A DNA stretch of 64,000 nt from Spartobacteria bacterium (GCA_003167365.1 PMTM01000006.1:1-64000), one strand, 5' to 3'. Positions 1 to 64,000 are shown, counted from the stretch's first letter. Notes: a model not told the origin generated them from the letters alone. Numbers and translations are program-made.

Positions 1-201
1 GGAAGAATCGTCAATCCTTTTTTAAGCTTTATAAAGCGCTGTCTGCGAGACGTACAAGCATGTTTAGAAAATAAATCACTTCAATCCGTTTGGAATTTTT
101 GGAATATTCGTTTTAAGGGCCAGCCAACTTTCCGCCGTCGCAAAATTTCGCGCGATGCACGAGTCAGGATGCTTTGTCCGTCGGCAGGCCGCTGGGTTAT
201 T
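1..201. other. window edge, no gene seen
   Basis: AT-richer DNA lying downstream of the PEP-CTERM gene on the minus strand. I find no convincing reading frame, RNA or strong terminator hairpin in it. Confidence 0.5.
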
Positions 202-942
202 CTAGACGGAGGATTTGCGACGTCGCAGCCCGATCCTAAGGAACCCGAGTGCACCAAACACATACAACGCGATGGTCGAAGGTTCCGGTACGGTGGCCGC
301 GCCGGTTAGATCGATTTCATAAGCGCCGATAGCAGAGCTCGGATCTACCAAACTCGAGTCGAAGTTCACTTCTGGACCGGTCGCGCTTGGATTTGGTCCG
401 AGCACAGCTGTCGAAGCTCCTGTGGCAAAAAGAAGCTGATTAGCAAAGTTGACCGGCTCACTTCCGGAAAGACTGATCGCCAGATAATAAGTACCGGCGC
501 TAACTGGTCCAAGCGCGTTGCCGGCTGGAAGGGTCGATTGCAGACTCAATCCACCGGGATCGTCGTCATTTGAGTAGACTGGACGGCCGCTCGAATTGAA
601 AAGAAAAAGCGCCGTGTCCAGACCGCTGGTCCCCGTCAGCGAATTGACCGTGGTGGCAGAGAATGCTCCCGGATTGCTAATCGAAATTATATAGATGTCC
701 GCATCTCCAATGCTACCAATGGAGCCGAAAATTTGAGTGAGCGCCAGGCCGCCTATCGGGCCGGTGCTTTGAGCGGTGCCGATGGTTTGCCCGGCGTCCC
801 CAATTTCTGTATAAACAACGTTTGGGTCAGGTAGCAAGGCGTTTGGGTCGGATTGCAACAGCCGCATTTGACTTGCGTTTAGCGAGAGGGGGGCCGTCAA
901 AGCAACGATACTCATTGCGATCGCAGAGATATGTTTCTTCAT
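202..942 (-). CDS. PEP-CTERM sorting domain secreted protein
   Basis: A 246-residue exported protein of unknown role. Residues 1-23 form a Sec signal peptide (MKK, then a hydrophobic stretch ending near LNAS). The middle (about 70-190) has the look of a bacterial pre-peptidase C-terminal (PPC-like) beta domain, with DADIY, GLDTALFLF and the acidic SNDDDPGG turn. The C-terminus has the complete PEP-CTERM signal: VPEPSTIAL, one hydrophobic helix and a basic RRRK tail. In the known system exosortase cleaves this tail and the protein goes to the outer surface or biofilm matrix. No exosortase gene lies in the window. The start is the ATG at 942, which places the signal peptide at the N-terminus. 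Confidence 0.85.
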   Translation of the reverse strand: MKKHISAIAMSIVALTAPLSLNASQMRLLQSDPNALLPDPNVVYTEIGDAGQTIGTAQSTGPIGGLALTQIFGSIGSIGDADIYIISISNPGAFSATTVNSLTGTSGLDTALFLFNSSGRPVYSNDDDPGGLSLQSTLPAGNALGPVSAGTYYLAISLSGSEPVNFANQLLFATGASTAVLGPNPSATGPEVNFDSSLVDPSSAIGAYEIDLTGAATVPEPSTIALYVFGALGFLRIGLRRRKSSV

Positions 943-1288
943 TTTGTTAATTCTAATTTTTTAGCTAACTCCCGCCTCACACTCACTCGCATGGCCGCCC
1001 TTTTGCGACCACAACTGATGCGTGCCCCTAACTAACTTTTCCCTTTGGAACTTTTTCCTTTGCAAGCTAAGCAGTCTGGCCGTGATATGAAATCGCCCGC
1101 GCAAGTGCAAGCCTTTTTTTAGCCTTTATGAAAATTTTGCTCGTTGCGGGAAATCCACACGCGATTTGCCACCGAAATGGGCACAAAACAACGGTAAGCC
1201 GCGCAGCAAAGACGGCCCACCGACTCGGCGTTCCCCGACTATTGAAATCGGGGAACGCGAGAACGAAAAGTCTAAATAGCTTTTAGCC
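943..1288. other. intergenic region with one hairpin
   Basis: About 345 bases without a supported gene. It is AT-rich next to the PEP-CTERM start, so it probably holds that gene's promoter. I could not pick out convincing -35/-10 boxes. The one clear structure is the hairpin at 1228-1258. Confidence 0.5.
1228..1258 (-). terminator. perfect 11-bp stem hairpin after the His/Trp-rich gene
   Basis: The arms at 1228-1238 and 1248-1258 are perfect inverted copies (gcgttccccga / tcggggaacgc) around a 9-base loop. It lies 30 bases after the stop of the minus-strand gene ending at 1289, so it may end or protect that transcript. No T-run follows on either strand, so it is not a textbook intrinsic terminator. 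Confidence 0.4.
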
Positions 1289-1507
1289 CTAGCAAATGAC
1301 GTAGTGGCCGTGAACCCAGAACTGATGATGGTTCCGCCAATGGCCTGGAACCCAACAATAATGAACGCCGTGATCCCAGTATCCCCCGCCGTGAGTGTAA
1401 AACCCTCGATCGCCGACGTCGATGTTAAGACTGATTGCTTCCACTGTTGTCAGCATTCCGCTCAGGCCGAGCAAAGCGGCCACAAGTACTGCAAGTTTGT
1501 GCTTCAT
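1289..1507 (-). CDS. small His/Trp-rich exported protein
   Basis: A 72-residue protein with a clear signal peptide (MKHKLAVLVAALLGLSGML to about VEA). The mature part is about 48 residues and is dominated by His, Trp, Tyr and Gly, with the motifs CWVPGHW and WVHGHYV. Such W-x-PGHW motifs occur in small Trp/His repeat periplasmic proteins of unknown function; metal or surface binding is only a guess. The frame is open further upstream, but I chose the ATG at 1507 because the signal peptide begins there and AGGA stands six bases before it. Two cysteines remain in the mature protein. Confidence 0.7.
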   Translation of the reverse strand: MKHKLAVLVAALLGLSGMLTTVEAISLNIDVGDRGFYTHGGGYWDHGVHYCWVPGHWRNHHQFWVHGHYVIC

Positions 1508-1719
1508 ATTTTTTCCTAATTGTCCTCGGATTACAACGCGAATTGGTCGCCTCGTATTCAAGATCGATAACTCATATATTGCAAGAAGTGTGTTTTGAGA
1601 ATTGGCGAGAGAAAATAATATGCCAATGCCAGAGTGTTATTCGCAGCATTCCGTTGAAGCCACGAGTTTAGGGAAAAAGCGCCAAAAGCGTCAACGCTAA
1701 GCCAAGGCTCGCGCGACAT

Positions 1720-3504
1720 TCAAACCAGCGCTGGCGCCGCGGACGCCGGCTCAACCCATTTGCCATGCTCCCGAATTAAATCCTTCAACCGATCCACTGC
1801 TTCCGCTTCGGGAATGTTGAATTTCACCGGCGTCTTCCCCACATACAGATTTACTTTCCCCGGCGCGCCGCCGACGTAGCCGAAATCCGCGTCCGCCATC
1901 TCACCCGGTCCATTCACGATGCAACCCATGATCGCAATCTTCACGCCTTTGAGATGCAACGTGTCCGCTTTGATCTTCGCCGTGGTTGTTTGCAGATTGA
2001 ACAACGTCCGTCCGCAGGATGGACACGCCACATAATCGGTCTTGAAAATCCGCGAACCGGCTGCCTGCAATATATTATAAGATAGCCGCAGCGATTGCCC
2101 AGGCGCTTCCTCGCCCTGGACGAGAATCGCGTCGCCAATTCCATCGCACAGCAACGAGCCAATATTTGTCGCCGCCGTCAGCAGCGTGTTCAGAAAATCC
2201 TTTCCGCAATCCACGCTCCGCAATCCGCAATTAAAAACATCCTTTAAGAGAATCGGATGTCGCGCGTGCAGCTTCGCCGCCAGCAAACGAAACGCCGCGA
2301 TCACCGCAAGATCGATATCATCCGTCACAGTAACAAAGAGCGCTCTCGAGTTTTCATTTAGCCGTGCAATCGAACTCTCGTCGCGCGGATCGATTTCCTC
2401 TATCTGCGCGTTCTCGTAAACGATCTCGGGTTTGTAATCGCCCATCTTGTCGATCTTGTGCGCTATCTTTTCGAAGCTCGCCTCTCGAATCACTACGCGC
2501 ATCAATTCTTCTCCGCCCACACGCACTCCATCTCGCTCAATCGTCTCCGTCGCTCGTCGCTGGTACGAAAACGGATCAAACGAAACTTCGATATTCGGCG
2601 CTCGGCGCTCGGGGCTCGGCGTTTTCCTAATATTCTGGATCAGCGCCTTCGCCACCGGAATTTCATGAATGCTATCCTCGGTTAATGAAACCCGGATCGT
2701 ATCGCCAATCCCATCCGCCAGCAGCGATCCAATCCCAATCGCGCTTTTGATCCGCGCGTCTTCGCCTTCGCCCGCCTCCGTTACGCCAAGATGAATCGGA
2801 TAATTCCAATCCGGGCCTTCTTCGTCCAATCGCGCAACCAGTAATCGGTAAGCCGCGATCATGACTTTCGGGTTGCTCGATTTCATCGAAAAGACGAACG
2901 CGTGATAATCGAGATCGCGCGCGATCCGCGCGAATTCGAACGCGCTCTCCACCATGCCGAGCGGCGTGTCGCCGTATCGATTCATGATTCGATCGCTGAG
3001 CGAGCCGTGATTCGTGCCGATGCGCATGGCGATCCCGCGCTGCTGGCAAAGCTCGACCAGCGGCGCGAAACGCTCCCGAATACGTTGCAGCTCCGCCGTG
3101 TATTGCTCGTCGCTATATTCGCGGATAAGGAATTTTTTCGAATCGGCGTAATTGCCCGGGTTGATCCGGACTTTGTCCACCCATTTCGCCGCTTCCATCG
3201 CCGCATCCGGTTTGAAATGGATGTCGGCGACAATCGGCACATCGCATCCGCGCTCCCGCAAACCTTTGACGATGTTTTCCAAGTTGCGTGAGTCTTTCAC
3301 CGTCGGCGCGGTAATTCGCACGATCTCGCAACCTGCGGCGGCCAATTCCATCGTCTGCGCGATGGAAGCCTCCGTATCCATCGTGTCGCACGTGATCATC
3401 GATTGGACTCGAATTGGATTCCCGCCGCCGACGCCAACTTTCCCGACTCGAACTTCGCGAGTCGCACGTCTTTGGTAACGAAAGAGATCAGCGCAATATT
3501 TCAC
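1720..3504 (-). CDS. ispG: 4-hydroxy-3-methylbut-2-enyl-diphosphate synthase, long form
   Basis: Catalyses the penultimate step of the MEP isoprenoid pathway, reducing methylerythritol cyclodiphosphate to HMBPP with a [4Fe-4S] cluster. At 594 residues it is the long form (E. coli about 370) that carries an extra central domain, as in Chlamydiae, Bacteroidetes and plants. The N-terminal TIM barrel starts at VGVGGGNPIRVQSM. The C-terminal cluster domain has CPSCGRT and CIVNGPGEM, giving the three cluster cysteines. The extra domain opens with DPFSYQRRAT, echoing the N-terminal DLFRYQRRAT. The start is a GTG at 3504. It is the last gene of the run cdsA-dxr-rseP-ispG, 44 bases after rseP, and dxr is in the same pathway. 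Confidence 0.95.
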   Translation of the reverse strand: MKYCADLFRYQRRATREVRVGKVGVGGGNPIRVQSMITCDTMDTEASIAQTMELAAAGCEIVRITAPTVKDSRNLENIVKGLRERGCDVPIVADIHFKPDAAMEAAKWVDKVRINPGNYADSKKFLIREYSDEQYTAELQRIRERFAPLVELCQQRGIAMRIGTNHGSLSDRIMNRYGDTPLGMVESAFEFARIARDLDYHAFVFSMKSSNPKVMIAAYRLLVARLDEEGPDWNYPIHLGVTEAGEGEDARIKSAIGIGSLLADGIGDTIRVSLTEDSIHEIPVAKALIQNIRKTPSPERRAPNIEVSFDPFSYQRRATETIERDGVRVGGEELMRVVIREASFEKIAHKIDKMGDYKPEIVYENAQIEEIDPRDESSIARLNENSRALFVTVTDDIDLAVIAAFRLLAAKLHARHPILLKDVFNCGLRSVDCGKDFLNTLLTAATNIGSLLCDGIGDAILVQGEEAPGQSLRLSYNILQAAGSRIFKTDYVACPSCGRTLFNLQTTTAKIKADTLHLKGVKIAIMGCIVNGPGEMADADFGYVGGAPGKVNLYVGKTPVKFNIPEAEAVDRLKDLIREHGKWVEPASAAPALV

Positions 3505-3548
3505 GCGGCCGCAAACCTACGGGAACGAAACTAGGCGCGCAATCCCGC

Positions 3549-5195
3549 CTATTTCGGCGCGGATTTTGACGGCGTCGATTTCGGAACAAACTTCGGCCCG
3601 TCTCTTCTCCCGCCGAACAAGTCCTGCACATCGAAAAAGGCGATATAGACCATGAACCCGATGATCAATACGGCGCAGGTCGTTTGTATTACTTCGAGCA
3701 CGCGCATGTTCACTGGCCGGCGGCGAATTGCTTCGATAATCGCGAGAACAATGTGACCGCCATCGAGCACGGGAATCGGCAGCAAATTGAGCAGGGCGAG
3801 ATTGACATTGAGCACCACGCTGAACCAGAGCGCCATGCGCCAGCCTTCGCTGTTTTCAAACATCACATAATACACGCGCAGCATCATGACCGGTCCGCTC
3901 ATGTGCTGCAGCTTCACGTCCGACTTGGGTGAAGCGATTGCGCTGACCGTGTTCACGATCGACATCATGCCGGCGCGAATTTGTTCAATCGGCCCGGGAT
4001 GCATCCGCGTGAGTTTTCCGTAAGCATCCAAAGCGATTCCGTAGTCTTCGTCCCAGGCGATTCCGATCCGCGCGATTTTATCACCGACCGGAATTTCGGG
4101 AGTGACCGTCACGGTCATCATATTCCCGGCGCGTTTCACGGCCATCCTGACGGGCTGACCCGAGTGCTGTTTGACGTAATCGGAAATGGCGAGCGCGCTC
4201 GGCATCTTCTGCTCATCAACTGCAACAACTTCGTCACCCTCCTTCAATCCCGCGCTATCCGCTGGACTGTCTTTGAAAACGGAGCCGATCTTTGGATTAC
4301 CCGGACTAAACGGCAACGGAACGGTCTGGCCGCCGCGCTCAACCGTGAGAGTGAGTTGCTCTGCAGAGTGGTCGCGGATGAAATCGGCAATGCCGAGAAT
4401 GTGATACAACCGCTGACCGTTGATCGCGACAATGGAGTCATTCGGTTTCAAGCCTGACCGCGCAGCTGTACTGTCCGGTTCTACTTTAGCAACGACCGGC
4501 GTCTCGGCGGGATAAATCTCGATTTGCCGGAGCGCCTTGCGCATCCACGGCTTTGTCTCCGGAACAATCGGCTTGGCTTCGACCGTCAGTGTTTGCGCAT
4601 CGCGCACTACCGTGATTGCAATCGTGTCGCCTTCGCTTCGAATAATCCGCCACGAAATACTGTCGTCGCCCATTCCGCCGAAGCGCGAAACCGGTTCGCC
4701 GTCGATCGCCAGAATCTTGTCGCCCGGCCTCAAGCCGGCTTGAGCAGCAGGTGAATCGGGCACTACGTAGCCGATCGTCGTCGTCGATTCCGATTCGCTC
4801 ACCGGCCTTCCAACCGCGGTGATAATGATCGCGAATAACACCGCCAGTCCGAAGCTGAAGAGTGGTCCCGCGAACGCCACGATAATTTTATCGAGCGCGG
4901 AAATCGGCGGGAGCTCTTGCCGATCCATATCCGCTTTGCCTTCAATGATGTCCATTGGCGCCAGTTGCGGCAGCGCCACGAACCCGCCGAACGGCAACGA
5001 GCCGAGCGAGTATTGCACCCCTTTAATCGTTTTTTTCCAGAGCGGTTTGCCGAACCAAATCCCGAACTTTTCGATATAAAGACCGCGCCAGCGCGCCGCC
5101 AGAAAGTGGCCGACCTCATGCACGACGATGAGCAAATTAAAGAGAACGAGGACCTCAATCAGAATGAGGACGACGCGCGCGATGTGCAGAATCAT
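3549..5195 (-). CDS. rseP: RseP/S2P-type site-2 zinc metalloprotease, three PDZ domains
   Basis: Inner-membrane protease that cuts transmembrane substrates such as anti-sigma factors and signal-peptide remnants. The HExxH zinc site (VVHEVGHFLAARW) lies in the first helix around residue 25, and the second motif NLLPIPVLDGGH near residue 480 gives the third metal ligand. Between them are three PDZ-like repeats, recognisable at SPAAQAGLRPGDKI, STAARSGLKPNDSI and SPADSAGLKEGDEV. E. coli RseP has two, and at 548 residues this protein is about 100 longer. I chose the ATG at 5195, five bases after the dxr stop, because the first membrane helix follows at once; the frame is open upstream inside dxr. 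Confidence 0.93.
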   Translation of the reverse strand: MILHIARVVLILIEVLVLFNLLIVVHEVGHFLAARWRGLYIEKFGIWFGKPLWKKTIKGVQYSLGSLPFGGFVALPQLAPMDIIEGKADMDRQELPPISALDKIIVAFAGPLFSFGLAVLFAIIITAVGRPVSESESTTTIGYVVPDSPAAQAGLRPGDKILAIDGEPVSRFGGMGDDSISWRIIRSEGDTIAITVVRDAQTLTVEAKPIVPETKPWMRKALRQIEIYPAETPVVAKVEPDSTAARSGLKPNDSIVAINGQRLYHILGIADFIRDHSAEQLTLTVERGGQTVPLPFSPGNPKIGSVFKDSPADSAGLKEGDEVVAVDEQKMPSALAISDYVKQHSGQPVRMAVKRAGNMMTVTVTPEIPVGDKIARIGIAWDEDYGIALDAYGKLTRMHPGPIEQIRAGMMSIVNTVSAIASPKSDVKLQHMSGPVMMLRVYYVMFENSEGWRMALWFSVVLNVNLALLNLLPIPVLDGGHIVLAIIEAIRRRPVNMRVLEVIQTTCAVLIIGFMVYIAFFDVQDLFGGRRDGPKFVPKSTPSKSAPK

Positions 5196-5199
5196 AACT

Positions 5200-6351
5200 C
5201 TATTTCCCGACGAGCCGGCGCGCTTCCTCGCGGGCCCACTGATCGGCCCGCAATATCTCATCAAGGTCCGGATGCGCAACGGTCGAGTGCCGGTTCATGA
5301 CTCCTTCAACCATCTGCCAGATGCGCGGAAAACGCACGTTTCGATCCAGGAATGCGGCAACCGCGATTTCGTTGGCCGCATTCAAAACGGCGGGCAAAGT
5401 TCCGCCCGTCTCGCCGGCCTCGCGGGCGAGATTGAGCGCAGGAAAATCATCGTAACGCGGCTTTGCGAACTCGAGTTTCGATAATTTTCCGAAATCGAGC
5501 GGCGGCAACGAATTCGGCACGCGCTCCGGCCACGTGACCGCGTATTGAATCGGGAAACACATATCTGAATAGCTCAATTGCGCGAGCGTCGATCCATCCG
5601 CAAATTCCACCATCGAATGGACAATGCTTTGCGGATGAATCACTACTTCGACGCGCTTCATCTCTACACCGAAGAGCCAGTGCGCCTCGATCATCTCCAG
5701 TCCCTTATTAAATAGAGTTGCCGAATCGATCGTGATTTTCGGGCCCATATTCCAAGTCGGATGCTTCAGCGCCTGCTCCACTGTGATCGACTCAAAATCC
5801 TTCGCTGCCGTTTCCCGAAACGGGCCACCCGACGCAGTCAAGATGATGCGACGTACATCCGAGGCACGACCATCAAGGCATTGAAAGATCGCGTTGTGCT
5901 CCGAATCAACCGGCAAAACGTGAACACCTTTCGCGCGCGCTTCGCGCATCACGATCTCGCCGGCCATGACGAGAATTTCTTTACTCGCCACTGCCAAATC
6001 TTTCCCCGCTTCAATCGCGGCAAGCGCCGGACGCAATCCGCCCGTTCCGACAATTGCGATGAGCACCATGTCCGCATCGGCCATCGACGCGATCTCGAGA
6101 AGTCCACTTTCGCCTACGAAAATCTGTGGCTTGTACTCCAACGCGCTACGCAAGATATCGATCTTGGTTTCGTCGACGAGACACACCGCCTTCGCGCGAA
6201 CCTTATTCGCCGCCACGGCCAGTTTCTCCGCATTCTTGTTCGCCGCGACTCCGACGATCTCCATTCGGTCCGGGATATCATGCGCAACCTTCAAAGAGCT
6301 TTCGCCAATCGAACCGGTGGCGCCAAGAATAACGACGCGTTTACGTTTCAT
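5200..6351 (-). CDS. dxr: 1-deoxy-D-xylulose 5-phosphate reductoisomerase
   Basis: Second enzyme of the MEP pathway, converting DXP to methylerythritol phosphate with NADPH and a divalent metal. The 383 residues match the usual family length. Visible motifs are the N-terminal dinucleotide fold GATGSIGESSLKV, the VASKEILVMAG segment, VDSEHNAIFQCL with the metal-binding Asp and Glu, and TASGGPFRE. The rseP start lies five bases downstream, so the two are very probably co-transcribed and perhaps translationally coupled. Upstream, a 70-base gap to cdsA holds a palindromic repeat. Confidence 0.96.
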   Translation of the reverse strand: MKRKRVVILGATGSIGESSLKVAHDIPDRMEIVGVAANKNAEKLAVAANKVRAKAVCLVDETKIDILRSALEYKPQIFVGESGLLEIASMADADMVLIAIVGTGGLRPALAAIEAGKDLAVASKEILVMAGEIVMREARAKGVHVLPVDSEHNAIFQCLDGRASDVRRIILTASGGPFRETAAKDFESITVEQALKHPTWNMGPKITIDSATLFNKGLEMIEAHWLFGVEMKRVEVVIHPQSIVHSMVEFADGSTLAQLSYSDMCFPIQYAVTWPERVPNSLPPLDFGKLSKLEFAKPRYDDFPALNLAREAGETGGTLPAVLNAANEIAVAAFLDRNVRFPRIWQMVEGVMNRHSTVAHPDLDEILRADQWAREEARRLVGK

Positions 6352-6356
6352 AAACA

Positions 6357-6415
6357 GACAGGATTTACAGGATTAAACGGGGATCGAAGAAATTCTTAAT
6401 CCTGGAAATCCTGTC
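6357..6415. repeat. palindromic intergenic repeat, ACAGGAT type
   Basis: Imperfect inverted repeat with arms gacaggatttacaggatt and aatcctggaaatcctgtc, filling the cdsA-dxr gap. A related copy lies at 24086-24164 between pgk and tpiA. Transcribed, it would fold into a hairpin inside the operon mRNA. Confidence 0.75.
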
Positions 6416-6422
6416 AGAAATT

Positions 6423-7337
6423 CTACGGAACGCGAATTACAAGCCGGAGGTAGAAAAACAGGAGTGGCGCGGTAAACAACAGACTGTCGATTAAGTCAAG
6501 CGCGCCGCCGATTCCCGGCAGAAAATTCCCGGAATCTTTTACGCCGGTACTGCGTTTGATGATCGACTCCGCCAGGTCGCCGACGACCGCCGCGAACCCG
6601 AGGATCAAGCCGAGCACAATCGCATGTGTCCAATTCAACATCGACAAGTGACCCGGCATAAGTCGAAAGAGCGCGAGACTCGCGAACAATGACAACCCGA
6701 GCGCGCCGCAAAATCCTTCCCATGTTTTTTTCGGGCTGATGTGCGGAATCATTTGGTGCCGCCCGATGACGCTGCCGACAAGATATGCTCCCATGTCGCT
6801 AAATTTTGTCACCACGATCAAATACAGGCAGTAAAACTGTCCCATCACCGCGCCGGCGCTCGAGCGCGGAATCAGGTAAACTATTTTGGTCATGAAGTTG
6901 AAAAGCCAGAGCACGTAAAGAAGTCCGAACAACGTGTAGGCCATCGTTTGCAGCGGCTCGTCGTCGCGCAGGCGCGCAAACATTTGCCGCGTGAAGACCG
7001 TCAGCAAAAAGAAGAGGAGGACCGCGAGTTCAAAATCGTAGGAGCGCGCCGGGCCCATCCTCGAGAAGTAATAAAAACTTCCCGCCAACATGACCGCGCC
7101 GCAGATCATCCCGACGATCTTGAAATTCGGCAGGCCCTTATGGTCGAGCATGCGGTAGAACTCCCAGAGCGCCACCAGCCCAAACAGACAGATCAATAAA
7201 TGGAACGCCAATTCGTAACCGGAGAACGCGATGACTAGCGCGACAGACCAGAGCGCGACAGTGCTCAGAAATCGAAGAACGAAAACCGAGCGTGAGGTAG
7301 GCACTTTCGGTGCGGCTTGCTCAAGCGTCGCGGGCAT
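6423..7337 (-). CDS. cdsA: phosphatidate cytidylyltransferase
   Basis: Makes CDP-diacylglycerol from CTP and phosphatidic acid for phospholipid synthesis. It is a polytopic membrane protein of about 304 residues with some eight hydrophobic helices. The family signature is at the C-terminus: SIIKRSTGVKDSGNFLPG, then GGALDLIDS. The usual HGGxxDR-D segment is read here as IGGALDLID, a mild departure. The start is uncertain. The ATG at 7337 has AGGA about 13 bases upstream, the ATG at 7388 adds 17 residues, and the frame stays open into tdh on the other strand. It heads the envelope/isoprenoid operon, a common bacterial arrangement, but the usual upstream uppS is absent. Confidence 0.9.
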   Translation of the reverse strand: MPATLEQAAPKVPTSRSVFVLRFLSTVALWSVALVIAFSGYELAFHLLICLFGLVALWEFYRMLDHKGLPNFKIVGMICGAVMLAGSFYYFSRMGPARSYDFELAVLLFFLLTVFTRQMFARLRDDEPLQTMAYTLFGLLYVLWLFNFMTKIVYLIPRSSAGAVMGQFYCLYLIVVTKFSDMGAYLVGSVIGRHQMIPHISPKKTWEGFCGALGLSLFASLALFRLMPGHLSMLNWTHAIVLGLILGFAAVVGDLAESIIKRSTGVKDSGNFLPGIGGALDLIDSLLFTAPLLFFYLRLVIRVP

Positions 7338-7502
7338 GCAGCCGGCATCATCCTGAAGGAACGCAGCGAGCGCAAGAAGAACGCGCATAGATCGACAATT
7401 AGTACGTCGCGCGCGAATGGAATGTGAACACAGGCTTCCAACCAATTTTTTCCTGCTTTCCTGCTTTGATGATTCGCCTAGTTTCTTCTCGTGCAGAAGA
7501 AG

Positions 7503-8534
7503 ATGAAGGCGGTGGTGAAGAGCAAGGCCGACCCCGGGCTTTGGCTTGAAGAAGTTTCCGTTCCCGAAGTCGGCGATGACGACGTGCTCATCCGCGTGCT
7601 CAAGACCTCGATCTGCGGGACCGACGTACATATATATAACTGGGACGCGTGGTCGCAGAAGACGATCCCTGTGCCGATGACGATCGGGCACGAGTTCGTC
7701 GGGATTGTCGATCTGGTCGGCAATCGCGTGAAAGGATTCGCCCAAGGCGATCTCGTCACTGGCGAGGGCCACATCACCTGTGGACATTGCCGCAATTGTC
7801 TCGCTGGACGCCGTCACCTTTGTCCGAACACCCAAGGCGTCGGCGTGAATCGCAACGGTGCTTGGGCGGAATTTGTCGCCATCCCACAATCAAACGTCTG
7901 GCACGCCGATCCCTCGATCCCGCTCGACGTCCTTTCCTGTTTCGATCCTCTCGGTAACGCCGTTCACACCGCGCTCTCGTTTGATCTCATTGGGGAAGAT
8001 GTGCTCATCACCGGCGCCGGTCCGATCGGTTGCATGGCCGTGCCAGTCGCGAAACACGCCGGCGCGCGCAACGTCGTCATCACCGACATCAATCCGTACC
8101 GTCTCGATCTCGCCCGCAAGATGGGCGCGACCCTCGCGCTCGATGTGCGTACCGAAAAATTATCCGAGGCGATGAACAAACTCGGCATGAAAGAGGGCTT
8201 CGATGTCGCGCTCGAAATGTCCGGCAACCCAAAAGCGTTTACCGACATGCTGCCGGCCATGTTTCACGGCGGCAAAATTGCGCTGCTCGGCATCATGCCC
8301 GGCAGCGCCGCGATCGATTGGAACCTCGTTGTCTTCAGCGCGTTAACCATCAAAGGAATTTACGGACGCGAGATGTACGAAACCTGGTACAAAATGACCG
8401 CCATGATTCAGTCCGGCCTCGATATCTCACCGGTAATCACCCACCACTTTCCATACACGGAATTCAAGGAAGGCATCGAGCTCATGAAATCCGGTAACTC
8501 CGGCAAAATCGTGCTCGAGTGGGCCGCGCGTTAG
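7503..8534 (+). CDS. tdh: L-threonine 3-dehydrogenase
   Basis: Zinc- and NAD-dependent oxidation of threonine to 2-amino-3-ketobutyrate, which Kbl then cleaves to glycine and acetyl-CoA. Of 343 residues, against 341 in E. coli, and alignable along its length: [18 protein letters not shown] (catalytic zinc Cys), [19 protein letters not shown] (structural zinc cysteines), [25 protein letters not shown] (NAD fold) and [16 protein letters not shown] chose the ATG at 7503 because the family begins MKA; a GTG at 7491 would add four residues. The partner kbl lies 1.2 kb downstream on the same strand. Confidence 0.97.
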
Positions 8535-8770
8535 TTCAAACAGCGGATTGCGCGGATACCGCAGACTCCTTTCTGTCACTCCGAGCGAAATAGAGGAATC
8601 TATTGCGGCCCGCTCGACAGTCGTATGTGCAAAACGCAGGCGATCTGAGCGAAACGCCAAATCGCAGCGTTAGAGAATATTCGATTGTGGGATTGCCACC
8701 AACGCAGAGATCGCCAGACCAAACTCTTAATGTTTTCCCTCTCTCGGTTTTCTGAGTGAAAGATGGAAGC

Positions 8771-9514
8771 TCATTGGAGCACTGCCGCTTCCTGCTCGTT
8801 GCCTTGCAATTCCAGAACCATCCGGCGGATATGTTTGTAGTTCTGATGCGGCGTGAGGAAACGTAAACTCTCCTGCGGATCACCCCATTGCAGAATTTGG
8901 ATCGGTTCCTGGCGCGCGCCCCAGCTGTTCATCTCGCTTCGCGTAGACATGTAGAGATCGATCGTGTTGCGGCCCGACAACGCCCAACCGTAGTCGTCCA
9001 CGCGGTAGATCTGCCCCGTTGAAAGCAAACGGAATGTCGTCCCCACTGGCCAGCGCGACCAGTCTGCCGCGGCGCTGCCGATCTTTGGTTTCCTTGTCAC
9101 CGCAATGGCACGCTTCGCGCCGCGCGTCGTTTTAGTGACGCGCGTTGTCGTGGTCCTGCTCTCTTCCAATGAAAATGGTTGCAGTGACGAGCCTGAGTTC
9201 GATACGCGCTGGTAATCGTTATCGTCGCTATCCGAGATCGCGCGCGCGCGCATTACATTATCCGCGCGATGGATCGCCGGACCAGCGGCGTGCAATTCGC
9301 CGCCCAGTGCATTGTGATTGGTGTATTGGGTGTGATCGGCTTCGGTATGCGTATACGCAGTGGTGCGGACATTTTGAAAATCGCTCCGGTGCAGGGGCGA
9401 CTCGTAGGCTGGCAGCGATCGCGCGGTTTTGCCCGTTTCGCAGGAAGAGAAGACAAGGGCGCCAATCACCGCGAACGCGGCAGAAAGAAGAAATCGAATT
9501 TCAGAAGGTCTCAA
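8771..9514 (-). CDS. 3D-domain lipoprotein
   Basis: A 247-residue predicted lipoprotein: hydrophobic leader, then FSSC near residue 24 as the likely lipidation cysteine. The 3D domain (a small double-psi barrel named for three conserved aspartates, found in MltA-type and Rpf/YuiC-type peptidoglycan enzymes) is split. VRTTAYTHTEADH comes near residue 50, followed by about 90 low-complexity residues rich in Ser, Thr, Asp and Arg. The main block is DWSRWPVGTTFRL, YRVDDYGWALSG and TIDLYM. Together these suggest a role in cell-wall turnover. It is antisense to, and sits between, tdh and kbl, so it is unlikely to belong to threonine catabolism. Confidence 0.8.
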   Translation of the reverse strand: MRPSEIRFLLSAAFAVIGALVFSSCETGKTARSLPAYESPLHRSDFQNVRTTAYTHTEADHTQYTNHNALGGELHAAGPAIHRADNVMRARAISDSDDNDYQRVSNSGSSLQPFSLEESRTTTTRVTKTTRGAKRAIAVTRKPKIGSAAADWSRWPVGTTFRLLSTGQIYRVDDYGWALSGRNTIDLYMSTRSEMNSWGARQEPIQILQWGDPQESLRFLTPHQNYKHIRRMVLELQGNEQEAAVLQ

Positions 9515-9582
9515 TTCGGATCGCCGGAGTTATTAACAGTTATTCACAACCCTCTGCAAGGTCTTTTTCGAAAGAATTTTTT

Positions 9583-9659
9583 GCCACGGATGAAACACGG
9601 ATAAGGATAGCTTGAGCCGATCTCCCCCTTATCTGTAAAAATCCGTGTTCATCCGTGGC
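9583..9659. repeat. palindromic intergenic repeat, CCACGGATGAA type
   Basis: Nearly perfect inverted repeat: arm gccacggatgaaacacggat at 9583-9602 and its complement at 9641-9659, upstream of kbl. A half-copy lies at 54942-54974. Confidence 0.7.
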
Positions 9660-9720
9660 TCGCCTTCTCTGGGATTCGTTTTTTTCTAATCTACGGAAAT
9701 CTGTGTAATCTGTATCAACT

Positions 9721-10908
9721 ATGCTCGCGGAATTCGAAAAGCAGCTTTCGCAAACGCTCGAAGAAATAAAATCGCAAGGCCTTTATAAGACTGAGCGCAT
9801 CATTACCAGTCCGCAGGATGCCAAGATCGAGCTCGCTGGCGGCGAGCGCGTGCTCAATATGTGCGCGAACAATTATCTCGGCTTGGCCGATCATCCGGCA
9901 CTGCTCGCCGCGGCGAGGGAAGCGCTCGATACCCATGGTTTCGGCATGGCGAGCGTGCGTTTCATTTGCGGCACGCAGGACATTCACAAAGAACTCGAAG
10001 CCGCGCTGACCAAATTCATCGGGACCGAAGACACGATTCTTTATCCCTCTTGCTTCGACGCAAACGGCGGTTTGTTCGAAACACTGCTCAGTGAAAACGA
10101 CGCCGTAATCAGCGACGAATTGAATCACGCGAGCATTATCGACGGCATTCGGCTCTGCAAGGCGCAGCGCTTTCGTTACAAACACAACGACATGGCCGAT
10201 CTTGAAGCGAAATTGCGCGAGGCGAGCGGCGAGCGGTTCCGATTGATCGCAACGGATGGTTGTTTTTCAATGGATGGAACGATCGCGGATTTACGCGAGA
10301 TTTGCGAACTCGCCGAAAAATACAATGCGCTCACCATGATCGACGACGCGCATGCCGCTGGATTTCTCGGCCAGACCGGTCGCGGCACGCACGAGCACTG
10401 CGGCGTAATGGGCAAGATCGACATCATCACCGGCACGCTCGGCAAAGCGCTCGGTGGCGCGAACGGCGGTTACACAAGTGGCCGCAAGGTGATTGTCGAC
10501 CTTCTGCGGCAACGCTCGCGTCCCTATTTGTTTTCCAACACAATCGCGCCACCGGTGGTAGCCGCATCGTTGAAAGCGATCGAATTGTTGAGCGCCTCAA
10601 CCGAACTGCGCGACAAGCTCGAAGAAAACACGAAGTATTTTCGCGCCGCACTCACCGAACGCGGCCTAACGATCAAGCCCGGCACGCATCCGATTGTTCC
10701 GATCATGATTGGCGATGCCGCAAAGTCGCAGAAGTTCGCGGCGCGCATGCTCGAGAAAGGCGTTTACGTCATCGGCTTTTTCTATCCTGTCGTCCCGCAC
10801 GGCACCGCCCGCGTTCGCACGCAGGTTTCCGCCGCGCATTCGCGGAAAGATTTGGAGTTCGCCGTTAACGCCTTTGCCGAAACGAACGAAGAATTGAAAA
10901 ATCTGTAG
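9721..10908 (+). CDS. kbl: glycine C-acetyltransferase (2-amino-3-ketobutyrate CoA ligase)
   Basis: PLP enzyme of the alpha-oxoamine synthase family that cleaves 2-amino-3-ketobutyrate with CoA to glycine and acetyl-CoA. Its 395 residues match Kbl. Signposts are [34 protein letters not shown], the PLP-ring Asp in [12 protein letters not shown], and the Schiff-base lysine in [15 protein letters not shown]. The final third has [15 protein letters not shown]. With tdh upstream it forms the two-step threonine-to-glycine route, although an antisense gene separates them. Confidence 0.96.
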
Positions 10909-10961
10909 AGGCAGCGGCCAGAAACTAGAGATTGCGTGCGACACGCCACCACTACATCGCA

Positions 10962-12701
10962 TCAATATCCCGCCGCCTGGCCGTCTTTGCGCGATTCGCT
11001 CGCGCCAACGTAGACACGCTGGCCGTCGTGCATTTCGACTTTGATGGCTTGATAACCGCCGTAGCCACCGACGTCGAAGCGAACATCGTGACCTTTCTTG
11101 CGCAGTTCGCGCACAGTCTCGTACGGAATGCCGCTCTCGACTTCAACGTAGCCACCGGATTCGGTCATTTTTTCGCCGGTCGGCTCGTTGTCGCCTTCGT
11201 GTTGCCAGCGCGAAGCGTCGCCGGCTTCCTGCACGTTCAACCCGAAATCAATCTGGTTGGTGATTACTTGCACGTGACCTTGCGGTTGCATGCCTCCGCC
11301 CATCACGCCGAACGCTTCCCATGGTTTGCCATCTTTCATGACAAAGCCGGGAATGATGGTGTGAAACGGTCGTTTGCCGGGCGCGTAAACATTCGCGTGG
11401 CCGGGCTCCATTGAGAAAAGTTCGCCGCGATCCTGGAACATGAAGCCCAGTCCGGGCACGACGATGCCGCTACCCATGCCGCGATAATTGCTTTGGATCA
11501 GGCTGACCATGTTGCCTTCGTCATCGGCAGTGCACAGGTAAATCGTGTCGCCCTGATTCAGAGCCGGATTGCCAGCTTCGACCTTTTTCGCCGCGCGATT
11601 TGGATCGATCAACTTGCGCCGCTCCGCCGCGTAATTCTTCGAAAGCAAACCAGCCAGCGGGATTTTCGCGAATGCAGGATCGGCATAAAATTTCGCGCGA
11701 TCAGCCCAAACGATCTTCTTCGCTTCGACCATCGCGTGCAGCGTCTCGGGTGAGTTGCACCCCATCGCATGCAAATCGAATCCTTCGAGAATGTTCAACA
11801 TCTGAAGCGTAGCGATGCCCTGGCCGTTCGGCGGCAGCTCGAAAACATCGTAGCCGCGATAGTTGGTCGAGACGGGATCGACCCACGTCGATGTGTGCTT
11901 TTCAAAGTCGGCCTTGCGCAAAAAGCCGCCATTCGCCTGCATGAAATTGTCGATCTTGTCAGCGACCTCGCCTTTGTAAAAACCGTCGCGCCCTTTCTCG
12001 CCGATCAATCGCAACGTTTTCGCCAGCGCCGGATTTTTGAAAATGTCGCCTTTGGCCGGCGTGTTGCCCTTGCCATCGAGCGTATAAGTTTCAAGGAAGG
12101 CACCGGGTAAACCTTTATAAATGCGCGGACCGAACGCCCAGTAGTACGCGATCAGTTCGGTGACGGGGAAACCTTCCTCGGCGTAACGAATCGCCGGTGC
12201 GAGATCGTCTGAGAGCTTGAGCTTGCCGAATTTTTTGTGCAGCTCGGCCCAGGCATCGACCGCTCCCGGAACGCTGATCGGCAGCATGCCGGTTGGCGGA
12301 ATTGTTTCGCGCTTCAGTTTCGCGAGCTCCGCCTTCATTTGTTCATAACTCAAAGCGAGAGGCGAACGTCCGCTTCCATTCAACCCGTAAAGCTTGTTCT
12401 CTTTTGCGATGTAAACGATCGCAAATAAATCACCGCCGACTCCATTCGAAACCGGTTCCATTAAGCCGAGCGTCGCGTTCGCGGCGATGGCGGCATCAAC
12501 CGCACTGCCGCCGTGTTTCAAGATGTCGAGTCCGGCTTGCGTCGCCGCCGGGACGCTCGTGCAAACCATCCCATGCCGCGCCACAACTTCAGACCGGGTC
12601 GCAAAATTCTTTCCCGTAATGCGATCGATCTGGGCGCGCGAAGTCTCCCCAAAGGAACAAGCAATTAGAAATGAAACGATGAGGCAAGGCAGCTTATGCA
12701 T
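10962..12701 (-). CDS. ggt: gamma-glutamyltransferase (glutathione hydrolase)
   Basis: Periplasmic N-terminal-nucleophile hydrolase that removes gamma-glutamyl groups from glutathione and similar compounds. It is 579 residues with a Sec signal (MHKLPCLIVSFLIACSFG, cut near SRA-Q). The small subunit should begin at the Thr in NQGDTIYLCTADDEGN near residue 385, the self-cleavage and catalytic site. Other family blocks are GGSAVDAAIAANATLG, NGVGGDLFAI, GSGIVVPGLGFMFQDRG and the substrate loop GVMGGGMQPQGHVQ. It looks like a complete enzyme. It is convergent with kbl (53 bases apart) and its upstream gap holds a palindromic repeat. Confidence 0.95.
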   Translation of the reverse strand: MHKLPCLIVSFLIACSFGETSRAQIDRITGKNFATRSEVVARHGMVCTSVPAATQAGLDILKHGGSAVDAAIAANATLGLMEPVSNGVGGDLFAIVYIAKENKLYGLNGSGRSPLALSYEQMKAELAKLKRETIPPTGMLPISVPGAVDAWAELHKKFGKLKLSDDLAPAIRYAEEGFPVTELIAYYWAFGPRIYKGLPGAFLETYTLDGKGNTPAKGDIFKNPALAKTLRLIGEKGRDGFYKGEVADKIDNFMQANGGFLRKADFEKHTSTWVDPVSTNYRGYDVFELPPNGQGIATLQMLNILEGFDLHAMGCNSPETLHAMVEAKKIVWADRAKFYADPAFAKIPLAGLLSKNYAAERRKLIDPNRAAKKVEAGNPALNQGDTIYLCTADDEGNMVSLIQSNYRGMGSGIVVPGLGFMFQDRGELFSMEPGHANVYAPGKRPFHTIIPGFVMKDGKPWEAFGVMGGGMQPQGHVQVITNQIDFGLNVQEAGDASRWQHEGDNEPTGEKMTESGGYVEVESGIPYETVRELRKKGHDVRFDVGGYGGYQAIKVEMHDGQRVYVGASESRKDGQAAGY

Positions 12702-13003
12702 GACTGCAGCTTATATTAGCGGCCATTCCGAGCGAAGCGAGGAACCTCGCATTCGAAGATTGTGTTTACGAGCGGCACATGAGCGACCTCGGAGCCTGTG
12801 TGAGGTCCCTCGTCGTCTGCGCGAGTCGGGATGACAGCGGTGGGGGATGGCGAGTTCAATTAATGATTAGCCGATCGCAAGATCGGCATCTCCGGCTTTT
12901 CACAACACCGGGTCTAGGGAGACTTCTTGGAGTCACAGCAAGCCGGTGAAATAGCTTCCACCGCGACGAGGCGCTGCTCTATCATTGGCGTTCACCTGCG
13001 CAC
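12702..13003. other. divergent intergenic region with repeat
   Basis: About 300 bases between ggt (minus) and the CNB/Fe-S gene (plus). The ggt-proximal half is a palindromic repeat (12723-12838). The rest must hold both promoters, but I see no certain boxes and no clear CRP-type palindrome. Confidence 0.5.
12723..12838. repeat. palindromic repeat, TCATCCCGAG type (about 115 bp)
   Basis: Begins with a cattccgagcgaagcgagga edge and ends with gcgagtcgggatgacagcg, so its outer edges are inverted copies; inner blocks read aacctcgc and gaggtccctc. The same family occurs at 30985-31098, 37733-37840, 38667-38743 and 42685-42820, with a minimal form at 22844-22866. Confidence 0.8.
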
Positions 13004-14680
13004 ATGGCGGACACAGTTGAAAAACTCACGACAGGCGAGCCGCTGACCATCGATCAGCTCATCGAGTATTTGCCCGCGCTCAAAGAGGTCGCGCGCGCCC
13101 AATTGGAGAACTGGGCGAAAGGCGCCGCCGTTCTGCATCGGTTCCGCAAAGGCGAAATTGTTTGCGAGGAGGGCGAATTCGGATCCACCGCTTATTACAT
13201 CGTCTCGGGCACGGTCGATATTTTCATCAACAATCCGCTTGCGCATCTGCGCACCCGGCCACAGAGCGGTTTTTTCGGACGCCGTTTCGCGCGCATGAAA
13301 AGTTTCCTGACCGACGACACCGAAGATCGTCGCGCGGAAGCGGGCCAGCGGCGATTCATCGGCATCGACGCAAGTGTCGACCTTCCGATGCACCGGCCGC
13401 TGGCGCAGCTTGGGCCCGGCGATCTTTTCGGCGAAATGACTTGTCGCACTTATCAACCGCGCTCGGCCACGGTGCAGGCGCGCGAACCGTGCGTGATGGT
13501 CGAAATGCTGCGCGTCATTCTGGACATGCTCGTCGGCAACAGACAGGTGTCGGAAGCGTCAAAGGCCACATCGAAGGTGAAGATGCCCACGTTCAAAGGC
13601 ACTTCATTCAAAGCGGAGCTCGAAAACAAATATCGCGAACGCTCGCTCAACAATCATCTGCGCAGCGTGCCGCTCTTCGCCACGTTGAGCGAAGAGTTCA
13701 TTCAGCGCCTGAAAGAGAACGTCGAGCTCGTTTCCTACAACCAGGGCCAGGTCATTTGCAAGGAAGGCGAAGATGCGGACGCATTTTATCTCATTCGCTC
13801 AGGCATGGTGCGTGTGGCGCAAGCGATGCCGGGCGGCGAAATGGTGCGCACTTATTTGAGTCGCGGCGATTACTTCGGCGAGATCGGTTTGCTCCGCGCG
13901 ATCAAACGCACGGCCACCTGTTCCGCGCTCGACGCCGTCGATGTTGTGAAAATTCCGGCGGACGATTTCAATCTCATGCTCGAAACGTTTCCCGATGTGC
14001 GGGCACAACTCGAGCCCGTGGCCACGGCACGTATGGCCGTGGATCGGCAGAAAGTGATTCCGGCCGGCTTGCAGTTGGATGATTTCCTCAATCAAGGATT
14101 GTTCGAGGCGCAGAATCTTCTTCTCATCGATCTCGATAACTGCACGCGCTGCGATGCCTGCGTGCGCGCGTGCGCCACCGCACACGACGGCGTGTCGCGT
14201 TTGCTGCGCGACGGTTTGCGCTACGACCATTTCCTTGTCGCCACTGCGTGCCGATCTTGCCGAGATCCCCTTTGCATGACGCAATGCCCAGTCGGTTCGA
14301 TCCGCCGCAAAGAAAATCTCGAGATCATTATCGAAGATTGGTGCATCGGCTGCGGCAAATGCGCGGAGTTATGTCCTTACGGAAACATCAACATGCATCC
14401 GCTCGAGGTAATCAAGGAAGTGAAGACCGAGGTCAAATCAACGCAGGAAGGCGTTCCGCCCAAGATCAAGATCGAGAAGAAAAAGACGACCGCCTATAAA
14501 GCGAACACCTGCGATCTTTGCACGCAGCTCTCCACGCCGAGCTGCGTCTACGCCTGTCCGCACGACGCCGCTAAACGAGTCGATCCGCAGCGTTTCTTCG
14601 GCGATGCGCTCGTCGCGCAGAATGAAATGATGCAGAAGCAATGGTCGCCGCGGCATTACCAGACGCACCACACTCACTGA
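13004..14680 (+). CDS. cyclic-nucleotide-binding / 4x[4Fe-4S] ferredoxin fusion protein
   Basis: A 558-residue soluble protein without signal peptide. Two cNMP-binding (CRP-like) domains come first. The first (about 40-175, GDLFGEMTC) is interrupted by a basic loop of about 45 residues. The second (about 220-335, SRGDYFGEIGLLRAIKRTAT) has a nearly canonical phosphate-binding cassette with the GE and RTAT elements. No DNA-binding helix-turn-helix follows. Residues 375-550 instead form a DmsB/HybA-type electron-transfer module with four cysteine sets: CTRCDACVRAC, CRSCRDPLCMTQC, CIGCGKCAELC and CDLCTQLSTPSCVYAC. It is followed within 10 bases by the membrane gene and then the decahaem gene. Inference: an Fe-S electron carrier gated by, or sensing, a nucleotide. 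Confidence 0.9.
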   Translation: MADTVEKLTTGEPLTIDQLIEYLPALKEVARAQLENWAKGAAVLHRFRKGEIVCEEGEFGSTAYYIVSGTVDIFINNPLAHLRTRPQSGFFGRRFARMKSFLTDDTEDRRAEAGQRRFIGIDASVDLPMHRPLAQLGPGDLFGEMTCRTYQPRSATVQAREPCVMVEMLRVILDMLVGNRQVSEASKATSKVKMPTFKGTSFKAELENKYRERSLNNHLRSVPLFATLSEEFIQRLKENVELVSYNQGQVICKEGEDADAFYLIRSGMVRVAQAMPGGEMVRTYLSRGDYFGEIGLLRAIKRTATCSALDAVDVVKIPADDFNLMLETFPDVRAQLEPVATARMAVDRQKVIPAGLQLDDFLNQGLFEAQNLLLIDLDNCTRCDACVRACATAHDGVSRLLRDGLRYDHFLVATACRSCRDPLCMTQCPVGSIRRKENLEIIIEDWCIGCGKCAELCPYGNINMHPLEVIKEVKTEVKSTQEGVPPKIKIEKKKTTAYKANTCDLCTQLSTPSCVYACPHDAAKRVDPQRFFGDALVAQNEMMQKQWSPRHYQTHHTH

Positions 14681-14689
14681 GTTCTTGCC

Positions 14690-16069
14690 ATGCGCATTCT
14701 TAATCGCGCTCACATGCCCTGGTTTATTTTCGTTTGCGCCGCCACGGCCGGCGCGATCGTTCTTTATCTTGCAAACTTTGATCCCGAGAAATTGCCGGCG
14801 GGAATTCATCTGCCGGCATATTTAATTCAGAAACCGTCCGATCACCGCAGTGTCGGCGGGACGCCGCTCGGTTTGATCTTCGGTGCGGTCTCGTTCGCGA
14901 TTTTCATTTTCGCAGCGCTCCTCAGTTTACGAAAAAAAATCCCGCTTTGGCGCATCGGCACGGTGCAACGCTGGTTGCGCGCGCACATCTGGTTGACGCT
15001 GCTCACGATTCCACTCGTCATTTTACACAGCGGATTTCGGCTCGGCGGCCCGATGACAACGTTGCTGATGCTGCTCTACGCCATCGTCATGATCAGCGGA
15101 ATTTACGGACTGATTTTGCAGCACCAAATGCCGGCACTGATGAAAGAGCGATTGCCGGCCGAAACCGTGTTCGAACAAATTCCGCACATTTGCGCTCAAC
15201 TCGCCGCCGCCGCCGTAAAGATGCGCGACTCCTTCAAGCCCGCGCCGCCGGCCAAAACCGACGCCGGTGCTCCCGCACCGAGCCCCGCAAAATCGGTGAC
15301 GGCCGGCTCCGCGCCGATGGCTTCAACCGCCGCTGACTTGAGCACACCAACGGCGCGCGCGAAAACCGCCGTAGGATCGACAATCACCGCTGCGCCGATT
15401 ACCCAACCAGTGCCCGCTGCGAATGCGGCGACAACTCAAGCGAAAGCCCCCGAAACAATTTCCCAACCGCCGACGCCAGAAGCCGCGGCACCGGCAGAAT
15501 CTCGCGTGACTCCGCCTCCTCCGCTCAACCCGGGCGAGACGATGGGCACGCCGACGGCGCGAGTACCTGAAGGCACGCAGGTCCCGGCCGGCACGGAAAG
15601 CGCCCCGTTGAAATCGCCGGCTGACAAAACGGAATCCGCGGTGGTCGCCGCACCGCCGACGCCAGTTCCACAGTCAACGGCTCCCGTCGCGAAACCAGTC
15701 GCGCCGGTCGCACCAAAACCGGTTGTGTCCGCGGCAGCGTCCGCTGATTCAGATTCGGAAGTCGCGCTCGTCGAATTCTTAGATCGACAAGTTATTCCTT
15801 ACCTGTCGGCCAAGCGCGGCGAGAAATTCCGGCTCGGCAATCCGCGATTTTCCGAAGACACTTTTCGTTTTGTCCGGCTTCGCATCGCGGAAATCTACCA
15901 TCCACGCGTGGACGAAATCCAGGCGTGGTGTGACGAGCGCCGTCTGCTCGACCTGCAAACCAAGATGCAACATTGGCTGCACGGCTGGCTCTTCGTGCAC
16001 GTGCCGTTTTCGTTCTTGCTGTTGATGCTCACGGCGTGGCACGCGTTCGTGACGCTCTTCTATTATTGA
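14690..16069 (+). CDS. membrane cytochrome b-like protein with Pro/Ala-rich loop
   Basis: A 459-residue polytopic protein. Hydrophobic helices are at about 8-25, 62-85, 102-120 and 122-142, with a last one at 430-458. Histidines are placed as possible haem b ligands: RAHIWLTLLTIPLVILHSGF in the third helix and HGWLFVHVP plus LTAWHAF at the C-terminus. Between residues about 175 and 360 lies a low-complexity Pro/Ala/Thr-rich linker, probably an extended loop. A compact soluble block follows (RQVIPYLSAKRGEKFRLG onward). It lies 9 bases after the CNB/Fe-S gene and 6 before the decahaem gene, so the three are surely co-transcribed. I assign the b-type haem by histidine pattern only; the family is not one I recognise. 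Confidence 0.8.
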   Translation: MRILNRAHMPWFIFVCAATAGAIVLYLANFDPEKLPAGIHLPAYLIQKPSDHRSVGGTPLGLIFGAVSFAIFIFAALLSLRKKIPLWRIGTVQRWLRAHIWLTLLTIPLVILHSGFRLGGPMTTLLMLLYAIVMISGIYGLILQHQMPALMKERLPAETVFEQIPHICAQLAAAAVKMRDSFKPAPPAKTDAGAPAPSPAKSVTAGSAPMASTAADLSTPTARAKTAVGSTITAAPITQPVPAANAATTQAKAPETISQPPTPEAAAPAESRVTPPPPLNPGETMGTPTARVPEGTQVPAGTESAPLKSPADKTESAVVAAPPTPVPQSTAPVAKPVAPVAPKPVVSAAASADSDSEVALVEFLDRQVIPYLSAKRGEKFRLGNPRFSEDTFRFVRLRIAEIYHPRVDEIQAWCDERRLLDLQTKMQHWLHGWLFVHVPFSFLLLMLTAWHAFVTLFYY

Positions 16070-16075
16070 GCGGCC

Positions 16076-17542
16076 ATGGCAACACCGAGCCGAACGCAAA
16101 AGCAAATCGCCGAGCGCTACAAAGGCAACCTCGGCTATTATAAAAAAGTTCATCCGTGGCGGCGCGCACGCCGTCTGGTCAGCGTGGTTTCAATCTTCGG
16201 CGGATTAATCGCAATTTGGATTTTTCAAACGCGCAGTCGCGAAACTTTTTTTAATTCAGGGAAGATCTCCGCCGACCATGCGTCGTTCGGCGACAAGTGC
16301 GCGAGTTGTCACGACAAGGCACTCATGACCGGCGGCCCACTCACACCGCAAAAATTTCGCGCGATCGTGAAAGAACGTTTTCAAAACGGCATCGCCTTCG
16401 GACTGATCGACCAAAAATGCCAGACCTGTCACACGCATCACACCTTCCACGAGCCGAACGTCGTGCAAAATCGCTCCTGTTCGGCCTGTCATCAGGAACA
16501 TGAAGGGCCGGGCCCGATGAAATTGGTCGCGAGCTCGAACTGCGCGTCCTGCCACAACAATCGCGAAACCATGGAAGCTTCCGCGCAGAAGGGGATGCAA
16601 TTCAATTGGGCGGCGTTCCACCGGCATCCGCAACCGGCGCAACGCGTTGTCTTCGAAGTGCCCCGGCCGCCGCGCGGACACACCCAAGTTTTTTCGTCGT
16701 TTTGGAATGGACACCCGGAGTTTCAGATCAATTCCGCAAAGCCGCGCGATCCCGATGTTCTCCGCTTCAACCATCAGCGGCATTTTGCGAACGACATCCC
16801 GCTCGTAAACGGCCGGAAGCTCGATTGCAATTATTGCCACAAACCCGACGGAGAAGGCCGGTTCATGCAGCGAATCAGTTTCGCCGCGAATTGTCAGGCG
16901 TGTCATTCGTTGCAGTTCGATCCGAAAAATCCGGAGTTAATGTTGCCGCACGGCAACGCTACCGCCGTGCGCGCGTTCTTGCGCTCGTTGCCAACGCAGT
17001 ATGCGGACCTGGCCGTAAAGAAGGGAATTACCCGGTCGAACGAAATCCAGATTTTCGTCGCAAAGCAGATTGCGCAGTTGCGCGAGCGCGTCCGCTCCGG
17101 CGAAGACTTCGAGCGTCAAGTTTTCTTCACCACCGATCCCTACAAACCGCAGCGTCAGGATAATTCGCCGACACGTAGTTCGTTTTACGGCTGCGCCTTT
17201 TGCCACGAAGTGAAACCGGTGGCGAACACCGCGCCAATAATCACGAAACCGATTCTGGTCGATCGATGGATGGTGCGAGCAAATTTCGATCACGCCAAAC
17301 ATTCGAGCGTGAAATGCGACGATTGCCATCACGCCACGCAAAGTCATGACACTTCCGACGTGCTAATGCCGACGAAAGCGAACTGCGTCACTTGCCACAG
17401 TCCGCAAGGCAAGGTCGTCGCCGAATGCATTACCTGTCACACCTTTCACGCGCCGCCGCAGACGGCGATCGTCGATCTTAGCCAGACGCCGCCGATTTCC
17501 GTAAAACAAATGATGTTTGGTAGGGTCAGCGCGCTGCGCTGA
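16076..17542 (+). CDS. membrane-anchored decahaem cytochrome c
   Basis: A 488-residue protein with one N-terminal membrane anchor (about 37-53, VSVVSIFGGLIAIWIF) and a periplasmic body carrying ten CxxCH haem sites: CASCH, CQTCH, CSACH, CASCH, CNYCH, CQACH, CAFCH, CDDCH, CVTCH and CITCH (about residues 75-455). Many extra His (HTHHTFH, HHATQSH) could be distal ligands, as in cytochrome c3/NrfH-like chains. It would pass electrons from the membrane partner to periplasmic acceptors. The last seven residues (GRVSALR) and the stop are encoded by a palindromic repeat, so the original end has been overwritten. It overlaps the convergent sialidase gene by 17 bases. Confidence 0.9.
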   Translation: MATPSRTQKQIAERYKGNLGYYKKVHPWRRARRLVSVVSIFGGLIAIWIFQTRSRETFFNSGKISADHASFGDKCASCHDKALMTGGPLTPQKFRAIVKERFQNGIAFGLIDQKCQTCHTHHTFHEPNVVQNRSCSACHQEHEGPGPMKLVASSNCASCHNNRETMEASAQKGMQFNWAAFHRHPQPAQRVVFEVPRPPRGHTQVFSSFWNGHPEFQINSAKPRDPDVLRFNHQRHFANDIPLVNGRKLDCNYCHKPDGEGRFMQRISFAANCQACHSLQFDPKNPELMLPHGNATAVRAFLRSLPTQYADLAVKKGITRSNEIQIFVAKQIAQLRERVRSGEDFERQVFFTTDPYKPQRQDNSPTRSSFYGCAFCHEVKPVANTAPIITKPILVDRWMVRANFDHAKHSSVKCDDCHHATQSHDTSDVLMPTKANCVTCHSPQGKVVAECITCHTFHAPPQTAIVDLSQTPPISVKQMMFGRVSALR

Positions 17543-17573
17543 CCGTCGGACGCCGCAGCGCGGCGTCCCTACC
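17519..17573. repeat. double-hairpin repeat, GGTAGGG type, at a convergent gene junction
   Basis: Outer edges ggtaggg and ccctacc are inverted. Inside are two hairpins, gtcagcgcgctgcgctgac (17525-17543) and ggacgccgcagcgcggcgtcc. It supplies the stop codons of both the decahaem gene (plus) and the sialidase gene (minus). A sister copy is at 35939-35992 and a possible degenerate one lies inside carB at 32612-32649. Confidence 0.85.
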
Positions 17574-18641
17574 TTGCACTGCCGCGATTTTTTCATTGAG
17601 CCACGCCTGCGAGAAGTGGACGTGTTTGATCGCGCTGCGCCGCTCGTGCGAATACGTCAGATGATAGCTGCCGTCAGCGGCCCTAATAATTGCCGGATAA
17701 GAAAACGATCCACCGCTAGGCGAGTATTCAAAGTCCCAAATCTTTTTAAAATCGCGTCCGTTTTCCGAGTAAGCCAGACTGAGCGGATTTCGGCCCTTCT
17801 TGCTGTCGTTGTACACCAGCAGGGTCTGCCCATCATTAGTTTGTACCGCATCGATGGCCGCATTCGGATTCGGCAGCTGTAACCTTTCCGCGTTCGACCA
17901 TTTTAGTTGAGCCGGGTCGCAATGCGAAAACATGAGGCTTTCCCACGTCGGGTCGCGCAGATACGCGACCAGCTCTTTTTCACTGCGCTGGACCAGAGTC
18001 GGCTGCGTGTTTTCCGGACCGTCGATTCTCTCGAACGTCTTGCTTCGAATTTCGCCGCCGGAAACCGTCAATGTGCAGGTGTAACTGTACTTATGCCCAA
18101 AGTTTTTGTAGAGCGGGACGGTGAATTTGCCGGGACCCAATCGCAACGGCTTGTTCCGGGGAAGATTGCAAAATGTTCCCACGAGGGTCTTCGCCTGCGA
18201 CCAGGTCTGCCCGTTGTCCTTTGAAGTTTTGTAATCGACGCGTGCCGAACTCCAGCCGCCCATCGGCATGGCCGCGTAGAAAAGCCAAACAACGTTTTCG
18301 TCATCGACGAAAAGCGCGCAGTTTCCAAATGTCTTGGTGCGCATCCACCGGCCTTCCGCCCGTTCGTTATGGGCGGCGACAATCGCCGGTGCACTCCAGG
18401 TTTTCACGCTCTGATCGTAGCGGTTGGAAAAAATCTTAATGTCCGGCGCACACTCTTCGCTGCCCGCGTACCAACAACAAAGCAGGTGATGGTCGGACAA
18501 TTCCACGATCGACGACCCGTGGTTGACCGGAAACCGGCCCGGCGCGATGACCAGATTCTCTTCGTAATCTGTTTGCGCGCCGGCGCGGATCGGCTGCGCC
18601 AACAAAAACGGAACGACGATTAATGAAAGTCTGGCGAGCAT
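17526..18641 (-). CDS. sialidase-family (BNR-type beta-propeller) exported protein
   Basis: About 371 residues with a signal peptide (MLARLSLIVVPFLLAQPIRAGAQ). The body matches the exo-alpha-sialidase-like propeller family: NHGSSIVELSDHHLLCCWYAGSEE at the start, SKDNGQTWSQAK (an Asp-box-like SxDxGxTW), LVYNDSKKGRNPLSLAYSENG, and FSYPAIIRAADGSYHLTYSH near the end. Homologues are found beside glycan-degrading genes, and the true substrate may not be sialic acid. I chose the ATG at 18641 for its signal peptide; an ATG at 18683 adds 14 residues. The C-terminal GRDAALRRPTVSAAR is encoded by the palindromic repeat at 17519-17573. Confidence 0.85.
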   Translation of the reverse strand: MLARLSLIVVPFLLAQPIRAGAQTDYEENLVIAPGRFPVNHGSSIVELSDHHLLCCWYAGSEECAPDIKIFSNRYDQSVKTWSAPAIVAAHNERAEGRWMRTKTFGNCALFVDDENVVWLFYAAMPMGGWSSARVDYKTSKDNGQTWSQAKTLVGTFCNLPRNKPLRLGPGKFTVPLYKNFGHKYSYTCTLTVSGGEIRSKTFERIDGPENTQPTLVQRSEKELVAYLRDPTWESLMFSHCDPAQLKWSNAERLQLPNPNAAIDAVQTNDGQTLLVYNDSKKGRNPLSLAYSENGRDFKKIWDFEYSPSGGSFSYPAIIRAADGSYHLTYSHERRSAIKHVHFSQAWLNEKIAAVQGRDAALRRPTVSAAR

Positions 18642-18666
18642 ACCGTGTGAATTGATCGCGCGTTCC

Positions 18667-18710
18667 ATCAAGATCGACAACATACAGTTAGTGGAATTGT
18701 CGATCTTGAT
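18667..18710. promoter_or_regulatory. perfect 14-bp inverted repeat in a divergent promoter region
   Basis: Arms atcaagatcgacaa (18667-18680) and ttgtcgatcttgat (18697-18710) around a 16-base spacer, between the divergent sialidase and agmatine deiminase genes. Each arm contains the 11-mer TTGTCGATCTT that recurs across the window. It could be an operator for a dimeric regulator or a paired uptake-type sequence. Confidence 0.55.
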
Positions 18711-18737
18711 TCGGTGTCTGGTCGCGAAACCTTTCCG

Positions 18738-18771
18738 AGTTGAGCATTGGGCGTTGAGCGTTGAGCATTGC
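18738..18771. repeat. short tandem-type intergenic repeat, GTTGAGC(ATT/G)
   Basis: Repeats of gttgagcattg / gcgttgagc. Similar words occur at 21767-21804 upstream of gap and, on the other strand (aacgtcc units), at 25692-25722. The TTG start proposed for agmatine deiminase lies inside it. Confidence 0.55.
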
Positions 18772-19822
18772 TTTAGTGGATCGGAATGCCAAAACTCCCG
18801 CCGAGCTCGGCTACCGCATGCCCGCGGAATGGGAAGCGCATTCCGCGACCTGGCTTTCCTGGCCGCGACGCGAAGGGATCAGTTTCCCCGGCTCATTCGA
18901 TCGCGTCCTGCCGACCTTGCGCGCGCTGGTCGAAGCGCTTATCGAATCGGAACAAGTTTGCATCAATGTTTGTGACGGCGCGCATGAAGCCGAAGTGCGA
19001 GAAGTGTTGCGCGGATTGTCGATGGACCGCATCGCATTTCATCGCATTCCGACGAACGAACCGTGGTGCCGCGACCATGGCCCTATTTTTTTAACACGCG
19101 ATGCCGATCCCAAACTCGCGGTCGTCGATTGGGATTACAATGCCTGGGGCGGCAAGTATCCGCCGTGCGATCTCGACGAAGTTGTGCCGACGCGCGTGGC
19201 GGAAATTCTAGATCTTCCGGTCTTTTATCCGCGCATGATTCTTGAGGGTGGTTCGATCGATGTGAACGGCGCCGGCGTCTTGCTCACCAGCGAATCGTGT
19301 TTGTTGAACCGAAATCGCAATCCACAAATGAGCCGGGAGCAGATCGAACAACGCTTGCGCGATTTTCTTGGCGCTCGTGAAATCCTCTGGCTCGGCGACG
19401 GAATCGAAGGCGACGATACCGATGGTCATATCGACGATCTCGCGCGCTTCGTTTCCGAGCGAACCATCGTCACCGTCGTCGAAGAAAATCGCGACGATGA
19501 AAACTACCGATCGTTGCAAGAAAATCTCGCGCGCCTGCGCGAGATGAAGATCGACGATCACAAGATCGAAATCGTCACTCTGCCGATGCCGAAAAAGATT
19601 GTGCGGGAAGATCTACGGTTGCCCGCGAGCTACGCCAATTTCTACATCGCAAATTCATGTGTGCTTCTTCCAACGTTTGCCGATCCGAACGACGCAGTCG
19701 CGCTATCGATCTTGCAAAAGCTGTTTCCCGATCGGCGAGTAATCGGAATTGATTGTGGTGAACTGATTTGGGGACTGGGCACGTTCCACTGCCTGACGCA
19801 ACAACAGCCCGCTTTCAAATAG
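18761..19822 (+). CDS. aguA: agmatine deiminase
   Basis: Hydrolyses agmatine to N-carbamoylputrescine and ammonia, the second step of the arginine-decarboxylase route to putrescine. Family marks over its 353 residues: GYRMPAEWEAHSATWLSWP, NEPWCRDHGPIFL, WDYNAWGGKYPP, ILEGGSIDVNG, DTDGHIDDLARFV (catalytic Asp/His), and a C-terminal Gly-Cys-like loop read as GLGTFHCLTQQQP with the nucleophilic cysteine. The start is unclear. The frame opens with TTG at 18761 inside a repeat, GTG at 18776 is a plausible alternative, and the conserved part begins by 18818. Its pathway partner is at 35053. Confidence 0.93.
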   Translation: MSIALVDRNAKTPAELGYRMPAEWEAHSATWLSWPRREGISFPGSFDRVLPTLRALVEALIESEQVCINVCDGAHEAEVREVLRGLSMDRIAFHRIPTNEPWCRDHGPIFLTRDADPKLAVVDWDYNAWGGKYPPCDLDEVVPTRVAEILDLPVFYPRMILEGGSIDVNGAGVLLTSESCLLNRNRNPQMSREQIEQRLRDFLGAREILWLGDGIEGDDTDGHIDDLARFVSERTIVTVVEENRDDENYRSLQENLARLREMKIDDHKIEIVTLPMPKKIVREDLRLPASYANFYIANSCVLLPTFADPNDAVALSILQKLFPDRRVIGIDCGELIWGLGTFHCLTQQQPAFK

Positions 19823-19831
19823 TGTTACGAC

Positions 19832-21406
19832 CTAACCTCTCGACTGGCCGTGCAGCAACCGATCGATCGATTGTTGCAGCTGCTTGAACTCTATTTGTTT
19901 TGCCAGCGGCGAGCCCGTGGTCGTGCGTTGATGGATTAGCGAGAATGAGCAGTTCAGGGCGACGCTGATGAGGCTTAGTACGGCGATGACCGCGGTTTTT
20001 CCCGCCGCACGTCGCTCCGACTCAAGCCGAGTCACGCCGACAGCGGCACAAACGATCAAGGCCGGATACAAATCGTGCAGGTAGCGCTCGGTGATGCCGA
20101 CAGTCGCTAGGATGATTCCACCTCCGGCTAAAAGCGTGATGGCGGGAAGTCGCACGCGTCGAATCATGTCACCCGATCCGCGGACAAGGAGTGCGCAACC
20201 AGCCACGGCAAGCAAGGTCAACGCCGGCATGCTCGTCGGGTAAGTGGAAAAGCCTTCCACCACATCGATCGCGGGCGAGCCGACGATCATCGGGTCTCGC
20301 GAAGGAAAAACCCACGGGAAATTGCGATCGAACGAGACGCCGTGCAGGCCGAAGTAGGTCGCGAGTGTCGTCGGAATATTTTCGATATGAATTTGGCGTC
20401 CACTCGTGATCTGCATCCGGACGGGAATCTGCTTGTAAAAATTGTAATATTGCAACGGAACACCGTTGAGCGTTCGAAACTTCGCGTAGTTCACGCCGAA
20501 GTACGTGGCCACCGTAACGGAAACTGCGATCGCCGCGATCAGCGCGTGCTGGAATGGCTTGGCGGTCACGCCAAAAGCGAGCCAGGAATGCGCGGCTTGC
20601 GGGTTTGCGATCGCCCGCCAAATCAAAATCCCGATCAGCGAACACATGGCAAGCAGTGTGCCCGTGCCAACCGTGGCGCGGGAATGAAAGGACATGAAGG
20701 CGAAGAGGCTCGCCAGCGCCAACAAACCAAGGCTCGGTTTCGCGAAATATTTCAAGAGCGTCCATGCGAACAACAGCCCGAAGGTCCCGCCCCACATGAT
20801 CGCCTCATGGTAAGTGAACGAACGGCCGATCAGGAAAACGTTCGTTGAGCCGATGCCGGCGCAAAGGATGAAGAGTGAATGCAGGACGCGCTGAGTACGC
20901 GTCGTGACTGCGTCGCGGCGAATGAGCCGTAGGATTCGATACGCACAGATCAAGTTGATTGCGCACGCGATCATCATCATGAGGCGGCTCCATAAGCCAT
21001 CCATCCCATCGAAAGCAACGATCAATGGGAGGCGCAGCAGCGCGGGAGCGATTCCAAAATATCCGTAAGTCTTGCCTTCGAAAACGAACGCTTCGGAAGC
21101 GATCGCGGTTGGCGGCACATTCAGACGGCCGTCAATCATGGACAACGCCTGGGCGTCGTAAAAACCGCAGAACTGTTCCGGTTCAAAAAAATTCCAGTCA
21201 CCCCAGGTCACGAACCAGGCGCAAACCACCAGAGAGATAAGGAAACTTGGCAGGATGTAGGCGTGGTTACGCCAGACTTTGGACCACCACCGGTGCGTAG
21301 TGATCGACTCAGCGCTATTCCGGTCCGTACCGCTGGAAAGTTTAAGAGCAAACGGGGTTTCGACTCCTGGCATGCCCCGATGCAAAGCAGGCGGCGAGCC
21401 CAGCAA
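19832..21406 (-). CDS. polytopic membrane protein of unknown function (GT-C-like topology)
   Basis: Up to 524 residues with about ten or more hydrophobic helices (for example LPSFLISLVVCAWFVTW, LMMMIACAINLICAY, AFQHALIAAIAVSVTVATYF-like and MPALTLLAVAGCALLV) and a long extracytoplasmic segment rich in aromatic residues. A soluble loop after helix 1 has FEPEQFCGFYDAQALSMIDGRL, where the acidic cluster recalls the first loop of GT-C glycosyltransferases. I do not recognise a definite family. An ATG at 21373 (MPGVETPFALKL) would drop 11 residues. It is convergent with aguA, 9 bases apart. Confidence 0.7.
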   Translation of the reverse strand: MLGSPPALHRGMPGVETPFALKLSSGTDRNSAESITTHRWWSKVWRNHAYILPSFLISLVVCAWFVTWGDWNFFEPEQFCGFYDAQALSMIDGRLNVPPTAIASEAFVFEGKTYGYFGIAPALLRLPLIVAFDGMDGLWSRLMMMIACAINLICAYRILRLIRRDAVTTRTQRVLHSLFILCAGIGSTNVFLIGRSFTYHEAIMWGGTFGLLFAWTLLKYFAKPSLGLLALASLFAFMSFHSRATVGTGTLLAMCSLIGILIWRAIANPQAAHSWLAFGVTAKPFQHALIAAIAVSVTVATYFGVNYAKFRTLNGVPLQYYNFYKQIPVRMQITSGRQIHIENIPTTLATYFGLHGVSFDRNFPWVFPSRDPMIVGSPAIDVVEGFSTYPTSMPALTLLAVAGCALLVRGSGDMIRRVRLPAITLLAGGGIILATVGITERYLHDLYPALIVCAAVGVTRLESERRAAGKTAVIAVLSLISVALNCSFSLIHQRTTTGSPLAKQIEFKQLQQSIDRLLHGQSRG

Positions 21407-21420
21407 ATTCTACTCTGCGG

Positions 21421-21714
21421 TTAATCGTCGGCGAACGGCGCGGGCTTGTAGCCGCTTTTCAAGATTGCGTCGTGTAAATCGGGCGGATGCGTCTTGCGCG
21501 CGTCGAAGGTGACGATCACCCGCTCGCGCGGGGGATCGACCATCACGTCTTGCACGCCATTTATTTTCATCAGCACGGGCCGCAGTTTTCGCACACATTC
21601 GTCACAATCTTCGCCTTCGGTTGCGATCTCGATCGTTTCCATAATCGGATGATCGGCGTGTTCGGGATTGTGCGGATCGCTCGGATCCGGGTCGTTTGGT
21701 CGGGCTGGGTCCAT
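21421..21714 (-). CDS. heavy-metal-associated (HMA) domain protein
   Basis: A 97-residue soluble protein. After an acidic, proline-rich N-terminal tail (repeated D-P dipeptides, residues 1-22), residues 25-95 form a ferredoxin-like HMA fold: EDCDECVRKLRPVLMKINGV, VDPPRERVIVTFD and LHDAILKSGYKPAPF. The metal site reads CDEC, a CxxC without the usual preceding M/T-x. The fold suggests copper or other soft-metal binding as in CopZ; no ATPase is next to it. An internal ATG at 21642 gives a minimal domain. It lies 14 bases upstream of the membrane gene and is probably co-transcribed with it. Confidence 0.8.
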   Translation of the reverse strand: MDPARPNDPDPSDPHNPEHADHPIMETIEIATEGEDCDECVRKLRPVLMKINGVQDVMVDPPRERVIVTFDARKTHPPDLHDAILKSGYKPAPFADD

Positions 21715-21830
21715 GCTTGTCCTTATCTTACGTGTGCCAATGGCTCCGTGGTCGCCTCATATCTTGGATGTTGCGCGTTGAACGTTGAGCGTTTCACGTT
21801 TAACGGTCTAACCTTTCAAACTTCATTCCT

Positions 21831-22832
21831 ATGGCAAATTACGGCATTAACGGTTTCGGGCGCATCGGTCGCAATGTTCTGCGGGCCATGTCGCAAAAAG
21901 ACGTTCAAAAAGTCGGCGCGATCAACGATCTCACCGACACGCATACGCTCGCGCATCTGCTCAAGTGGGACTCGGTGCATGGCAAATTCGACGGCGAGAT
22001 CGGTTACGACGATCAGAACATTATCGTGCGTGGCCACAAGATTAAGGTCCTGAAGGAACGCGACCCGGGCAACCTGCCGTGGAAAGATTTGGGCGTCGAT
22101 GTTGTACTGGAATCCACCGGTTTCTTCACCAGTCGCGACAAAGCCGAGCTGCATATTAACAAAGGCGGCGCGAAGCGTGTGCTCATTAGCGCGCCGGCGA
22201 AGAATCCCGACGCAACCATTTGCATCGGCATCAACGACCAGGTTTACGATCCGGCGAAACACACCGTCGTCTCAAACGCGAGTTGCACGACCAATTGCCT
22301 CGCGCCGCTGGCCAAGGTTCTGCACGACAATTTTGGCATTTTGCACGGATTCATGAGCACGATCCACAGCTACACAAACGACCAGCGCATTCTCGATCTT
22401 CCGCACGAAGATTTGCGGCGGGCGCGCGCGGCAGCGTTGAGCATTATTCCATCGAGCACGGGCGCGGCGAAGGCGATCGGCGAAGTGATTCCGGAGTTGA
22501 AGGGAAAACTAAATGGTGGCGCGTTTCGCGTGCCGACACCGGATGGATCGGTCACCGATTTCACCGCCGTGCTGGAGAAAGACGCAACGGTTGATTCGAT
22601 CAACGAGGCATTCAAGAAGGCGGCCGCCGACAAGAGTTTCAAAGGCGTGCTCGAATACAGTGAGGATCCGCTGGTTTCACAGGACATCATCGGCAACCCG
22701 CACTCCTGCATTTTCGATAGCAAGATAACGCTGACGCTCGGGAACCGTTTCGTGAAGGTCGTCGGATGGTACGACAACGAGTGGGGTTACAGCAATCGCT
22801 GCGTCGAGATGCTGGCGATGCTTTCCAAATAA
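21831..22832 (+). CDS. gap: glyceraldehyde-3-phosphate dehydrogenase
   Basis: NAD-dependent oxidative phosphorylation of glyceraldehyde 3-phosphate. 333 residues with the NAD fold NGFGRIGRNVLRAM, the active-site SCTTNCLAP (nucleophile Cys about 153), HSYTNDQRILD and the C-terminal WYDNEWGYSNRCVEM. First gene of gap-pgk-tpiA. There is no clear Shine-Dalgarno before the ATG, and a GTTGA-type repeat lies just upstream. Confidence 0.98.
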   Translation: MANYGINGFGRIGRNVLRAMSQKDVQKVGAINDLTDTHTLAHLLKWDSVHGKFDGEIGYDDQNIIVRGHKIKVLKERDPGNLPWKDLGVDVVLESTGFFTSRDKAELHINKGGAKRVLISAPAKNPDATICIGINDQVYDPAKHTVVSNASCTTNCLAPLAKVLHDNFGILHGFMSTIHSYTNDQRILDLPHEDLRRARAAALSIIPSSTGAAKAIGEVIPELKGKLNGGAFRVPTPDGSVTDFTAVLEKDATVDSINEAFKKAAADKSFKGVLEYSEDPLVSQDIIGNPHSCIFDSKITLTLGNRFVKVVGWYDNEWGYSNRCVEMLAMLSK

Positions 22833-22843
22833 TCGCGAAGCAT

Positions 22844-22866
22844 GTCATCCCGAGTGAAACGATGAC
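22844..22866. repeat. minimal TCATCCCGAG-type palindrome
   Basis: Only the two outer edges remain (gtcatcccgag ... gatgac), between gap and pgk. Looks like a deletion form of the 80-135 bp family members. Confidence 0.55.
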
Positions 22867-22874
22867 AGCGCACA

Positions 22875-24086
22875 ATGAATAAGCTTTCTATTCGCGATAT
22901 CGATGTTCGTGGCAAACGCGTGCTTGTGCGCGTGGACTTCAATGTGCCGACCGAGGAACGCGCCGGCAAGATCCAGATCACCGACGACACGCGCATTCGC
23001 GAAAGCTTGCGGACGATCAATTATCTGCGCGAGAACGGGGCAAAAGCGATTTTGATGTCGCACATGGGCCGCCCCAAGGGTCAGCGTGTCGAAGAATATT
23101 CGCTTCGGCCGATCGCCGATTATCTGCACACACTCATTAATCACCCGGTTGCCTTCAGTCGCGACACGATCGGGATAGAGCCGGAAGAAATTATCGCGAA
23201 CATGCAGGAAGGCGATGTGGCATTACTCGAAAACCTTCGCTTTCAACCCGAGGAAGAAGCGAACGATCCGAAGTTCGCCGAAGCGCTGGCCAAGCTCGGC
23301 GACATTTATGTGAACGACGCGTTCGGCACGGCACATCGCGCGCATGCATCGACCGTGGGAATCACAAAGTTCATCAAGCAATCAGCCATGGGGTTCCTGA
23401 TGGAGAAGGAGCTGAAATATCTCCATGAAGAACTCGATGATCCGGCAAAGCCGTTCCTCGTTATCATGGGCGGCGCCAAAGTTTCCGACAAAATCGGCGT
23501 GCTCAAGGCGCTTATGGAAAAGGCGGATACGATTTTGATCGGCGGCGCAATGGCGAACACATTTTTTAAGGCGCAGGGAATCCCGATCGGAAAGAGCCGG
23601 GTCGAGGCCGACAAGCTCGATCTGGCCAACGAACTTGTCGATCTGGCCAAGAAGCGCGGCGTGAAATTGGTTTTGCCAGTCGATGTTGTGGAAACCCAGG
23701 AGATTCGCGCTGGCGCGCCGATTCGAAATACCCCGCGACTATCGCCGAAACGTGGAATTGATGATGGCTGGCTGGCGGTTGATATCGGCAGCGCCACGAT
23801 TGCGCTTTTTCAGGAAGAAATCGCGAAGGCCAAAATAATTCTGTGGAACGGACCGGTCGGTATTTTTGAGATTCCGGATTTTGCGGAAGGCACTTTCGCG
23901 ATTGCGGAGGCGCTGGCGAAATCGAACGCGACGACGATCATCGGCGGTGGCGATTCCGTGACCGCGGTGAAACAAGCGGGATTGGCCGAGAAAATGACTT
24001 TCATTTCGACCGGCGGCGGCGCGTCGTTGGAGTTACTCGAAGGCAAAGAGCTTCCCGGCGTCGCGGCGCTGACAGACAAGAACTAG
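22875..24086 (+). CDS. pgk: phosphoglycerate kinase
   Basis: Transfers the acyl phosphate of 1,3-bisphosphoglycerate to ADP. 403 residues with RVLVRVDFNVP, SHMGRPKG, LLENLRFQPEEEAND, NDAFGTAHRAHAST, the hinge region IMGGAKVSDKIGVL, and the nucleotide-binding GGGDSVTAV and STGGGASLELLEGK. Starts 42 bases after gap; the gap holds a minimal palindrome. Confidence 0.98.
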   Translation: MNKLSIRDIDVRGKRVLVRVDFNVPTEERAGKIQITDDTRIRESLRTINYLRENGAKAILMSHMGRPKGQRVEEYSLRPIADYLHTLINHPVAFSRDTIGIEPEEIIANMQEGDVALLENLRFQPEEEANDPKFAEALAKLGDIYVNDAFGTAHRAHASTVGITKFIKQSAMGFLMEKELKYLHEELDDPAKPFLVIMGGAKVSDKIGVLKALMEKADTILIGGAMANTFFKAQGIPIGKSRVEADKLDLANELVDLAKKRGVKLVLPVDVVETQEIRAGAPIRNTPRLSPKRGIDDGWLAVDIGSATIALFQEEIAKAKIILWNGPVGIFEIPDFAEGTFAIAEALAKSNATTIIGGGDSVTAVKQAGLAEKMTFISTGGGASLELLEGKELPGVAALTDKN

Positions 24087-24164
24087 ACAGGATTCACAAG
24101 ATTAACAGGATAAAGGAAATTGGTTCTGCCGCAGTCTTTGTGAATAATCCTGCAAAATCCTGTC
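24086..24164. repeat. palindromic repeat, ACAGGAT type
   Basis: Left part gacaggattcacaagattaa, right part aatcctgcaaaatcctgtc; fills the pgk-tpiA gap. Partner of 6357-6415. Confidence 0.75.
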
Positions 24165-24174
24165 GAAAACACCC

Positions 24175-24942
24175 ATGCGCAAAAAAATCGTAGCCGCGAA
24201 TTGGAAGATGAACATGACACAGGCCGAGTCGGCCCGGTTCGTGGAATCGTTGCTGGTCGATCTTGGCGATATTTTAGATGTCGAGGTCGTCATCATTCCG
24301 CCGTTCACCGCCATCGCAAGAGTAACGGAATCGCTGGGCAAAGCGCAGAACATTAAGGTCGGCGCGCAAAATATGCACTGGGAACGGAATGGCGCGTTTA
24401 CCGGCGAGATTTCCTCGGCGTTGCTGCGCGATCTGTTTGTGCGTTATGTCGTGCTCGGTCACAGCGAACGGCGCTCGCTCTTTGGCGAGACCGATGAAAT
24501 GGTGAACCTCAAAGTGCGCGCGGCGCATGAGGCGGCTTTGCGTCCCATCGTTTGCGTCGGTGAAACGCTCGAGCAACGCGAGAAGGGGAAAGTTGAGAAA
24601 GTGTTATCGACTCAATTGCGCGGCAGCCTCGCTGATCTCGGCGAAAAAGAATTGCTGGAAACGGTTATCGCTTACGAGCCCGTCTGGGCCATCGGCACCG
24701 GGAAAGTGGCAACTGCGGCGCAAGCACAGGAAGCGCACGCATTTATTCGCGGGACACTGAGTAAAATCTCCGATGAAACGACGGCGGATAAAATCCGCAT
24801 TCAATACGGCGGCAGCGTCAAACCGGACAACGCGCGCGAGCTCATGTCGCAAGCCGATATCGATGGCGCTTTGGTCGGCGGCGCGAGTCTCGATCCGCGC
24901 AGTTTCGCGCAGATCGTGAAAGCAGCGCAAAAGGAAGAATAG
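24175..24942 (+). CDS. tpiA: triosephosphate isomerase
   Basis: Interconverts dihydroxyacetone phosphate and glyceraldehyde 3-phosphate. 255 residues with AANWKMNMT (catalytic Lys), LGHSERRSLFGE (catalytic His), AYEPVWAIGTGKVAT (catalytic Glu and loop 6) and YGGSVKPDNA. Third gene of the glycolytic operon. Confidence 0.98.
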   Translation: MRKKIVAANWKMNMTQAESARFVESLLVDLGDILDVEVVIIPPFTAIARVTESLGKAQNIKVGAQNMHWERNGAFTGEISSALLRDLFVRYVVLGHSERRSLFGETDEMVNLKVRAAHEAALRPIVCVGETLEQREKGKVEKVLSTQLRGSLADLGEKELLETVIAYEPVWAIGTGKVATAAQAQEAHAFIRGTLSKISDETTADKIRIQYGGSVKPDNARELMSQADIDGALVGGASLDPRSFAQIVKAAQKEE

Positions 24943-24945
24943 CCA

Positions 24946-25007
24946 TAGTGGCGCTCGCCGCGGCGAGCGCAGGATCCAAAGAATTGCGGCTGAGACAGCC
25001 GCCGCTA
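24946..25007. repeat. two adjacent hairpins, TAGTGGCG type
   Basis: Edges tagtggcg and cgccgcta are roughly inverted. Inside are gcgctcgccgcggcgagcgc and gcggctgagacagccgc, two strong hairpins between convergent tpiA and the LolA-like gene. They could act as a bidirectional transcript end. Confidence 0.65.
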
Positions 25008-25009
25008 GA

Positions 25010-25678
25010 TCATTTCTTGATCTCAAGGTACGTGCGCGATTGCACGTGGTTGGTGCCGGGCTGCATTTCTTCAATCCGCATTTGTTTTAAAAACCAGCGG
25101 TTGTCGATCTTCTGCGCGGAGATGACTTCGAATCGCTTCACCATCTGGCCCATCGCGTCGTAGCCCTCCATCCGCATCAACGCGCCGCTCCCCTTGTCGA
25201 TCCACAAGAGAACGTTGGCGTATTGCGAGTCGCGCGATGGCGGACGCAGTTGCAGCTTCCAGCAGTTCCGCGTGCGAACATTCTCTTGGCCGATCACGGC
25301 CACGTTCGTCCAGTAAAGAAATTTGAGCGCAAGATCTTCATAAGCGACGTTTGTCCCGCGAATTTTGTGGTCGAACTGGGCCGGGGAAATTTTCTCAATT
25401 CCGGCGCGTGTAATTTCGTCGAGCCGCGATTCCTTTTCGCCGAGCTGCAACTGGAGCGCCTCGTCCGGATTCGAAAAGATGTAACGCACGATCGGCCCGC
25501 TTTGGATCAACTTAAACGGCACGACGATTTCATTTTCGCGAAGCTGTCCTTGCAGGTCGATTTGCTGCTGTGCCTGGCGCATCCGGACGGAAGCGAGAAT
25601 CTCTTGCGCGGATGGCGCGGGCTCGGCCGAGGCAAGAGGAGCCAGGGCGAGAGCGAGGATGAGGCAACGTGAAATCAT
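25010..25678 (-). CDS. LolA-like outer-membrane lipoprotein-sorting protein
   Basis: About 222 residues with a signal peptide (MISRCLILALALAPLASA). The rest fits the lipoprotein-sorting beta-fold family: LQGQLRENEIVVPFKLIQSG, VRYIFSNPDEALQLQL, YEDLALKFLYW, CWKLQLRPPSRDSQYANVLLWIDKGSGALMRMEG given here only in outline, and a C-terminal VISAQKIDNRWFLKQMRIEE. This is the variant seen beside transporters and RND systems rather than the classical LolA chaperone. I chose the ATG at 25678; an upstream ATG would run through a 7-bp tandem repeat. It is divergent from the PAP2 cassette. Confidence 0.78.
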   Translation of the reverse strand: MISRCLILALALAPLASAEPAPSAQEILASVRMRQAQQQIDLQGQLRENEIVVPFKLIQSGPIVRYIFSNPDEALQLQLGEKESRLDEITRAGIEKISPAQFDHKIRGTNVAYEDLALKFLYWTNVAVIGQENVRTRNCWKLQLRPPSRDSQYANVLLWIDKGSGALMRMEGYDAMGQMVKRFEVISAQKIDNRWFLKQMRIEEMQPGTNHVQSRTYLEIKK

Positions 25679-25691
25679 CGGCGAGTTGGCG

Positions 25692-25722
25692 GAACGTCCA
25701 ACGTCCAACGTCCAACGTCCAA
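25692..25722. repeat. 7-bp tandem repeat (aacgtcc)x4
   Basis: Four aacgtcc units plus a partial unit in the divergent spacer between the LolA-like and PAP2 genes. Related in wording to the GTTGAGC and GTTGGAC repeats near 18738 and 21767. Confidence 0.75.
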
Positions 25723-25784
25723 CACCGAATGCTGATGCTTCGACCTTTAACGTTACTTACGAATCACTTATCGTGAACGCGAGG

Positions 25785-26435
25785 ATGGACCAGACTCTTT
25801 TTCATCTTATCAATGAACGGTGGACAAATCCCGCTCTCGATTTGTTCATGGCCGCGATCAGCAACGCGGCAATCTGGAAACCCCTGGTGGTTGTAACCGT
25901 CCTCCTCGCCATCGTCTTCGGCGGTTTCAAGGCGCGTGCTTGTATCCTATGCATGCTCCTGTCATTACTCATCGCCGAACAATGCACTAGTGTTTTGAAA
26001 TCGGCCTTCGATCGGCGCCGTCCGAAACAAGTTCAAGTCGTGCGCATGGTTGAGTTACAAAAAGCGCAGCCGGAGTTCCTAACGTTGTTCAAGAAACCGA
26101 AAATCCGCTATTCCGATCAATCGGATCACAATAACTCAGGTCCATCTTTCCCGTCCGGACACATGTCGAACAACACGGTGGTGGCGGTGTGCTTGACGCT
26201 TTTCTACCGTCGACGCGGCTCGCTTTATTGGATCATGACATTGGCCATTGGTTACTCGCGTATTTATCTGGGGGCGCATTGGCCGAGCGACGTGTTCGCG
26301 ACTGCGTTTCTGGCCGCGGGAGAAACTTTGCTCGTCCTCGCCTTGCTTGAGTTGCTTTGGCGATGGATGGCGTCGCGCTTCGTGCCGGCAGTTTACGAGC
26401 GTCATCGAAGTTTGGCCATCGATCCTGGCGAATGA
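25785..26435 (+). CDS. PAP2-family membrane phosphatase
   Basis: A 216-residue polytopic protein. The three PAP2 phosphatase motifs are visible: KSAFDRRRPKQ (motif 1), FPSGHMSNN (motif 2, catalytic His) and SRIYLGAHWPSDVF (motif 3). Likely acts on a lipid pyrophosphate, such as undecaprenyl or phosphatidylglycerol phosphate, on the outer face of the inner membrane. I chose the ATG at 25785, preceded directly by GAGG; a GTG at 25773 is possible. Its stop overlaps the start of the next gene as ATGA, so the GT39 enzyme is translationally coupled to it. Confidence 0.88.
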   Translation: MDQTLFHLINERWTNPALDLFMAAISNAAIWKPLVVVTVLLAIVFGGFKARACILCMLLSLLIAEQCTSVLKSAFDRRRPKQVQVVRMVELQKAQPEFLTLFKKPKIRYSDQSDHNNSGPSFPSGHMSNNTVVAVCLTLFYRRRGSLYWIMTLAIGYSRIYLGAHWPSDVFATAFLAAGETLLVLALLELLWRWMASRFVPAVYERHRSLAIDPGE

Positions 26436-28009
26436 GTACCACGCGCGCAGTCTGGCTATTTATTCTAGCACTGACGGCAGTTCGATTGTCGATCCTGGCG
26501 ACGACCGACCTTGCCTTCGACGAAGCGCACTATTGGATGTGGTCGGAGCGGCTCGCGCCCGCCTATTTCAGCAAAGGTCCCGGCGTCGCCTTCGCCATTC
26601 GCGCGAGCACGGCAATTTTCGGCGCGAACGAATTTGGCGTGCGCTTTTGGAGCCCGGTGCTCGGAGCCGGCACGAGCCTCCTTCTTTTTTATTTCGCGAG
26701 AAAATTGTTCAGCGCAAACGCTGGGCTATGGACAGTACTCGCCCTGAATGTAACCCCGATCTTCAATCTCGGTTCGTTCGTCATGACAATCGATCCGTTG
26801 TCGATCTTCCTCTGGACGGCGGCGATGTTCACGTTCTGGATCGCGATCGAACGGTCGCCAAGTTTTTCATGGTATTGGCCCGCGACCGGATTGCTGATCG
26901 GTCTCGGGTTCCTCTGTAAATATACGAACGCGTTGCAGTTAATTTCTGTTTTACTCGTCCTGGCACTCGTTCCGCGCTTACGGCAAGAATTCAAGCGGCC
27001 TGGCTTATACGTGTTGCTCGCCCTGTTCGCCGCATGCACGATCCCGCCGATCGTTTGGAATTCGCAGCACGCCTGGATCACGCTGGTGCATTTGCGATCG
27101 CGTGGAAGTCTCGATCAAGGTTTCGGATTTCACCCATCCGAGCTGCTTACGTTTCTTGGCCAACATTTTCTCGTTTATTCACCCTTTCTTTTTGCGGCCC
27201 TGGCCTGGGCCGTCATCCGCAGTTGGCGGCGCGTTAATCATCAGCTCAAAGTTTTGTTTCTGATGTGGTTTGGGTTGCCGGTATTCGCCTTCTACTTTTT
27301 TCTTTCGATCAACAAAGCCGCGTCACCAAACTGGGACGGTCTCGCATTCCTCAGCCTGGGACTGCTCGCGATCTATTTCTGGCAGGAGCGGCTCGAAGGC
27401 AGTCTACTGCTGCGCCGTTGCGCGGCGGCTGCGTTGTTGCTCGGGTTAATAATGAGCGTAATCGCGCTCGAAACCGACTTGCTTCGCACTTTCGGCTTTC
27501 ATCTGCGACGAAACGATCCCAGCAACCGGATGCGCGGCTGGAAGTCGGCCACCGCGGCGGTAGAGAACATTCGAGAAAATCTCGAAGCAAAGTTGGGCGA
27601 AAAGCTTTTTCTGATCGCGGACGAACGCGATCGCGCATCGGAAATTTCATTTTACTTGCGCGACAAGCGGATGGAAGGGCTGGGGCATCCGCCGGTTTAC
27701 ATCATTGAGTCGCAAGCCATGGTGAATCAATTCTCGTTCTGGCCGCGCTACGATGAATTCGTCGACGCACCGATCAAGGCCACTCCGGCCGGCGAAGATG
27801 TCTATAGTGAAGAAAAAGGAGTCAATCTTTTCACCGGCCGCAGCGCGCTTTTCATCCGCGACGGAGACAAAGGCGACCTGCCGCGAAATATTCGCGCGGC
27901 TTTTCAATCAACAGAATCAGTGGGCACGATCGAAGTGCGGCGTTATGGCGATCGCCTCCGCTTGTGGCAGGTCTTCCTTTGCCGAGGATATCGAACGCTG
28001 CCGCTATGA
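26432..28009 (+). CDS. GT39/ArnT-like membrane glycosyltransferase
   Basis: A 525-residue protein with about eleven membrane helices. The first outside loop has the DE motif typical of GT-C enzymes that use polyprenyl-phosphate sugars: DLAFDEAHYWMWSERLAPAYFSKGPGVA. FLCKYTNALQ and NKAASPNWDGLAFLSLGL match the ArnT/PMT family. The soluble C-terminal part (about 380-525) is periplasmic. It starts and ends with ATGA overlaps (with PAP2 upstream and the GT2 gene downstream), so the three genes form one coupled unit. The acceptor (lipid A, protein or other glycan) cannot be told from sequence. Confidence 0.88.
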   Translation: MSTTRAVWLFILALTAVRLSILATTDLAFDEAHYWMWSERLAPAYFSKGPGVAFAIRASTAIFGANEFGVRFWSPVLGAGTSLLLFYFARKLFSANAGLWTVLALNVTPIFNLGSFVMTIDPLSIFLWTAAMFTFWIAIERSPSFSWYWPATGLLIGLGFLCKYTNALQLISVLLVLALVPRLRQEFKRPGLYVLLALFAACTIPPIVWNSQHAWITLVHLRSRGSLDQGFGFHPSELLTFLGQHFLVYSPFLFAALAWAVIRSWRRVNHQLKVLFLMWFGLPVFAFYFFLSINKAASPNWDGLAFLSLGLLAIYFWQERLEGSLLLRRCAAAALLLGLIMSVIALETDLLRTFGFHLRRNDPSNRMRGWKSATAAVENIRENLEAKLGEKLFLIADERDRASEISFYLRDKRMEGLGHPPVYIIESQAMVNQFSFWPRYDEFVDAPIKATPAGEDVYSEEKGVNLFTGRSALFIRDGDKGDLPRNIRAAFQSTESVGTIEVRRYGDRLRLWQVFLCRGYRTLPL

Positions 28010-28716
28010 GTGAAGCAACGAATTCGCCCCAAGTCTCCGTCGTCATCCCGGTCTTCAACGAGGAAGAGAACATTTCGATCCTGCAATCGGAATTGCGCGT
28101 TGCACTCGCGGGCATTGATCACGAGATCGTCTTCGTCGATGATGGATCGACCGATCGCACGGTGGAGAAAATTGAGCACGGTACTAATGTTCGCGTCCTG
28201 CGTATTGAAAAGAACACGGGGCAAAGCGCGGCTTTATATGTGGGTTGCAAAGCCGCCCGCGGAGCTACCGTTGTTATGATCGACAGCGATTTGCAAAATG
28301 ACCCGGCCGACATCCCGCGATTGCTGGCCGAGATTTCCAAAGGCGCCGACATGGTTTGTGGTTACCGCAGGACACGCAAGGACACGATGCAAAAACGGAT
28401 CATCAGTCGCGTAGCCAATTTTGTGCGGAGCCGCTACACCGGCGACGGCATTCGCGACACCGGTTGCACTTTGAAAGCGATGCGGCGCGAATGCGGCGAT
28501 GAATTTATTCCGTTCAAAGGAATGCATCGTTTCATGGCTTCGCTGGTCAAGGGTGGCGGATATCGCATCGTTGAAATTCCGGTCAATCATCGGCCGCGCC
28601 GTTTTGGCCAAACCAAATACGGTTTCGGCAGCCGGGGACTAAAAACAGTGAGAGATCTCCTGGGCGTTCGCTGGCTGCTCGACCGGCATCTGCGCTACAA
28701 AGTGCGCGAGGAATAG
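28006..28716 (+). CDS. GT2 polyprenyl-phosphate sugar synthase (DPM1/ArnC-like)
   Basis: A 236-residue GT-A enzyme: VSVVIPVFNEEENI, FVDDGSTDRTV, GQSAALYVGCKAARG, MIDSDLQNDPADIPRL (metal-binding DxD region) and a C-terminal NHRPRRFGQTKYGFGSRGLK. Unlike ArnC it has no C-terminal membrane helices, like DPM1 of the soluble type. Expected to transfer a sugar from a nucleotide donor to polyprenyl phosphate, supplying the GT39 enzyme encoded immediately upstream. Confidence 0.9.
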   Translation: MSEATNSPQVSVVIPVFNEEENISILQSELRVALAGIDHEIVFVDDGSTDRTVEKIEHGTNVRVLRIEKNTGQSAALYVGCKAARGATVVMIDSDLQNDPADIPRLLAEISKGADMVCGYRRTRKDTMQKRIISRVANFVRSRYTGDGIRDTGCTLKAMRRECGDEFIPFKGMHRFMASLVKGGGYRIVEIPVNHRPRRFGQTKYGFGSRGLKTVRDLLGVRWLLDRHLRYKVREE

Positions 28717-28792
28717 TGGGTTAACTCCCCGGCCAAATCCCGCTTGTCATCCGAAACCCTCAGGATAAGCTTTCGCTCCCACGGGGAATTGC

Positions 28793-29257
28793 ATGTCGTT
28801 GGCCAGCCTATTATCCGCCGAGCAAATCATCCCCGAGATGAAGGCGACCGAGCGTTGGCCGGCCATCGTCGAGCTGATCGATTTGCTCGTCAGCCTGGGC
28901 AAAATCAAGCCCGAGGATCGCGACAGCATTCTTGCTTCGCTCAAGCAGCGCGAGGAAACGATGAGCACCGGCATCGGCTTCGGGATTGCGATTCCGCACT
29001 GCTCCTCCGATCGGCTCGATGAAGTCGTCGCGGCTTTCGGAAGATCGAGCACGGGAATCGAGTTCGACGCGCTGGATAACGCGCCGGTGAAGTTTGTCGT
29101 CCTATTCATCGTGCCGAAGAATCAATTTCAGACGCATCTGCGCACTCTCGCTTCGATTGCGAAATTCCTGAACGATCGTTCGGTGCGCGAACGCCTGGCC
29201 ACCGCGCCCTCGGCCGAAGAAATTTTGTCGATCTTCCGCGAACGCGCACAAGCGTAA
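28793..29257 (+). CDS. PTS EIIA domain protein (PtsN/fructose type)
   Basis: A 154-residue stand-alone EIIA domain. The phosphorylated histidine is in GFGIAIPHCSSDRL (about residue 67), followed by VKFVVLFIVPKNQFQTHLRTLASIAK, typical of the PtsN/EIIA-Ntr and fructose EIIA fold. With no EIIB/EIIC nearby it is probably regulatory (EIIA-Ntr type) rather than a transporter part. It lies 17 bases before argS. Confidence 0.85.
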   Translation: MSLASLLSAEQIIPEMKATERWPAIVELIDLLVSLGKIKPEDRDSILASLKQREETMSTGIGFGIAIPHCSSDRLDEVVAAFGRSSTGIEFDALDNAPVKFVVLFIVPKNQFQTHLRTLASIAKFLNDRSVRERLATAPSAEEILSIFRERAQA

Positions 29258-29274
29258 GCGGAGTTCGCACCGCC

Positions 29275-30981
29275 ATGGAAACGTTCCAGTCCCTTCTCGG
29301 GCGAAAACTGTCCGACGCCCTCGCCAAAGCCGGTTTGCCCGAAGCGGCCGATGTAACACCGGCGACCGATCCCCGCTTTGGCGATTATCAAACAAACGCC
29401 GCGCTCGTTCTCGCCAAACAGCGCGGTGAGAAGCCAAGAGATGTCGCGGAGAAAATTATCGCGCATCTCAAGGTTAGCGACGTTTCGGAAATGCCGACTG
29501 TCGCTGGCGCGGGCTTCATAAATTTCACTCTGCGCGCTGAGTCTATCGCCCAGAAAGCGCTCGAGATTTTGGCGGATGATCGTCTTGGCGTAGCCAGATC
29601 GACTTCGCCGAAAAAAATCGTGATCGATTTCGGCTCACCCAATGTGGCCAAACCGATGCACGTCGGTCACATTCGCAGCACCGTTCTGGGCGACGCTCTT
29701 GCGCGCATTGCGCAGTTTCTCGGTCACGAAATCGTCCGCGACAATCACATCGGCGATTGGGGGACGCAGTTCGGCATGGTGATCTGGGGTTGGAAGAATT
29801 TGCTCGATCGACCAGCACTCGAGCGGGATCCGATCGGCGAGATTGTCCGTATCTACAAAGAGACTAACGAAAGATCGACCAGCGATCCTACCGTGCGCGA
29901 AGCCTGTCGGCAGGAGCTGGTTAAACTGCAATCCGGCGATCCGAAAAATTTTTCGATTTGGAAACAATGCGTCGAGTTGTCGATGCAGGACTTCGAGCGC
30001 ATTTACGGGCTGCTCGACATTCACTACGACATCCAGCGCAGCGAAAGTTTTTACAATGATCGTTTGCCCAACGTGGTTGAGCGATTGCTAAAATCGGGAA
30101 TTGCAGAAATCAGCGAAGGCGCCGTCTGTGTTTTCTTCCGAGATATTCCCGAACTGGCGGACAAGCCATGCATCATTCGCAAGCGCGATGGCGGCTTTAA
30201 CTATGCTACTACCGATGTCGCGACCGTCGATTATCGGATCAATGATCTAAAGTCAGACACAATTTGGCTGGTGGTCGGTGCGCCGCAAATCTTGCATTTC
30301 AAACAAATTTTCGCGATCGCGCGCCGCGAAGGTTACACCGCCGATTTTCGCCATATTACCTTTGGCAGCATTTTGGGTGAAGACCGCAAACTCATGAAGA
30401 CGCGCTCGGGCGAGAACGTGCCGCTGCGCGATTTGCTCGATGAAGCCGTGCAGCGGGCGCGCAAGATCATCGAAAAGAAGAACCCCGATTTGAGCGAGAC
30501 GGAGAAGATCGATATCGCGCAGAAGATCGGCATCGGCGCGGTGAAATACTACGATCTCTCCCAGTATCGAATGACGGACTACGTCTTTTCCTGGGACCGA
30601 ATGTTGTCACTCCAGGGAAACACCGCGCCCTATTTGCAAAATGCTTACGTCCGCGTTCGCTCGATTTTCCGCAAAGCCGGCGCGCCGGCCGGCAAGATCG
30701 ACAAGTTAATCTTAAGGGAAGTTGCGGAAATCAATCTCGCGAAACGTCTTTGCCAGTTCGCCGAAGTTGTACCTCAAGTGTTGAACGATTTTCGGCCGAA
30801 CATTCTCGCCAATTATTTGTTCGAGCTGGCGAACAGTTTCCACGCATTTTACGAAGCCTGTCCGGTTTTGAAGTCGGAGGAGCCGGTGCGCGCCTCGCGG
30901 CTTGCGCTTTCCGAACTGACCGGGCGCGTCATGCTACGCGGCCTCGATCTGCTTGGAATCAAAGTACCGGAAAAGATGTAA
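29275..30981 (+). CDS. argS: arginyl-tRNA synthetase
   Basis: Class I aminoacyl-tRNA synthetase charging tRNA-Arg. 568 residues with the N-terminal Add-1 domain (1-110), the HIGH motif as KPMHVGHIRST, NHIGDWGTQFG, NYATTDVATVDYR, the degenerate KMSKS region as DRKLMKTRSGENVPLRDLL, and the DALR anticodon-binding domain with the C-terminal MLRGLDLLGI. Full length. Confidence 0.97.
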   Translation: METFQSLLGRKLSDALAKAGLPEAADVTPATDPRFGDYQTNAALVLAKQRGEKPRDVAEKIIAHLKVSDVSEMPTVAGAGFINFTLRAESIAQKALEILADDRLGVARSTSPKKIVIDFGSPNVAKPMHVGHIRSTVLGDALARIAQFLGHEIVRDNHIGDWGTQFGMVIWGWKNLLDRPALERDPIGEIVRIYKETNERSTSDPTVREACRQELVKLQSGDPKNFSIWKQCVELSMQDFERIYGLLDIHYDIQRSESFYNDRLPNVVERLLKSGIAEISEGAVCVFFRDIPELADKPCIIRKRDGGFNYATTDVATVDYRINDLKSDTIWLVVGAPQILHFKQIFAIARREGYTADFRHITFGSILGEDRKLMKTRSGENVPLRDLLDEAVQRARKIIEKKNPDLSETEKIDIAQKIGIGAVKYYDLSQYRMTDYVFSWDRMLSLQGNTAPYLQNAYVRVRSIFRKAGAPAGKIDKLILREVAEINLAKRLCQFAEVVPQVLNDFRPNILANYLFELANSFHAFYEACPVLKSEEPVRASRLALSELTGRVMLRGLDLLGIKVPEKM

Positions 30982-30984
30982 CGG

Positions 30985-31098
30985 TGTCATCCCGAGTAGC
31001 GCAGACGAGGGACCTCGCTATTACAGTTTTGGTCACCCAAAACAATAGAGGATGCACCACTCGCTGGTGTGAGGTCCTTCGCTCCGCTCAGGATGACA
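30985..31098. repeat. palindromic repeat, TCATCCCGAG type
   Basis: Edges gtcatcccgag and ctcaggatgac; starts four bases after the argS stop, ahead of carB. Inner blocks gagggacctcgc and gtgaggtccttcgc. Confidence 0.8.
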
Positions 31099-31187
31099 GA
31101 CGTTAGCGCACATGCGGTGAAAGATTAATCTCGCCGTCTTTCGCTCGTGACGTTCCCGTAATTTCATCTAATGTCCCGGCTGCGCAG

Positions 31188-34100
31188 ATGCCGCGAAACG
31201 ATCAGATCAAAAGAATTTTGCTTATCGGCTCCGGTCCAATCGTGATCGGGCAGGGTTGCGAATTTGATTATTCCGGCGTGCAAGCGTGCAAAGCCCTGCG
31301 CGAAGAAGGCTACCAGGTCGTGTTGGTCAACTCGAACCCGGCCACAATCATGACCGATCCGGAGTTCGCCGATCGCACTTACATCGAGCCGATCACCGCC
31401 GAAGTGATCGAGGCGATAATCAAGCGCGAAAAACCGGACGCGCTTCTGCCGACGATGGGCGGCCAAACGGCGCTTAACGCCGCGATGGAACTTTATCGCA
31501 ATGGCGCGCTCGCGCGGCACGGCGTGAAATTGATCGGCGCCAACGCGCAAGCCATCGCCAAGGGCGAAGATCGACAATTGTTCAAGGAAGCGATGCTGCG
31601 CATCGGTCTGGATGTGCCGCGATCAGGGATCGCACGGTCGCTCGCAGATGCTAACCGCGTTGTTGGTGAAATCGGAACATTTCCCCTTATTGTTCGCCCG
31701 GCATTCACGCTCGGCGGACGGGGCGGTGGCATCGCCTACAATCGCGACGAACTGAACGAGATCGTCACGCTCGGACTCGATCTCTCACCAGTCAGCGAAG
31801 TTCTCATCGAGGAGTCGCTCGTCGGCTGGAAGGAATTCGAAATGGAGGTGATGCGCGATCGCGCGGACAACTGTGTCGTCGTTTGTTCGATCGAGAACTT
31901 CGATCCAATGGGCGTGCACACCGGCGATTCGATCACGGTCGCGCCCGTGCAAACGCTCACCGACAAAGAATATCAGATGATGCGCGATGCCGCTTTCGAC
32001 GTCATCCGCGAAATCGGCGTCGAAACCGGCGGATCGAACATTCAGTTCGCGGTTAACCCTGACAACGGACGGATGGTTGTGATCGAAATGAACCCGCGCG
32101 TCTCGCGCTCGAGTGCGCTCGCTTCGAAAGCCACCGGATTCCCGATTGCGAAGATCGCGGCAAAACTCGCCGTCGGTTACACGCTCGACGAAATTAAGAA
32201 CGACATTACTCGCGAAACGCCGGCGTCTTTTGAGCCGACAATCGATTACTGCGTCGTGAAAGTGCCGCGGTTCACCTTCGAAAAATTTCCCCAAGCCGAC
32301 CCGACGCTCACGACGCAGATGAAAAGCGTGGGCGAAGCGATGGCAATCGGACGCACATTCAAGGAAGCGCTGCAAAAGGCGTTGCGCAGTTTGGAAATCA
32401 AACGCTTCGGCTTGTGCGGCGATGGCGCGGACAAACATGTCGATTTGGAAACGTTGCGCCTAAAGCTCTCGATCCCGAACGCCGAACGGATCTTTCATCT
32501 CGCACAGGCATTCCAGGACGGCGCGTCGATCGACGAGGTCTATGAACTAACAAAGATCGACAAGTGGTTCTTGCAGAACGTCCGTGAAATCGTCGCCGCA
32601 CGCAGTTCTTTGGGTAGGGTGGACGTCTTGTCCGGCGACCGCGCTACCCTTTTCCGCGCGAAGAAGCTTGGGTTTTCCGATCGACAACTCGCGGTTGCAT
32701 CTAACACCACCGAGCAAGAAATCCGATCGCGACGAAAATCGCTAAACGTTCTTCCCACTTATCGCCTCGTCGATACCTGTGCGGCGGAATTTGAAGCCTA
32801 CACGCCGTACTACTACTCAACTTACGGGGACGAAAACGAGCGGCGCGAGAGCGGTAAACGCAAAGTGATGATCCTCGGCGGCGGGCCGAACCGTATCGGC
32901 CAGGGAATCGAATTCGATTACTGCTGCGTGCACGCGGCGTTTGCGCTGCGCGAGCTCGGATTTGAAACCATCATGGTGAACTCGAATCCGGAAACGGTTT
33001 CGACTGATTATGACACGAGCGACAAACTTTATTTCGAGCCGCTCACACTTGAGGACGTGCTCAACATTTACGATCAGGAAAAACCGGAAGGCGTGATCGT
33101 GCAGTTCGGCGGACAGACGCCGCTCAATCTCGCGGACGGGTTGAGAGCCGCCGGCGTTCCAATCCTCGGCACTCAACCAGAGAGTATCGAGACCGCGGAA
33201 AATCGACAATTGTTTGCGGCCATGCTCGACAAACTCGGTTTGCGGCAAACGCCGAACGGTTCGGCGGTCAACACCGATGAAGCGGTCGCCATTGCAAATA
33301 AGATCGGCTACCCGGTTCTCGTTCGCCCTTCGTTCGTTCTCGGTGGCCGCGCGATGGAGCTGATTTATCACGAGGAAGACTTGCGCCGTTACATGGCGAG
33401 CGCGATCGAGATCACGCCGGATCGGCCGGCGCTGGTCGATCGCTTTCTCGAGGACGCAATCGAAGTCGACGTCGATTGCATTTCCGATGGAGAGACATCG
33501 GTCATCGGCGCGATCATGGAACACATCGAGCAAGCCGGAATCCACAGCGGAGACAGCGCATGTGTCATCCCCAGTTTTTCGCTGTCGCAGAAAATTCTCG
33601 GCGAAATTTCCTCCGCGACCAAGGCGATGGCGCGTGAACTGAATGTGCGCGGTCTGATGAACGTGCAGTTCGCAGTCAAAGGCGAAGACGTTTACGTCCT
33701 CGAGGTCAATCCGCGGGCTTCGCGCACGGTCCCGTTCGTGAGCAAGGCAATCGGAGTTCCGTTAGCCAAGCTCGCCGCCAAAGTGATGGCGGGCCAAACT
33801 TTGACCGAGCTCAACTTCACCAAAGAAATCGTGCCGAAACATTTTTCGGTGAAGGAAGCGGTCTTTCCCTTTTTGCGCTACGAGGGCATGGACATATCGC
33901 TTGGTCCAGAAATGAAATCGACCGGTGAAGTGATGGGCATCGATGTCGATCTTGGCCTGGCTTACGCGAAATCGCAGATGGCCGCGCCGCCTGCTCTCCC
34001 CACCGGCGGGAATGTTTTCGTGAGCGTGAAGGACAGTGACAAGCAAGCTATCATTCCGGTCGCGCGCGAGTTCGTTAAACTCGGCTTCGGCATCGTCTCA

Positions 34101-34412
34101 ACATCCGGGACGGCCGACGCGCTTGCGGCCGCGGCAATTCCAGTGACCAAGGTTTTTAAAATCCTAGAAGGTCGCCCCAACATTCTCGACCGAGTCCAAA
34201 ACGGCGACATTAGCTTTATTATCAATACGCCCAGCGGAAAAATCCCGCGTCAGGACGAGGTGCGTATTCGCAACGCGGCGCTGCGCCGCAAAATTCCGAT
34301 CATGACGACCGTGCGCGCAGCGCTGGCCAGCGCGAACGGAATTCGCTCGCTCCAGAAAAACAAAGTAAGCGTGCGCAGCTTGCAGGAATATCACGCTGCG
34401 ACAACCGCGTGA
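31188..34412 (+). CDS. carB: carbamoyl-phosphate synthase large subunit
   Basis: ATP-dependent synthesis of carbamoyl phosphate from bicarbonate and glutamine-derived ammonia, for pyrimidines and arginine. 1,074 residues (E. coli 1,073) with both ATP-grasp halves: [24 protein letters not shown]-like opening and [16 protein letters not shown] in the first, [20 protein letters not shown] and [18 protein letters not shown] in the second. The C-terminal MGS-like allosteric domain includes [20 protein letters not shown]. The small subunit carA is not in the window. The linker around residues 475-490 ([15 protein letters not shown]) is encoded by DNA that resembles the GGTAGGG palindrome family. 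Confidence 0.97.
32612..32649. repeat. possible palindromic repeat inside carB
   Basis: Edges gggtag (32612-32617) and ctaccc (32644-32649) are inverted, with an inner ggac/gtcc pair, similar to the GGTAGGG elements at 17519 and 35939. It is read in frame within the carB oligomerisation linker. Confidence 0.4.
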
Positions 34413-34442
34413 CAGCGCGCCTGGTTCGTGCCAACAGTGATT

Positions 34443-35051
34443 ATGAAATCATTCGCACTTTGCTTTGTTTCGGTCGCTATTCTTTGTTCCACTGCCGAAT
34501 GTGCCGAAAACAAAAAGGAAACTTCTAATTCGATGAACTCAGCAGACGTTGCCGTAATTAAAACAAATGAGGGTGAAATGGTGGTGCAGTTCTGGACCGA
34601 TGCCGCGCCGAACACGATCGAAAATTTCAAAAAACTCGCGCGCGCCGGGTTTTACGACGGCACAACTTTCCATCGCATCGTTAAAGGCTTTATGATTCAG
34701 GGTGGCGATCCGAACACGAAGGATCTAGCCAAGGAAAGCAGTTACGGAATGGGCGATCCCGGCTACAAAATCAAAGCCGAATTCAACGATCATTCCCATG
34801 AACGCGGCGTCCTTTCGATGGCGCGGTCGAGCGATCCCGATTCCGCCGGCAGCCAGTTCTTTATCTGCCTGGGAGATGTCCGGCGCCTCGATCACCAATA
34901 CACGACTTTCGGTAAATTGATTAAAGGCGACAGCGTCCTTGGGGAAATCGGGGACACGGAAGTGGTTTCCGCCAATGGCGAAAAGAGCAAGCCGACCAAG
35001 CGCGTTGTGATCGAAAGCATCAAGATTGTCCCGGCAGATTCGGTGAAATAG
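34443..35051 (+). CDS. exported cyclophilin-type peptidyl-prolyl isomerase
   Basis: A 202-residue protein: signal peptide (MKSFALCFVSVAILCSTAECA), then a bacterial PpiA-like domain: VVQFWTDAAPNTIENFKKLARAGFYDG, TFHRIVKGFMIQGGDP (catalytic Arg region), RGVLSMARSSDPDSAGSQFFICL split over the core, and FGKLIKGDSVLGEI. The usual Trp/His cyclosporin-binding site is replaced (LDHQYTTFGKL), as in most bacterial forms. Start at the ATG at 34443 for the signal peptide; an in-frame GTG lies at 34428. Its stop is one base before aguB. Confidence 0.92.
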   Translation: MKSFALCFVSVAILCSTAECAENKKETSNSMNSADVAVIKTNEGEMVVQFWTDAAPNTIENFKKLARAGFYDGTTFHRIVKGFMIQGGDPNTKDLAKESSYGMGDPGYKIKAEFNDHSHERGVLSMARSSDPDSAGSQFFICLGDVRRLDHQYTTFGKLIKGDSVLGEIGDTEVVSANGEKSKPTKRVVIESIKIVPADSVK

Positions 35052-35052
35052 A

Positions 35053-35937
35053 ATGTCGGACCGCAAGTCCAAGGTCGCGCTCGTCCAAATGCGATGCGGC
35101 GCGGAGCCGGACAAAAACTTCTCCCGCGCAATCCAATTCGTTCGTGATGCCGCGAAGCAAGGCGCGGAGATTGTTTGCCTGCCAGAACTTTTTCGCTCGC
35201 AATATTTCTGTCAAACCGAGGATCACGACAACTTCGCGCTGGCCGAAGAAATTCCAGGAAGATCGACCACTACACTGGGCGAATTAGGGCGCGAACTGGG
35301 CGTCGTCGTCATCGCGTCTCTTTTCGAAAAGCGGAGCGCCGGCGTTTATCATAACACCGCTGCCATCATCGATGCCGACGGGAAATTTCTTGGAAAATAT
35401 CGCAAGATGCACATTCCCGACGATCCGCTTTACCACGAGAAATTTTATTTCACGCCCGGCGATCTCGGATTTCAGGCGTGGGAAACGCAGCGCGGAAAAA
35501 TCGGCGTGTGCGTTTGCTGGGACCAATGGTACCCCGAAGCTGCACGACTGACCGCGTTGCGCGGCGCCGAAATTTTGTTCTATCCAACCGCCATCGGCTG
35601 GCATCCCGGCGAGAAAAAGGAGTTTGGCGAAGCGCAACATTCTGCTTGGGAAACGATCCAGCGCAGTCACGCCATCGCGAACGGTTGTTATGTTGCGGTC
35701 GCCAATCGCGTCGGTCATGAAACGCCTGCCGGTGGAGCAGGCATTGAGTTCTGGGGTCAGAGTTTTATTTGCGGACCGGACGGCCAAATCATTGCCAAAG
35801 GCTCGATCGATAATGAAGAAATCGTGATCGCGGATATCAATTGGAGCGCGGTCGATCGACATCGCACTCATTGGCCGTTCTTGCGCGACCGTCGGGTCGA
35901 TGCCTACGGCGAAATCAATCAACGCCTAATCGATTAA
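35053..35937 (+). CDS. aguB: N-carbamoylputrescine amidase
   Basis: Nitrilase-superfamily enzyme releasing putrescine, CO2 and ammonia from N-carbamoylputrescine. 294 residues with the catalytic triad visible: Glu in CLPELFRSQYFCQ, Lys in LGKYRKMHIPDDP and Cys in GVCVCWDQWYPEAARL. LFYPTAIGWHP and the C-terminal HWPFLRDRRVDAYG are characteristic of AguB rather than other nitrilases. Completes the pathway begun by aguA, 15 kb away. Ends two bases before a palindromic repeat. Confidence 0.95.
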   Translation: MSDRKSKVALVQMRCGAEPDKNFSRAIQFVRDAAKQGAEIVCLPELFRSQYFCQTEDHDNFALAEEIPGRSTTTLGELGRELGVVVIASLFEKRSAGVYHNTAAIIDADGKFLGKYRKMHIPDDPLYHEKFYFTPGDLGFQAWETQRGKIGVCVCWDQWYPEAARLTALRGAEILFYPTAIGWHPGEKKEFGEAQHSAWETIQRSHAIANGCYVAVANRVGHETPAGGAGIEFWGQSFICGPDGQIIAKGSIDNEEIVIADINWSAVDRHRTHWPFLRDRRVDAYGEINQRLID

Positions 35938-35938
35938 C

Positions 35939-35992
35939 GGTAGGGACGCCGCGCTGCGGCGTCCGCGGACATCGCAGCGCGATGTCCCTACC
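35939..35992. repeat. double-hairpin repeat, GGTAGGG type
   Basis: ggtagggacgccgcgctgcg at the left edge, cgcgatgtccctacc at the right, with hairpins gacgccgcgctgcggcgtc and gacatcgcagcgcgatgtc. Begins two bases after the aguB stop. Closest relative of the element at 17519-17573. Confidence 0.85.
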
Positions 35993-36039
35993 ATCTGCCC
36001 GCAGTTTACCGCGACAGGACGCGGGTATAGATTGACCGC

Positions 36040-36573
36040 ATGAAACGAAACTTCCTCTCGATTATTGTTTTAATATCGGCCGTTTGTTGCGCGCTCTCGC
36101 TTACTTCGGCATCCGCGCAAGAAGTGAAGAAGGCGATCGCTGTTCTCCATCCCGCGTCCGGCAGTCAGGTCATGGGCACGGTTACATTCACGAAAACTGA
36201 CGGCGGAATGCAAGTGGTCGCCGATATAACTGGCCTAACGCCAGGCCAACATGGCTTTCACATTCACGAATTCGGCGATTGCTCGGCGCCTGATGCGACA
36301 TCCGCGGGCGGTCATTTCAATCCATCGAAAAATCCGCATGCCGGACATGACGACGCAAAGCGTCACGAGGGAGATCTTGGCAATATTGAAGCGGACAGCT
36401 CGGGCAAGGCGCATCTGGAGTTGACCGACAAGATAATGACGATGAGCGGCGAGATGTCGATTATCGGCCGCGGCGTGATCGTTCATGAGAAGGTCGACGA
36501 CTTGAAAACGCAGCCGACGGGCAACGCCGGCGGGCGAGTCGCCTGCGGCGTGATCGGCGTCGCCAAGCCGTAA
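36040..36573 (+). CDS. sodC: Cu/Zn superoxide dismutase
   Basis: Periplasmic superoxide dismutase of 177 residues with a signal peptide (MKRNFLSIIVLISAVCC to about SASA). Copper and zinc ligands are in HGFHIHEFGDC, AGGHFNPSKNPHAGHDD and RGVIVHEKVDD; the disulfide pair is CSAPD / GRVACGVIG. GDLGNIEADSSG gives the zinc Asp loop. Confidence 0.95.
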   Translation: MKRNFLSIIVLISAVCCALSLTSASAQEVKKAIAVLHPASGSQVMGTVTFTKTDGGMQVVADITGLTPGQHGFHIHEFGDCSAPDATSAGGHFNPSKNPHAGHDDAKRHEGDLGNIEADSSGKAHLELTDKIMTMSGEMSIIGRGVIVHEKVDDLKTQPTGNAGGRVACGVIGVAKP

Positions 36574-36587
36574 ATCTTCTCTGTAAG

Positions 36588-37715
36588 GTGGGGCGGTTCA
36601 CAGAACTGCCCGTGGACGATTGGGATCAATCGCCCTGCCTGATCGCAAACATGGATTTGATGACGCTCAGCGAAATCCGCCGCGCCGCACAAAACGGCGA
36701 AGTGGAAGCGCGGGTGCACGTGCAAGTCGAGTCCGCGCAAGCGAAAACGACCCGGGAACTCAAGCCTTATTGCGAGCTCGCGTTGTCGGATGCATGCGAC
36801 CGGATGACGTTGCGCGTCTGGAGCGATCATCCGGCCTACAAGGCGTGCAGCGCGCTCCCGGCGGAGAGTTTCATCGAACTTACCGGCGAGTTTCAATCGC
36901 ATCCACAATACGGACTCGAAGCACGCAAGTGGACATTGCGGCCGCTGACCGATCCGGAAAAAGCGGAATTGCTGCAAGGTCCCGCTGAATTGCGCGCCAA
37001 GCAGACGACCGATTGGGAATTCATTGCTCAGTCGGTGAAATCGATCGTCGATCCTCGCCTGCGCGCGCTATGCGAAACTTTTCTGAAAGAATGGGGCGAT
37101 CGGTTTCGCCGCACGGCTGCGGCGCGCAATTACCATCATGCGCGGCGCGGTGGTTTGGTCGAGCACACCGCGCAGATGATGCGCATCGCGCTCGGCATCG
37201 CGCCACTCTATCCGGAATTGAATGTCGATCTTCTGATCGCCGGAATTCTCTTCCATGATTCCGGCAAGCTTTGGGAGAATAGCTTTTCCGAAAACGGTTT
37301 CGTCATGGGTTACGACGAACGCGGCGAATTGATCGGGCACATCTCCATCGGCCTCGAGCTGGTCAACTCGTTTTGGCGCAAACTGAGCGCGGAAAACGCG
37401 GAGGCATGGAAAAATTTCGTGCCGCCATCGGAAGACGTGCGCATGCATCTTTTGCATCTCGTCGGATCGCACCACGGCGAAATGCAATTTGGCTCACCGG
37501 TTTTTCCGAAGACGCCGGAAGCAATGGCGCTCCATTACATCGACAATCTCGATGCGCGCTTGGAAATGTTTGCAGCGGGCTACACGACCGCCAAATTGCT
37601 CGCCGATAGGATTTTTGATCGTGTCCGGCCGTTGCCAGGGAATCTGGTTAAGTCACTCGAGAAATTTTCAGAGTCGCCGCCCCAAGCGGCTCCGGAAGAA
37701 GGCCGACTATTATAG
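36588..37715 (+). CDS. OB-fold plus HD-domain 3'-5' exoribonuclease (YhaM-like)
   Basis: A 375-residue protein: N-terminal OB-type nucleic-acid-binding domain (about 30-125) and an HD phosphohydrolase domain. The HD metal ligands are in RGGLVEHTAQMM, AGILFHDSGKLWE, GHISIGLELV and VGSHHGEMQFGSP. This order matches YhaM/CBF1-type 3'-5' exoribonucleases. The start is GTG at 36588, or ATG at 36651, which would remove 21 residues before the conserved DLMTLSEIRRA. Confidence 0.85.
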   Translation: MGRFTELPVDDWDQSPCLIANMDLMTLSEIRRAAQNGEVEARVHVQVESAQAKTTRELKPYCELALSDACDRMTLRVWSDHPAYKACSALPAESFIELTGEFQSHPQYGLEARKWTLRPLTDPEKAELLQGPAELRAKQTTDWEFIAQSVKSIVDPRLRALCETFLKEWGDRFRRTAAARNYHHARRGGLVEHTAQMMRIALGIAPLYPELNVDLLIAGILFHDSGKLWENSFSENGFVMGYDERGELIGHISIGLELVNSFWRKLSAENAEAWKNFVPPSEDVRMHLLHLVGSHHGEMQFGSPVFPKTPEAMALHYIDNLDARLEMFAAGYTTAKLLADRIFDRVRPLPGNLVKSLEKFSESPPQAAPEEGRLL

Positions 37716-37732
37716 AAAGCGCTCGCCCTTCC

Positions 37733-37840
37733 GTCATTCCGAGCGGAGCGAGGAACCTCTCATTGGCAGCTTTGATCACGCAGTTTGCTAAGTGTGATTT
37801 AACCAGCCTGTGAGAGGTCCCTCACTTCGTTCGGGATGAC
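37733..37840. repeat. palindromic repeat, TCATCCCGAG type, left of the methyltransferase
   Basis: Edges gtcattccgagcggagcgag and cttcgttcgggatgac. It overlaps the 3' end of the methyltransferase gene (37822-37840) and supplies its last residues and stop. Confidence 0.8.
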
Positions 37841-38649
37841 ACGCTACGTGCGTCGTCGGCTTGAACACGCCGCTTCGCTTCGGCCAGGTAGCTCTCGTCG
37901 ATCTCAAAGCCGATGAATTTTTTCACGCCCCATTGTTGCGCGGCGATAGCGGAATTTCCGATCCCGAGAAACGGATCGAGCATCACCTGCACGCGCGAGA
38001 CACCGTGCAACTTGATGCACCATTCCACAAGCTGAACCGGAAAGGTCGCAGGGTGCGGACGTTCCTTTGAGCGACTTTGAATTGTTTCGTAAGGAATGAA
38101 CCAGGTGTTCCCACGGCAGCGCAAGTCGCTCCCGCGCGTATGCGACCAGCGCGCGATGTTGCTCTTGTCCTGATACGGAACTCCAAGTGCCAGACGGTCG
38201 ATCTCGGCGCGGCCAGTTTTCGTGAAATGAAAGACGTATTCGTGGCAATCGTTTAGAAATCGCTTCGAACCGATCGGCTTGAAATGTCCATACGAGCGAG
38301 TCTCGCCTTCTCGATCTTCGATCGTAATCGATTTCACCCAGTGAATCGCATTCTGCAGAACAAATAAGTCCCGTAGTTCGATTACGATTTCATGTGGCAA
38401 CATCGGATTCGACGGTGCCGAGCCAATGTTGAGAAAGAAAGAACCGCCCGGTTTGAGCGCGCGCCGAACTTCCGCTGCCCATTTCCGGCACCACTTCAAA
38501 TACGATTGTCGATTTTGCCGGTCGGAGAATTTGCTGTAACGAATGCCTAGATTGTAAGGCGGCGAGGTGACGACAAGGTCGACATGTCCATCAGGCAAAC
38601 ACGCCATGCCCTTCACGCAATCCTCCTTCTTAAGATCGAATTTGGTCAT
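37822..38649 (-). CDS. DNA methyltransferase, beta-class amino type, orphan
   Basis: A 275-residue S-adenosylmethionine-dependent DNA methyltransferase (N6-adenine or N4-cytosine). Motif IV comes first, LVVTSPPYNLGIRYSKF, and the SAM-binding motif I is near the C-terminus, MLDPFLGIGNSAIAA with VKKFIGFEID; this is the beta order. RPHPATFPVQLVEWCIKLHG precedes it. No endonuclease or specificity gene is adjacent. The gene is bracketed by two TCATCCCGAG repeats (37733-37840 and 38667-38743), and its C-terminal SVSSRTK plus stop are read from the left repeat. Confidence 0.93.
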   Translation of the reverse strand: MTKFDLKKEDCVKGMACLPDGHVDLVVTSPPYNLGIRYSKFSDRQNRQSYLKWCRKWAAEVRRALKPGGSFFLNIGSAPSNPMLPHEIVIELRDLFVLQNAIHWVKSITIEDREGETRSYGHFKPIGSKRFLNDCHEYVFHFTKTGRAEIDRLALGVPYQDKSNIARWSHTRGSDLRCRGNTWFIPYETIQSRSKERPHPATFPVQLVEWCIKLHGVSRVQVMLDPFLGIGNSAIAAQQWGVKKFIGFEIDESYLAEAKRRVQADDARSVSSRTK

Positions 38650-38666
38650 CTTGATTAGAGCACGCT

Positions 38667-38743
38667 GTCATCCCGAGCAAAGCAAGGGACCTCTCACAGG
38701 CGCTGTGGGATTATGTGAGATCCTTCGCTCCGCTCAGGATGAC
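38667..38743. repeat. palindromic repeat, TCATCCCGAG type, right of the methyltransferase
   Basis: Edges gtcatcccgagcaaagcaag and ctccgctcaggatgac, a 77-base short form, starting 17 bases upstream of the methyltransferase start codon. Confidence 0.8.
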
Positions 38744-38832
38744 AAGGCGCCGCACTTTCTTTGAATTACGCTCCCGCAGCGCAAAGTACAAACCCTATTC
38801 GCAGTCGTCGGAGAAATCGTTAAATTGAAACG

Positions 38833-39630
38833 ATGTCAGATAAGCCTTCGAAATTGAAGATCGCTGATCGCGAGTTCACTTCGCGCCTGCTCGTCGGCAC
38901 AGGAAAATTTTCCTCGAACGAGGTAATGCGTGACGCGCTCGTCGCGAGCGGGACCGAGATCGTGACGGTTGCGCTGCGGCGCGCCGATCTTTCCGGCAAA
39001 GGCGACCCGTTCGCGAACATCCTCGATTTCATCGACCCGAAACGGTTTCTCATCTTGCCGAACACAAGCGGCGCGCGCAACGCGGAGGAAGCCGTGCGAC
39101 TGGCACGGCTGGCCGCGACCGCGGGGTTGCCGACCTGGCTGAAGCTCGAGATTCACCCTGATCCGCGTTACTTGCTGCCCGATCCGGTCGAGACTCTCGC
39201 CGCCGCGGAAATTTTGGTGAAGGAAGGATTCACCGTTTTGCCTTACATCAATGCCGATCCGGTGCTGGCCAAGCGCTTGCAGGACGTCGGCACCGCCACG
39301 GTCATGCCCCTCGGCTCGCCGATCGGTAGCAATCGTGGAATCGAAACACGCGCGCAAATCGAGATCATCATCGAACAAGCAACCGTGCCGGTGATTGTCG
39401 ATGCTGGACTCGGTGCACCCAGCCAAGCCGCGGAAGCGCTGGAGATGGGCGCGGACGCAGTCTTGGTCAACACCGCCATCGCCATCGCGTCCGATCCCGT
39501 TCGCATGGCCCAAGCATTCCGCAAAGCTATCGAAGCCGGTCGCGAAGCGCGGGAGATCGGGTTGGCAGAAAGAATGTCGACCGCTAGCGCGACCAGCCTA
39601 CTTACCGGATTTCTGAAGACCAAAGAGTGA
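38833..39630 (+). CDS. thiG: thiazole synthase
   Basis: Forms the thiazole phosphate moiety of thiamine from DXP, dehydroglycine and ThiS-thiocarboxylate. 265 residues, (beta/alpha)8 barrel: [51 protein letters not shown] with the Schiff-base lysine, [11 protein letters not shown] and [20 protein letters not shown]. No thiS, thiH or thiO is adjacent, and I see no TPP riboswitch upstream. Its stop overlaps the dgkA start. Confidence 0.96.
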
Positions 39631-40031
39631 TTCAATCGAAAGATACTTCAACTAGTCGTACGTTCGAGTTTACGGGACGCATCCGCAGTTTTCCTCATGC
39701 GATAAGGGGTGTTTTGAGGATGGTTCGCTGCCAGCACAACGCTTGGCTTCATGCTGCTGCTACGATTGGCGTGGTTGCGGCGGGTTTCTTTTTCCAGCTA
39801 TCCCGCGCAGAGTGGTGCTGGATCATTCTCGCCATCGCGATCGTCTGGACCGCAGAAGCTTTAAATACGGCCTTCGAATTTTTAGCAGACGTCGCTTCTC
39901 CTGAGTTTCATCCGACGGTTCGTGATGCTAAAGACGTCGCCGCAGGCGCTGTCTTAGTCACCGCCGTTGCATCGGCGGTAATTGGCGGCCTGATTTTTTT
40001 GCCACACTTGGCAAAGCTCCTTCCGCGATAG
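39627..40031 (+). CDS. dgkA: diacylglycerol/undecaprenol kinase family protein
   Basis: A 134-residue integral membrane kinase with three helices (about 42-60, 66-90, 105-125). The family signature is [32 protein letters not shown], with the catalytic and metal-binding Glu and the Lys/Asp pair. The spacing resembles the Gram-positive-type undecaprenol kinase as much as E. coli DgkA. The start is a GTG overlapping the thiG stop (GTGA). Confidence 0.88.
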
Positions 40032-40076
40032 AACTGAACATGTCGCTGGTCGGTGGTCATAGACCGCCGCTGCAGG

Positions 40077-40304
40077 TTAAGGCAGCGGCAGATATTTTTC
40101 CGTCGCGTCGTTGTAAAACTCGATCTGGCGGCCGCCGATTCGGCGCACGGCACGCCAGCCGTGCTCGGCCGCGAATTTGCGAAGCTCATCGTCGGGCATC
40201 GAGGAAATGATTCTGAGTTCCGCTGGATGGGTAATGAAGACTTCGGGCTTGACGGCAAGCGCGGCTGAGATTTTGGCGGTTAAGGCTGGTAGATGTTCGC
40301 GCAT
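40077..40304 (-). CDS. small protein of unknown function
   Basis: 75 residues, soluble, mixed alpha/beta by eye: MREHLPALTAKISAAL, FITHPAELRIISSMPDDELR and a C-terminal WRAVRRIGGRQIEFYND. I do not recognise a family. It starts 6 bases after the 50-residue gene upstream, in the same direction, which supports both being real. Confidence 0.6.
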   Translation of the reverse strand: MREHLPALTAKISAALAVKPEVFITHPAELRIISSMPDDELRKFAAEHGWRAVRRIGGRQIEFYNDATEKYLPLP

Positions 40305-40310
40305 TTTGAA

Positions 40311-40463
40311 TTAGGGCTTCTGGTTCGGCCGCGGTTTTCTCGCAGGTTCCTGCGACGGTTCCAACAATGGTGGCGGCGGTTTCGATTTTCGATTCAGTTT
40401 TTCGCCCAAGGCAATCCGCGCTTTGCGATCAGGTGAAGGGCCGCGCGCGTTTGGTTTTTCCAT
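40311..40463 (-). CDS. small basic, proline-rich protein (50 residues)
   Basis: Reads MEKPNARGPSPDRKAR, then IALGEKLNRKSKPPPPLLEP, ending in KPRPNQKP. About a third Pro/Lys/Arg and no hydrophobic stretch, so probably disordered and perhaps nucleic-acid-binding. Support: ATG start, no better frame on either strand, and a 6-base gap to the next gene in the same direction. No recognised family. Confidence 0.5.
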   Translation of the reverse strand: MEKPNARGPSPDRKARIALGEKLNRKSKPPPPLLEPSQEPARKPRPNQKP

Positions 40464-40477
40464 TTCGAGCTAAGACG

Positions 40478-40544
40478 TTGTAGAGGCGTTTGTGTCAAAC
40501 ACCTAATTACCAACTTCGGCGCTTGGCACAAGCGCCGCTACAAC
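40478..40544. repeat. palindromic repeat, TGTAG(A/C)GGCG type
   Basis: Edges gttgtagaggcg and cgccgctacaac, with an inner ggcgcttggcacaagcgcc hairpin. Related to 44652-44720 and 57873-57914. Lies between the divergent small genes and the ornithine cyclodeaminase gene. Confidence 0.7.
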
Positions 40545-40592
40545 ACTTCGTGACCGACTGGCGCAGTCAATTTCATAGGGTAAAGTCTGCGG

Positions 40593-41831
40593 ATGTTTTC
40601 GGAAACGATCGAGTTGCGCGGTCACATCATTGATTCGCTTATCCTGCCCAAGGTGCTAGATCAGATTTTGACTCGCGGCGCGAATTTTAAGATCACAGAG
40701 ATCAAGATCGGGAAAAAGCGCGCCGACCAGAGTTTCGCGCGAATTGAAGTCTCCGCGCAAACCAGCGAAGAACTCGATGAATTGGTCCTCCGCCTGCGGC
40801 AACACGGCGCCGAGACTGTGGAACGCGCTAACGTCCAGCTGGCGAAGGCGCCTGACGATGGCGTTTTCCCGCACGACTTCTATGTCACGACCAATCAGCA
40901 AACGTTTGTCAGATTCGATGGCAAAGAGATCGAGGTGCGGCCCGCGATGATGGACAGCGCAATCGCGCTTGATCGACAGAAGCGTGCCGCTCATGCGGTG
41001 AAGTTTTTTGATGTCAGCAAAGGCGACGAGATTGTTGTTGGCCACCAAGGCATTCGCGTCGTCCCGGTGCAAAGATCAACATCGCGCACCGACGTTTTTC
41101 AATTCATCAACACGACGGTCGACGCGGACGAGCCAAAATCGGCTGTCATTCGCGAACTGGGTCAGGAATTGCGACGCGCGCGGGAAGCGAAAGGTAAAAT
41201 CGCCATCGTGGGCGGACCGGCCATCGTGCGGACCGGCGCGGGCGAGCACCTCGAGCGCCTTATCGAGATGCAGTATATCAATCGACTTTTCGCCGGGAAT
41301 GCATTTGCGGCTTACGACGTGGAGCGCGCGCTGTTCGGGACTTCGCTGGGCAAAAATCCAGACCACGCGTTTGCCGGAGGCGGCCACGAGAACCACATGC
41401 GCGCCATCAATATCATTCGCGAATGCGGCGGCATTGCCGCGGCGGTTCAGAAGAAAATCCTGACGCGCGGCATCATGCACGCATGCGTTAAACACAAGGT
41501 CGATATTGTCCTGACCGGATCGATCCGCGATGAAGGGCCGATTCCTGGCGTAACGACAGATGTGGTCGAAGCGCAAAAGATCATGCGCGAGAAACTCGCC
41601 GACGTGACGCATGTGCTGTTGCTCGGGACGGTGCAACATTCGATGGCCGTGGCCAGTATGCTTGCACCGACAGTGAAAACTGTTTGCGTCGATATCGACT
41701 CGGCGGCGGTAGAGAGAGCGGTCGAGCATCAGCCACTCCAGTCGATCGGTCTGGTGACAGATGTGGAACCGTTTCTGCGCGAGCTCGCCGATTGTCTGGC
41801 CAAGCCGAAGAACGCCGGCCGCGAGAAGTAA
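40593..41831 (+). CDS. TIGR00300-family LOR/SDH protein, probable ornithine cyclodeaminase
   Basis: A 412-residue protein of the LOR/SDH bifunctional-enzyme conserved-domain family (TIGR00300). Marks: ELRGHIIDSLILPKVLD at the start, DDGVFPHDFYVTTNQQTFVR, VGGPAIVRTGAG, the long AFAGGGHENHMRAIN, LTRGIMHACVKHKVDIVLTGSIRDEGP split over the core, and HSMAVASMLAPTVKTVCVDID (nucleotide fold). Archaeal members and the C-terminal half of cyanobacterial AgrE/ArgZ convert ornithine to proline and ammonia with NAD. The arginine dihydrolase gene follows 34 bases later, i.e. the AgrE halves as two genes in swapped order. Confidence 0.88.
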   Translation: MFSETIELRGHIIDSLILPKVLDQILTRGANFKITEIKIGKKRADQSFARIEVSAQTSEELDELVLRLRQHGAETVERANVQLAKAPDDGVFPHDFYVTTNQQTFVRFDGKEIEVRPAMMDSAIALDRQKRAAHAVKFFDVSKGDEIVVGHQGIRVVPVQRSTSRTDVFQFINTTVDADEPKSAVIRELGQELRRAREAKGKIAIVGGPAIVRTGAGEHLERLIEMQYINRLFAGNAFAAYDVERALFGTSLGKNPDHAFAGGGHENHMRAINIIRECGGIAAAVQKKILTRGIMHACVKHKVDIVLTGSIRDEGPIPGVTTDVVEAQKIMREKLADVTHVLLLGTVQHSMAVASMLAPTVKTVCVDIDSAAVERAVEHQPLQSIGLVTDVEPFLRELADCLAKPKNAGREK

Positions 41832-41865
41832 CTCCGAAATGATTCGCGAGTAAATTGTCGATCTT

Positions 41866-42669
41866 ATGCGCGAGTTGCTTCTTTGTCCGCCGGATCATTA
41901 CGGCATCGAGTACGAAATCAATCCATGGATGAGCCGTGAACGCGGCGCCGAAGTCGCGGTCGCACAGCAACAATGGAAAGGTTTGCACGAGACGCTTTTG
42001 AAATTGGATTGTAAAATTGAGTTGATCGCGCCACAGCCAAAGCTTCCCGACATGGTGTTCACCGCGAATGCGGGACTCACGGTGGGCAAGAAATTTATTC
42101 CGAGCAATTTTCGTCACAAAGAGCGCGCCGGGGAAGCGCCGCATTTCGCGAAGTGGATGGCAGAACACGGCTATGAAGTGCACTGGCTGTCGAGTAATCT
42201 TTTCTTCGAGGGCGAAGGCGACGCGCTCTTCGGCGGTGACGCGCTTTTTTGCGGCTACAAATTCCGCTCCGATATTCAATCACATCGCGCCGTCGGAGAG
42301 ATGTTCGGCTGCCTTGTCATTTCGGTAGAGCTTGTCGATCCTCGCTTTTATCATTTGGACACCTGCTTCTGTCCGCTGCCCGATGGCGGCGCGGTCTGGT
42401 TTCCGGCGGCGTTTGACGAATACGGGCAGCGCGCGATTCGCGAGCATGTCCGCGATCTTATCGATGTTTTACCCGAAGAAGCCGCGCATTTCTCCTGTAA
42501 CGCGGTCGTGCTCGATCGCGACATTGTTTTGCCAGAAGGCGCGCCGACGCTTGTCGCGACGTTGAAAGAGCGCGGTTATCGCTGCCATGAATTGCCGATG
42601 ACCGAGTTTTTGAAAGCGGGCGGCGCCTGCAAATGCCTGACGATGTTCATGCCGCAGCGCGAGGCTTGA
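41866..42669 (+). CDS. arginine dihydrolase-like guanidine hydrolase (ArgZ/AgrE N-domain type)
   Basis: A 267-residue beta/alpha-propeller protein of the amidinotransferase/dimethylargininase superfamily. MRELLLCPPDHYGIEYEINPWM at the start and DMVFTANAGLTVGKKFI match the ArgZ/AgrE N-domain; in ArgZ the equivalent Asn is important for releasing both ammonias from arginine. The catalytic His is in RFYHLDTCFCPL and the nucleophilic Cys in AGGACKCLTMF. Predicted reaction: arginine to ornithine, two ammonia and CO2. The ATG directly abuts an 11-mer TTGTCGATCTT. The neighbour LOR/SDH enzyme would use the ornithine. Dimethylargininase is the main alternative. Confidence 0.87.
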   Translation: MRELLLCPPDHYGIEYEINPWMSRERGAEVAVAQQQWKGLHETLLKLDCKIELIAPQPKLPDMVFTANAGLTVGKKFIPSNFRHKERAGEAPHFAKWMAEHGYEVHWLSSNLFFEGEGDALFGGDALFCGYKFRSDIQSHRAVGEMFGCLVISVELVDPRFYHLDTCFCPLPDGGAVWFPAAFDEYGQRAIREHVRDLIDVLPEEAAHFSCNAVVLDRDIVLPEGAPTLVATLKERGYRCHELPMTEFLKAGGACKCLTMFMPQREA

Positions 42670-42684
42670 GAATAACCACACAAT

Positions 42685-42820
42685 GTCATCCCGAGCGGAG
42701 CGAGGTACCTCTCTAAAGCGCACAACGATTACGAGTAGTGGTCTCGGATAATCAGCAGCAAAAGAATCCACTCGGTAAGCTGTGAGGTTCCTCATCCGCC
42801 TCAGGCGGAATCGGAATGAC
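42685..42820. repeat. palindromic repeat, TCATCCCGAG type (longest copy)
   Basis: Edges gtcatcccgagcggagcgag and tcggaatgac, about 136 bases, between the convergent arginine dihydrolase and polX genes. Contains an extra small hairpin, ccgcctcaggcgg. Confidence 0.8.
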
Positions 42821-42840
42821 AATGGTCGCGCCGCGGCGAC

Positions 42841-44604
42841 TCATTTCGTCCCCGCCCGTTTACGTTTCAATTCCGCTTCGATCTTGCTGAGCGGCAAACA
42901 GTTCACGACATCCGCCTTCGTCAGCCAGCCTTTCCGCGCGACGCCGACACCGAACCACAAATCCTGCAAACGCTCGACCCGATGTGCGTCCGGGTTGATC
43001 ACGCATTTCACTCCCTTCTGTTTTGCGAGCGGCCACCAACGCCAATCGAGATCGAGACGCTTCGGCGCCGCGTTGATCTCGATCCAGGTTCCGGTTGCCG
43101 CAGCGGCGTCGAGGATCGCTGGAATATCGATCTGATACGGTTCGCGCTTGAGTAGGAGGCGGCCAGTCGGATGTCCCAGCATGGCAATGAACGGATTTTC
43201 CATTGCCCGGATGATACGCTTGGTCATGTCTACTTCGCTCAAATTGAAAACAGAGTGAACAGACGCCACCGCGTAATCAAGGTTGCTCAAAACCTCGTCA
43301 GGAAAATCAAGCGAACCATCGCGCAGAATGTCGCACTCGACTCCGGCAAACAGACGAAAGCCGTCGAACTTCTTGTTTAACTTTCGAATTGTGGCCATCT
43401 GCGCGCGAAGTTTTGCTTCGTCGAGTCCGTGCGCCTGAATTGAGCTGCGGCTGTGGTCGGCAATGCCGAGATATTCCAAACCGAGCACCTGCGCGGCTTC
43501 CGCCATTTCTTCAAGACTGTTGTGACCATCGCTTGCGCCCGTGTGGCAATGAAATGTGCCGCGCAGATTCTCCTTCTCGATCAACCTCGGGATAGAATGT
43601 TTCTCGGCGGCTTCAAATTCACCGCAATTTTCCCGCAACTCCGGCGGAATGAAATCGAGATCGACCGCGCGATATAATTCAGCTTCATCGCGCACGCGCG
43701 GAATTTTCGTGGTTGGTTTAATCTTGCGCGCTTTTGGGTCGGGTGGAAGGGGCGCGATGCGATATTCGTTCAGCGTCCAACCGCGTTTCAGCGCGCGATT
43801 GCGCATCTCGATATTGTGCTCCTTGCTGCCGGTAAAATAACTCAGCGCAAACGGGTATTCCGCGGGGCTGACCACGCGGAGATCGCTTTGGATGCCGGAG
43901 CGAAGTCGCACACTCGTTTTGGTCGATCCTTGCGCGATGACAGATTCGACGAGCGGGTGTGCGGCGAAAAACTTTGTGATCGCATCAGGCTTCTTCGTTG
44001 CCACGATAAGATCGACATCGCGCACGATTTCTTTTCGACGGCGGTAACTTCCGGCAAGATCGACATGTAGCGCGTCGGGATGTGCCGCCAGGTCGCTGCG
44101 CAATGTCTCTGCTTCCGGCGCGATTTGTCCAAGCTGGAACAATCCGGCATGCTTGGCACGTTTGGCGATGGCTTCGCAAAGCTTTGTCTGCGTCGTTTCG
44201 CCGAAACCCGGCAGCTCGGCGACGCGGCCGGATTCGCAGGCCTTTTGCAGTTGCTCGATCGAGCTGATCTGCAGCTTCTCGTAAAGCGCTTTGATCTTTT
44301 TCGCGCCCAAACCAGGAATCGAAAACAATTCCAGAATGGCGGCCGGAAATTCGCCCCGCAGCTCCTCTAGATATTTCAGCGAACCCGTTTCCGCGAGCTC
44401 TTGGACTTTTGCGGCAATGGCCTTGCCGATGCCGGGAATTTTCTTGAGTGCTTCTTCATCCTGCAGGTCGCTTACATTGCCGCCAAAGGTCTCGAGAGAA
44501 CGCGCCGCGTTTGTATAAGCGCGAATCTTGAACGGATTTTCGTCCTTTAGTTCGAGGAGAATGGCTATCTCCTCCAAGACGGCAGCGATTTCTGCTTTGG
44601 TCAT
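42841..44604 (-). CDS. polX: DNA polymerase X family protein with PHP domain
   Basis: A 587-residue repair polymerase. Order: helix-hairpin-helix 8-kDa domain (1-80, IPGIGKAIAAKVQEL and IPGLGAKKIKALYE), Pol X palm with the catalytic acidic pair in DLAGSYRRRKEIVRDVDLIVA near residue 185-205, then a PHP domain from about 335: GTFHCHTGASDGHNSLEEM, GIADHSRS, GVECDIL, VASVHSVF, LGHPTGRLL and INPDAHRVERL. The PHP metal ligands are all present, so 3'-5' exonuclease or AP-site activity as in bacterial PolX is likely. Complete. Confidence 0.95.
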   Translation of the reverse strand: MTKAEIAAVLEEIAILLELKDENPFKIRAYTNAARSLETFGGNVSDLQDEEALKKIPGIGKAIAAKVQELAETGSLKYLEELRGEFPAAILELFSIPGLGAKKIKALYEKLQISSIEQLQKACESGRVAELPGFGETTQTKLCEAIAKRAKHAGLFQLGQIAPEAETLRSDLAAHPDALHVDLAGSYRRRKEIVRDVDLIVATKKPDAITKFFAAHPLVESVIAQGSTKTSVRLRSGIQSDLRVVSPAEYPFALSYFTGSKEHNIEMRNRALKRGWTLNEYRIAPLPPDPKARKIKPTTKIPRVRDEAELYRAVDLDFIPPELRENCGEFEAAEKHSIPRLIEKENLRGTFHCHTGASDGHNSLEEMAEAAQVLGLEYLGIADHSRSSIQAHGLDEAKLRAQMATIRKLNKKFDGFRLFAGVECDILRDGSLDFPDEVLSNLDYAVASVHSVFNLSEVDMTKRIIRAMENPFIAMLGHPTGRLLLKREPYQIDIPAILDAAAATGTWIEINAAPKRLDLDWRWWPLAKQKGVKCVINPDAHRVERLQDLWFGVGVARKGWLTKADVVNCLPLSKIEAELKRKRAGTK

Positions 44605-44651
44605 TACCTAGACCGTTACCGAGGATTTAGGCGTCGTCGAACTTCACATGA

Positions 44652-44720
44652 CGATGTAGTGGCGGCTGTCCCCAGCCGCAATGCGCTTGAATCTGCGCGT
44701 GAGGACACGCGTCTCTACAC
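44652..44720. repeat. palindromic repeat, GATGTAG type
   Basis: Edges gatgtagtggcg and cgtctctacac; inner hairpins gcggctgtccccagccgc and gcgcgtgaggacacgcg. Ends 11 bases past the lytic transglycosylase stop. Relative of 57873-57914. Confidence 0.7.
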
Positions 44721-44730
44721 TTTTGCGCGA

Positions 44731-45333
44731 TTACATTTTCCCGCGGCGCTTATAGAATTGGTAACGGGCGATGATGGAGTCGACGTATTTCCGAGTCCCG
44801 GGAAAATCGATGTTGTTAAGAAAAGTCTTCGCGGCCATGGCGGGGGCCTGTTCGCCTCCGGCCCAACGTTGGGCGCGGCTGGCGCCGGCGTTGTATTCGG
44901 CCAGCGCAAAAGGAAGCGGATCAGGTTCTTGCTCCCAATGTTGAAGAGCGCGCTGCAAATACCAGGCGCCTGCTTCCATATTTGTTTTCGGATCGAAAAG
45001 TTCTTCCGCTTGGAAATTGTCGATCTTGTTTTCGTGCGCCCATTCATTTGCCGCTTTCTCGCTCACCTGCATAAAACCACGCTCGCCCGCGCTGCCATAT
45101 TTTTGCGGATCAAATCGGCTTTCGCGCCAAGCCACCGCTTTAATCAACATCGGATCGAGCCGATGTTCCGTGGCGACTGAGCGAATCAAGCCGTCGTAGT
45201 GCCTAAACCGCGCGGGGCTGATCCATTCGTAAAATGTGTAAACCGGATCGCCCGATCGCAGGGCGAGATAGGCAAAGCCGGCGCCGAGCGCGAACAGAAC
45301 GCACAAAATCAATTTAAACAGGAATCGAATCAT
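44731..45333 (-). CDS. membrane-anchored lytic transglycosylase (SLT domain)
   Basis: A 200-residue protein with one N-terminal membrane segment (MIRFLFKLILCVLFALGAGFA) and an Slt70-type catalytic domain. The catalytic Glu is in IKAVAWRESRFDP; GSAGERGFMQVSEKAA, FDPKTNMEAGAWYL and FALAEYNAGASRAQRW are the other SLT motifs. Cleaves peptidoglycan glycan strands. I chose the ATG at 45333 for the membrane anchor; the frame is open upstream into priA on the other strand. Divergent from priA with 63 bases between. Confidence 0.9.
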   Translation of the reverse strand: MIRFLFKLILCVLFALGAGFAYLALRSGDPVYTFYEWISPARFRHYDGLIRSVATEHRLDPMLIKAVAWRESRFDPQKYGSAGERGFMQVSEKAANEWAHENKIDNFQAEELFDPKTNMEAGAWYLQRALQHWEQEPDPLPFALAEYNAGASRAQRWAGGEQAPAMAAKTFLNNIDFPGTRKYVDSIIARYQFYKRRGKM

Positions 45334-45396
45334 GGTCGGCGGTGCGAAAAAGTGGATTACTATTCGAACGCGAGACAACGCACAATATTCAGCACC

Positions 45397-47628
45397 GTGC
45401 CCAACGCGAATTTCATTCGGGTAATCATCGACCGCGCGATCCATCGCGAGCTCGATTATCTTGTGCCCGAAACTCTGGCCGAACGCATCGGGATTGGTTC
45501 GCGCGTCCGCGTCCCTTTTCGTGATAAATCGGCCCTGGCCACGGTGGTGGCTGTCTTGGAGCACAGCGATGCGCAAGGAATTCGGCCGATTGAAGCTGTC
45601 GTCGGCGATGGGCCAATCTTGAGCGAGCAATTGCTCGAACTCGCGCGCTGGATGAGCGCTTATTACTGCTGCCCGGTCGAAACCGTCATGCGCAGTTTGT
45701 TGCCGCAAGTTATTCGGCGCGCCGAGGTCGGATGGAAGAAACAGTTGTTCGTTCAACCCACGCGCAAGATCGACAACGATGAGTTAGAGAAGCTGCGCCG
45801 GCGCGCTCCGCGGCAAGCCGAGTTGCTCGCGGCGATCAATGAGTTGGAAGCGCCGATGCTGGCGGCGGAACTCTTGCGCAAAACATCGTTGGATAACCAG
45901 ACATTGCGCGCGCTCGTGAAGCGGGGTTTCGCCGAATTACGCGAAGGCGCCGTGCCGCGCGATCCGCACGGCGATGAGCAGTTCATCCTGACGGGAAATC
46001 TCGAATTGAATGCAGAACAGGCGCTGGCCCTGAAGGAAGTCATGGAAGCGCTCGAGGCGCCGGAAAACGCGCGTCCGATTCTGCTGCACGGCGTAACCGG
46101 CAGCGGGAAAACTGAAGTTTATCTTCAGGGAATCCGATCGGCGCTCGAGCGCGGTCGCAGCGCGATCGTCCTCGTTCCCGAAATTTCCCTCACGCCACAA
46201 ACAGTCGAGCGCTTCAAGGGCCGTTTCGCCGAAGCACAGGATGTCGTCGCGGTCTTGCATAGTCATCTCTCCGAAGGCGAACGCCACGATGAATGGCACA
46301 AAATCCATTCCGGCCACGCCCGCATTGTCATCGGCGCCCGCAGCGCCGTTTTCGCGCCGCTGAAAAATCTTGGACTGATCATTGTCGATGAGGAACACGA
46401 GACCACTTACAAGCAAGAGGAAGCGCCGCGCTATCACGCGCGAGACGTCGCGGTCGTGCGGGCGAAGATCGAGAAGTGCGTTGTTGTTTTGGGAACGGCC
46501 ACGCCGTCGCTCGAGAGTTATCAAAACGCGGTCGCCGGAAAATATAAACTCACCACGCTGACGCAACGCGTCGATGCGCAGCAGATGCCGTTCATGCGCA
46601 TCGTCGATCTTCGCCAGGAGCGCCGGAAGGGGAAAGCGGCCGCAATCCTGTCGGAGAAATTGCGGGCCGCGATCTCTAATCGTCTGGAAAAACGCGAACA
46701 AACAATTCTCTTTTTGAATCGACGCGGCTTTTCCACTTCACTGCTCTGCAGCGAATGCGGTGAAGCGCGTAATTGCCCGAACTGCAGCGTGGCGTTGACG
46801 TTCCATCGACACATGGCGCGAATGAGTTGTCATTTGTGCGGGCACACCGCGGCAGTGCCGAAGAAATGTCCGGCCTGCGGAAAAGACGCGCTCATTTATT
46901 CCGGATTCGGCACCGAGAAGGTCGAATCGACTGTCTCCCAGATTTTTCCAACTGCGGTCGTGCGCCGCATGGATGCCGATTCGATGACGCGCAAAGAGGC
47001 CTATCGCGAAACGCTGCGTAACTTTCGCGCGGGCAAGATCGACATCCTCGTCGGCACACAAATGATCGCGAAGGGCTTGCATTTTCCGAATGTGACGCTG
47101 GTCGGAATTATCAACGCTGATCTCGCGCTCCACATGCCTGACTTTCGCGCAGGCGAGCGGACCTTTCAGCTCCTCACACAGGTTGCTGGTCGCGCCGGCC
47201 GAGGCGAGACGCTGGGAGAAGTTTTCGTGCAAACTTACACGCCGTTCAGTCCGTCCATCCAATTCGCGCGGCACCATGATTTCGCCGGCTATTTCCAACA
47301 GGAACTAGAGTTTCGTGAGCGCTGTGATTTTCCGCCATTCAAGCATGCGGTCTTGCTCACCGTCCGCTCGGCGCACGAAGCCCGGGCAAAATTCTCCGCC
47401 GAAACCCTGGCGCGACGACTAAAGGAAACGGTTGGCGCCGAATTCATCCTGGGAGAACCGACCCCGGCGCCTTTGGAAAAATTACAGGGACAATTTCGCT
47501 TTCACATCTTGATCCGGGGCGAAGCGATCGTGCGCTTGAGCCGGCTCGTGCGCGAAACGCTCGATAAATTGCCGTTCCCGGAAGACGTGGCCGTGGCGGT
47601 GGATGTCGATCCTTATCAGCTGCTTTGA
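45397..47628 (+). CDS. priA: primosomal replication restart helicase PriA
   Basis: Superfamily 2 helicase that reloads the replisome at stalled forks. About 743 residues from the GTG at 45397. N-terminal 3'-DNA-binding domain (FIRVIIDRAIHRELDYLVPE), Walker A LHGVTGSGKTEVY, DEEHE box IVDEEHETTYKQEEAPRYHARD, and the two zinc sites CSECGEARNCPNC and CHLCGHTAAVPKKCPAC. Helicase motifs V-VI are ILVGTQMIAKGLHFP and QVAGRAGRGE. The frame is open farther upstream, but the conserved part starts right after this GTG. Ends one base before the convergent FkbM gene. Confidence 0.95.
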   Translation: MPNANFIRVIIDRAIHRELDYLVPETLAERIGIGSRVRVPFRDKSALATVVAVLEHSDAQGIRPIEAVVGDGPILSEQLLELARWMSAYYCCPVETVMRSLLPQVIRRAEVGWKKQLFVQPTRKIDNDELEKLRRRAPRQAELLAAINELEAPMLAAELLRKTSLDNQTLRALVKRGFAELREGAVPRDPHGDEQFILTGNLELNAEQALALKEVMEALEAPENARPILLHGVTGSGKTEVYLQGIRSALERGRSAIVLVPEISLTPQTVERFKGRFAEAQDVVAVLHSHLSEGERHDEWHKIHSGHARIVIGARSAVFAPLKNLGLIIVDEEHETTYKQEEAPRYHARDVAVVRAKIEKCVVVLGTATPSLESYQNAVAGKYKLTTLTQRVDAQQMPFMRIVDLRQERRKGKAAAILSEKLRAAISNRLEKREQTILFLNRRGFSTSLLCSECGEARNCPNCSVALTFHRHMARMSCHLCGHTAAVPKKCPACGKDALIYSGFGTEKVESTVSQIFPTAVVRRMDADSMTRKEAYRETLRNFRAGKIDILVGTQMIAKGLHFPNVTLVGIINADLALHMPDFRAGERTFQLLTQVAGRAGRGETLGEVFVQTYTPFSPSIQFARHHDFAGYFQQELEFRERCDFPPFKHAVLLTVRSAHEARAKFSAETLARRLKETVGAEFILGEPTPAPLEKLQGQFRFHILIRGEAIVRLSRLVRETLDKLPFPEDVAVAVDVDPYQLL

Positions 47629-48471
47629 TCAGTCGGAGGATCGGCGCGTCGCGCGCTGGCAGATAACCGGGATAGTTTTCTCGGGCCACGCCGCGCGATT
47701 GGCCGGCCAAATGGAGTTGCGCAGCCACGAATACCACGAGCGCTTAATTCCGCTGTAGACCGGCGATTGATTGAGAAACAGTTTTCCGTTGTAGCAATTC
47801 ATCAGGTAGACGAGGCCCTCGCGCGAAAACGTTTTTGTGATGTCGAGCGGGGTGTAGCCCAGGCGGGAGAACTCTGTGTCACGCACAAAGATGCAATTGC
47901 ACCATGTGTTGGCCGCGAGGCCGTACCCTTTCTTACGCGCCAATACCACCAAAGCGCCCGCGGAAGCCCCGAAGCGCGCGCGCGGCGCGTCCGGCTTTTG
48001 CACTACCTCTACCTCCGGTGGAATGGTCGGGTTATGCTCGATGATAATCACGCGCGGCGTGAACGTCTGAAGTGATTCGAGCACGTAGTAATCGTTCCCG
48101 TCCACGTCGATGGAAACAAGATCGACATCTTGCGGCGCGCCGGCTTCTTTCAAAATGGCATCGAGCGAATCGCCGCCAGCAGTCGTGACCCGCCGGTGAA
48201 AAACATGAACGTTCGGAAAATCGCGAGTATTATTTTTGAGCCCGGCGAATGATTCGTCGTTGCATTCGATAAGCACGGCCGACCAGCCGTGGTCGCGCCA
48301 GAACGCGCAAGTGTTGCTCAGATGGGTGCCGTCCCAAGCGCCGACTTCGAGACACCAACGATTCTTGTCACCGAGTCGGCGGAAAATCTCCTCGAGCAGC
48401 CCGTCCTCGCCATTCTGCGAAGTGATATTCCTGGCGAATGAGGCAAGCGGTTGGGGAGTTATTGTCCTCAT
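47629..48471 (-). CDS. FkbM-family methyltransferase
   Basis: A 280-residue SAM-dependent methyltransferase. WCLEVGAWDGTHLSNT is motif I, IECNDESFAGLKNN follows, and VDLVSIDVDGNDYYVLESLQ matches the FkbM D-x-x-G segment. These enzymes usually O-methylate sugars or secondary metabolites. I chose the ATG at 48471. The last 20 residues are basic and Trp-rich. Divergent from the methyltransferase at 48647. Confidence 0.82.
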   Translation of the reverse strand: MRTITPQPLASFARNITSQNGEDGLLEEIFRRLGDKNRWCLEVGAWDGTHLSNTCAFWRDHGWSAVLIECNDESFAGLKNNTRDFPNVHVFHRRVTTAGGDSLDAILKEAGAPQDVDLVSIDVDGNDYYVLESLQTFTPRVIIIEHNPTIPPEVEVVQKPDAPRARFGASAGALVVLARKKGYGLAANTWCNCIFVRDTEFSRLGYTPLDITKTFSREGLVYLMNCYNGKLFLNQSPVYSGIKRSWYSWLRNSIWPANRAAWPEKTIPVICQRATRRSSD

Positions 48472-48646
48472 TTCCAAAATCCGTGTGCACTTGACGGCAG
48501 GCTGCCAGCTTCGTCCAGCCAAAAGGAAGCACGCCGGCAAATCTCGCGCTTCTGTTTGGCAGGAATCGCTTTTTCCTTATGCTCAGCAAAATTTGAAATT
48601 CTCCCACAAACTCAAAAAGCTCCGTGAGCCTTTAACTTACCGGCGG

Positions 48647-49285
48647 ATGTGGCGTCGAATTGAGCGCCTTCTCCATCCAGTGCCGATGGGGCCGTTGCTG
48701 GAGAAGATCGATCTGAATCGTCTTCGCGAGATCCAAGCCCGATACGCTTCGTCATCAGAGCACTACGCGAAGTATCTCGACCTGGAGCGATACTTGAAAC
48801 TCAACATCGAGCGCGTGCAGCAGCTCAAACTTCATCGCTCCTCTCCGCAAGAGATTCTCGATCTTGGCTGCGGAGGAGGATTCTTCCTTTTCATTTTACA
48901 GCATTACGGCCATCGCTGTTTGGGTTTGGATATCGACGAGTTTCCGCTGTTTACCGACCTGACCCAGCTTCTTGGCGTTCCCCGAAAAGTTTGGACGATC
49001 AAAGCTTTCGAACCCTTACCAGATCTGGGACGAAAGTTTGATTGGATTACGGCCTTCTCCACTGCATTTCACGGCAAAGGAGAGCAATCCTGGCAATGGA
49101 GCGTTGAGGAATGGAAATTTTTTCTCGACGACCTAGACCGCCGCTTGAAACCAGGCGGCCGGATTTTTTTCGGCCTAAATCCATCCTACGCGGGCGAATA
49201 TTATACGCCGGAAATAGCCACGCTATTCCAAAGCCGCGGCGCGGAAATCGAACGCGCGTTTGTTTTCTTTCCGCCAGGAAATTAG
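48647..49285 (+). CDS. class I SAM-dependent methyltransferase
   Basis: About 212 residues. Motif I is ILDLGCGGGFFLFIL, then CLGLDIDEFPLF (motif II acid), FDWITAFSTAFHGKG and DLDRRLKPGGRIFFGLNPS. Rossmann-fold methyltransferase, substrate unknown; the N-terminal segment resembles those of glycan-locus methyltransferases. The start is uncertain. I chose the ATG at 48647, the first ATG near the conserved part; the frame is open upstream to 48236, opposite the FkbM gene. Ends 8 bases before tRNA-Thr, which is on the other strand. Confidence 0.75.
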   Translation: MWRRIERLLHPVPMGPLLEKIDLNRLREIQARYASSSEHYAKYLDLERYLKLNIERVQQLKLHRSSPQEILDLGCGGGFFLFILQHYGHRCLGLDIDEFPLFTDLTQLLGVPRKVWTIKAFEPLPDLGRKFDWITAFSTAFHGKGEQSWQWSVEEWKFFLDDLDRRLKPGGRIFFGLNPSYAGEYYTPEIATLFQSRGAEIERAFVFFPPGN

Positions 49286-49292
49286 CGAAGAG

Positions 49293-49365
49293 AGCCGGCA
49301 GACGGATTCGAACCGACGACCTGCTGATTACAAATCAGCTGCTCTACCAACTGAGCTATGCCGGC
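49293..49365 (-). tRNA. tRNA-Thr (anticodon TGT)
   Basis: 73 bases fold into a full cloverleaf on the minus strand: acceptor GCCGGCA/TGCCGGC, D-arm with GCTCAGTTGGTAGAGC, anticodon arm CTGATTTGTAATCAG with TGT in the loop, and T-arm GGTTCGAATCC. No CCA is encoded. The discriminator base is T. Confidence 0.97.
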
Positions 49366-49433
49366 AAAAAGAACGCGCGAAGCTTAGCGCACGCGAGAGT
49401 CTCAAACAAGTTGGGCCACCGCCGTTGTTGATT

Positions 49434-50123
49434 TTACGAACGCGTGCGGGTGTAAGCCGAAAGCGGGTCGGCCGTTTCCAGATTCTTGATCACTGTGCTC
49501 AAGTAAACGGACTCGGGATAAAACGCCTTGTACTTCGTGATTTCACCACGATTCAAGACTTTGAATCCGTAGCGCTCGAACAATTTTTCGCCGCGCCGGC
49601 TCTCGAAGGTGACGATCTGCCCGTAAACACGTTTTTCGCCGCGGCGATAAAGATAACTCAAATACGCACTCATCAGACCGCGCGTGGTCGACATCTTTCG
49701 AGCTTCCGGCAGCAGGTTGATGTGAAAATGCGGAACGCGCCGAGGCGCGGCCGGCACTTCGCGCCAGCCGTACATCAGGGTCCAGCCAACGAAGCGACGG
49801 GAACGTTCGTTGTAGCGGAAATAGCGACTGATGGCTTTGAAGAATAGCGAAACATTTTGCCAAAAAGAGTAGAGCTGATTACGCAGCGGCCGGCGCGAAC
49901 CGAGCAGATAACCGCAAATCCCGCCGTCGACTTCGACCACGAACGAAGATTCCGGCTCCCAGTCGGTGTAATAGGTCGTCAGGAAATCTGCGAACAATTG
50001 CCGATCTTCGTAAACCGGATCGATTGGCTCGCCGAGGAAACCGGTTTCGCAGCACAAACGCCGCACCGCCTCGCGGTCGGAGGCGCGATAGCTGCGAATG
50101 GTGAATGTGCGGTCGTCGTTCAT
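49434..50123 (-). CDS. GNAT-family N-acetyltransferase
   Basis: 229 residues. ITIRSYRASDREAVRRLCCETG-like opening (FTIRSYRASDREAVRRL), SSFVVEVDGGICGYLLGS (beta 4), a helical insert, HFHINLLPEARKMSTTRGLM (acetyl-CoA loop region) and the late FESRRGEKLFERYGFKVLNR, typical of GNAT. The substrate is unknown. A positively charged insert of about 40 residues (about 85-130) enlarges the domain. It lies 88 bases upstream-to-downstream from the GT4 gene and is read in the same direction. Confidence 0.78.
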   Translation of the reverse strand: MNDDRTFTIRSYRASDREAVRRLCCETGFLGEPIDPVYEDRQLFADFLTTYYTDWEPESSFVVEVDGGICGYLLGSRRPLRNQLYSFWQNVSLFFKAISRYFRYNERSRRFVGWTLMYGWREVPAAPRRVPHFHINLLPEARKMSTTRGLMSAYLSYLYRRGEKRVYGQIVTFESRRGEKLFERYGFKVLNRGEITKYKAFYPESVYLSTVIKNLETADPLSAYTRTRS

Positions 50124-50211
50124 TAAGCGTCGATAGTTTTCGCCAGACTTGCGCGGAAATCAAAGCCGTTCGGAGGAGATTTGCGATTTTAAAGACATTT
50201 GCCGGGCCAAA

Positions 50212-51387
50212 TCATGAAGCCTTGTGAGGCGAGCAGATACCGCGATAAATGCAAAAGAGTTGCTCGAACACGCGCGGCCAACTGTGCAATTCCTCGGCTG
50301 CCTGCGACGCATTTCCACCCATGATCGACAGTTTCTTCGCACTGAGTTCCTCGACGGCGTCGGCCAGCGCCTCCGGCGTGTCTTCGCGCGCCCACAATTC
50401 CTGTTCGTGAAAAATTATCCGGTCCATGTAGCTGCCGCGAATGCCGACAACCGGCGTGCCGCAGGCCTGACTTTCAAGCGCAACTAAACCGAATGTTTCC
50501 TGCACGCCAGGATGAACGAAGAGATCGGCTGCGCGATAGTAACGCGCGAGATCGGCGGAATCAGTGCAGTACGGGATCCACGAAATATTTCCAAGACGCG
50601 CTCGCAATTTCTCGAGATGATTACGTTGCGATCCATCGCCGACGACAAGCAGATGAAAGTCGCCCGGCCGGCGCGCTTGCAGCAAATCGAAACTCTGGAA
50701 AAGCGTCTCGGTGTTTTTCTCCTTCGCCAAACGCCCGACATACAAAAGTAATTTCTGATTTCGCCTAATGCCTAACGAATCGCGTGTTTGCATTGCATCG
50801 TCAGGCGTTGGTTTGAAAATGTCGATGTTAACCCCGAGGCTGACTGGACGAACGTTGTCCACGCCCCAATCGCGCAATAGCTGCGCGAGACTCTCGGATG
50901 GAACCAGCGTTGCGTGGAACTGATTGTAAAGATTGCACACATAGCGGCTGGCCAAATCCATCACCGCCGCGGTCGCTGTCCGGCCAAGATACTTGGCGGC
51001 GCTGCGTAAATAAGCTTCCGGAAAATGCGAATGATAAAAACCAACGACTGGAATCCCGAGCGCGTGTCCCGATGCGATTGCTTTCCACGCGATCTGATAC
51101 GGATCGCTCGATTCGATGATGTCGGGACGTTCCCGTTCCAGAATCTCTTCGATCGCGCGCAGATTCAGTAGCGCGCGGTAGCGCGAAGTACGCGAGAGCA
51201 GCGGCGAATGAATTGAATAAATGCGTGATCTCTCGCTCGACGTCAGTTCCGTTTTCTCGCCCGGTACGATTAGAACGTGCTCATCTTCCGGCGAGTACTT
51301 ATCGATGTAGGCAATCTTCTCATGCACATACCGCTTCACGCCCCCGCTGAGCGGCGAATAGAACTGAGTGAGATCGCAAATCTTCAA
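50212..51387 (-). CDS. GT4-family glycosyltransferase
   Basis: 391 residues, GT-B fold. N-domain: TQFYSPLSGGVKRYVHEK, DIIESSDPYQIAW and PVVGFYHSHFPEAY. C-domain: LLLYVGRLAKEKNTETLFQ, LVVGDGSQRNHLEKL, YYRAADLFVHPGVQETFGLVALE-type donor site (given in two parts: RAADLFVHPG, ETFGLVALESQACGTPV). Similar to mannosyl/glucosyltransferases such as MgtA/PimB. The acceptor is unknown. Confidence 0.9.
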   Translation of the reverse strand: MKICDLTQFYSPLSGGVKRYVHEKIAYIDKYSPEDEHVLIVPGEKTELTSSERSRIYSIHSPLLSRTSRYRALLNLRAIEEILERERPDIIESSDPYQIAWKAIASGHALGIPVVGFYHSHFPEAYLRSAAKYLGRTATAAVMDLASRYVCNLYNQFHATLVPSESLAQLLRDWGVDNVRPVSLGVNIDIFKPTPDDAMQTRDSLGIRRNQKLLLYVGRLAKEKNTETLFQSFDLLQARRPGDFHLLVVGDGSQRNHLEKLRARLGNISWIPYCTDSADLARYYRAADLFVHPGVQETFGLVALESQACGTPVVGIRGSYMDRIIFHEQELWAREDTPEALADAVEELSAKKLSIMGGNASQAAEELHSWPRVFEQLFCIYRGICSPHKAS

Positions 51388-51406
51388 GACAATGCCGAAT
51401 CGGCAA

Positions 51407-52330
51407 TCAAGTCTCGAGGCCGCTCAAGTACTTCTCCGCGTCCATAGCCGCTGCGCATCCCGAACCCGCGGCCGTCACCGCTTGCTTGTAGATGCGATCG
51501 GCCACGTCACCGGCAATGAAAACGCCGGGATGTTTGCTTTCGGCCAGATGTCTCGTGATTAAATAACCATCCGGATCGGTTTCCAGTTTTCCCTGGTAAG
51601 CCTTCGTATTTGGCTCGTGGCCGATCGCGACGAATACGCAGGCCACCGGTAGTTCGCGTTCCTCGTTTGTGTTTACGTTTCGCAGACGCACCGCGCGCAT
51701 CTCGCCTTTTTCATCCGGGACATATTTGGTCACAACGGTGTTCCAGATTGGCTCGATCTGTTTGTTCGCAAAAACACGATCGCCCATAATCTTCGACGCG
51801 CGCAATTTGTCGCGCCGATGAATCAAATAAACTTTGGAAGCGAAGCGCGTCAAGAATAGCGCTTCCTCCGCCGCCGAGTCGCCGCCGCCGACGACACAGA
51901 CCGGCACGTTCTTGTAAAACGCTCCGTCGCAAGTCGCGCACGAAGTCAGCCCGTGCCCAACCAGTTTCTGTTCGTCTTCGAGGTCCAACCACCTTGCCGA
52001 CGCGCCGCTGGCAACAATCAAAGCCTGTGTCTCAAGCCATTCATCGTCCGCCTTGATGCGAACATGATTGTTGCGCGGCTCGAAATCAGTGACCTCCGAA
52101 TAAGAAAAACGCGCGCCGAATGTCTCCGCCTGCTGGTGCATATTCATGATCAGTTGCGGCCCGTCGATTCCGTCGGGAAAACCCGGGAAATTCTCGACCA
52201 GAGTCGTGGTCGAAAGTTGTCCGCCCGGCTGACGGCCTTCCAGCACCAGCGGACTCAAGTTCGCGCGGGCCGCGTAAATCGCCGCGGTCAACCCGGCGCA
52301 GCCGCTCCCGACAATGATCACCTTCTCCAT
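51407..52330 (-). CDS. trxB: thioredoxin reductase
   Basis: NADPH-dependent flavoenzyme reducing thioredoxin. 307 residues from the ATG at 52330: FAD motif IVGSGCAGLTAAIYAARA (usual GSGPAG, with Cys for Pro), PGGQLSTTTLVENFPGFP, redox-active CATC in TSCATCDGAFYKN, NADPH motif VVGGGDSAAEEALFL, and GVFIAGDVADRIYKQAVTAAGSG at the C-terminus. The frame is open upstream through a repeat, which I exclude. Divergent from the MutM-like gene. Confidence 0.95.
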   Translation of the reverse strand: MEKVIIVGSGCAGLTAAIYAARANLSPLVLEGRQPGGQLSTTTLVENFPGFPDGIDGPQLIMNMHQQAETFGARFSYSEVTDFEPRNNHVRIKADDEWLETQALIVASGASARWLDLEDEQKLVGHGLTSCATCDGAFYKNVPVCVVGGGDSAAEEALFLTRFASKVYLIHRRDKLRASKIMGDRVFANKQIEPIWNTVVTKYVPDEKGEMRAVRLRNVNTNEERELPVACVFVAIGHEPNTKAYQGKLETDPDGYLITRHLAESKHPGVFIAGDVADRIYKQAVTAAGSGCAAAMDAEKYLSGLET

Positions 52331-52370
52331 GAGTAAACTTAGCACGCCGCGCGAGTGCGCAAAGATCGAT

Positions 52371-52470
52371 AAGGTGGATCGAGCAGTCGTCGCCACGACG
52401 ACCTCGGTGCCAAAGGAACGCGCCTTCGGCGCCATTCTTGACATCGCCCGGCGGAGCGCCGATCCACCTT
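52371..52470. repeat. 100-bp inverted repeat between trxB and the MutM-like gene
   Basis: Perfect 11-bp outer arms aaggtggatcg (52371-52381) and cgatccacctt (52460-52470), with an inner gtcgtcg/cgacgac stem. It fills most of the divergent promoter gap. Confidence 0.75.
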
Positions 52471-52505
52471 GTTTACGCCGAATCGGCAATCACGTATTCT
52501 GCGCC

Positions 52506-53300
52506 ATGCCGGAGCTGGCCGAGGTCGAATGGTATCGCAAACAATGGAACGCCGGCATTGGAAACAAGATTGTCGATGTCCGGATGCACCCGCGAAATCG
52601 GGTTTTCCGCGGGACGAACATGAGAAAACTTCAAGAAAATCTTGCCGGCGAAAAACTGCGGAGATCGGCGGCGCGCGGCAAAAGAATGCTCTTTGAATTT
52701 TCCGGCGACAACTGGCTCGGACTTCATCTCGGCATGACCGGCAAAATACATATCGCTGTTGCGAATTTTCGTCCGGACAAACACGATCATTTGGTTTTGT
52801 ATCAACGCGAACGCGCGCTGGTCTTCACCGACTCGCGTCAATTCGGCCGCGTGCGCTTCCATTATGGTCGCCATCAACCCGGCTGGTGGACAAGCGATGT
52901 TCCTGAAATCATTTCGCCAGAGTTCGACCAAAAATTCGTCGATCAATTTCTAGATCGGCATCGTAAGGCGCCGATCAAAGCCGTCGTGCTCATGCAAAAC
53001 GGTTTCTCTGGAATTGGAAATTGGATGGCGGACGAAATTCTTTGGCGCGCAAGAATTCATCCCGCGACGCGCGCCGGCGAAATGACTGCGCGAAAACGAG
53101 AAAAACTCTTTCGCGAAACTAAGCTCGTTGTTCGCGAATCGTTGCGCACACTCGGCAAAGACTATTCCGATCCGCCGCGAACGTGGCTGATTCATCAGAA
53201 ATGGAAGCCGGACGGAATTTGTCCGCGCCATCGCACACCATTACGGCGCGCAACGATCGGCGGTCGCACGACCGCGTGGTGCCCGCGCTGTCAGCGCTAG
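52506..53300 (+). CDS. mutM: Fpg/Nei-family DNA glycosylase
   Basis: A 264-residue base-excision repair glycosylase/AP lyase. N-terminal catalytic PE is in MPELAEVEWYRKQW (the usual PELPEVE has Pro at the fourth place). The catalytic lysine region is RGKRMLFEFSG, then WLGLHLGMTGKI, H2TH motif GFSGIGNWMADEILWRARIHP, and a C-terminal zinc finger CPRHRTP...WCPRCQR in which the second ligand is His instead of Cys. Whether it prefers 8-oxoG (MutM) or oxidised pyrimidines (Nei) is not certain. I chose the ATG at 52506. Confidence 0.88.
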   Translation: MPELAEVEWYRKQWNAGIGNKIVDVRMHPRNRVFRGTNMRKLQENLAGEKLRRSAARGKRMLFEFSGDNWLGLHLGMTGKIHIAVANFRPDKHDHLVLYQRERALVFTDSRQFGRVRFHYGRHQPGWWTSDVPEIISPEFDQKFVDQFLDRHRKAPIKAVVLMQNGFSGIGNWMADEILWRARIHPATRAGEMTARKREKLFRETKLVVRESLRTLGKDYSDPPRTWLIHQKWKPDGICPRHRTPLRRATIGGRTTAWCPRCQR

Positions 53301-53350
53301 GAATGATTAGCTTCCGCTATTCCCTCTTGCATTGAATGTATCCGCGACTG

Positions 53351-54925
53351 TTACGCCGTGACGTTCACGACGATTTTGTGAAACCCGGTCACGCCTGATT
53401 TGAATGGACGATCTTGGTCCCATTCTTGCACTTCGCCTTCGCCGTCAGTCGCGCGAACTACGATCGTGTAATCACCGGGTTGGTCCGGCATCCATCCTCC
53501 GTGCGCGCTCCAGAGCGACCACGCGAGATCGCCGCCGGCATAATAAATATCTGCGTCTCGCCAGGTTTTTCCATCGTCGAAACTGAGCTCGACGCGCGAG
53601 ATGCCGCGATCGCCGCCAAACGCGACGCCTTTGATTTCAATCGGGCCAGTCAGTTTGCTGAGCGAAAATTGTGCGTTGCGGTCTGGCACATCGATGCGGG
53701 AGCGCGTCGGGACGATAAAATCCGGACCCCAGCCTTGTGTTTCGTAGAAACCTTTTACATCCGCGGTCGTGACTTCGATGCGGGTGAGCCATTTTACGTG
53801 CTTCTCGCCGAAATATCCCGGAACAACCACACGCGCGGGATAGCCGTGCCGGTGCGCCAGGGGCTCGCCATTCATTTCGTAGGCGATGATCGTCGTCGGC
53901 TCCATCGCCTTTTCGAGCGAGATGGTGTCGGTATAATTATCGACGCCGTGCAACCGAACTCGCGCCGCACTGGAAAGCGGTGCCGCGGGATCGAGCAGAT
54001 CGTGCATTGGCACGCCTTTCCAGACGGCGTTACTCATTAACCCCGCGTCGAGCCCGTTACTGATGCACATCAATGTCGTTTCCTGCTCGATCGGATTGAT
54101 CGCCTTAAAATCGTCGAAGCGATAAGTGGTCGGATTTTCGACGAGTCCGTTCACTTCCAAATGCCAAAGCGCAACATTTACCTGCGGATCGATCACGTTC
54201 TTCGTCACACAATAAAATTGATCGTTCGGTGTAATCGCCTGAACGATGCGGCCTTTGTATTGCGTCCCGTCATAACTGAACGAGGCGGCGCGATAAAGTT
54301 TGTGCATCAGACCTGCACCACCGCCGGCGACGATCAAACCAAGTCCACTCAAAACAAAAGCGCGTCGTCCAATCACCGGAGTGAATTCGCCCACTTCATC
54401 GGCGGTTTTTCTGCCGGCGAGAAATTGAAATCCGGCTACGAGTGTTCGCTCAAAAACGAAAACCGAAAGAGCGAATCCAACCAGCGTTACTAGGCGTGCC
54501 GCCTCGATCGGCAATCCGCGATAACTCGTTCCGAGCACCGGCCAGAGGGCAATCGCAACCGCGACGATCGGCAGCAAGACGAAGATGCTCATCGTGGTGC
54601 CAGGGGCGCGGCGAATTGGATCGCGTCGCATCATCAATCCAAAAACTGCGCCACCGAGAGCACCGACGAGAAGCTGACCGGCGATCGTCGATCCGACGCC
54701 GAGCTGCTTCAAATGATTGTACCCGCCGACTCTTCCCATGATGGAAAGAAACGGTTCCGGTGGAATGAAAATCGAAAGTCGATCACCGATGATTGCCAGC
54801 GGCGTCGCGACACCGAAACAAGCAAGCAACAACATGACCACCGTCATCGCGATTGCAGCGACAAGTCCGGCGAGTAAACCAGCGGCGGTTGTTTTCCAGC
54901 CGGAGAGTTGGTCAGGTGAACTCAT
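53351..54925 (-). CDS. membrane-anchored molybdopterin oxidoreductase (sulfite oxidase family)
   Basis: 524 residues. The first 190 contain about five membrane helices (LLAGLVAAIAMTVVMLLLACFG, LLVGALGGAVFGLMM and others). Then comes a TAT-like or anchor segment, IGRRAFVLSGLGLIVAGGGAG, followed by the molybdopterin domain: NDQFYCVTKN, LEVNGLVENP, TTLMCISNGLD with the Mo-coordinating Cys, and HRHGYPARVVVPGYFGEKHVKW. A C-terminal Mo-co dimerisation Ig-like domain ends with WDQDRPFKSGVTGFHKI. Fusion of the membrane part to the SUOX fold in one chain replaces separate subunits such as MsrQ. Physiological substrate unknown. Confidence 0.9.
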   Translation of the reverse strand: MSSPDQLSGWKTTAAGLLAGLVAAIAMTVVMLLLACFGVATPLAIIGDRLSIFIPPEPFLSIMGRVGGYNHLKQLGVGSTIAGQLLVGALGGAVFGLMMRRDPIRRAPGTTMSIFVLLPIVAVAIALWPVLGTSYRGLPIEAARLVTLVGFALSVFVFERTLVAGFQFLAGRKTADEVGEFTPVIGRRAFVLSGLGLIVAGGGAGLMHKLYRAASFSYDGTQYKGRIVQAITPNDQFYCVTKNVIDPQVNVALWHLEVNGLVENPTTYRFDDFKAINPIEQETTLMCISNGLDAGLMSNAVWKGVPMHDLLDPAAPLSSAARVRLHGVDNYTDTISLEKAMEPTTIIAYEMNGEPLAHRHGYPARVVVPGYFGEKHVKWLTRIEVTTADVKGFYETQGWGPDFIVPTRSRIDVPDRNAQFSLSKLTGPIEIKGVAFGGDRGISRVELSFDDGKTWRDADIYYAGGDLAWSLWSAHGGWMPDQPGDYTIVVRATDGEGEVQEWDQDRPFKSGVTGFHKIVVNVTA

Positions 54926-54941
54926 GTCAGCAAGGTTTCTT

Positions 54942-54974
54942 AGCCACAGATTACCACGGATGAAACATGGATCG
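54942..54974. repeat. half of the CCACGGATGAA palindromic repeat
   Basis: agccacagattaccacggat then gaaacatggat; only one arm of the element seen whole at 9583-9659. Lies between the molybdopterin oxidoreductase start and the GT2 stop. Confidence 0.55.
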
Positions 54975-55005
54975 AAAAGAAAGAGTCTTGGATTATCTCA
55001 AGTAA

Positions 55006-55692
55006 TCATCTTCCAAACGCTGCTCGCAGAAATGTCACGATGATTCGCGCGCCGGCGACAAAAGTTCCGCGCATTGTGCCGGAAACTTTGGAAACTCCAC
55101 CGGTGCGGCAACGATGATTCACCGGAACTTCGAGAATACGCAAACTGGCACGCGCGGCTTTCATCTGCATCTCCAAATTCCAGCCGTACGTTTCTTCTTT
55201 CATCGATAACTGATCGAGCGCTTCGCGCCGAATCGCGCGAAACGGACACATGTCCGTGTAACGAACGCCGTACAAGATCGACAACAACGCTCCGGCGAGA
55301 CGGCCGGCGAATATCTGCTGGAAATTCATGCTGCCGGATTCGCGTTCCCCGCGCGTCCGCGACCCAATCACAAAATCATGCGTCCCGACGACGATCGGAT
55401 CGACAAGTCGATTCATAAATTCCGGGCAATCGCTTCCATCACCGTCTAGAAACACGACAACCGCGCATTCGGGCGAAAGCGCACGCACTCCGGCCATGCA
55501 CGCGCGCCCATAGCCCGGTCGCGGTTCACTCACCACTCTCGCGCCCGCTTCACGCGCGCGATCCGCAGTTCGATCAGTGCTGCCGTTATCGACCACGATA
55601 ATCTCACGCGGAATTTTCGTCGCTTGAACGGCGCGCGCGACGTCGCCGATCGGTTCTTCTTCGTTCAACGCCGGAATGATGACGGAGATCAT
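55006..55692 (-). CDS. GT2-family glycosyltransferase
   Basis: 228 residues, GT-A fold: ISVIIPALNEEEPIGDV, IIVVDNGSTDRTADRA, RPGYGRACMAGVRAL, VVFLDGDGSDCPEFM (DxD) and a late EVPVNHRCRTGGVSKVSGT. It resembles the DPM1/UgtP-like enzymes acting on polyprenyl phosphate. Start at the ATG at 55692. First of a same-strand cluster by position with the MgtE-like, SDR and TIGR04282 genes, transcribed last. Confidence 0.88.
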   Translation of the reverse strand: MISVIIPALNEEEPIGDVARAVQATKIPREIIVVDNGSTDRTADRAREAGARVVSEPRPGYGRACMAGVRALSPECAVVVFLDGDGSDCPEFMNRLVDPIVVGTHDFVIGSRTRGERESGSMNFQQIFAGRLAGALLSILYGVRYTDMCPFRAIRREALDQLSMKEETYGWNLEMQMKAARASLRILEVPVNHRCRTGGVSKVSGTMRGTFVAGARIIVTFLRAAFGR

Positions 55693-55732
55693 AGTAACGC
55701 AAACGTCTCGCTTGTGATTGATCGGTTCTACT

Positions 55733-56731
55733 TCATCGAAAAACCAACCACGCGCTGGTGAAGTAAAACACGAGCGCAAAAAAATCAGCCAGCGCGAGCG
55801 TAACCGGTCCGGCGGCAATCTTCGGATCGAGTTTCAACCAGTGCAAAAGCGATGGCACGCCCAACCCGAATAGACACGCCGTCACTAGGGACAGCGCGAT
55901 ACTGCCACCGATCACTAATGCGGCACGCGCATCACTCCGCCAAAACCACACGATTGCCGCGACCAAAGCGCCGCACGCGAAACCTAGCAACGCCGCAGTC
56001 ACCACTTCGCGCCGGAAAGCGACCGCGAACCAGCGCCAAGTGAACCGCGCGGAACGTAGCGCCTGGATTGTCACACTCATCGACTGGGTGCTAACGCTTT
56101 CGTTCAGTCCGAGCACCATCGTTAGAAAAAATGCAATCACGAGACTGCGCGCGAGCGTTACTTCAAACAAACCGGCCAGGATCGCGCAAAGCGTTCCGCT
56201 AGCTACGGTCGCGAGCAGCCAAGGGAAGCGATAACGAAAGACGCGCCAGGGCGACGCGTCGCGTACCTCGTCCAAATGAAAACCGAGCGCTTCGAAAAAA
56301 TCGTCACGCACTGCTTCGCTTTCCGTCTCCTCCGTTTCGAGGACGCTTTGCATGAAAACGTCCGTATCAACCACGCCGATCACGTGACGCTCCGCGTTCA
56401 CAATCGGGAACGCGAGAAGCTTGTAGAGCACAAAAAATTCGCAAGCTTCCAGGACTGTTGCCTCCGCGGGCAAAGCGATCACGCGCGGCACCATGATCTC
56501 GCGCAGCAACGTGTTCAGCGTCGCAGTCAGCAAACGCCGCGTCGGAACGACGCCGACCAATCGCTTGCCTTCGTCCACCGCGTAAAAGTAAATAACGCGT
56601 TCGCCCACGCCTTCCTGTCGGATCTTTTCAAGCGCTTTCTCAACGCTGGCGTCGGCTTTGAGCAACGGAAAATCTGCGCGCGCGTAATTCAGCGCTGGCG
56701 CGTTGAAATCAACCCCGGCTGAAATTTTCAT
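55733..56731 (-). CDS. MgtE-type divalent cation transporter with CBS pair
   Basis: 332 residues: two CBS domains (about 20-135; VVPTRRLLTATLNTLLREIM, AFPIVNAERHVIGVVDTDVFMQSV in parts), then five membrane helices of the MgtE channel domain (WLLATVASGTLCAILAG, MVLGLNESVSTQS, KIAAGPVTLALADFFALVFYF). The N-terminal superhelical MgtE_N domain is missing. The pore motif usually read GNAGTQS is LNESVSTQS. Its start overlaps the SDR stop (ATGA), so it is coupled to that gene. Probably a Mg2+ or Co2+ transporter. Confidence 0.85.
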   Translation of the reverse strand: MKISAGVDFNAPALNYARADFPLLKADASVEKALEKIRQEGVGERVIYFYAVDEGKRLVGVVPTRRLLTATLNTLLREIMVPRVIALPAEATVLEACEFFVLYKLLAFPIVNAERHVIGVVDTDVFMQSVLETEETESEAVRDDFFEALGFHLDEVRDASPWRVFRYRFPWLLATVASGTLCAILAGLFEVTLARSLVIAFFLTMVLGLNESVSTQSMSVTIQALRSARFTWRWFAVAFRREVVTAALLGFACGALVAAIVWFWRSDARAALVIGGSIALSLVTACLFGLGVPSLLHWLKLDPKIAAGPVTLALADFFALVFYFTSAWLVFR

Positions 56732-57867
56732 CGCAGCGCGCTTTCCACTTTGTGCACGATTCCCTTATCGCGCAGAATGGCCGCCGCTTCGCTGAAATAA
56801 TCGCGTACGTCGGATTGCGCGCGGATCCAATCGAGATAGCGCGCGATCCCTTCGGCAAGATCGACGTGCGGTTCGTAACCCGCGGCGCGGATCCGTGTCG
56901 TGTCGCTTGTGAGATGCCGCATTTCGCCCGGACGAAATTCGCCGTTCGTCTCCGGTGGGATGTCGATTTTCAGCGCGACGGAAATTTGTCGCGCAATTTC
57001 GCGAATCGTCACACCGCGACCGCTGCCGACGTTCACGGGAAATCCATCCAGCTTGTCGGTTTCCACAGCGAGCAAGTTGGCACGTGCGATGTCTTCGACG
57101 AACGAAAAGTCACGGGTCTGCTCGCCATCTTCGTAAAGCACTGGTGGCAAATTGTTCAGTAAACGTGTGCAGAAGATTGCGATCACGCCGGTATACGGAT
57201 TGAAGATCGATTGTCGCGGTCCATAGGTGCACGAATAGCGCAACGCGACCGTCGGAATTCCCATTTGTTTTCCCCAAAGCAGCACGAGCCTTTCTTGATC
57301 GACTTTTGTCAGACCGTAAACCGTCTCGCCACCGATCGGGGCGCTTTCCTGTGTCGGTGTGCTCTTCGTGACCGCGGCACAAATCGGACAATGAACTTCC
57401 CAATCGCCGAGCCGCAGCTGTTCGATTAGCCGCACATTTGGAAAAACCAATCCGTGCTTCGGACATTCGCCGGCACCTTCGCTGTAAACCGCCTGCGATG
57501 ATGCGACGATGACCTTACGAATCGGCAGGCTTTTCTCGCGAATGACTTCGAGTATTTGCGCTGTGCCGAACGAATTGACGTGCACATATTTGGCGATTTC
57601 CGGCATGTAACCGCCGTAAGCCGCTTGATGAAAGACGACGTCGATCTTGTCGAGCGCGGCCGTGATTGCCTCGCGATTGCGGACATCGCCTTTGATAAAC
57701 TCCGCGGCGGGATTGATCCATGCCGGTTTGCCGCGGCGATGCGTGTTCGGCTCGAGGTTATCCAATACGCGGACTTTCCATCCTTCGCACAGAAGCAGAT
57801 CAGTCACGTGCGAACCGATCAAACCTGCGCCGCCAGTGACGAGGGCGCGTTTCTCGCTCGTGCTCAC
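56728..57867 (-). CDS. extended SDR NAD-dependent epimerase/dehydratase with Cys/His insert
   Basis: 379 residues of the nucleotide-sugar epimerase type: NAD motif VTGGAGLIGSHVTDLL, VVFHQAAYGGYMPEI, the Ser/Tyr/Lys active site as ASSQAVYSEG and ETVYGLTKVDQERL, RYSCTYGPRQ and RDFSFVEDIARA. Between the Ser and the YxxxK is an insert of about 60 residues with CPKHG (about residue 134) and CPIC (about 162), a zinc-knuckle-like CxxH/CxxC arrangement not normal for GalE-like enzymes. Sits upstream of, and coupled to, the MgtE-like gene. Likely acts in surface-sugar synthesis. Confidence 0.87.
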   Translation of the reverse strand: MSTSEKRALVTGGAGLIGSHVTDLLLCEGWKVRVLDNLEPNTHRRGKPAWINPAAEFIKGDVRNREAITAALDKIDVVFHQAAYGGYMPEIAKYVHVNSFGTAQILEVIREKSLPIRKVIVASSQAVYSEGAGECPKHGLVFPNVRLIEQLRLGDWEVHCPICAAVTKSTPTQESAPIGGETVYGLTKVDQERLVLLWGKQMGIPTVALRYSCTYGPRQSIFNPYTGVIAIFCTRLLNNLPPVLYEDGEQTRDFSFVEDIARANLLAVETDKLDGFPVNVGSGRGVTIREIARQISVALKIDIPPETNGEFRPGEMRHLTSDTTRIRAAGYEPHVDLAEGIARYLDWIRAQSDVRDYFSEAAAILRDKGIVHKVESALR

Positions 57868-57872
57868 GTTTT

Positions 57873-57914
57873 GATGTAGAGGCGCGTGTCCTCACGCGCA
57901 AGGTGCCTCTACAC
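57873..57914. repeat. palindromic repeat, GATGTAG type
   Basis: Edges gatgtagagg and cctctacac, with an inner gcgcgtgtcctcacgcgc hairpin. It covers the stop codon of the TIGR04282 gene (57909-57911) and ends six bases before the SDR start. Confidence 0.75.
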
Positions 57915-58679
57915 CGGCCAAATTCGGTCACGGCCTTCGCGCCGAATAATCTCGCTCAAGAACTTTTGCGTATTTGGCGCATTGGCAGGCGTCGATCTCT
58001 GCGTTTTGCTAAGCAGTTCGGCACAAAGTCTGCGCAAGGTCGCGGGGTCATCGACATCAAAATCTGTCGGCAATTTGTGAACGTCGACGCCAACCTCGGC
58101 AGCGCGTTGCATGGTCTGATTGAAAACGTGTTCTGTGCTCCAGTCTATCTCTTCAAAGAACCGCCGGCGCATTTGCTTCAACCCGATCAAATAGTAACCG
58201 CCATCATCTGAAGGGCCGAGCACGATCCTGGCTCCTGGCTTTGCCAGCTCCCTTGCCGCTTCCGCGAAATTTGAAGCCGCAACAGTCGGACTGTCCGAAT
58301 TAATAAGGCAAACAGATTCGAAACCCGCTCCGAACAAATCTTCGGCAGCAAAAATCAGACGCTCGCCAAACATTTGGCCGCGTTGAGGCAGGAGAAAGAA
58401 CTCAACTGGCAAAATATTTTCGTACGCCACTTCAGCGCCATAAGGTGTGTAAATTCCGACGCCACGCGATGACGATTGCTCCGTCGCCGCCGTAATCGAT
58501 CCGGCTAAGTCGCGCAGAAAACAAATATTCAACGCTGCCGCTTCTTCGGTGGTAAGTGGAGGCGTTAGTCGTGTCTTCACTTTCCCCGCTTCCGGCACTT
58601 TGGTCATAATGCCGAGAGCGCAAAGTTTTGGAGTAACGCGGAATCCTGTTTCGGGATCGAGAATATGATGCCGGCTCAT
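57909..58679 (-). CDS. TIGR04282-family (DUF2064) glycosyltransferase-like protein
   Basis: 256 residues, a short GT-A/nucleotidyltransferase-like fold. MTKVPEAGKVKTRLTPPL is the family hallmark, with CLINSDSPTV and GPSDDGGYYLIGL in the middle. These proteins neighbour GT2 and SDR genes in surface-sugar clusters, as here; the reaction is not settled. The final valine codon and stop (gtg tag) come from the GATGTAG palindrome. Confidence 0.87.
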   Translation of the reverse strand: MSRHHILDPETGFRVTPKLCALGIMTKVPEAGKVKTRLTPPLTTEEAAALNICFLRDLAGSITAATEQSSSRGVGIYTPYGAEVAYENILPVEFFLLPQRGQMFGERLIFAAEDLFGAGFESVCLINSDSPTVAASNFAEAARELAKPGARIVLGPSDDGGYYLIGLKQMRRRFFEEIDWSTEHVFNQTMQRAAEVGVDVHKLPTDFDVDDPATLRRLCAELLSKTQRSTPANAPNTQKFLSEIIRREGRDRIWPV

Positions 58680-58967
58680 TTCGAATCGGAGACGAATGTA
58701 ATATGTGACTTATGGAAGCTCCGAAACAAAAGTTATTAGTGTGGCTGATTAATATTCTTTAAAATTTAAAAGCTCTTTCTTCATCTTCATGTTGAGAATA
58801 AGACCAACATCTATCTGGCTGTCACGATGCCAGAAGCTCATAAATTGGTTGTTAATAAGGACCGCTTTAAAATCGATGATCGCGGACGGCGGACAAAACG
58901 AGCCAGCTTATTATGAGTTGTTGGAAGTTGTTGGCTCCTTGCTGAGCCATCCGTTAACAACAAGAAG
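58680..58967. other. AT-rich spacer, no confident gene
   Basis: 288 bases, visibly richer in A and T than the rest of the window, between divergent TIGR04282 and cyclase genes. A 60-codon frame at 58789-58971 overlaps the cyclase start and has no family look. May hold both promoters. Confidence 0.5.
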
Positions 58968-59789
58968 ATGAAACCGAATTTGTTCGGCTGCTTGTTCGGG
59001 CTGCTCGTTACGACAAGGATCGCTTTCGCGGCAGATCCACTATCGCTTTGGCCAATTCAGCAAACGCTTGCTGAAAAGAAGTTTGTCGATCTAACCCATG
59101 AATTTACTCCCGGTATTCCTCACTGGCCGGGGTTCCCAGATGAAAAGCAAAAGACAATTTACTGGTACGACAAACGCCCGGATACCATGGGCTCGGGATT
59201 TTTCGCGGAGGTGTTTACGCTTGTCGGCCAATGGGGCACGCATGTCGATTCTCCGGCACATTTCACGAAAGGCTTGCGCACGGTGGACCAGATCGATCTC
59301 AAGGAAATGATTCTGCCGTTGGTGGTGGTCGATGTACACAACGAGGTTGAAAACAATCCTGACTACACATTACCGGTCGACCGATTAAAGAAATGGGAGA
59401 AAGAGCATGGGCAAATTCCGGTCGGCGCGTTTGTGGCGATGAGGACCGATTGGTCGAAACGCTGGCCCGATGCGGTCAAAATGGAAAACAAAGACGCGAA
59501 AGGGGTCGCTCATTATCCAGGCTGGAGCTTGCCCGCGCTGAAATTCCTCTACGAAGAACGCAAAATCACTGCGTCCGGCCACGAAACTACCGACACCGAT
59601 CCGGGCGAAGCGACAACAAAGGACGATTACTCGCTCGAGACCTATATATTAAGTACAAATCATTATCAGATCGAGCTGCTCGCGAATCTCGATCAGGTTC
59701 CCGAGTCGGGGGCGATCGGCATCATTAGTTTCCCAAAACCGAAAGGCGGCTCCGGTTTCCCGGCGCGCGTGTTTGCGATTCTGCCGTAA
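58968..59789 (+). CDS. exported cyclase-family hydrolase (kynurenine formamidase-like)
   Basis: 273 residues with a signal peptide (MKPNLFGCLFGLLVTTRIAFA). Cyclase-family (PF04199-type) metal hydrolase: VDLTHEFTPGIPHWPG, the metal-binding WGTHVDSPAHF, VAMRTDWSKRW, and GHETTDTDPGEA. Related to arylformamidase/isatin hydrolase; the substrate is unknown and the exported location is unusual for tryptophan catabolism. Confidence 0.88.
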   Translation: MKPNLFGCLFGLLVTTRIAFAADPLSLWPIQQTLAEKKFVDLTHEFTPGIPHWPGFPDEKQKTIYWYDKRPDTMGSGFFAEVFTLVGQWGTHVDSPAHFTKGLRTVDQIDLKEMILPLVVVDVHNEVENNPDYTLPVDRLKKWEKEHGQIPVGAFVAMRTDWSKRWPDAVKMENKDAKGVAHYPGWSLPALKFLYEERKITASGHETTDTDPGEATTKDDYSLETYILSTNHYQIELLANLDQVPESGAIGIISFPKPKGGSGFPARVFAILP

Positions 59790-59831
59790 GTTGTTTGACC
59801 GGCGCGGCGCGCGAAGTTAATCGAAAGCGCG

Positions 59832-61646
59832 ATGGAATTACTCGAAGAATTAGAAAGCAGAATTGTCTGCGGTGATGGCGCGATGGGAACGTTGCTGCTC
59901 GATCGTGGCGTGCCGGTGGATCATTGTCTGGAAGAGCTTTCCGTCAGCGAACCGGATCGGGTCCGTGCGATTCACGAGGAATATATTGCGGCTGGCGCGC
60001 GGGTGATCGAGACCAACACGTTTGGCGCGAACGCGGTTCGCTTGTCGCGATTTGGTTTTGAGAATCGTGTCGTTGAAATAAACAAGGCGGCGGCGCGAAT
60101 CGCGCGTAAGGCTGCGCATGGCAAAGATGTTTGGGTGGCGGGAAGCGTGGGGCCGCTCGGGATCAGCGCGAACGAAGCGGAAGAGCGCGGGATCAATCGC
60201 GCAGACTGTTTCCGTGAGCAGATCGCGGCGCTGCTAGAGGAAGATGTCGATCTCATTTTCTTCGAGACGTTCATGACTTTCGAAGAAATGGAGATCGCGT
60301 TGCGCGCGAGACCGCAAAGCAATTGCACGGTTTTGTCGTTGTTTGCCTGCGAGCCGGAAGGGCGTTTGCAATCCGGGATGCCGCTGGTGGATGCGTTCGC
60401 GCATTGTCGCGAGCTCGGCGCGGCAATCGTCGGCGCGAATTGCCTGAATGGTCCGCACGCCATGGTGCAATTGCTACAAAGACTTCCCGTGGACAATCTG
60501 CTCGCGGCTTACCCGAACGCCGGATATCCGCGTTATACCGAAGGTCGCTACGTTTACCCGACAGATCCGGATTACTTTGCGAACGCGGCGCGAGAGATGG
60601 CGGCGCAAGGCGCGCGATTGATCGGCGGCTGCTGCGGAACGACGCCGTCCCATATCGCGGCCGTAGCGAAAGCGATTGCCGGTCTCACACCGGTGCGATC
60701 GAAGACTATTCGAGTTGTGCAGGAACCGTTGCCGCAGAAAAAAGTCGCGACCCAGGTCGAGGAAAGTTTGCTCGACAAGATCGCAAGCGGGAAACGGGTC
60801 GTCATTTGCGAATTGGATCCGCCGAAGACATTGGTACTCGAGAAATATTTCGCCGGCGCGCAGGCGCTGGTGAAGGCCGGTTGCGATGCGATTACGCTGG
60901 CGGACAATTCGCTCGCGATTTTGCGCATTAGCAATCTGGCGGTCGGCGCGATGTTGAAGGAGCGCTTCGATATCACGCCGCTGCTGCACCTGAGCTGTCG
61001 CGATCGAAATGTGCTCGGATTGCAGAGCGAGCTGCTCGGGATGGCGGCATTAGGCATGCGGCATGTGCTTCCGTTGACGGGCGATCCCGCGCGCGTCGGT
61101 GATCATCCGGGTGCGAAATCGGTTTACGACGTGGCGTCGATCGAGCTGATCTCGATTATCAAACAACTCAACGCTGGATTTAGCCAAGCGGGCAAACCGC
61201 TGAGAGCGAAAACGGATTTTGTGATCGGCTGCACGTTCAATCCGAACGCAAAGAATCTGTACGCGCAAGTGCAACGTCTCGAGCGCAAGGTGGCGGCCGG
61301 CGCGCAATTCGCTATGACCCAACCGGTGTTTGATGTGCGCCTGATCGAGGAAACGCAACGGCGCACACAACATTTGCGCATTCCGATTTTTACCGGCGTG
61401 TGGCCGTTGCTCAGTTCGCGCCAGGCGGAGTTTCTCCATCATGAAGTGCCGGGGATTATTGTTCCGGATGAAGTCCGCGCGCGGCTCGCGTCAGTGGGTG
61501 AAGGAGAGGCGCGCGCGGAGGGAGCGAAAATCGCGGAGCAAATGGTGAGCGCGGCCCTTGCGCATTTTCCGGGTGTCTATTTGATCACGCCGTTTTTGCA
61601 TTATGAGATGACGACTGAGTTAGCGAAATTTGCGCGCAGCATCTGA
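59832..61646 (+). CDS. bifunctional homocysteine S-methyltransferase / methylenetetrahydrofolate reductase
   Basis: 604 residues joining two enzymes. Residues 1-290: betaine/S-methylmethionine-type homocysteine methyltransferase with DGAMGTLLLDRGV, ETNTFGANAVRL, VGANCLNGPHAM (zinc Cys) and GGCCGTTPSHIAAV (zinc Cys pair). Residues about 305-600: MetF-type FAD-dependent reductase: CELDPPKTLVLEKYF, LPLTGDPARVGDHPGAKSVYDV in parts, FAMTQPVFDVRLIEE. Links folate one-carbon flow to methionine synthesis. This fusion is known from Bacillus-type and Verrucomicrobia/Planctomycete genomes. Confidence 0.95.
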   Translation: MELLEELESRIVCGDGAMGTLLLDRGVPVDHCLEELSVSEPDRVRAIHEEYIAAGARVIETNTFGANAVRLSRFGFENRVVEINKAAARIARKAAHGKDVWVAGSVGPLGISANEAEERGINRADCFREQIAALLEEDVDLIFFETFMTFEEMEIALRARPQSNCTVLSLFACEPEGRLQSGMPLVDAFAHCRELGAAIVGANCLNGPHAMVQLLQRLPVDNLLAAYPNAGYPRYTEGRYVYPTDPDYFANAAREMAAQGARLIGGCCGTTPSHIAAVAKAIAGLTPVRSKTIRVVQEPLPQKKVATQVEESLLDKIASGKRVVICELDPPKTLVLEKYFAGAQALVKAGCDAITLADNSLAILRISNLAVGAMLKERFDITPLLHLSCRDRNVLGLQSELLGMAALGMRHVLPLTGDPARVGDHPGAKSVYDVASIELISIIKQLNAGFSQAGKPLRAKTDFVIGCTFNPNAKNLYAQVQRLERKVAAGAQFAMTQPVFDVRLIEETQRRTQHLRIPIFTGVWPLLSSRQAEFLHHEVPGIIVPDEVRARLASVGEGEARAEGAKIAEQMVSAALAHFPGVYLITPFLHYEMTTELAKFARSI

Positions 61647-61664
61647 TGCGCGGAATGTTTCGCG

Positions 61665-62426
61665 ATGGTGAAAACTCGCCGCGCGATTTATTTTCAGATG
61701 GGAGGTCTTGCCGCGGCGATCGTTTTGCTTTTGTTGCTGTCGCGTTTTTTTCCGATTGTCGATCTTGTCGAGACGATTCAGCAGCGCGTGGTCCGCTGGG
61801 GCGTGGGCGGCGCGGTCTGTTACCCTTTTTTGTTCGCGGGTTGCAACGTGCTGCTTCTTCCGGGCGGAATTTTGTGTGTTGGCGCCGGATTTTTCTTCGG
61901 ACTCTGGTGGGGCTTCTTCATCGTGTTCACCGGAAACGCGATTGGCGCGGCAATTTCTTTTGCGCTGAGCCGATGGCTGGTCGGCCATTGGTTTAGGCAA
62001 AAATTTTCGCAGAACGCGACCTTTCAAGCGCTCGAGCCGGCAGTCGAACGCGAGGGGTGGAAAATTATTCTCCTCAGCCAGCTTCACCCGCTTTTTCCCA
62101 CCAGCCTGCTAAACTATCTTTACGGCCTGACCAGGATTTCATTTCTCAGTTACATGTTTTGGGCTTCGGTTGGTCGGGCGCCGGGGTTGTTCTTGTATGT
62201 TTACTTGGGAACTCTCGGACAATTTGGAGTTAACTTGGTGCGCGGAAAGAGCCATCCGCGGGTTGTGGAATATTGGATCTGGGGCGGCGCATTTGTTCTC
62301 ACGGCGCTCTTGTTGTTTGTATTGAGCCGCATTGCCTTCCAGGCGATGCAGCGAGCGGAAGAAATGTCCCCGGCGAAGAATCTTATACCAAAAGCCGCGA
62401 ACTTGAAGCAAATTTGTGTATCATAA
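61665..62426 (+). CDS. TVP38/TMEM64-family (DedA-like) membrane protein
   Basis: 253 residues, about six hydrophobic helices. The family core is clear: FLFAGCNVLLLPGGILCVGAGFFFG in outline, GNAIGAAISFALSRWLVG, LSQLHPLFPTSLLNYLYGLTRIS (read in parts) and FWASVGRAPGLFLYVYLGTLGQ. Family members are lipid/SNARE-associated or scramblase-like transporters. Starts 18 bases after the methyltransferase/MTHFR stop. Confidence 0.88.
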   Translation: MVKTRRAIYFQMGGLAAAIVLLLLLSRFFPIVDLVETIQQRVVRWGVGGAVCYPFLFAGCNVLLLPGGILCVGAGFFFGLWWGFFIVFTGNAIGAAISFALSRWLVGHWFRQKFSQNATFQALEPAVEREGWKIILLSQLHPLFPTSLLNYLYGLTRISFLSYMFWASVGRAPGLFLYVYLGTLGQFGVNLVRGKSHPRVVEYWIWGGAFVLTALLLFVLSRIAFQAMQRAEEMSPAKNLIPKAANLKQICVS

Positions 62427-62549
62427 TATTCTAATCATAAACGAGTTATAGATAAAAGCTATTGATTAGAGGAAAGTTTGCAAAAATGCGGCACCGCGAG
62501 TATTTGTCCCAGCTTACCATGGACGTTAAAGCAACCTTAGAATCGCCCC

Positions 62550-64000
62550 ATGTTTGAGCTCCCGACAAAATACGATGTTTTAGTGATTGGGAGCGGTCAC
62601 GCTGGAATCGAAGCTGCGCTGGCAGCGGCGCGTATGGGCTGCCGGACCGCGATGGTGACTCAGAATCTGGATACGATTGGGCAAATGTCCTGCAATCCGG
62701 CGATCGGAGGATTGGCGAAGGGACACATCGTTCGGGAGATCGACGCACTTGGAGGCGCGATGGGATTGAACGCGGATGCCACGGGAATTCAATTTCGAAT
62801 GTTGAATCGGACTAAAGGACCATCGGTGCGCGGACCGCGCGCGCAATGCGACAAGAAAGCATATCAGTTCCGGATGAAGGCAATTTTGGAGCGCACCCCG
62901 CAACTGGACGTTACGCAGGCTACGGTGCAGAAGATATTGGTCGAGCAAGGCATTGTGGTTGGCGTCGTAACCGATCTTGGAATGACAATTAGAGTGCGAA
63001 GCGTCGTGATTACTTCCGGTACTTTTTTGCGGGGACTGCTTCATGTCGGAGAGACGACCAGGCCCGGCGGGCGAATGGCGGATGCGAACTCGGGGCTAAG
63101 CGAGAATCTGCGGGAGCTGGGGTTAAACACAGGCAGATTCAAGACCGGCACTCCTTGCCGTCTCAATGGCCGGTCGATCGATTTTTCACAGTGCGAGATT
63201 CAATTGGGTGATGAGCCGCCACCACGCTTTTCGTTTGACCCCGAAACGAGTCTCGGCGGGGAGATTTTCACGTTGAACCACACCCGGGATGGAAAGTTCC
63301 ACGTGGAACAGCTCCCGTGCTGGATCACGCACACGACGCCGCAAACCCACGAAATCATCCGGGCGAACCTGCACAAGTCGCCGCTGTACGCGGGTCGAAT
63401 CAAAGGGACGGGTCCGCGATATTGCCCCTCGATCGAGGACAAGGTGGTCAAGTTTTCCGACAAGACGGCCCATCAACTTTTCCTCGAGCCGGAAGGCCGC
63501 CACACTGAGGAGTATTATGTTAACGGGATTTCGACGAGCCTACCCTACGATGTGCAGCTAGAGTTTCTGCATTCGATCCCGGGTTTGGCGGACGCTCAAA
63601 TGATGCGCCCGGGATATGCCGTCGAATACGACTATTTCCCTCCAACACAATTGTTGCACTCCTTGGAGTCGAAAACGATCCGCGGGTTATTTTTTGCCGG
63701 GCAAGTCAATGGAACCTCAGGCTACGAAGAAGCGGCGGCGCAAGGACTGATAGCGGGGGCAAACGCAGCATTGAAGATCCATGAGCGGCCGCCACTGATC
63801 ATCGAGAGAAACGAGGCATACATCGGAGTGTTGATCGACGATCTGGTCACAAAAGGAACGGAAGAGCCCTACCGAATGTTCACCAGCCGCGCGGAAAACC
63901 GATTGCATTTGCGACAGGATAATGCGGACCAGCGGCTGACCGAGCGCGGCTTCGAAAACGGGCTTGTCGGGAAAGAGCGATGGAATCGCTATCAGGAAAA
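62550..64000 (+). CDS. mnmG: tRNA uridine-5-carboxymethylaminomethyl modification enzyme MnmG (partial)
   Basis: FAD-dependent subunit of the MnmE-MnmG complex that modifies the wobble uridine of several tRNAs. The gene runs off the right edge, so about 483 codons are seen of the usual 620-630. From the ATG at 62550 the protein starts [19 protein letters not shown] (FAD motif), then [20 protein letters not shown] (in parts), [47 protein letters not shown] and [19 protein letters not shown]. All expected blocks are present and in order. Closely follows the TVP38 gene with a 123-base spacer. Confidence 0.96.

Follow-up and report, generated by a model that had tools for sequence, protein, structure and literature searches.

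A conserved gene trio of Spartobacteria and other phyla encoding a tandem cyclic nucleotide-binding iron–sulfur protein, a candidate dihaem cytochrome b and a decahaem cytochrome c: a putative cNMP-controlled electron conduit

Can the electron carrier of a respiratory complex itself read a cyclic nucleotide? This question is raised by three adjacent genes, here called A, B and C, in the window, a stretch of 64,000 nucleotides from a Spartobacteria bacterium (GCA_003167365.1 PMTM01000006.1:1-64000). To our knowledge, second messengers have been found to control extracellular respiration in bacteria only through transcription. We consider it probable that the products of the three genes form one inner-membrane complex that serves as a cNMP-controlled, outward electron conduit.

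Conservation of the gene trio

The three ORFs are separated by gaps of 9 and 6 bases (Table 1) and belong to a genome of 3.13 Mb (24 contigs, 100% complete), whose nearest named relatives are Spartobacteria/Chthoniobacteraceae MAGs of the Verrucomicrobiota. The initial annotation of the locus had described this spacing, two CRP-like folds fused to a four-cluster domain without a DNA-binding domain, a membrane protein with helix histidines, and a cytochrome with ten CxxCH motifs, and all of these features were recovered. The neighbours, read from their translations and both on the minus strand, are a gamma-glutamyltranspeptidase-like gene on the 5' side (10962-12701) and a sialidase-like gene on the 3' side (17526-18683).

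Table 1. Positions of the trio genes and their domains in the window
Feature	Position	Strand	Description
Gene A	13004-14680	+	558 aa; cytoplasmic; two CNB (cNMP-binding) domains and a four-[4Fe-4S] DmsB/HycB-type domain; no HTH; conserved in 80 named loci
CNB-A phosphate-binding cassette FGEMTCRTYQPRSAT	13427-13471	+	residues 142-156; Glu144, Arg153
CNB-B domain	13619-14056	+	residues 206-351; cassette FGEIGLLRAIKRTAT at 291-305; Glu293, Arg302
Four-cluster ferredoxin domain	14117-14593	+	residues 372-530; best solved Fe-S match HycB3 of HDCR, E 5e-15; 16 Cys conserved
Gene B	14690-16069	+	459 aa; five-TM dihaem cytochrome b candidate; putative ligands H99/H113 (TM3) and H437/H451 (TM5), extra H431
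Gene B Pro/Ala-rich linker, mostly disordered	15236-15748	+	residues 183-353; cytoplasmic loop; short or absent in most homologues
Gene C	16076-17542	+	decahaem cytochrome c, 488 aa; one N-terminal TM anchor (about residues 34-52); remainder presumably periplasmic

A single scan across 85,000 species genomes returned more than 500 relatives of gene A, and the locus counts given here refer to the best 80 of these, which are from Verrucomicrobiota, Acidobacteriota, Planctomycetota, Rokubacteria and Wallbacteria. Single relatives titled Actinobacteria and Rhodanobacteraceae may be misbinned. Among the best 80, genes A and B are adjacent, in order and on the same strand in 66 loci, and the complete trio is present in this arrangement in 63. 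Six of the 17 non-conforming loci lie near a contig end (L111, L121, L127, L147, L158 and L170), L126, L139, L141 and L148 have long ORF starts or overlaps and fail the gap rule for that reason alone, the gene order is altered to B-C-NuoEF-A in L166, L173, L174 and L176, and L128, L144 and L171 are either genuine exceptions or incomplete. The preservation of order and adjacency across at least five phyla rules out a local or accidental gene cluster. The distance matrices of the proteins correlate (A-B 0.83, A-C 0.77, B-C 0.91), as raw mirror-tree values that include the shared species history.

A gene A relative was found in 20 of the 83 genomes of the family (13 of the 30 good-quality ones), and gene B in 47 of the 197 genomes of the order. 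In Acidobacteriota, a threshold of E<=1e-80 gives a gene A relative in at least 7 of 197 sampled genomes, and in four of these the identity reaches 60% or more. Since no more than five candidates were scored per genome, this prevalence is a minimum estimate.

Tandem cyclic nucleotide-binding domains on a ferredoxin

The Pfam family PF00027 matched gene A in three stretches (total E 5e-37). The first domain is interrupted by an insertion at about residues 80-128; thus, gene A possesses two domains, CNB-A and CNB-B, each with an intact phosphate-binding cassette containing Glu and Arg. Pfam detected no helix-turn-helix family in gene A, and an Fe-S domain follows CNB-B, which separates the protein from the CRP/FNR type and rules out a role as a transcription factor.

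The cassettes are strongly conserved. In CNB-A (FGEMTC....PRSAT), all 67 homologues share the Phe, Glu, Met, Cys, Pro, Arg, Ser, Ala and Thr, the invariant positions including F142, E144, P152, R153, S154, A155 and T156, and even the 12 most divergent rows keep the Glu and Arg. In CNB-B (FGEIGLL....RTAT), the Gly and Glu (E293) are found in 67/67 and the Arg (R302) in 64/67. The ligand pocket has therefore been retained, and degeneration of the CNB domains is ruled out. The CNB-B Arg is followed by Thr in 49/67 homologues, as in cGMP-dependent kinases. A Thr at this position is associated with cGMP in PKG and HCN, which hints at cGMP as the ligand of CNB-B, although not decisively. c-di-GMP is less likely as a ligand, since both cassettes belong to the cAMP/cGMP type.

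In the structural model of gene A (pLDDT 78.7, pTM 0.78), the nearest solved fold to CNB-B is the CNB-B of PKG II with cGMP (Z 21.9, rmsd 2.0, 145 residues aligned, 27%), and 227-251 residues align with the tandem CNB structures of PKA-R/PKG, from which the orientation of the domains differs. Gene A thus shares with the PKA-R/PKG regulators a tandem CNB-A/CNB-B with intact cassettes; in contrast, its output domain is an electron carrier rather than a kinase, a channel or a DNA-binding domain. Fer4 families matched the C-terminal third of the protein, where 16 Cys form four sets: C380/383/386/390 (C-x2-C-x2-C-x3-C), 416/419/424/428 (C-x2-C-x4-C-x3-C), 447/450/453/457 (C-x2-C-x2-C-x3-C) and 503/506/514/518 (C-x2-C-x7-C-x3-C). 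These Cys, kept in 64-67 of the 67 homologues, show the four-by-four arrangement typical of DmsB/HycB four-cluster ferredoxins, and would load four [4Fe-4S] clusters.

The same conduit could be built with CNB domains that act as structural or oligomerisation modules, or as sensors of non-cyclic ligands, so that electron flow would not be gated by cNMP. CNB folds without a known ligand function exist, the NCBIfam model for encapsulin 2B, NF041163, has a match to CNB-B at 1.8e-15, and the CNB-B cassette is degenerate (e.g. FGFQELLEG) in one branch of relatives, the NqrF-type branch described below, leaving only CNB-A as universal. However, a purely structural domain would be expected to lose the cassette Glu and Arg, both of which are invariant in CNB-A, and we regard this explanation as unlikely.

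Candidate electron carriers in the membrane and periplasm

The gene B protein of the window itself matched no Pfam or NCBIfam model. In its structural model, the TM helices lie within residues 6-30, 59-80, 92-114, 121-154 and 401-458 (helix pLDDT about 90 or more), and the two parts of a cytoplasmic helical region (161-182 and 354-398) are joined in this lineage by the disordered linker, which has low pLDDT at about 201-340 and is missing from homologues of 265-350 aa. H99, H113, H437 and H451 are present in 55-56 of the 56 gene B sequences, and H431 in 54. Two TM helices thus carry two His each, 13-14 residues apart, an arrangement found in dihaem cytochromes b in the broad sense (bc-like, FRD-like). 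A conserved RKK-P-WR-G stretch separates TM2 from TM3 and, by the positive-inside rule, places the N-terminus and the large loop in the cytoplasm; H99/H437 and H113/H451 would then bind one b haem at the cytoplasmic side and one at the periplasmic side, respectively. From these sequence features, we conclude that gene B encodes a candidate dihaem cytochrome b, which by itself matches no Pfam family.

Among the 56 gene B members, weak Pfam matches were obtained with DUF4405 (16 members), Ni_hydr_CYTB (PF01292; 10, best 3.8e-6) and Ferric_reduct (PF01794; 8, best 4.5e-4). STEAP1 (Z 6.7) and NOX5 (Z 5.9) were two of only seven fold candidates, scores that are not significant alone. The hhalign comparison of gene B with ferric reductases (a profile of four rows only) and Ni_hydr_CYTB proteins gave no match, Foldseek with the full model returned nothing under E 1, probably owing to interference by the disordered linker, and the gene B profile produced only chance coiled-coil matches against PDB sequences. 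NADPH oxidases and STEAP proteins, of the ferric reductase superfamily, bind a pair of b haems through two helices whose His are about 14 residues apart, as predicted for gene B. They also share with the proposed full conduit the oxidation of cytosolic NAD(P)H, the delivery of electrons to the outside and control through a ligand-binding domain, which in NOX5 responds to Ca2+. In contrast, no sequence-profile match links them to the trio, whose input is Fe-S rather than a flavin next to the membrane domain and whose output is a decahaem cytochrome rather than O2. Control of an inner-membrane electron conduit would be analogous in principle to that of the gated NADPH oxidases.

Gene C contains exactly ten CxxCH motifs, each conserved in 19/19 sequences. 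About ten further His are invariant and are candidate distal ligands, a pattern fitting bis-His coordination of the haems. The protein matched Cytochrome_C7 in Pfam and, weakly, the TmcA and QrcA models in NCBIfam. The Hmc/Tmc/Qrc/Dsr-type complexes of sulfate reducers likewise combine a four-cluster Fe-S protein, a membrane subunit and a multihaem cytochrome c; however, the trio has no NrfD-type subunit and a different b subunit, and those complexes have no CNB domains.

As the initial annotation had maintained, the trio corresponds to none of ACIII, Cbc and NrfHA in their usual arrangement. ACIII, NrfHA and NrfD-type complexes were ruled out, since no such genes adjoin the trio; an Act-like set is located elsewhere in the genome (L198), and ActA-ActF are missing at the trio. 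CbcL/MtoC is a single polypeptide that unites Ni_hydr_CYTB (PF01292) with a multihaem c part, whereas the b and c parts of the trio are separate genes, and gene B of the window shows no PF01292 match, with weak ones in 10 of 56 relatives. A survey of inner-membrane gates of extracellular electron transfer covers only CymA, CbcL/MtoC/MtrH and ImcH, which are quinol oxidases or quinone reductases (PMC6295460). CymA, ImcH and CbcL/MtoC also act at the inner membrane to supply multihaem cytochromes of the periplasm and outer-membrane conduits, and CbcL combines b haems with c haems, as predicted for the trio; unlike the trio, they are quinone-linked and have neither Fe-S/NADH input nor nucleotide domains (PMC6295460).

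The trio could similarly be a quinone-linked complex, in which gene B oxidises or reduces the quinone pool, gene C is the periplasmic partner, as in CbcL, ImcH, CymA and Qrc, and gene A is a side branch or regulator. Both the nature of the surveyed gates and the Ni_hydr_CYTB matches of the gene B relatives, to what we take to be the family of the CbcL b domain, point in this direction. In contrast, the empty hhalign result with proteins of that family speaks against it, as does the finding that gene A is the most constant partner and is fed by NuoEF or NqrF-type dehydrogenases; moreover, a cytosolic NADH module reaches quinone without a dihaem b or a decahaem c protein. We consider a quinone-linked complex less likely again than a conduit with purely structural CNB domains.

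Proposed electron path and its possible control

The outward conduit that we favour is best seen in the relatives. A NuoEF fusion (Complex1_51K, 2Fe-2S thioredoxin fold, NADH_4Fe-4S and SLBB) lies directly upstream of gene A in 53/80 loci, where gene A is typically 710-850 aa long and has a NuoG/HoxU N-terminus (Fer2_4, NADH-G_4Fe-4S_3 and further Fe-S motifs) fused before the CNB domains. In a third, NqrF-type branch, NuoEF is replaced by an FAD/NAD(P)H/2Fe-2S reductase, once with an FHA domain, and gene A can also carry FHA. The presence of either enzyme at the same position indicates that different NAD(P)H dehydrogenases have been plugged into one trio. The relatives share this NuoEF and NuoG/HoxU-like input with complex I diaphorase, HoxEFU and NADH-dependent hydrogenase modules; they differ in the output, which is a CNB-bearing ferredoxin with a candidate dihaem-b/decahaem-c pair instead of a quinone site or hydrogenase.

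The trio of the window has no such input. NuoE, NuoF and the NuoG N-terminus are all missing beside it, so that it does not constitute a complex I-type module, and its genome contains no NADH dehydrogenase dedicated to it; the sole PF01512 (Nuo51) gene is located in the complex I operon. No NqrF-type donor was found in the genome either, an empty answer that carries little weight. In the gene A tree, the window falls within a group of 18 NuoEF-less loci (SH-aLRT 92) from Verrucomicrobiota, Wallbacteria, one Planctomycetota and one Acidobacteriota. This group is nested within NuoEF-bearing loci (starred fork of 23), suggesting that the NADH module was probably lost while the trio continued alone. 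The NqrF branch lies far outside on a very long branch, and the rooting is uncertain.

At the output end, a c554-type multihaem cytochrome, encoded divergently upstream, was found in 52/80 loci. A 1200-1300-aa LVIVD/multihaem outer-membrane cytochrome similar to ExtM, often downstream, occurs in 32/80, and its porin-like partner of 650-800 aa, likewise often downstream, in 23/80. The window's genome has a c554 relative on contig C1 and, on contig C3, a 775-aa and 1300-aa decahaem pair that is 53% and 46% identical to an acidobacterial pair and homologous to the porin-like/cytochrome pairs adjoining the module in relatives. This pair is a candidate porin-cytochrome conduit (PCC), a type composed of an outer-membrane beta-barrel and multihaem cytochromes. 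Among the NuoEF-less loci, L142 and L154 have the outer-membrane pair beside the trio and L155 has the cytochrome, indicating that the output end was retained. The cytoplasm-to-periplasm conduit proposed in the initial annotation is thus supported by the NuoEF/NuoG fusion at the input and the outer-membrane porin-like/cytochrome pair at the output in relatives. Inward flow, in which gene C would receive electrons from Fe(II), a cathode or another donor in the periplasm or outside the cell and gene A would reduce NAD+ or ferredoxin in the cytoplasm, is improbable: all parts are reversible in principle and outer-membrane conduits serve both directions, but transfer from typical multihaem potentials to NAD+ or ferredoxin would be redox-uphill and against the membrane potential, and the source habitats are mostly soils and peat according to the record titles.

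In the outward conduit, electrons would pass from the four clusters of A through the two stacked b haems of B to the ten c haems of C, and then via soluble and outer-membrane multihaem cytochromes (c554 and the outer-membrane pair) to an outside acceptor. In the full form, NADH would be the donor through NuoEF and the NuoG N-terminus to gene A; in the window's clade, where this input appears to have been lost, another low-potential cytoplasmic donor, such as ferredoxin, would be needed. The tandem CNB domains may bind cAMP or cGMP from class III cyclases and turn the conduit on or off. In the fused forms, they have the NuoG-derived clusters on one side and the exit clusters on the other, and a ligand-driven rotation, as of CNB-A against CNB-B in PKA-R, could alter the inter-cluster distance. 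A switch would be sensible because electrons that pass from the N side to the P side short-circuit the membrane potential, as in NADPH oxidases; such flow is wasteful unless the acceptor must be used, which makes a ligand switch at the cytoplasmic entry plausible.

The window's genome encodes 16 class III cyclase domains, a possible source of the messenger. At locus L195 of this genome, a cyclase gene is located 15 bases from the outer-membrane cytochrome gene; in L077, one is located 12 bases from gene C, and L078 and L136 have CHASE2-cyclases next to the module. Cyclases near the module are not enriched (7 in 1.35 Mb of named loci and 16 in the 3.13 Mb of the window's genome). As this density equals the genomic background, an operon-linked cyclase was dropped as proof of gating.

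More tentatively, cAMP or cGMP may switch the transmembrane electron flow of a respiratory complex directly and post-translationally. The complex would be an NADH (or ferredoxin)-to-extracellular-acceptor oxidoreductase with PKA-R/PKG-like tandem CNB domains in its Fe-S subunit, occurring in at least five phyla, and would represent a new bacterial control of extracellular electron transfer. The open-licence literature, which defined the scope of our search, contained no description of a CNB-bearing conduit, no characterised complex matching the trio, and no paper combining cyclic nucleotide-binding with a multiheme cytochrome. If the electron carrier itself reads cAMP or cGMP, respiration could be gated within seconds, and such fast gating would account for the safe operation of a conduit that runs down the membrane potential. 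Acidobacterial iron reduction has been inferred from decahaem genes, without an inner-membrane route (PMC3669403). For the soil Acidobacteriota, Verrucomicrobiota and Planctomycetota, whose anaerobic physiology is poorly known, the cluster provides a concrete, testable exit route for electrons. Two named strains, Granulicella aggregans M8UP14 and Tautonia sociabilis GM2012, carry the cluster.

Cyclic nucleotide signalling and cNMP-binding domains

The 3.1-Mb genome from which the window derives carries 16 class III cyclase domains at 16 places, among them L178-L183, and at least one of the domains is fused to TPR repeats, pointing to rich cNMP signalling. In the same genome, a bacteriocin-type ABC exporter bears two cNMP-binding domains ahead of its peptidase and transporter domains, and is a further non-transcriptional employment of the tandem CNB arrangement besides gene A.

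In the related genome G310, CNB-A also occurs as a stand-alone open frame with 67% identity to residues 1–172 of gene A, approximately 200 kb away from the full trio. The FHA domains on both a CNB/Fe-S protein related to gene A and the adjoining NAD(P)H reductase hint at phosphothreonine-dependent assembly or control.

Multihaem genes and a repeat at the end of gene C

The second multihaem region of the window's genome encodes a 9-haem protein with an adjoining 8-TM protein, together with 6- and 7-haem proteins and adjoining multi-TM proteins, possibly encoded by cytochrome c maturation genes. The element GGACGCCGCAGCGCGGCGTCCCTACC looks like a dispersed REP-like repeat, with two mismatch-free copies in the 64-kb window versus zero expected by chance, and the copy 3' of gene C belongs to a bigger palindrome that extends over the final codons of this decahaem cytochrome gene.

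Locations of the features described
Feature	Location	Strand	Content
Bacteriocin-type ABC exporter, 1047 aa	L199:5089-8232 (G000:C9)		C39 peptidase, ABC_membrane, ABC_tran
CNB/Fe-S protein and adjoining NAD(P)H reductase	L020:8642-10654 and 10834-12507		FHA domain on both
Second multihaem region	L196:3801-17390 (G000:C1)		
Stand-alone open frame, 225 aa	L046 (G310:C18:77318-77827)		CNB-A alone
26-base palindrome-rich element, copy 1	window 17548-17573	+	GGACGCCGCAGCGCGGCGTCCCTACC
26-base palindrome-rich element, copy 2	window 35939-35964	-	GGACGCCGCAGCGCGGCGTCCCTACC
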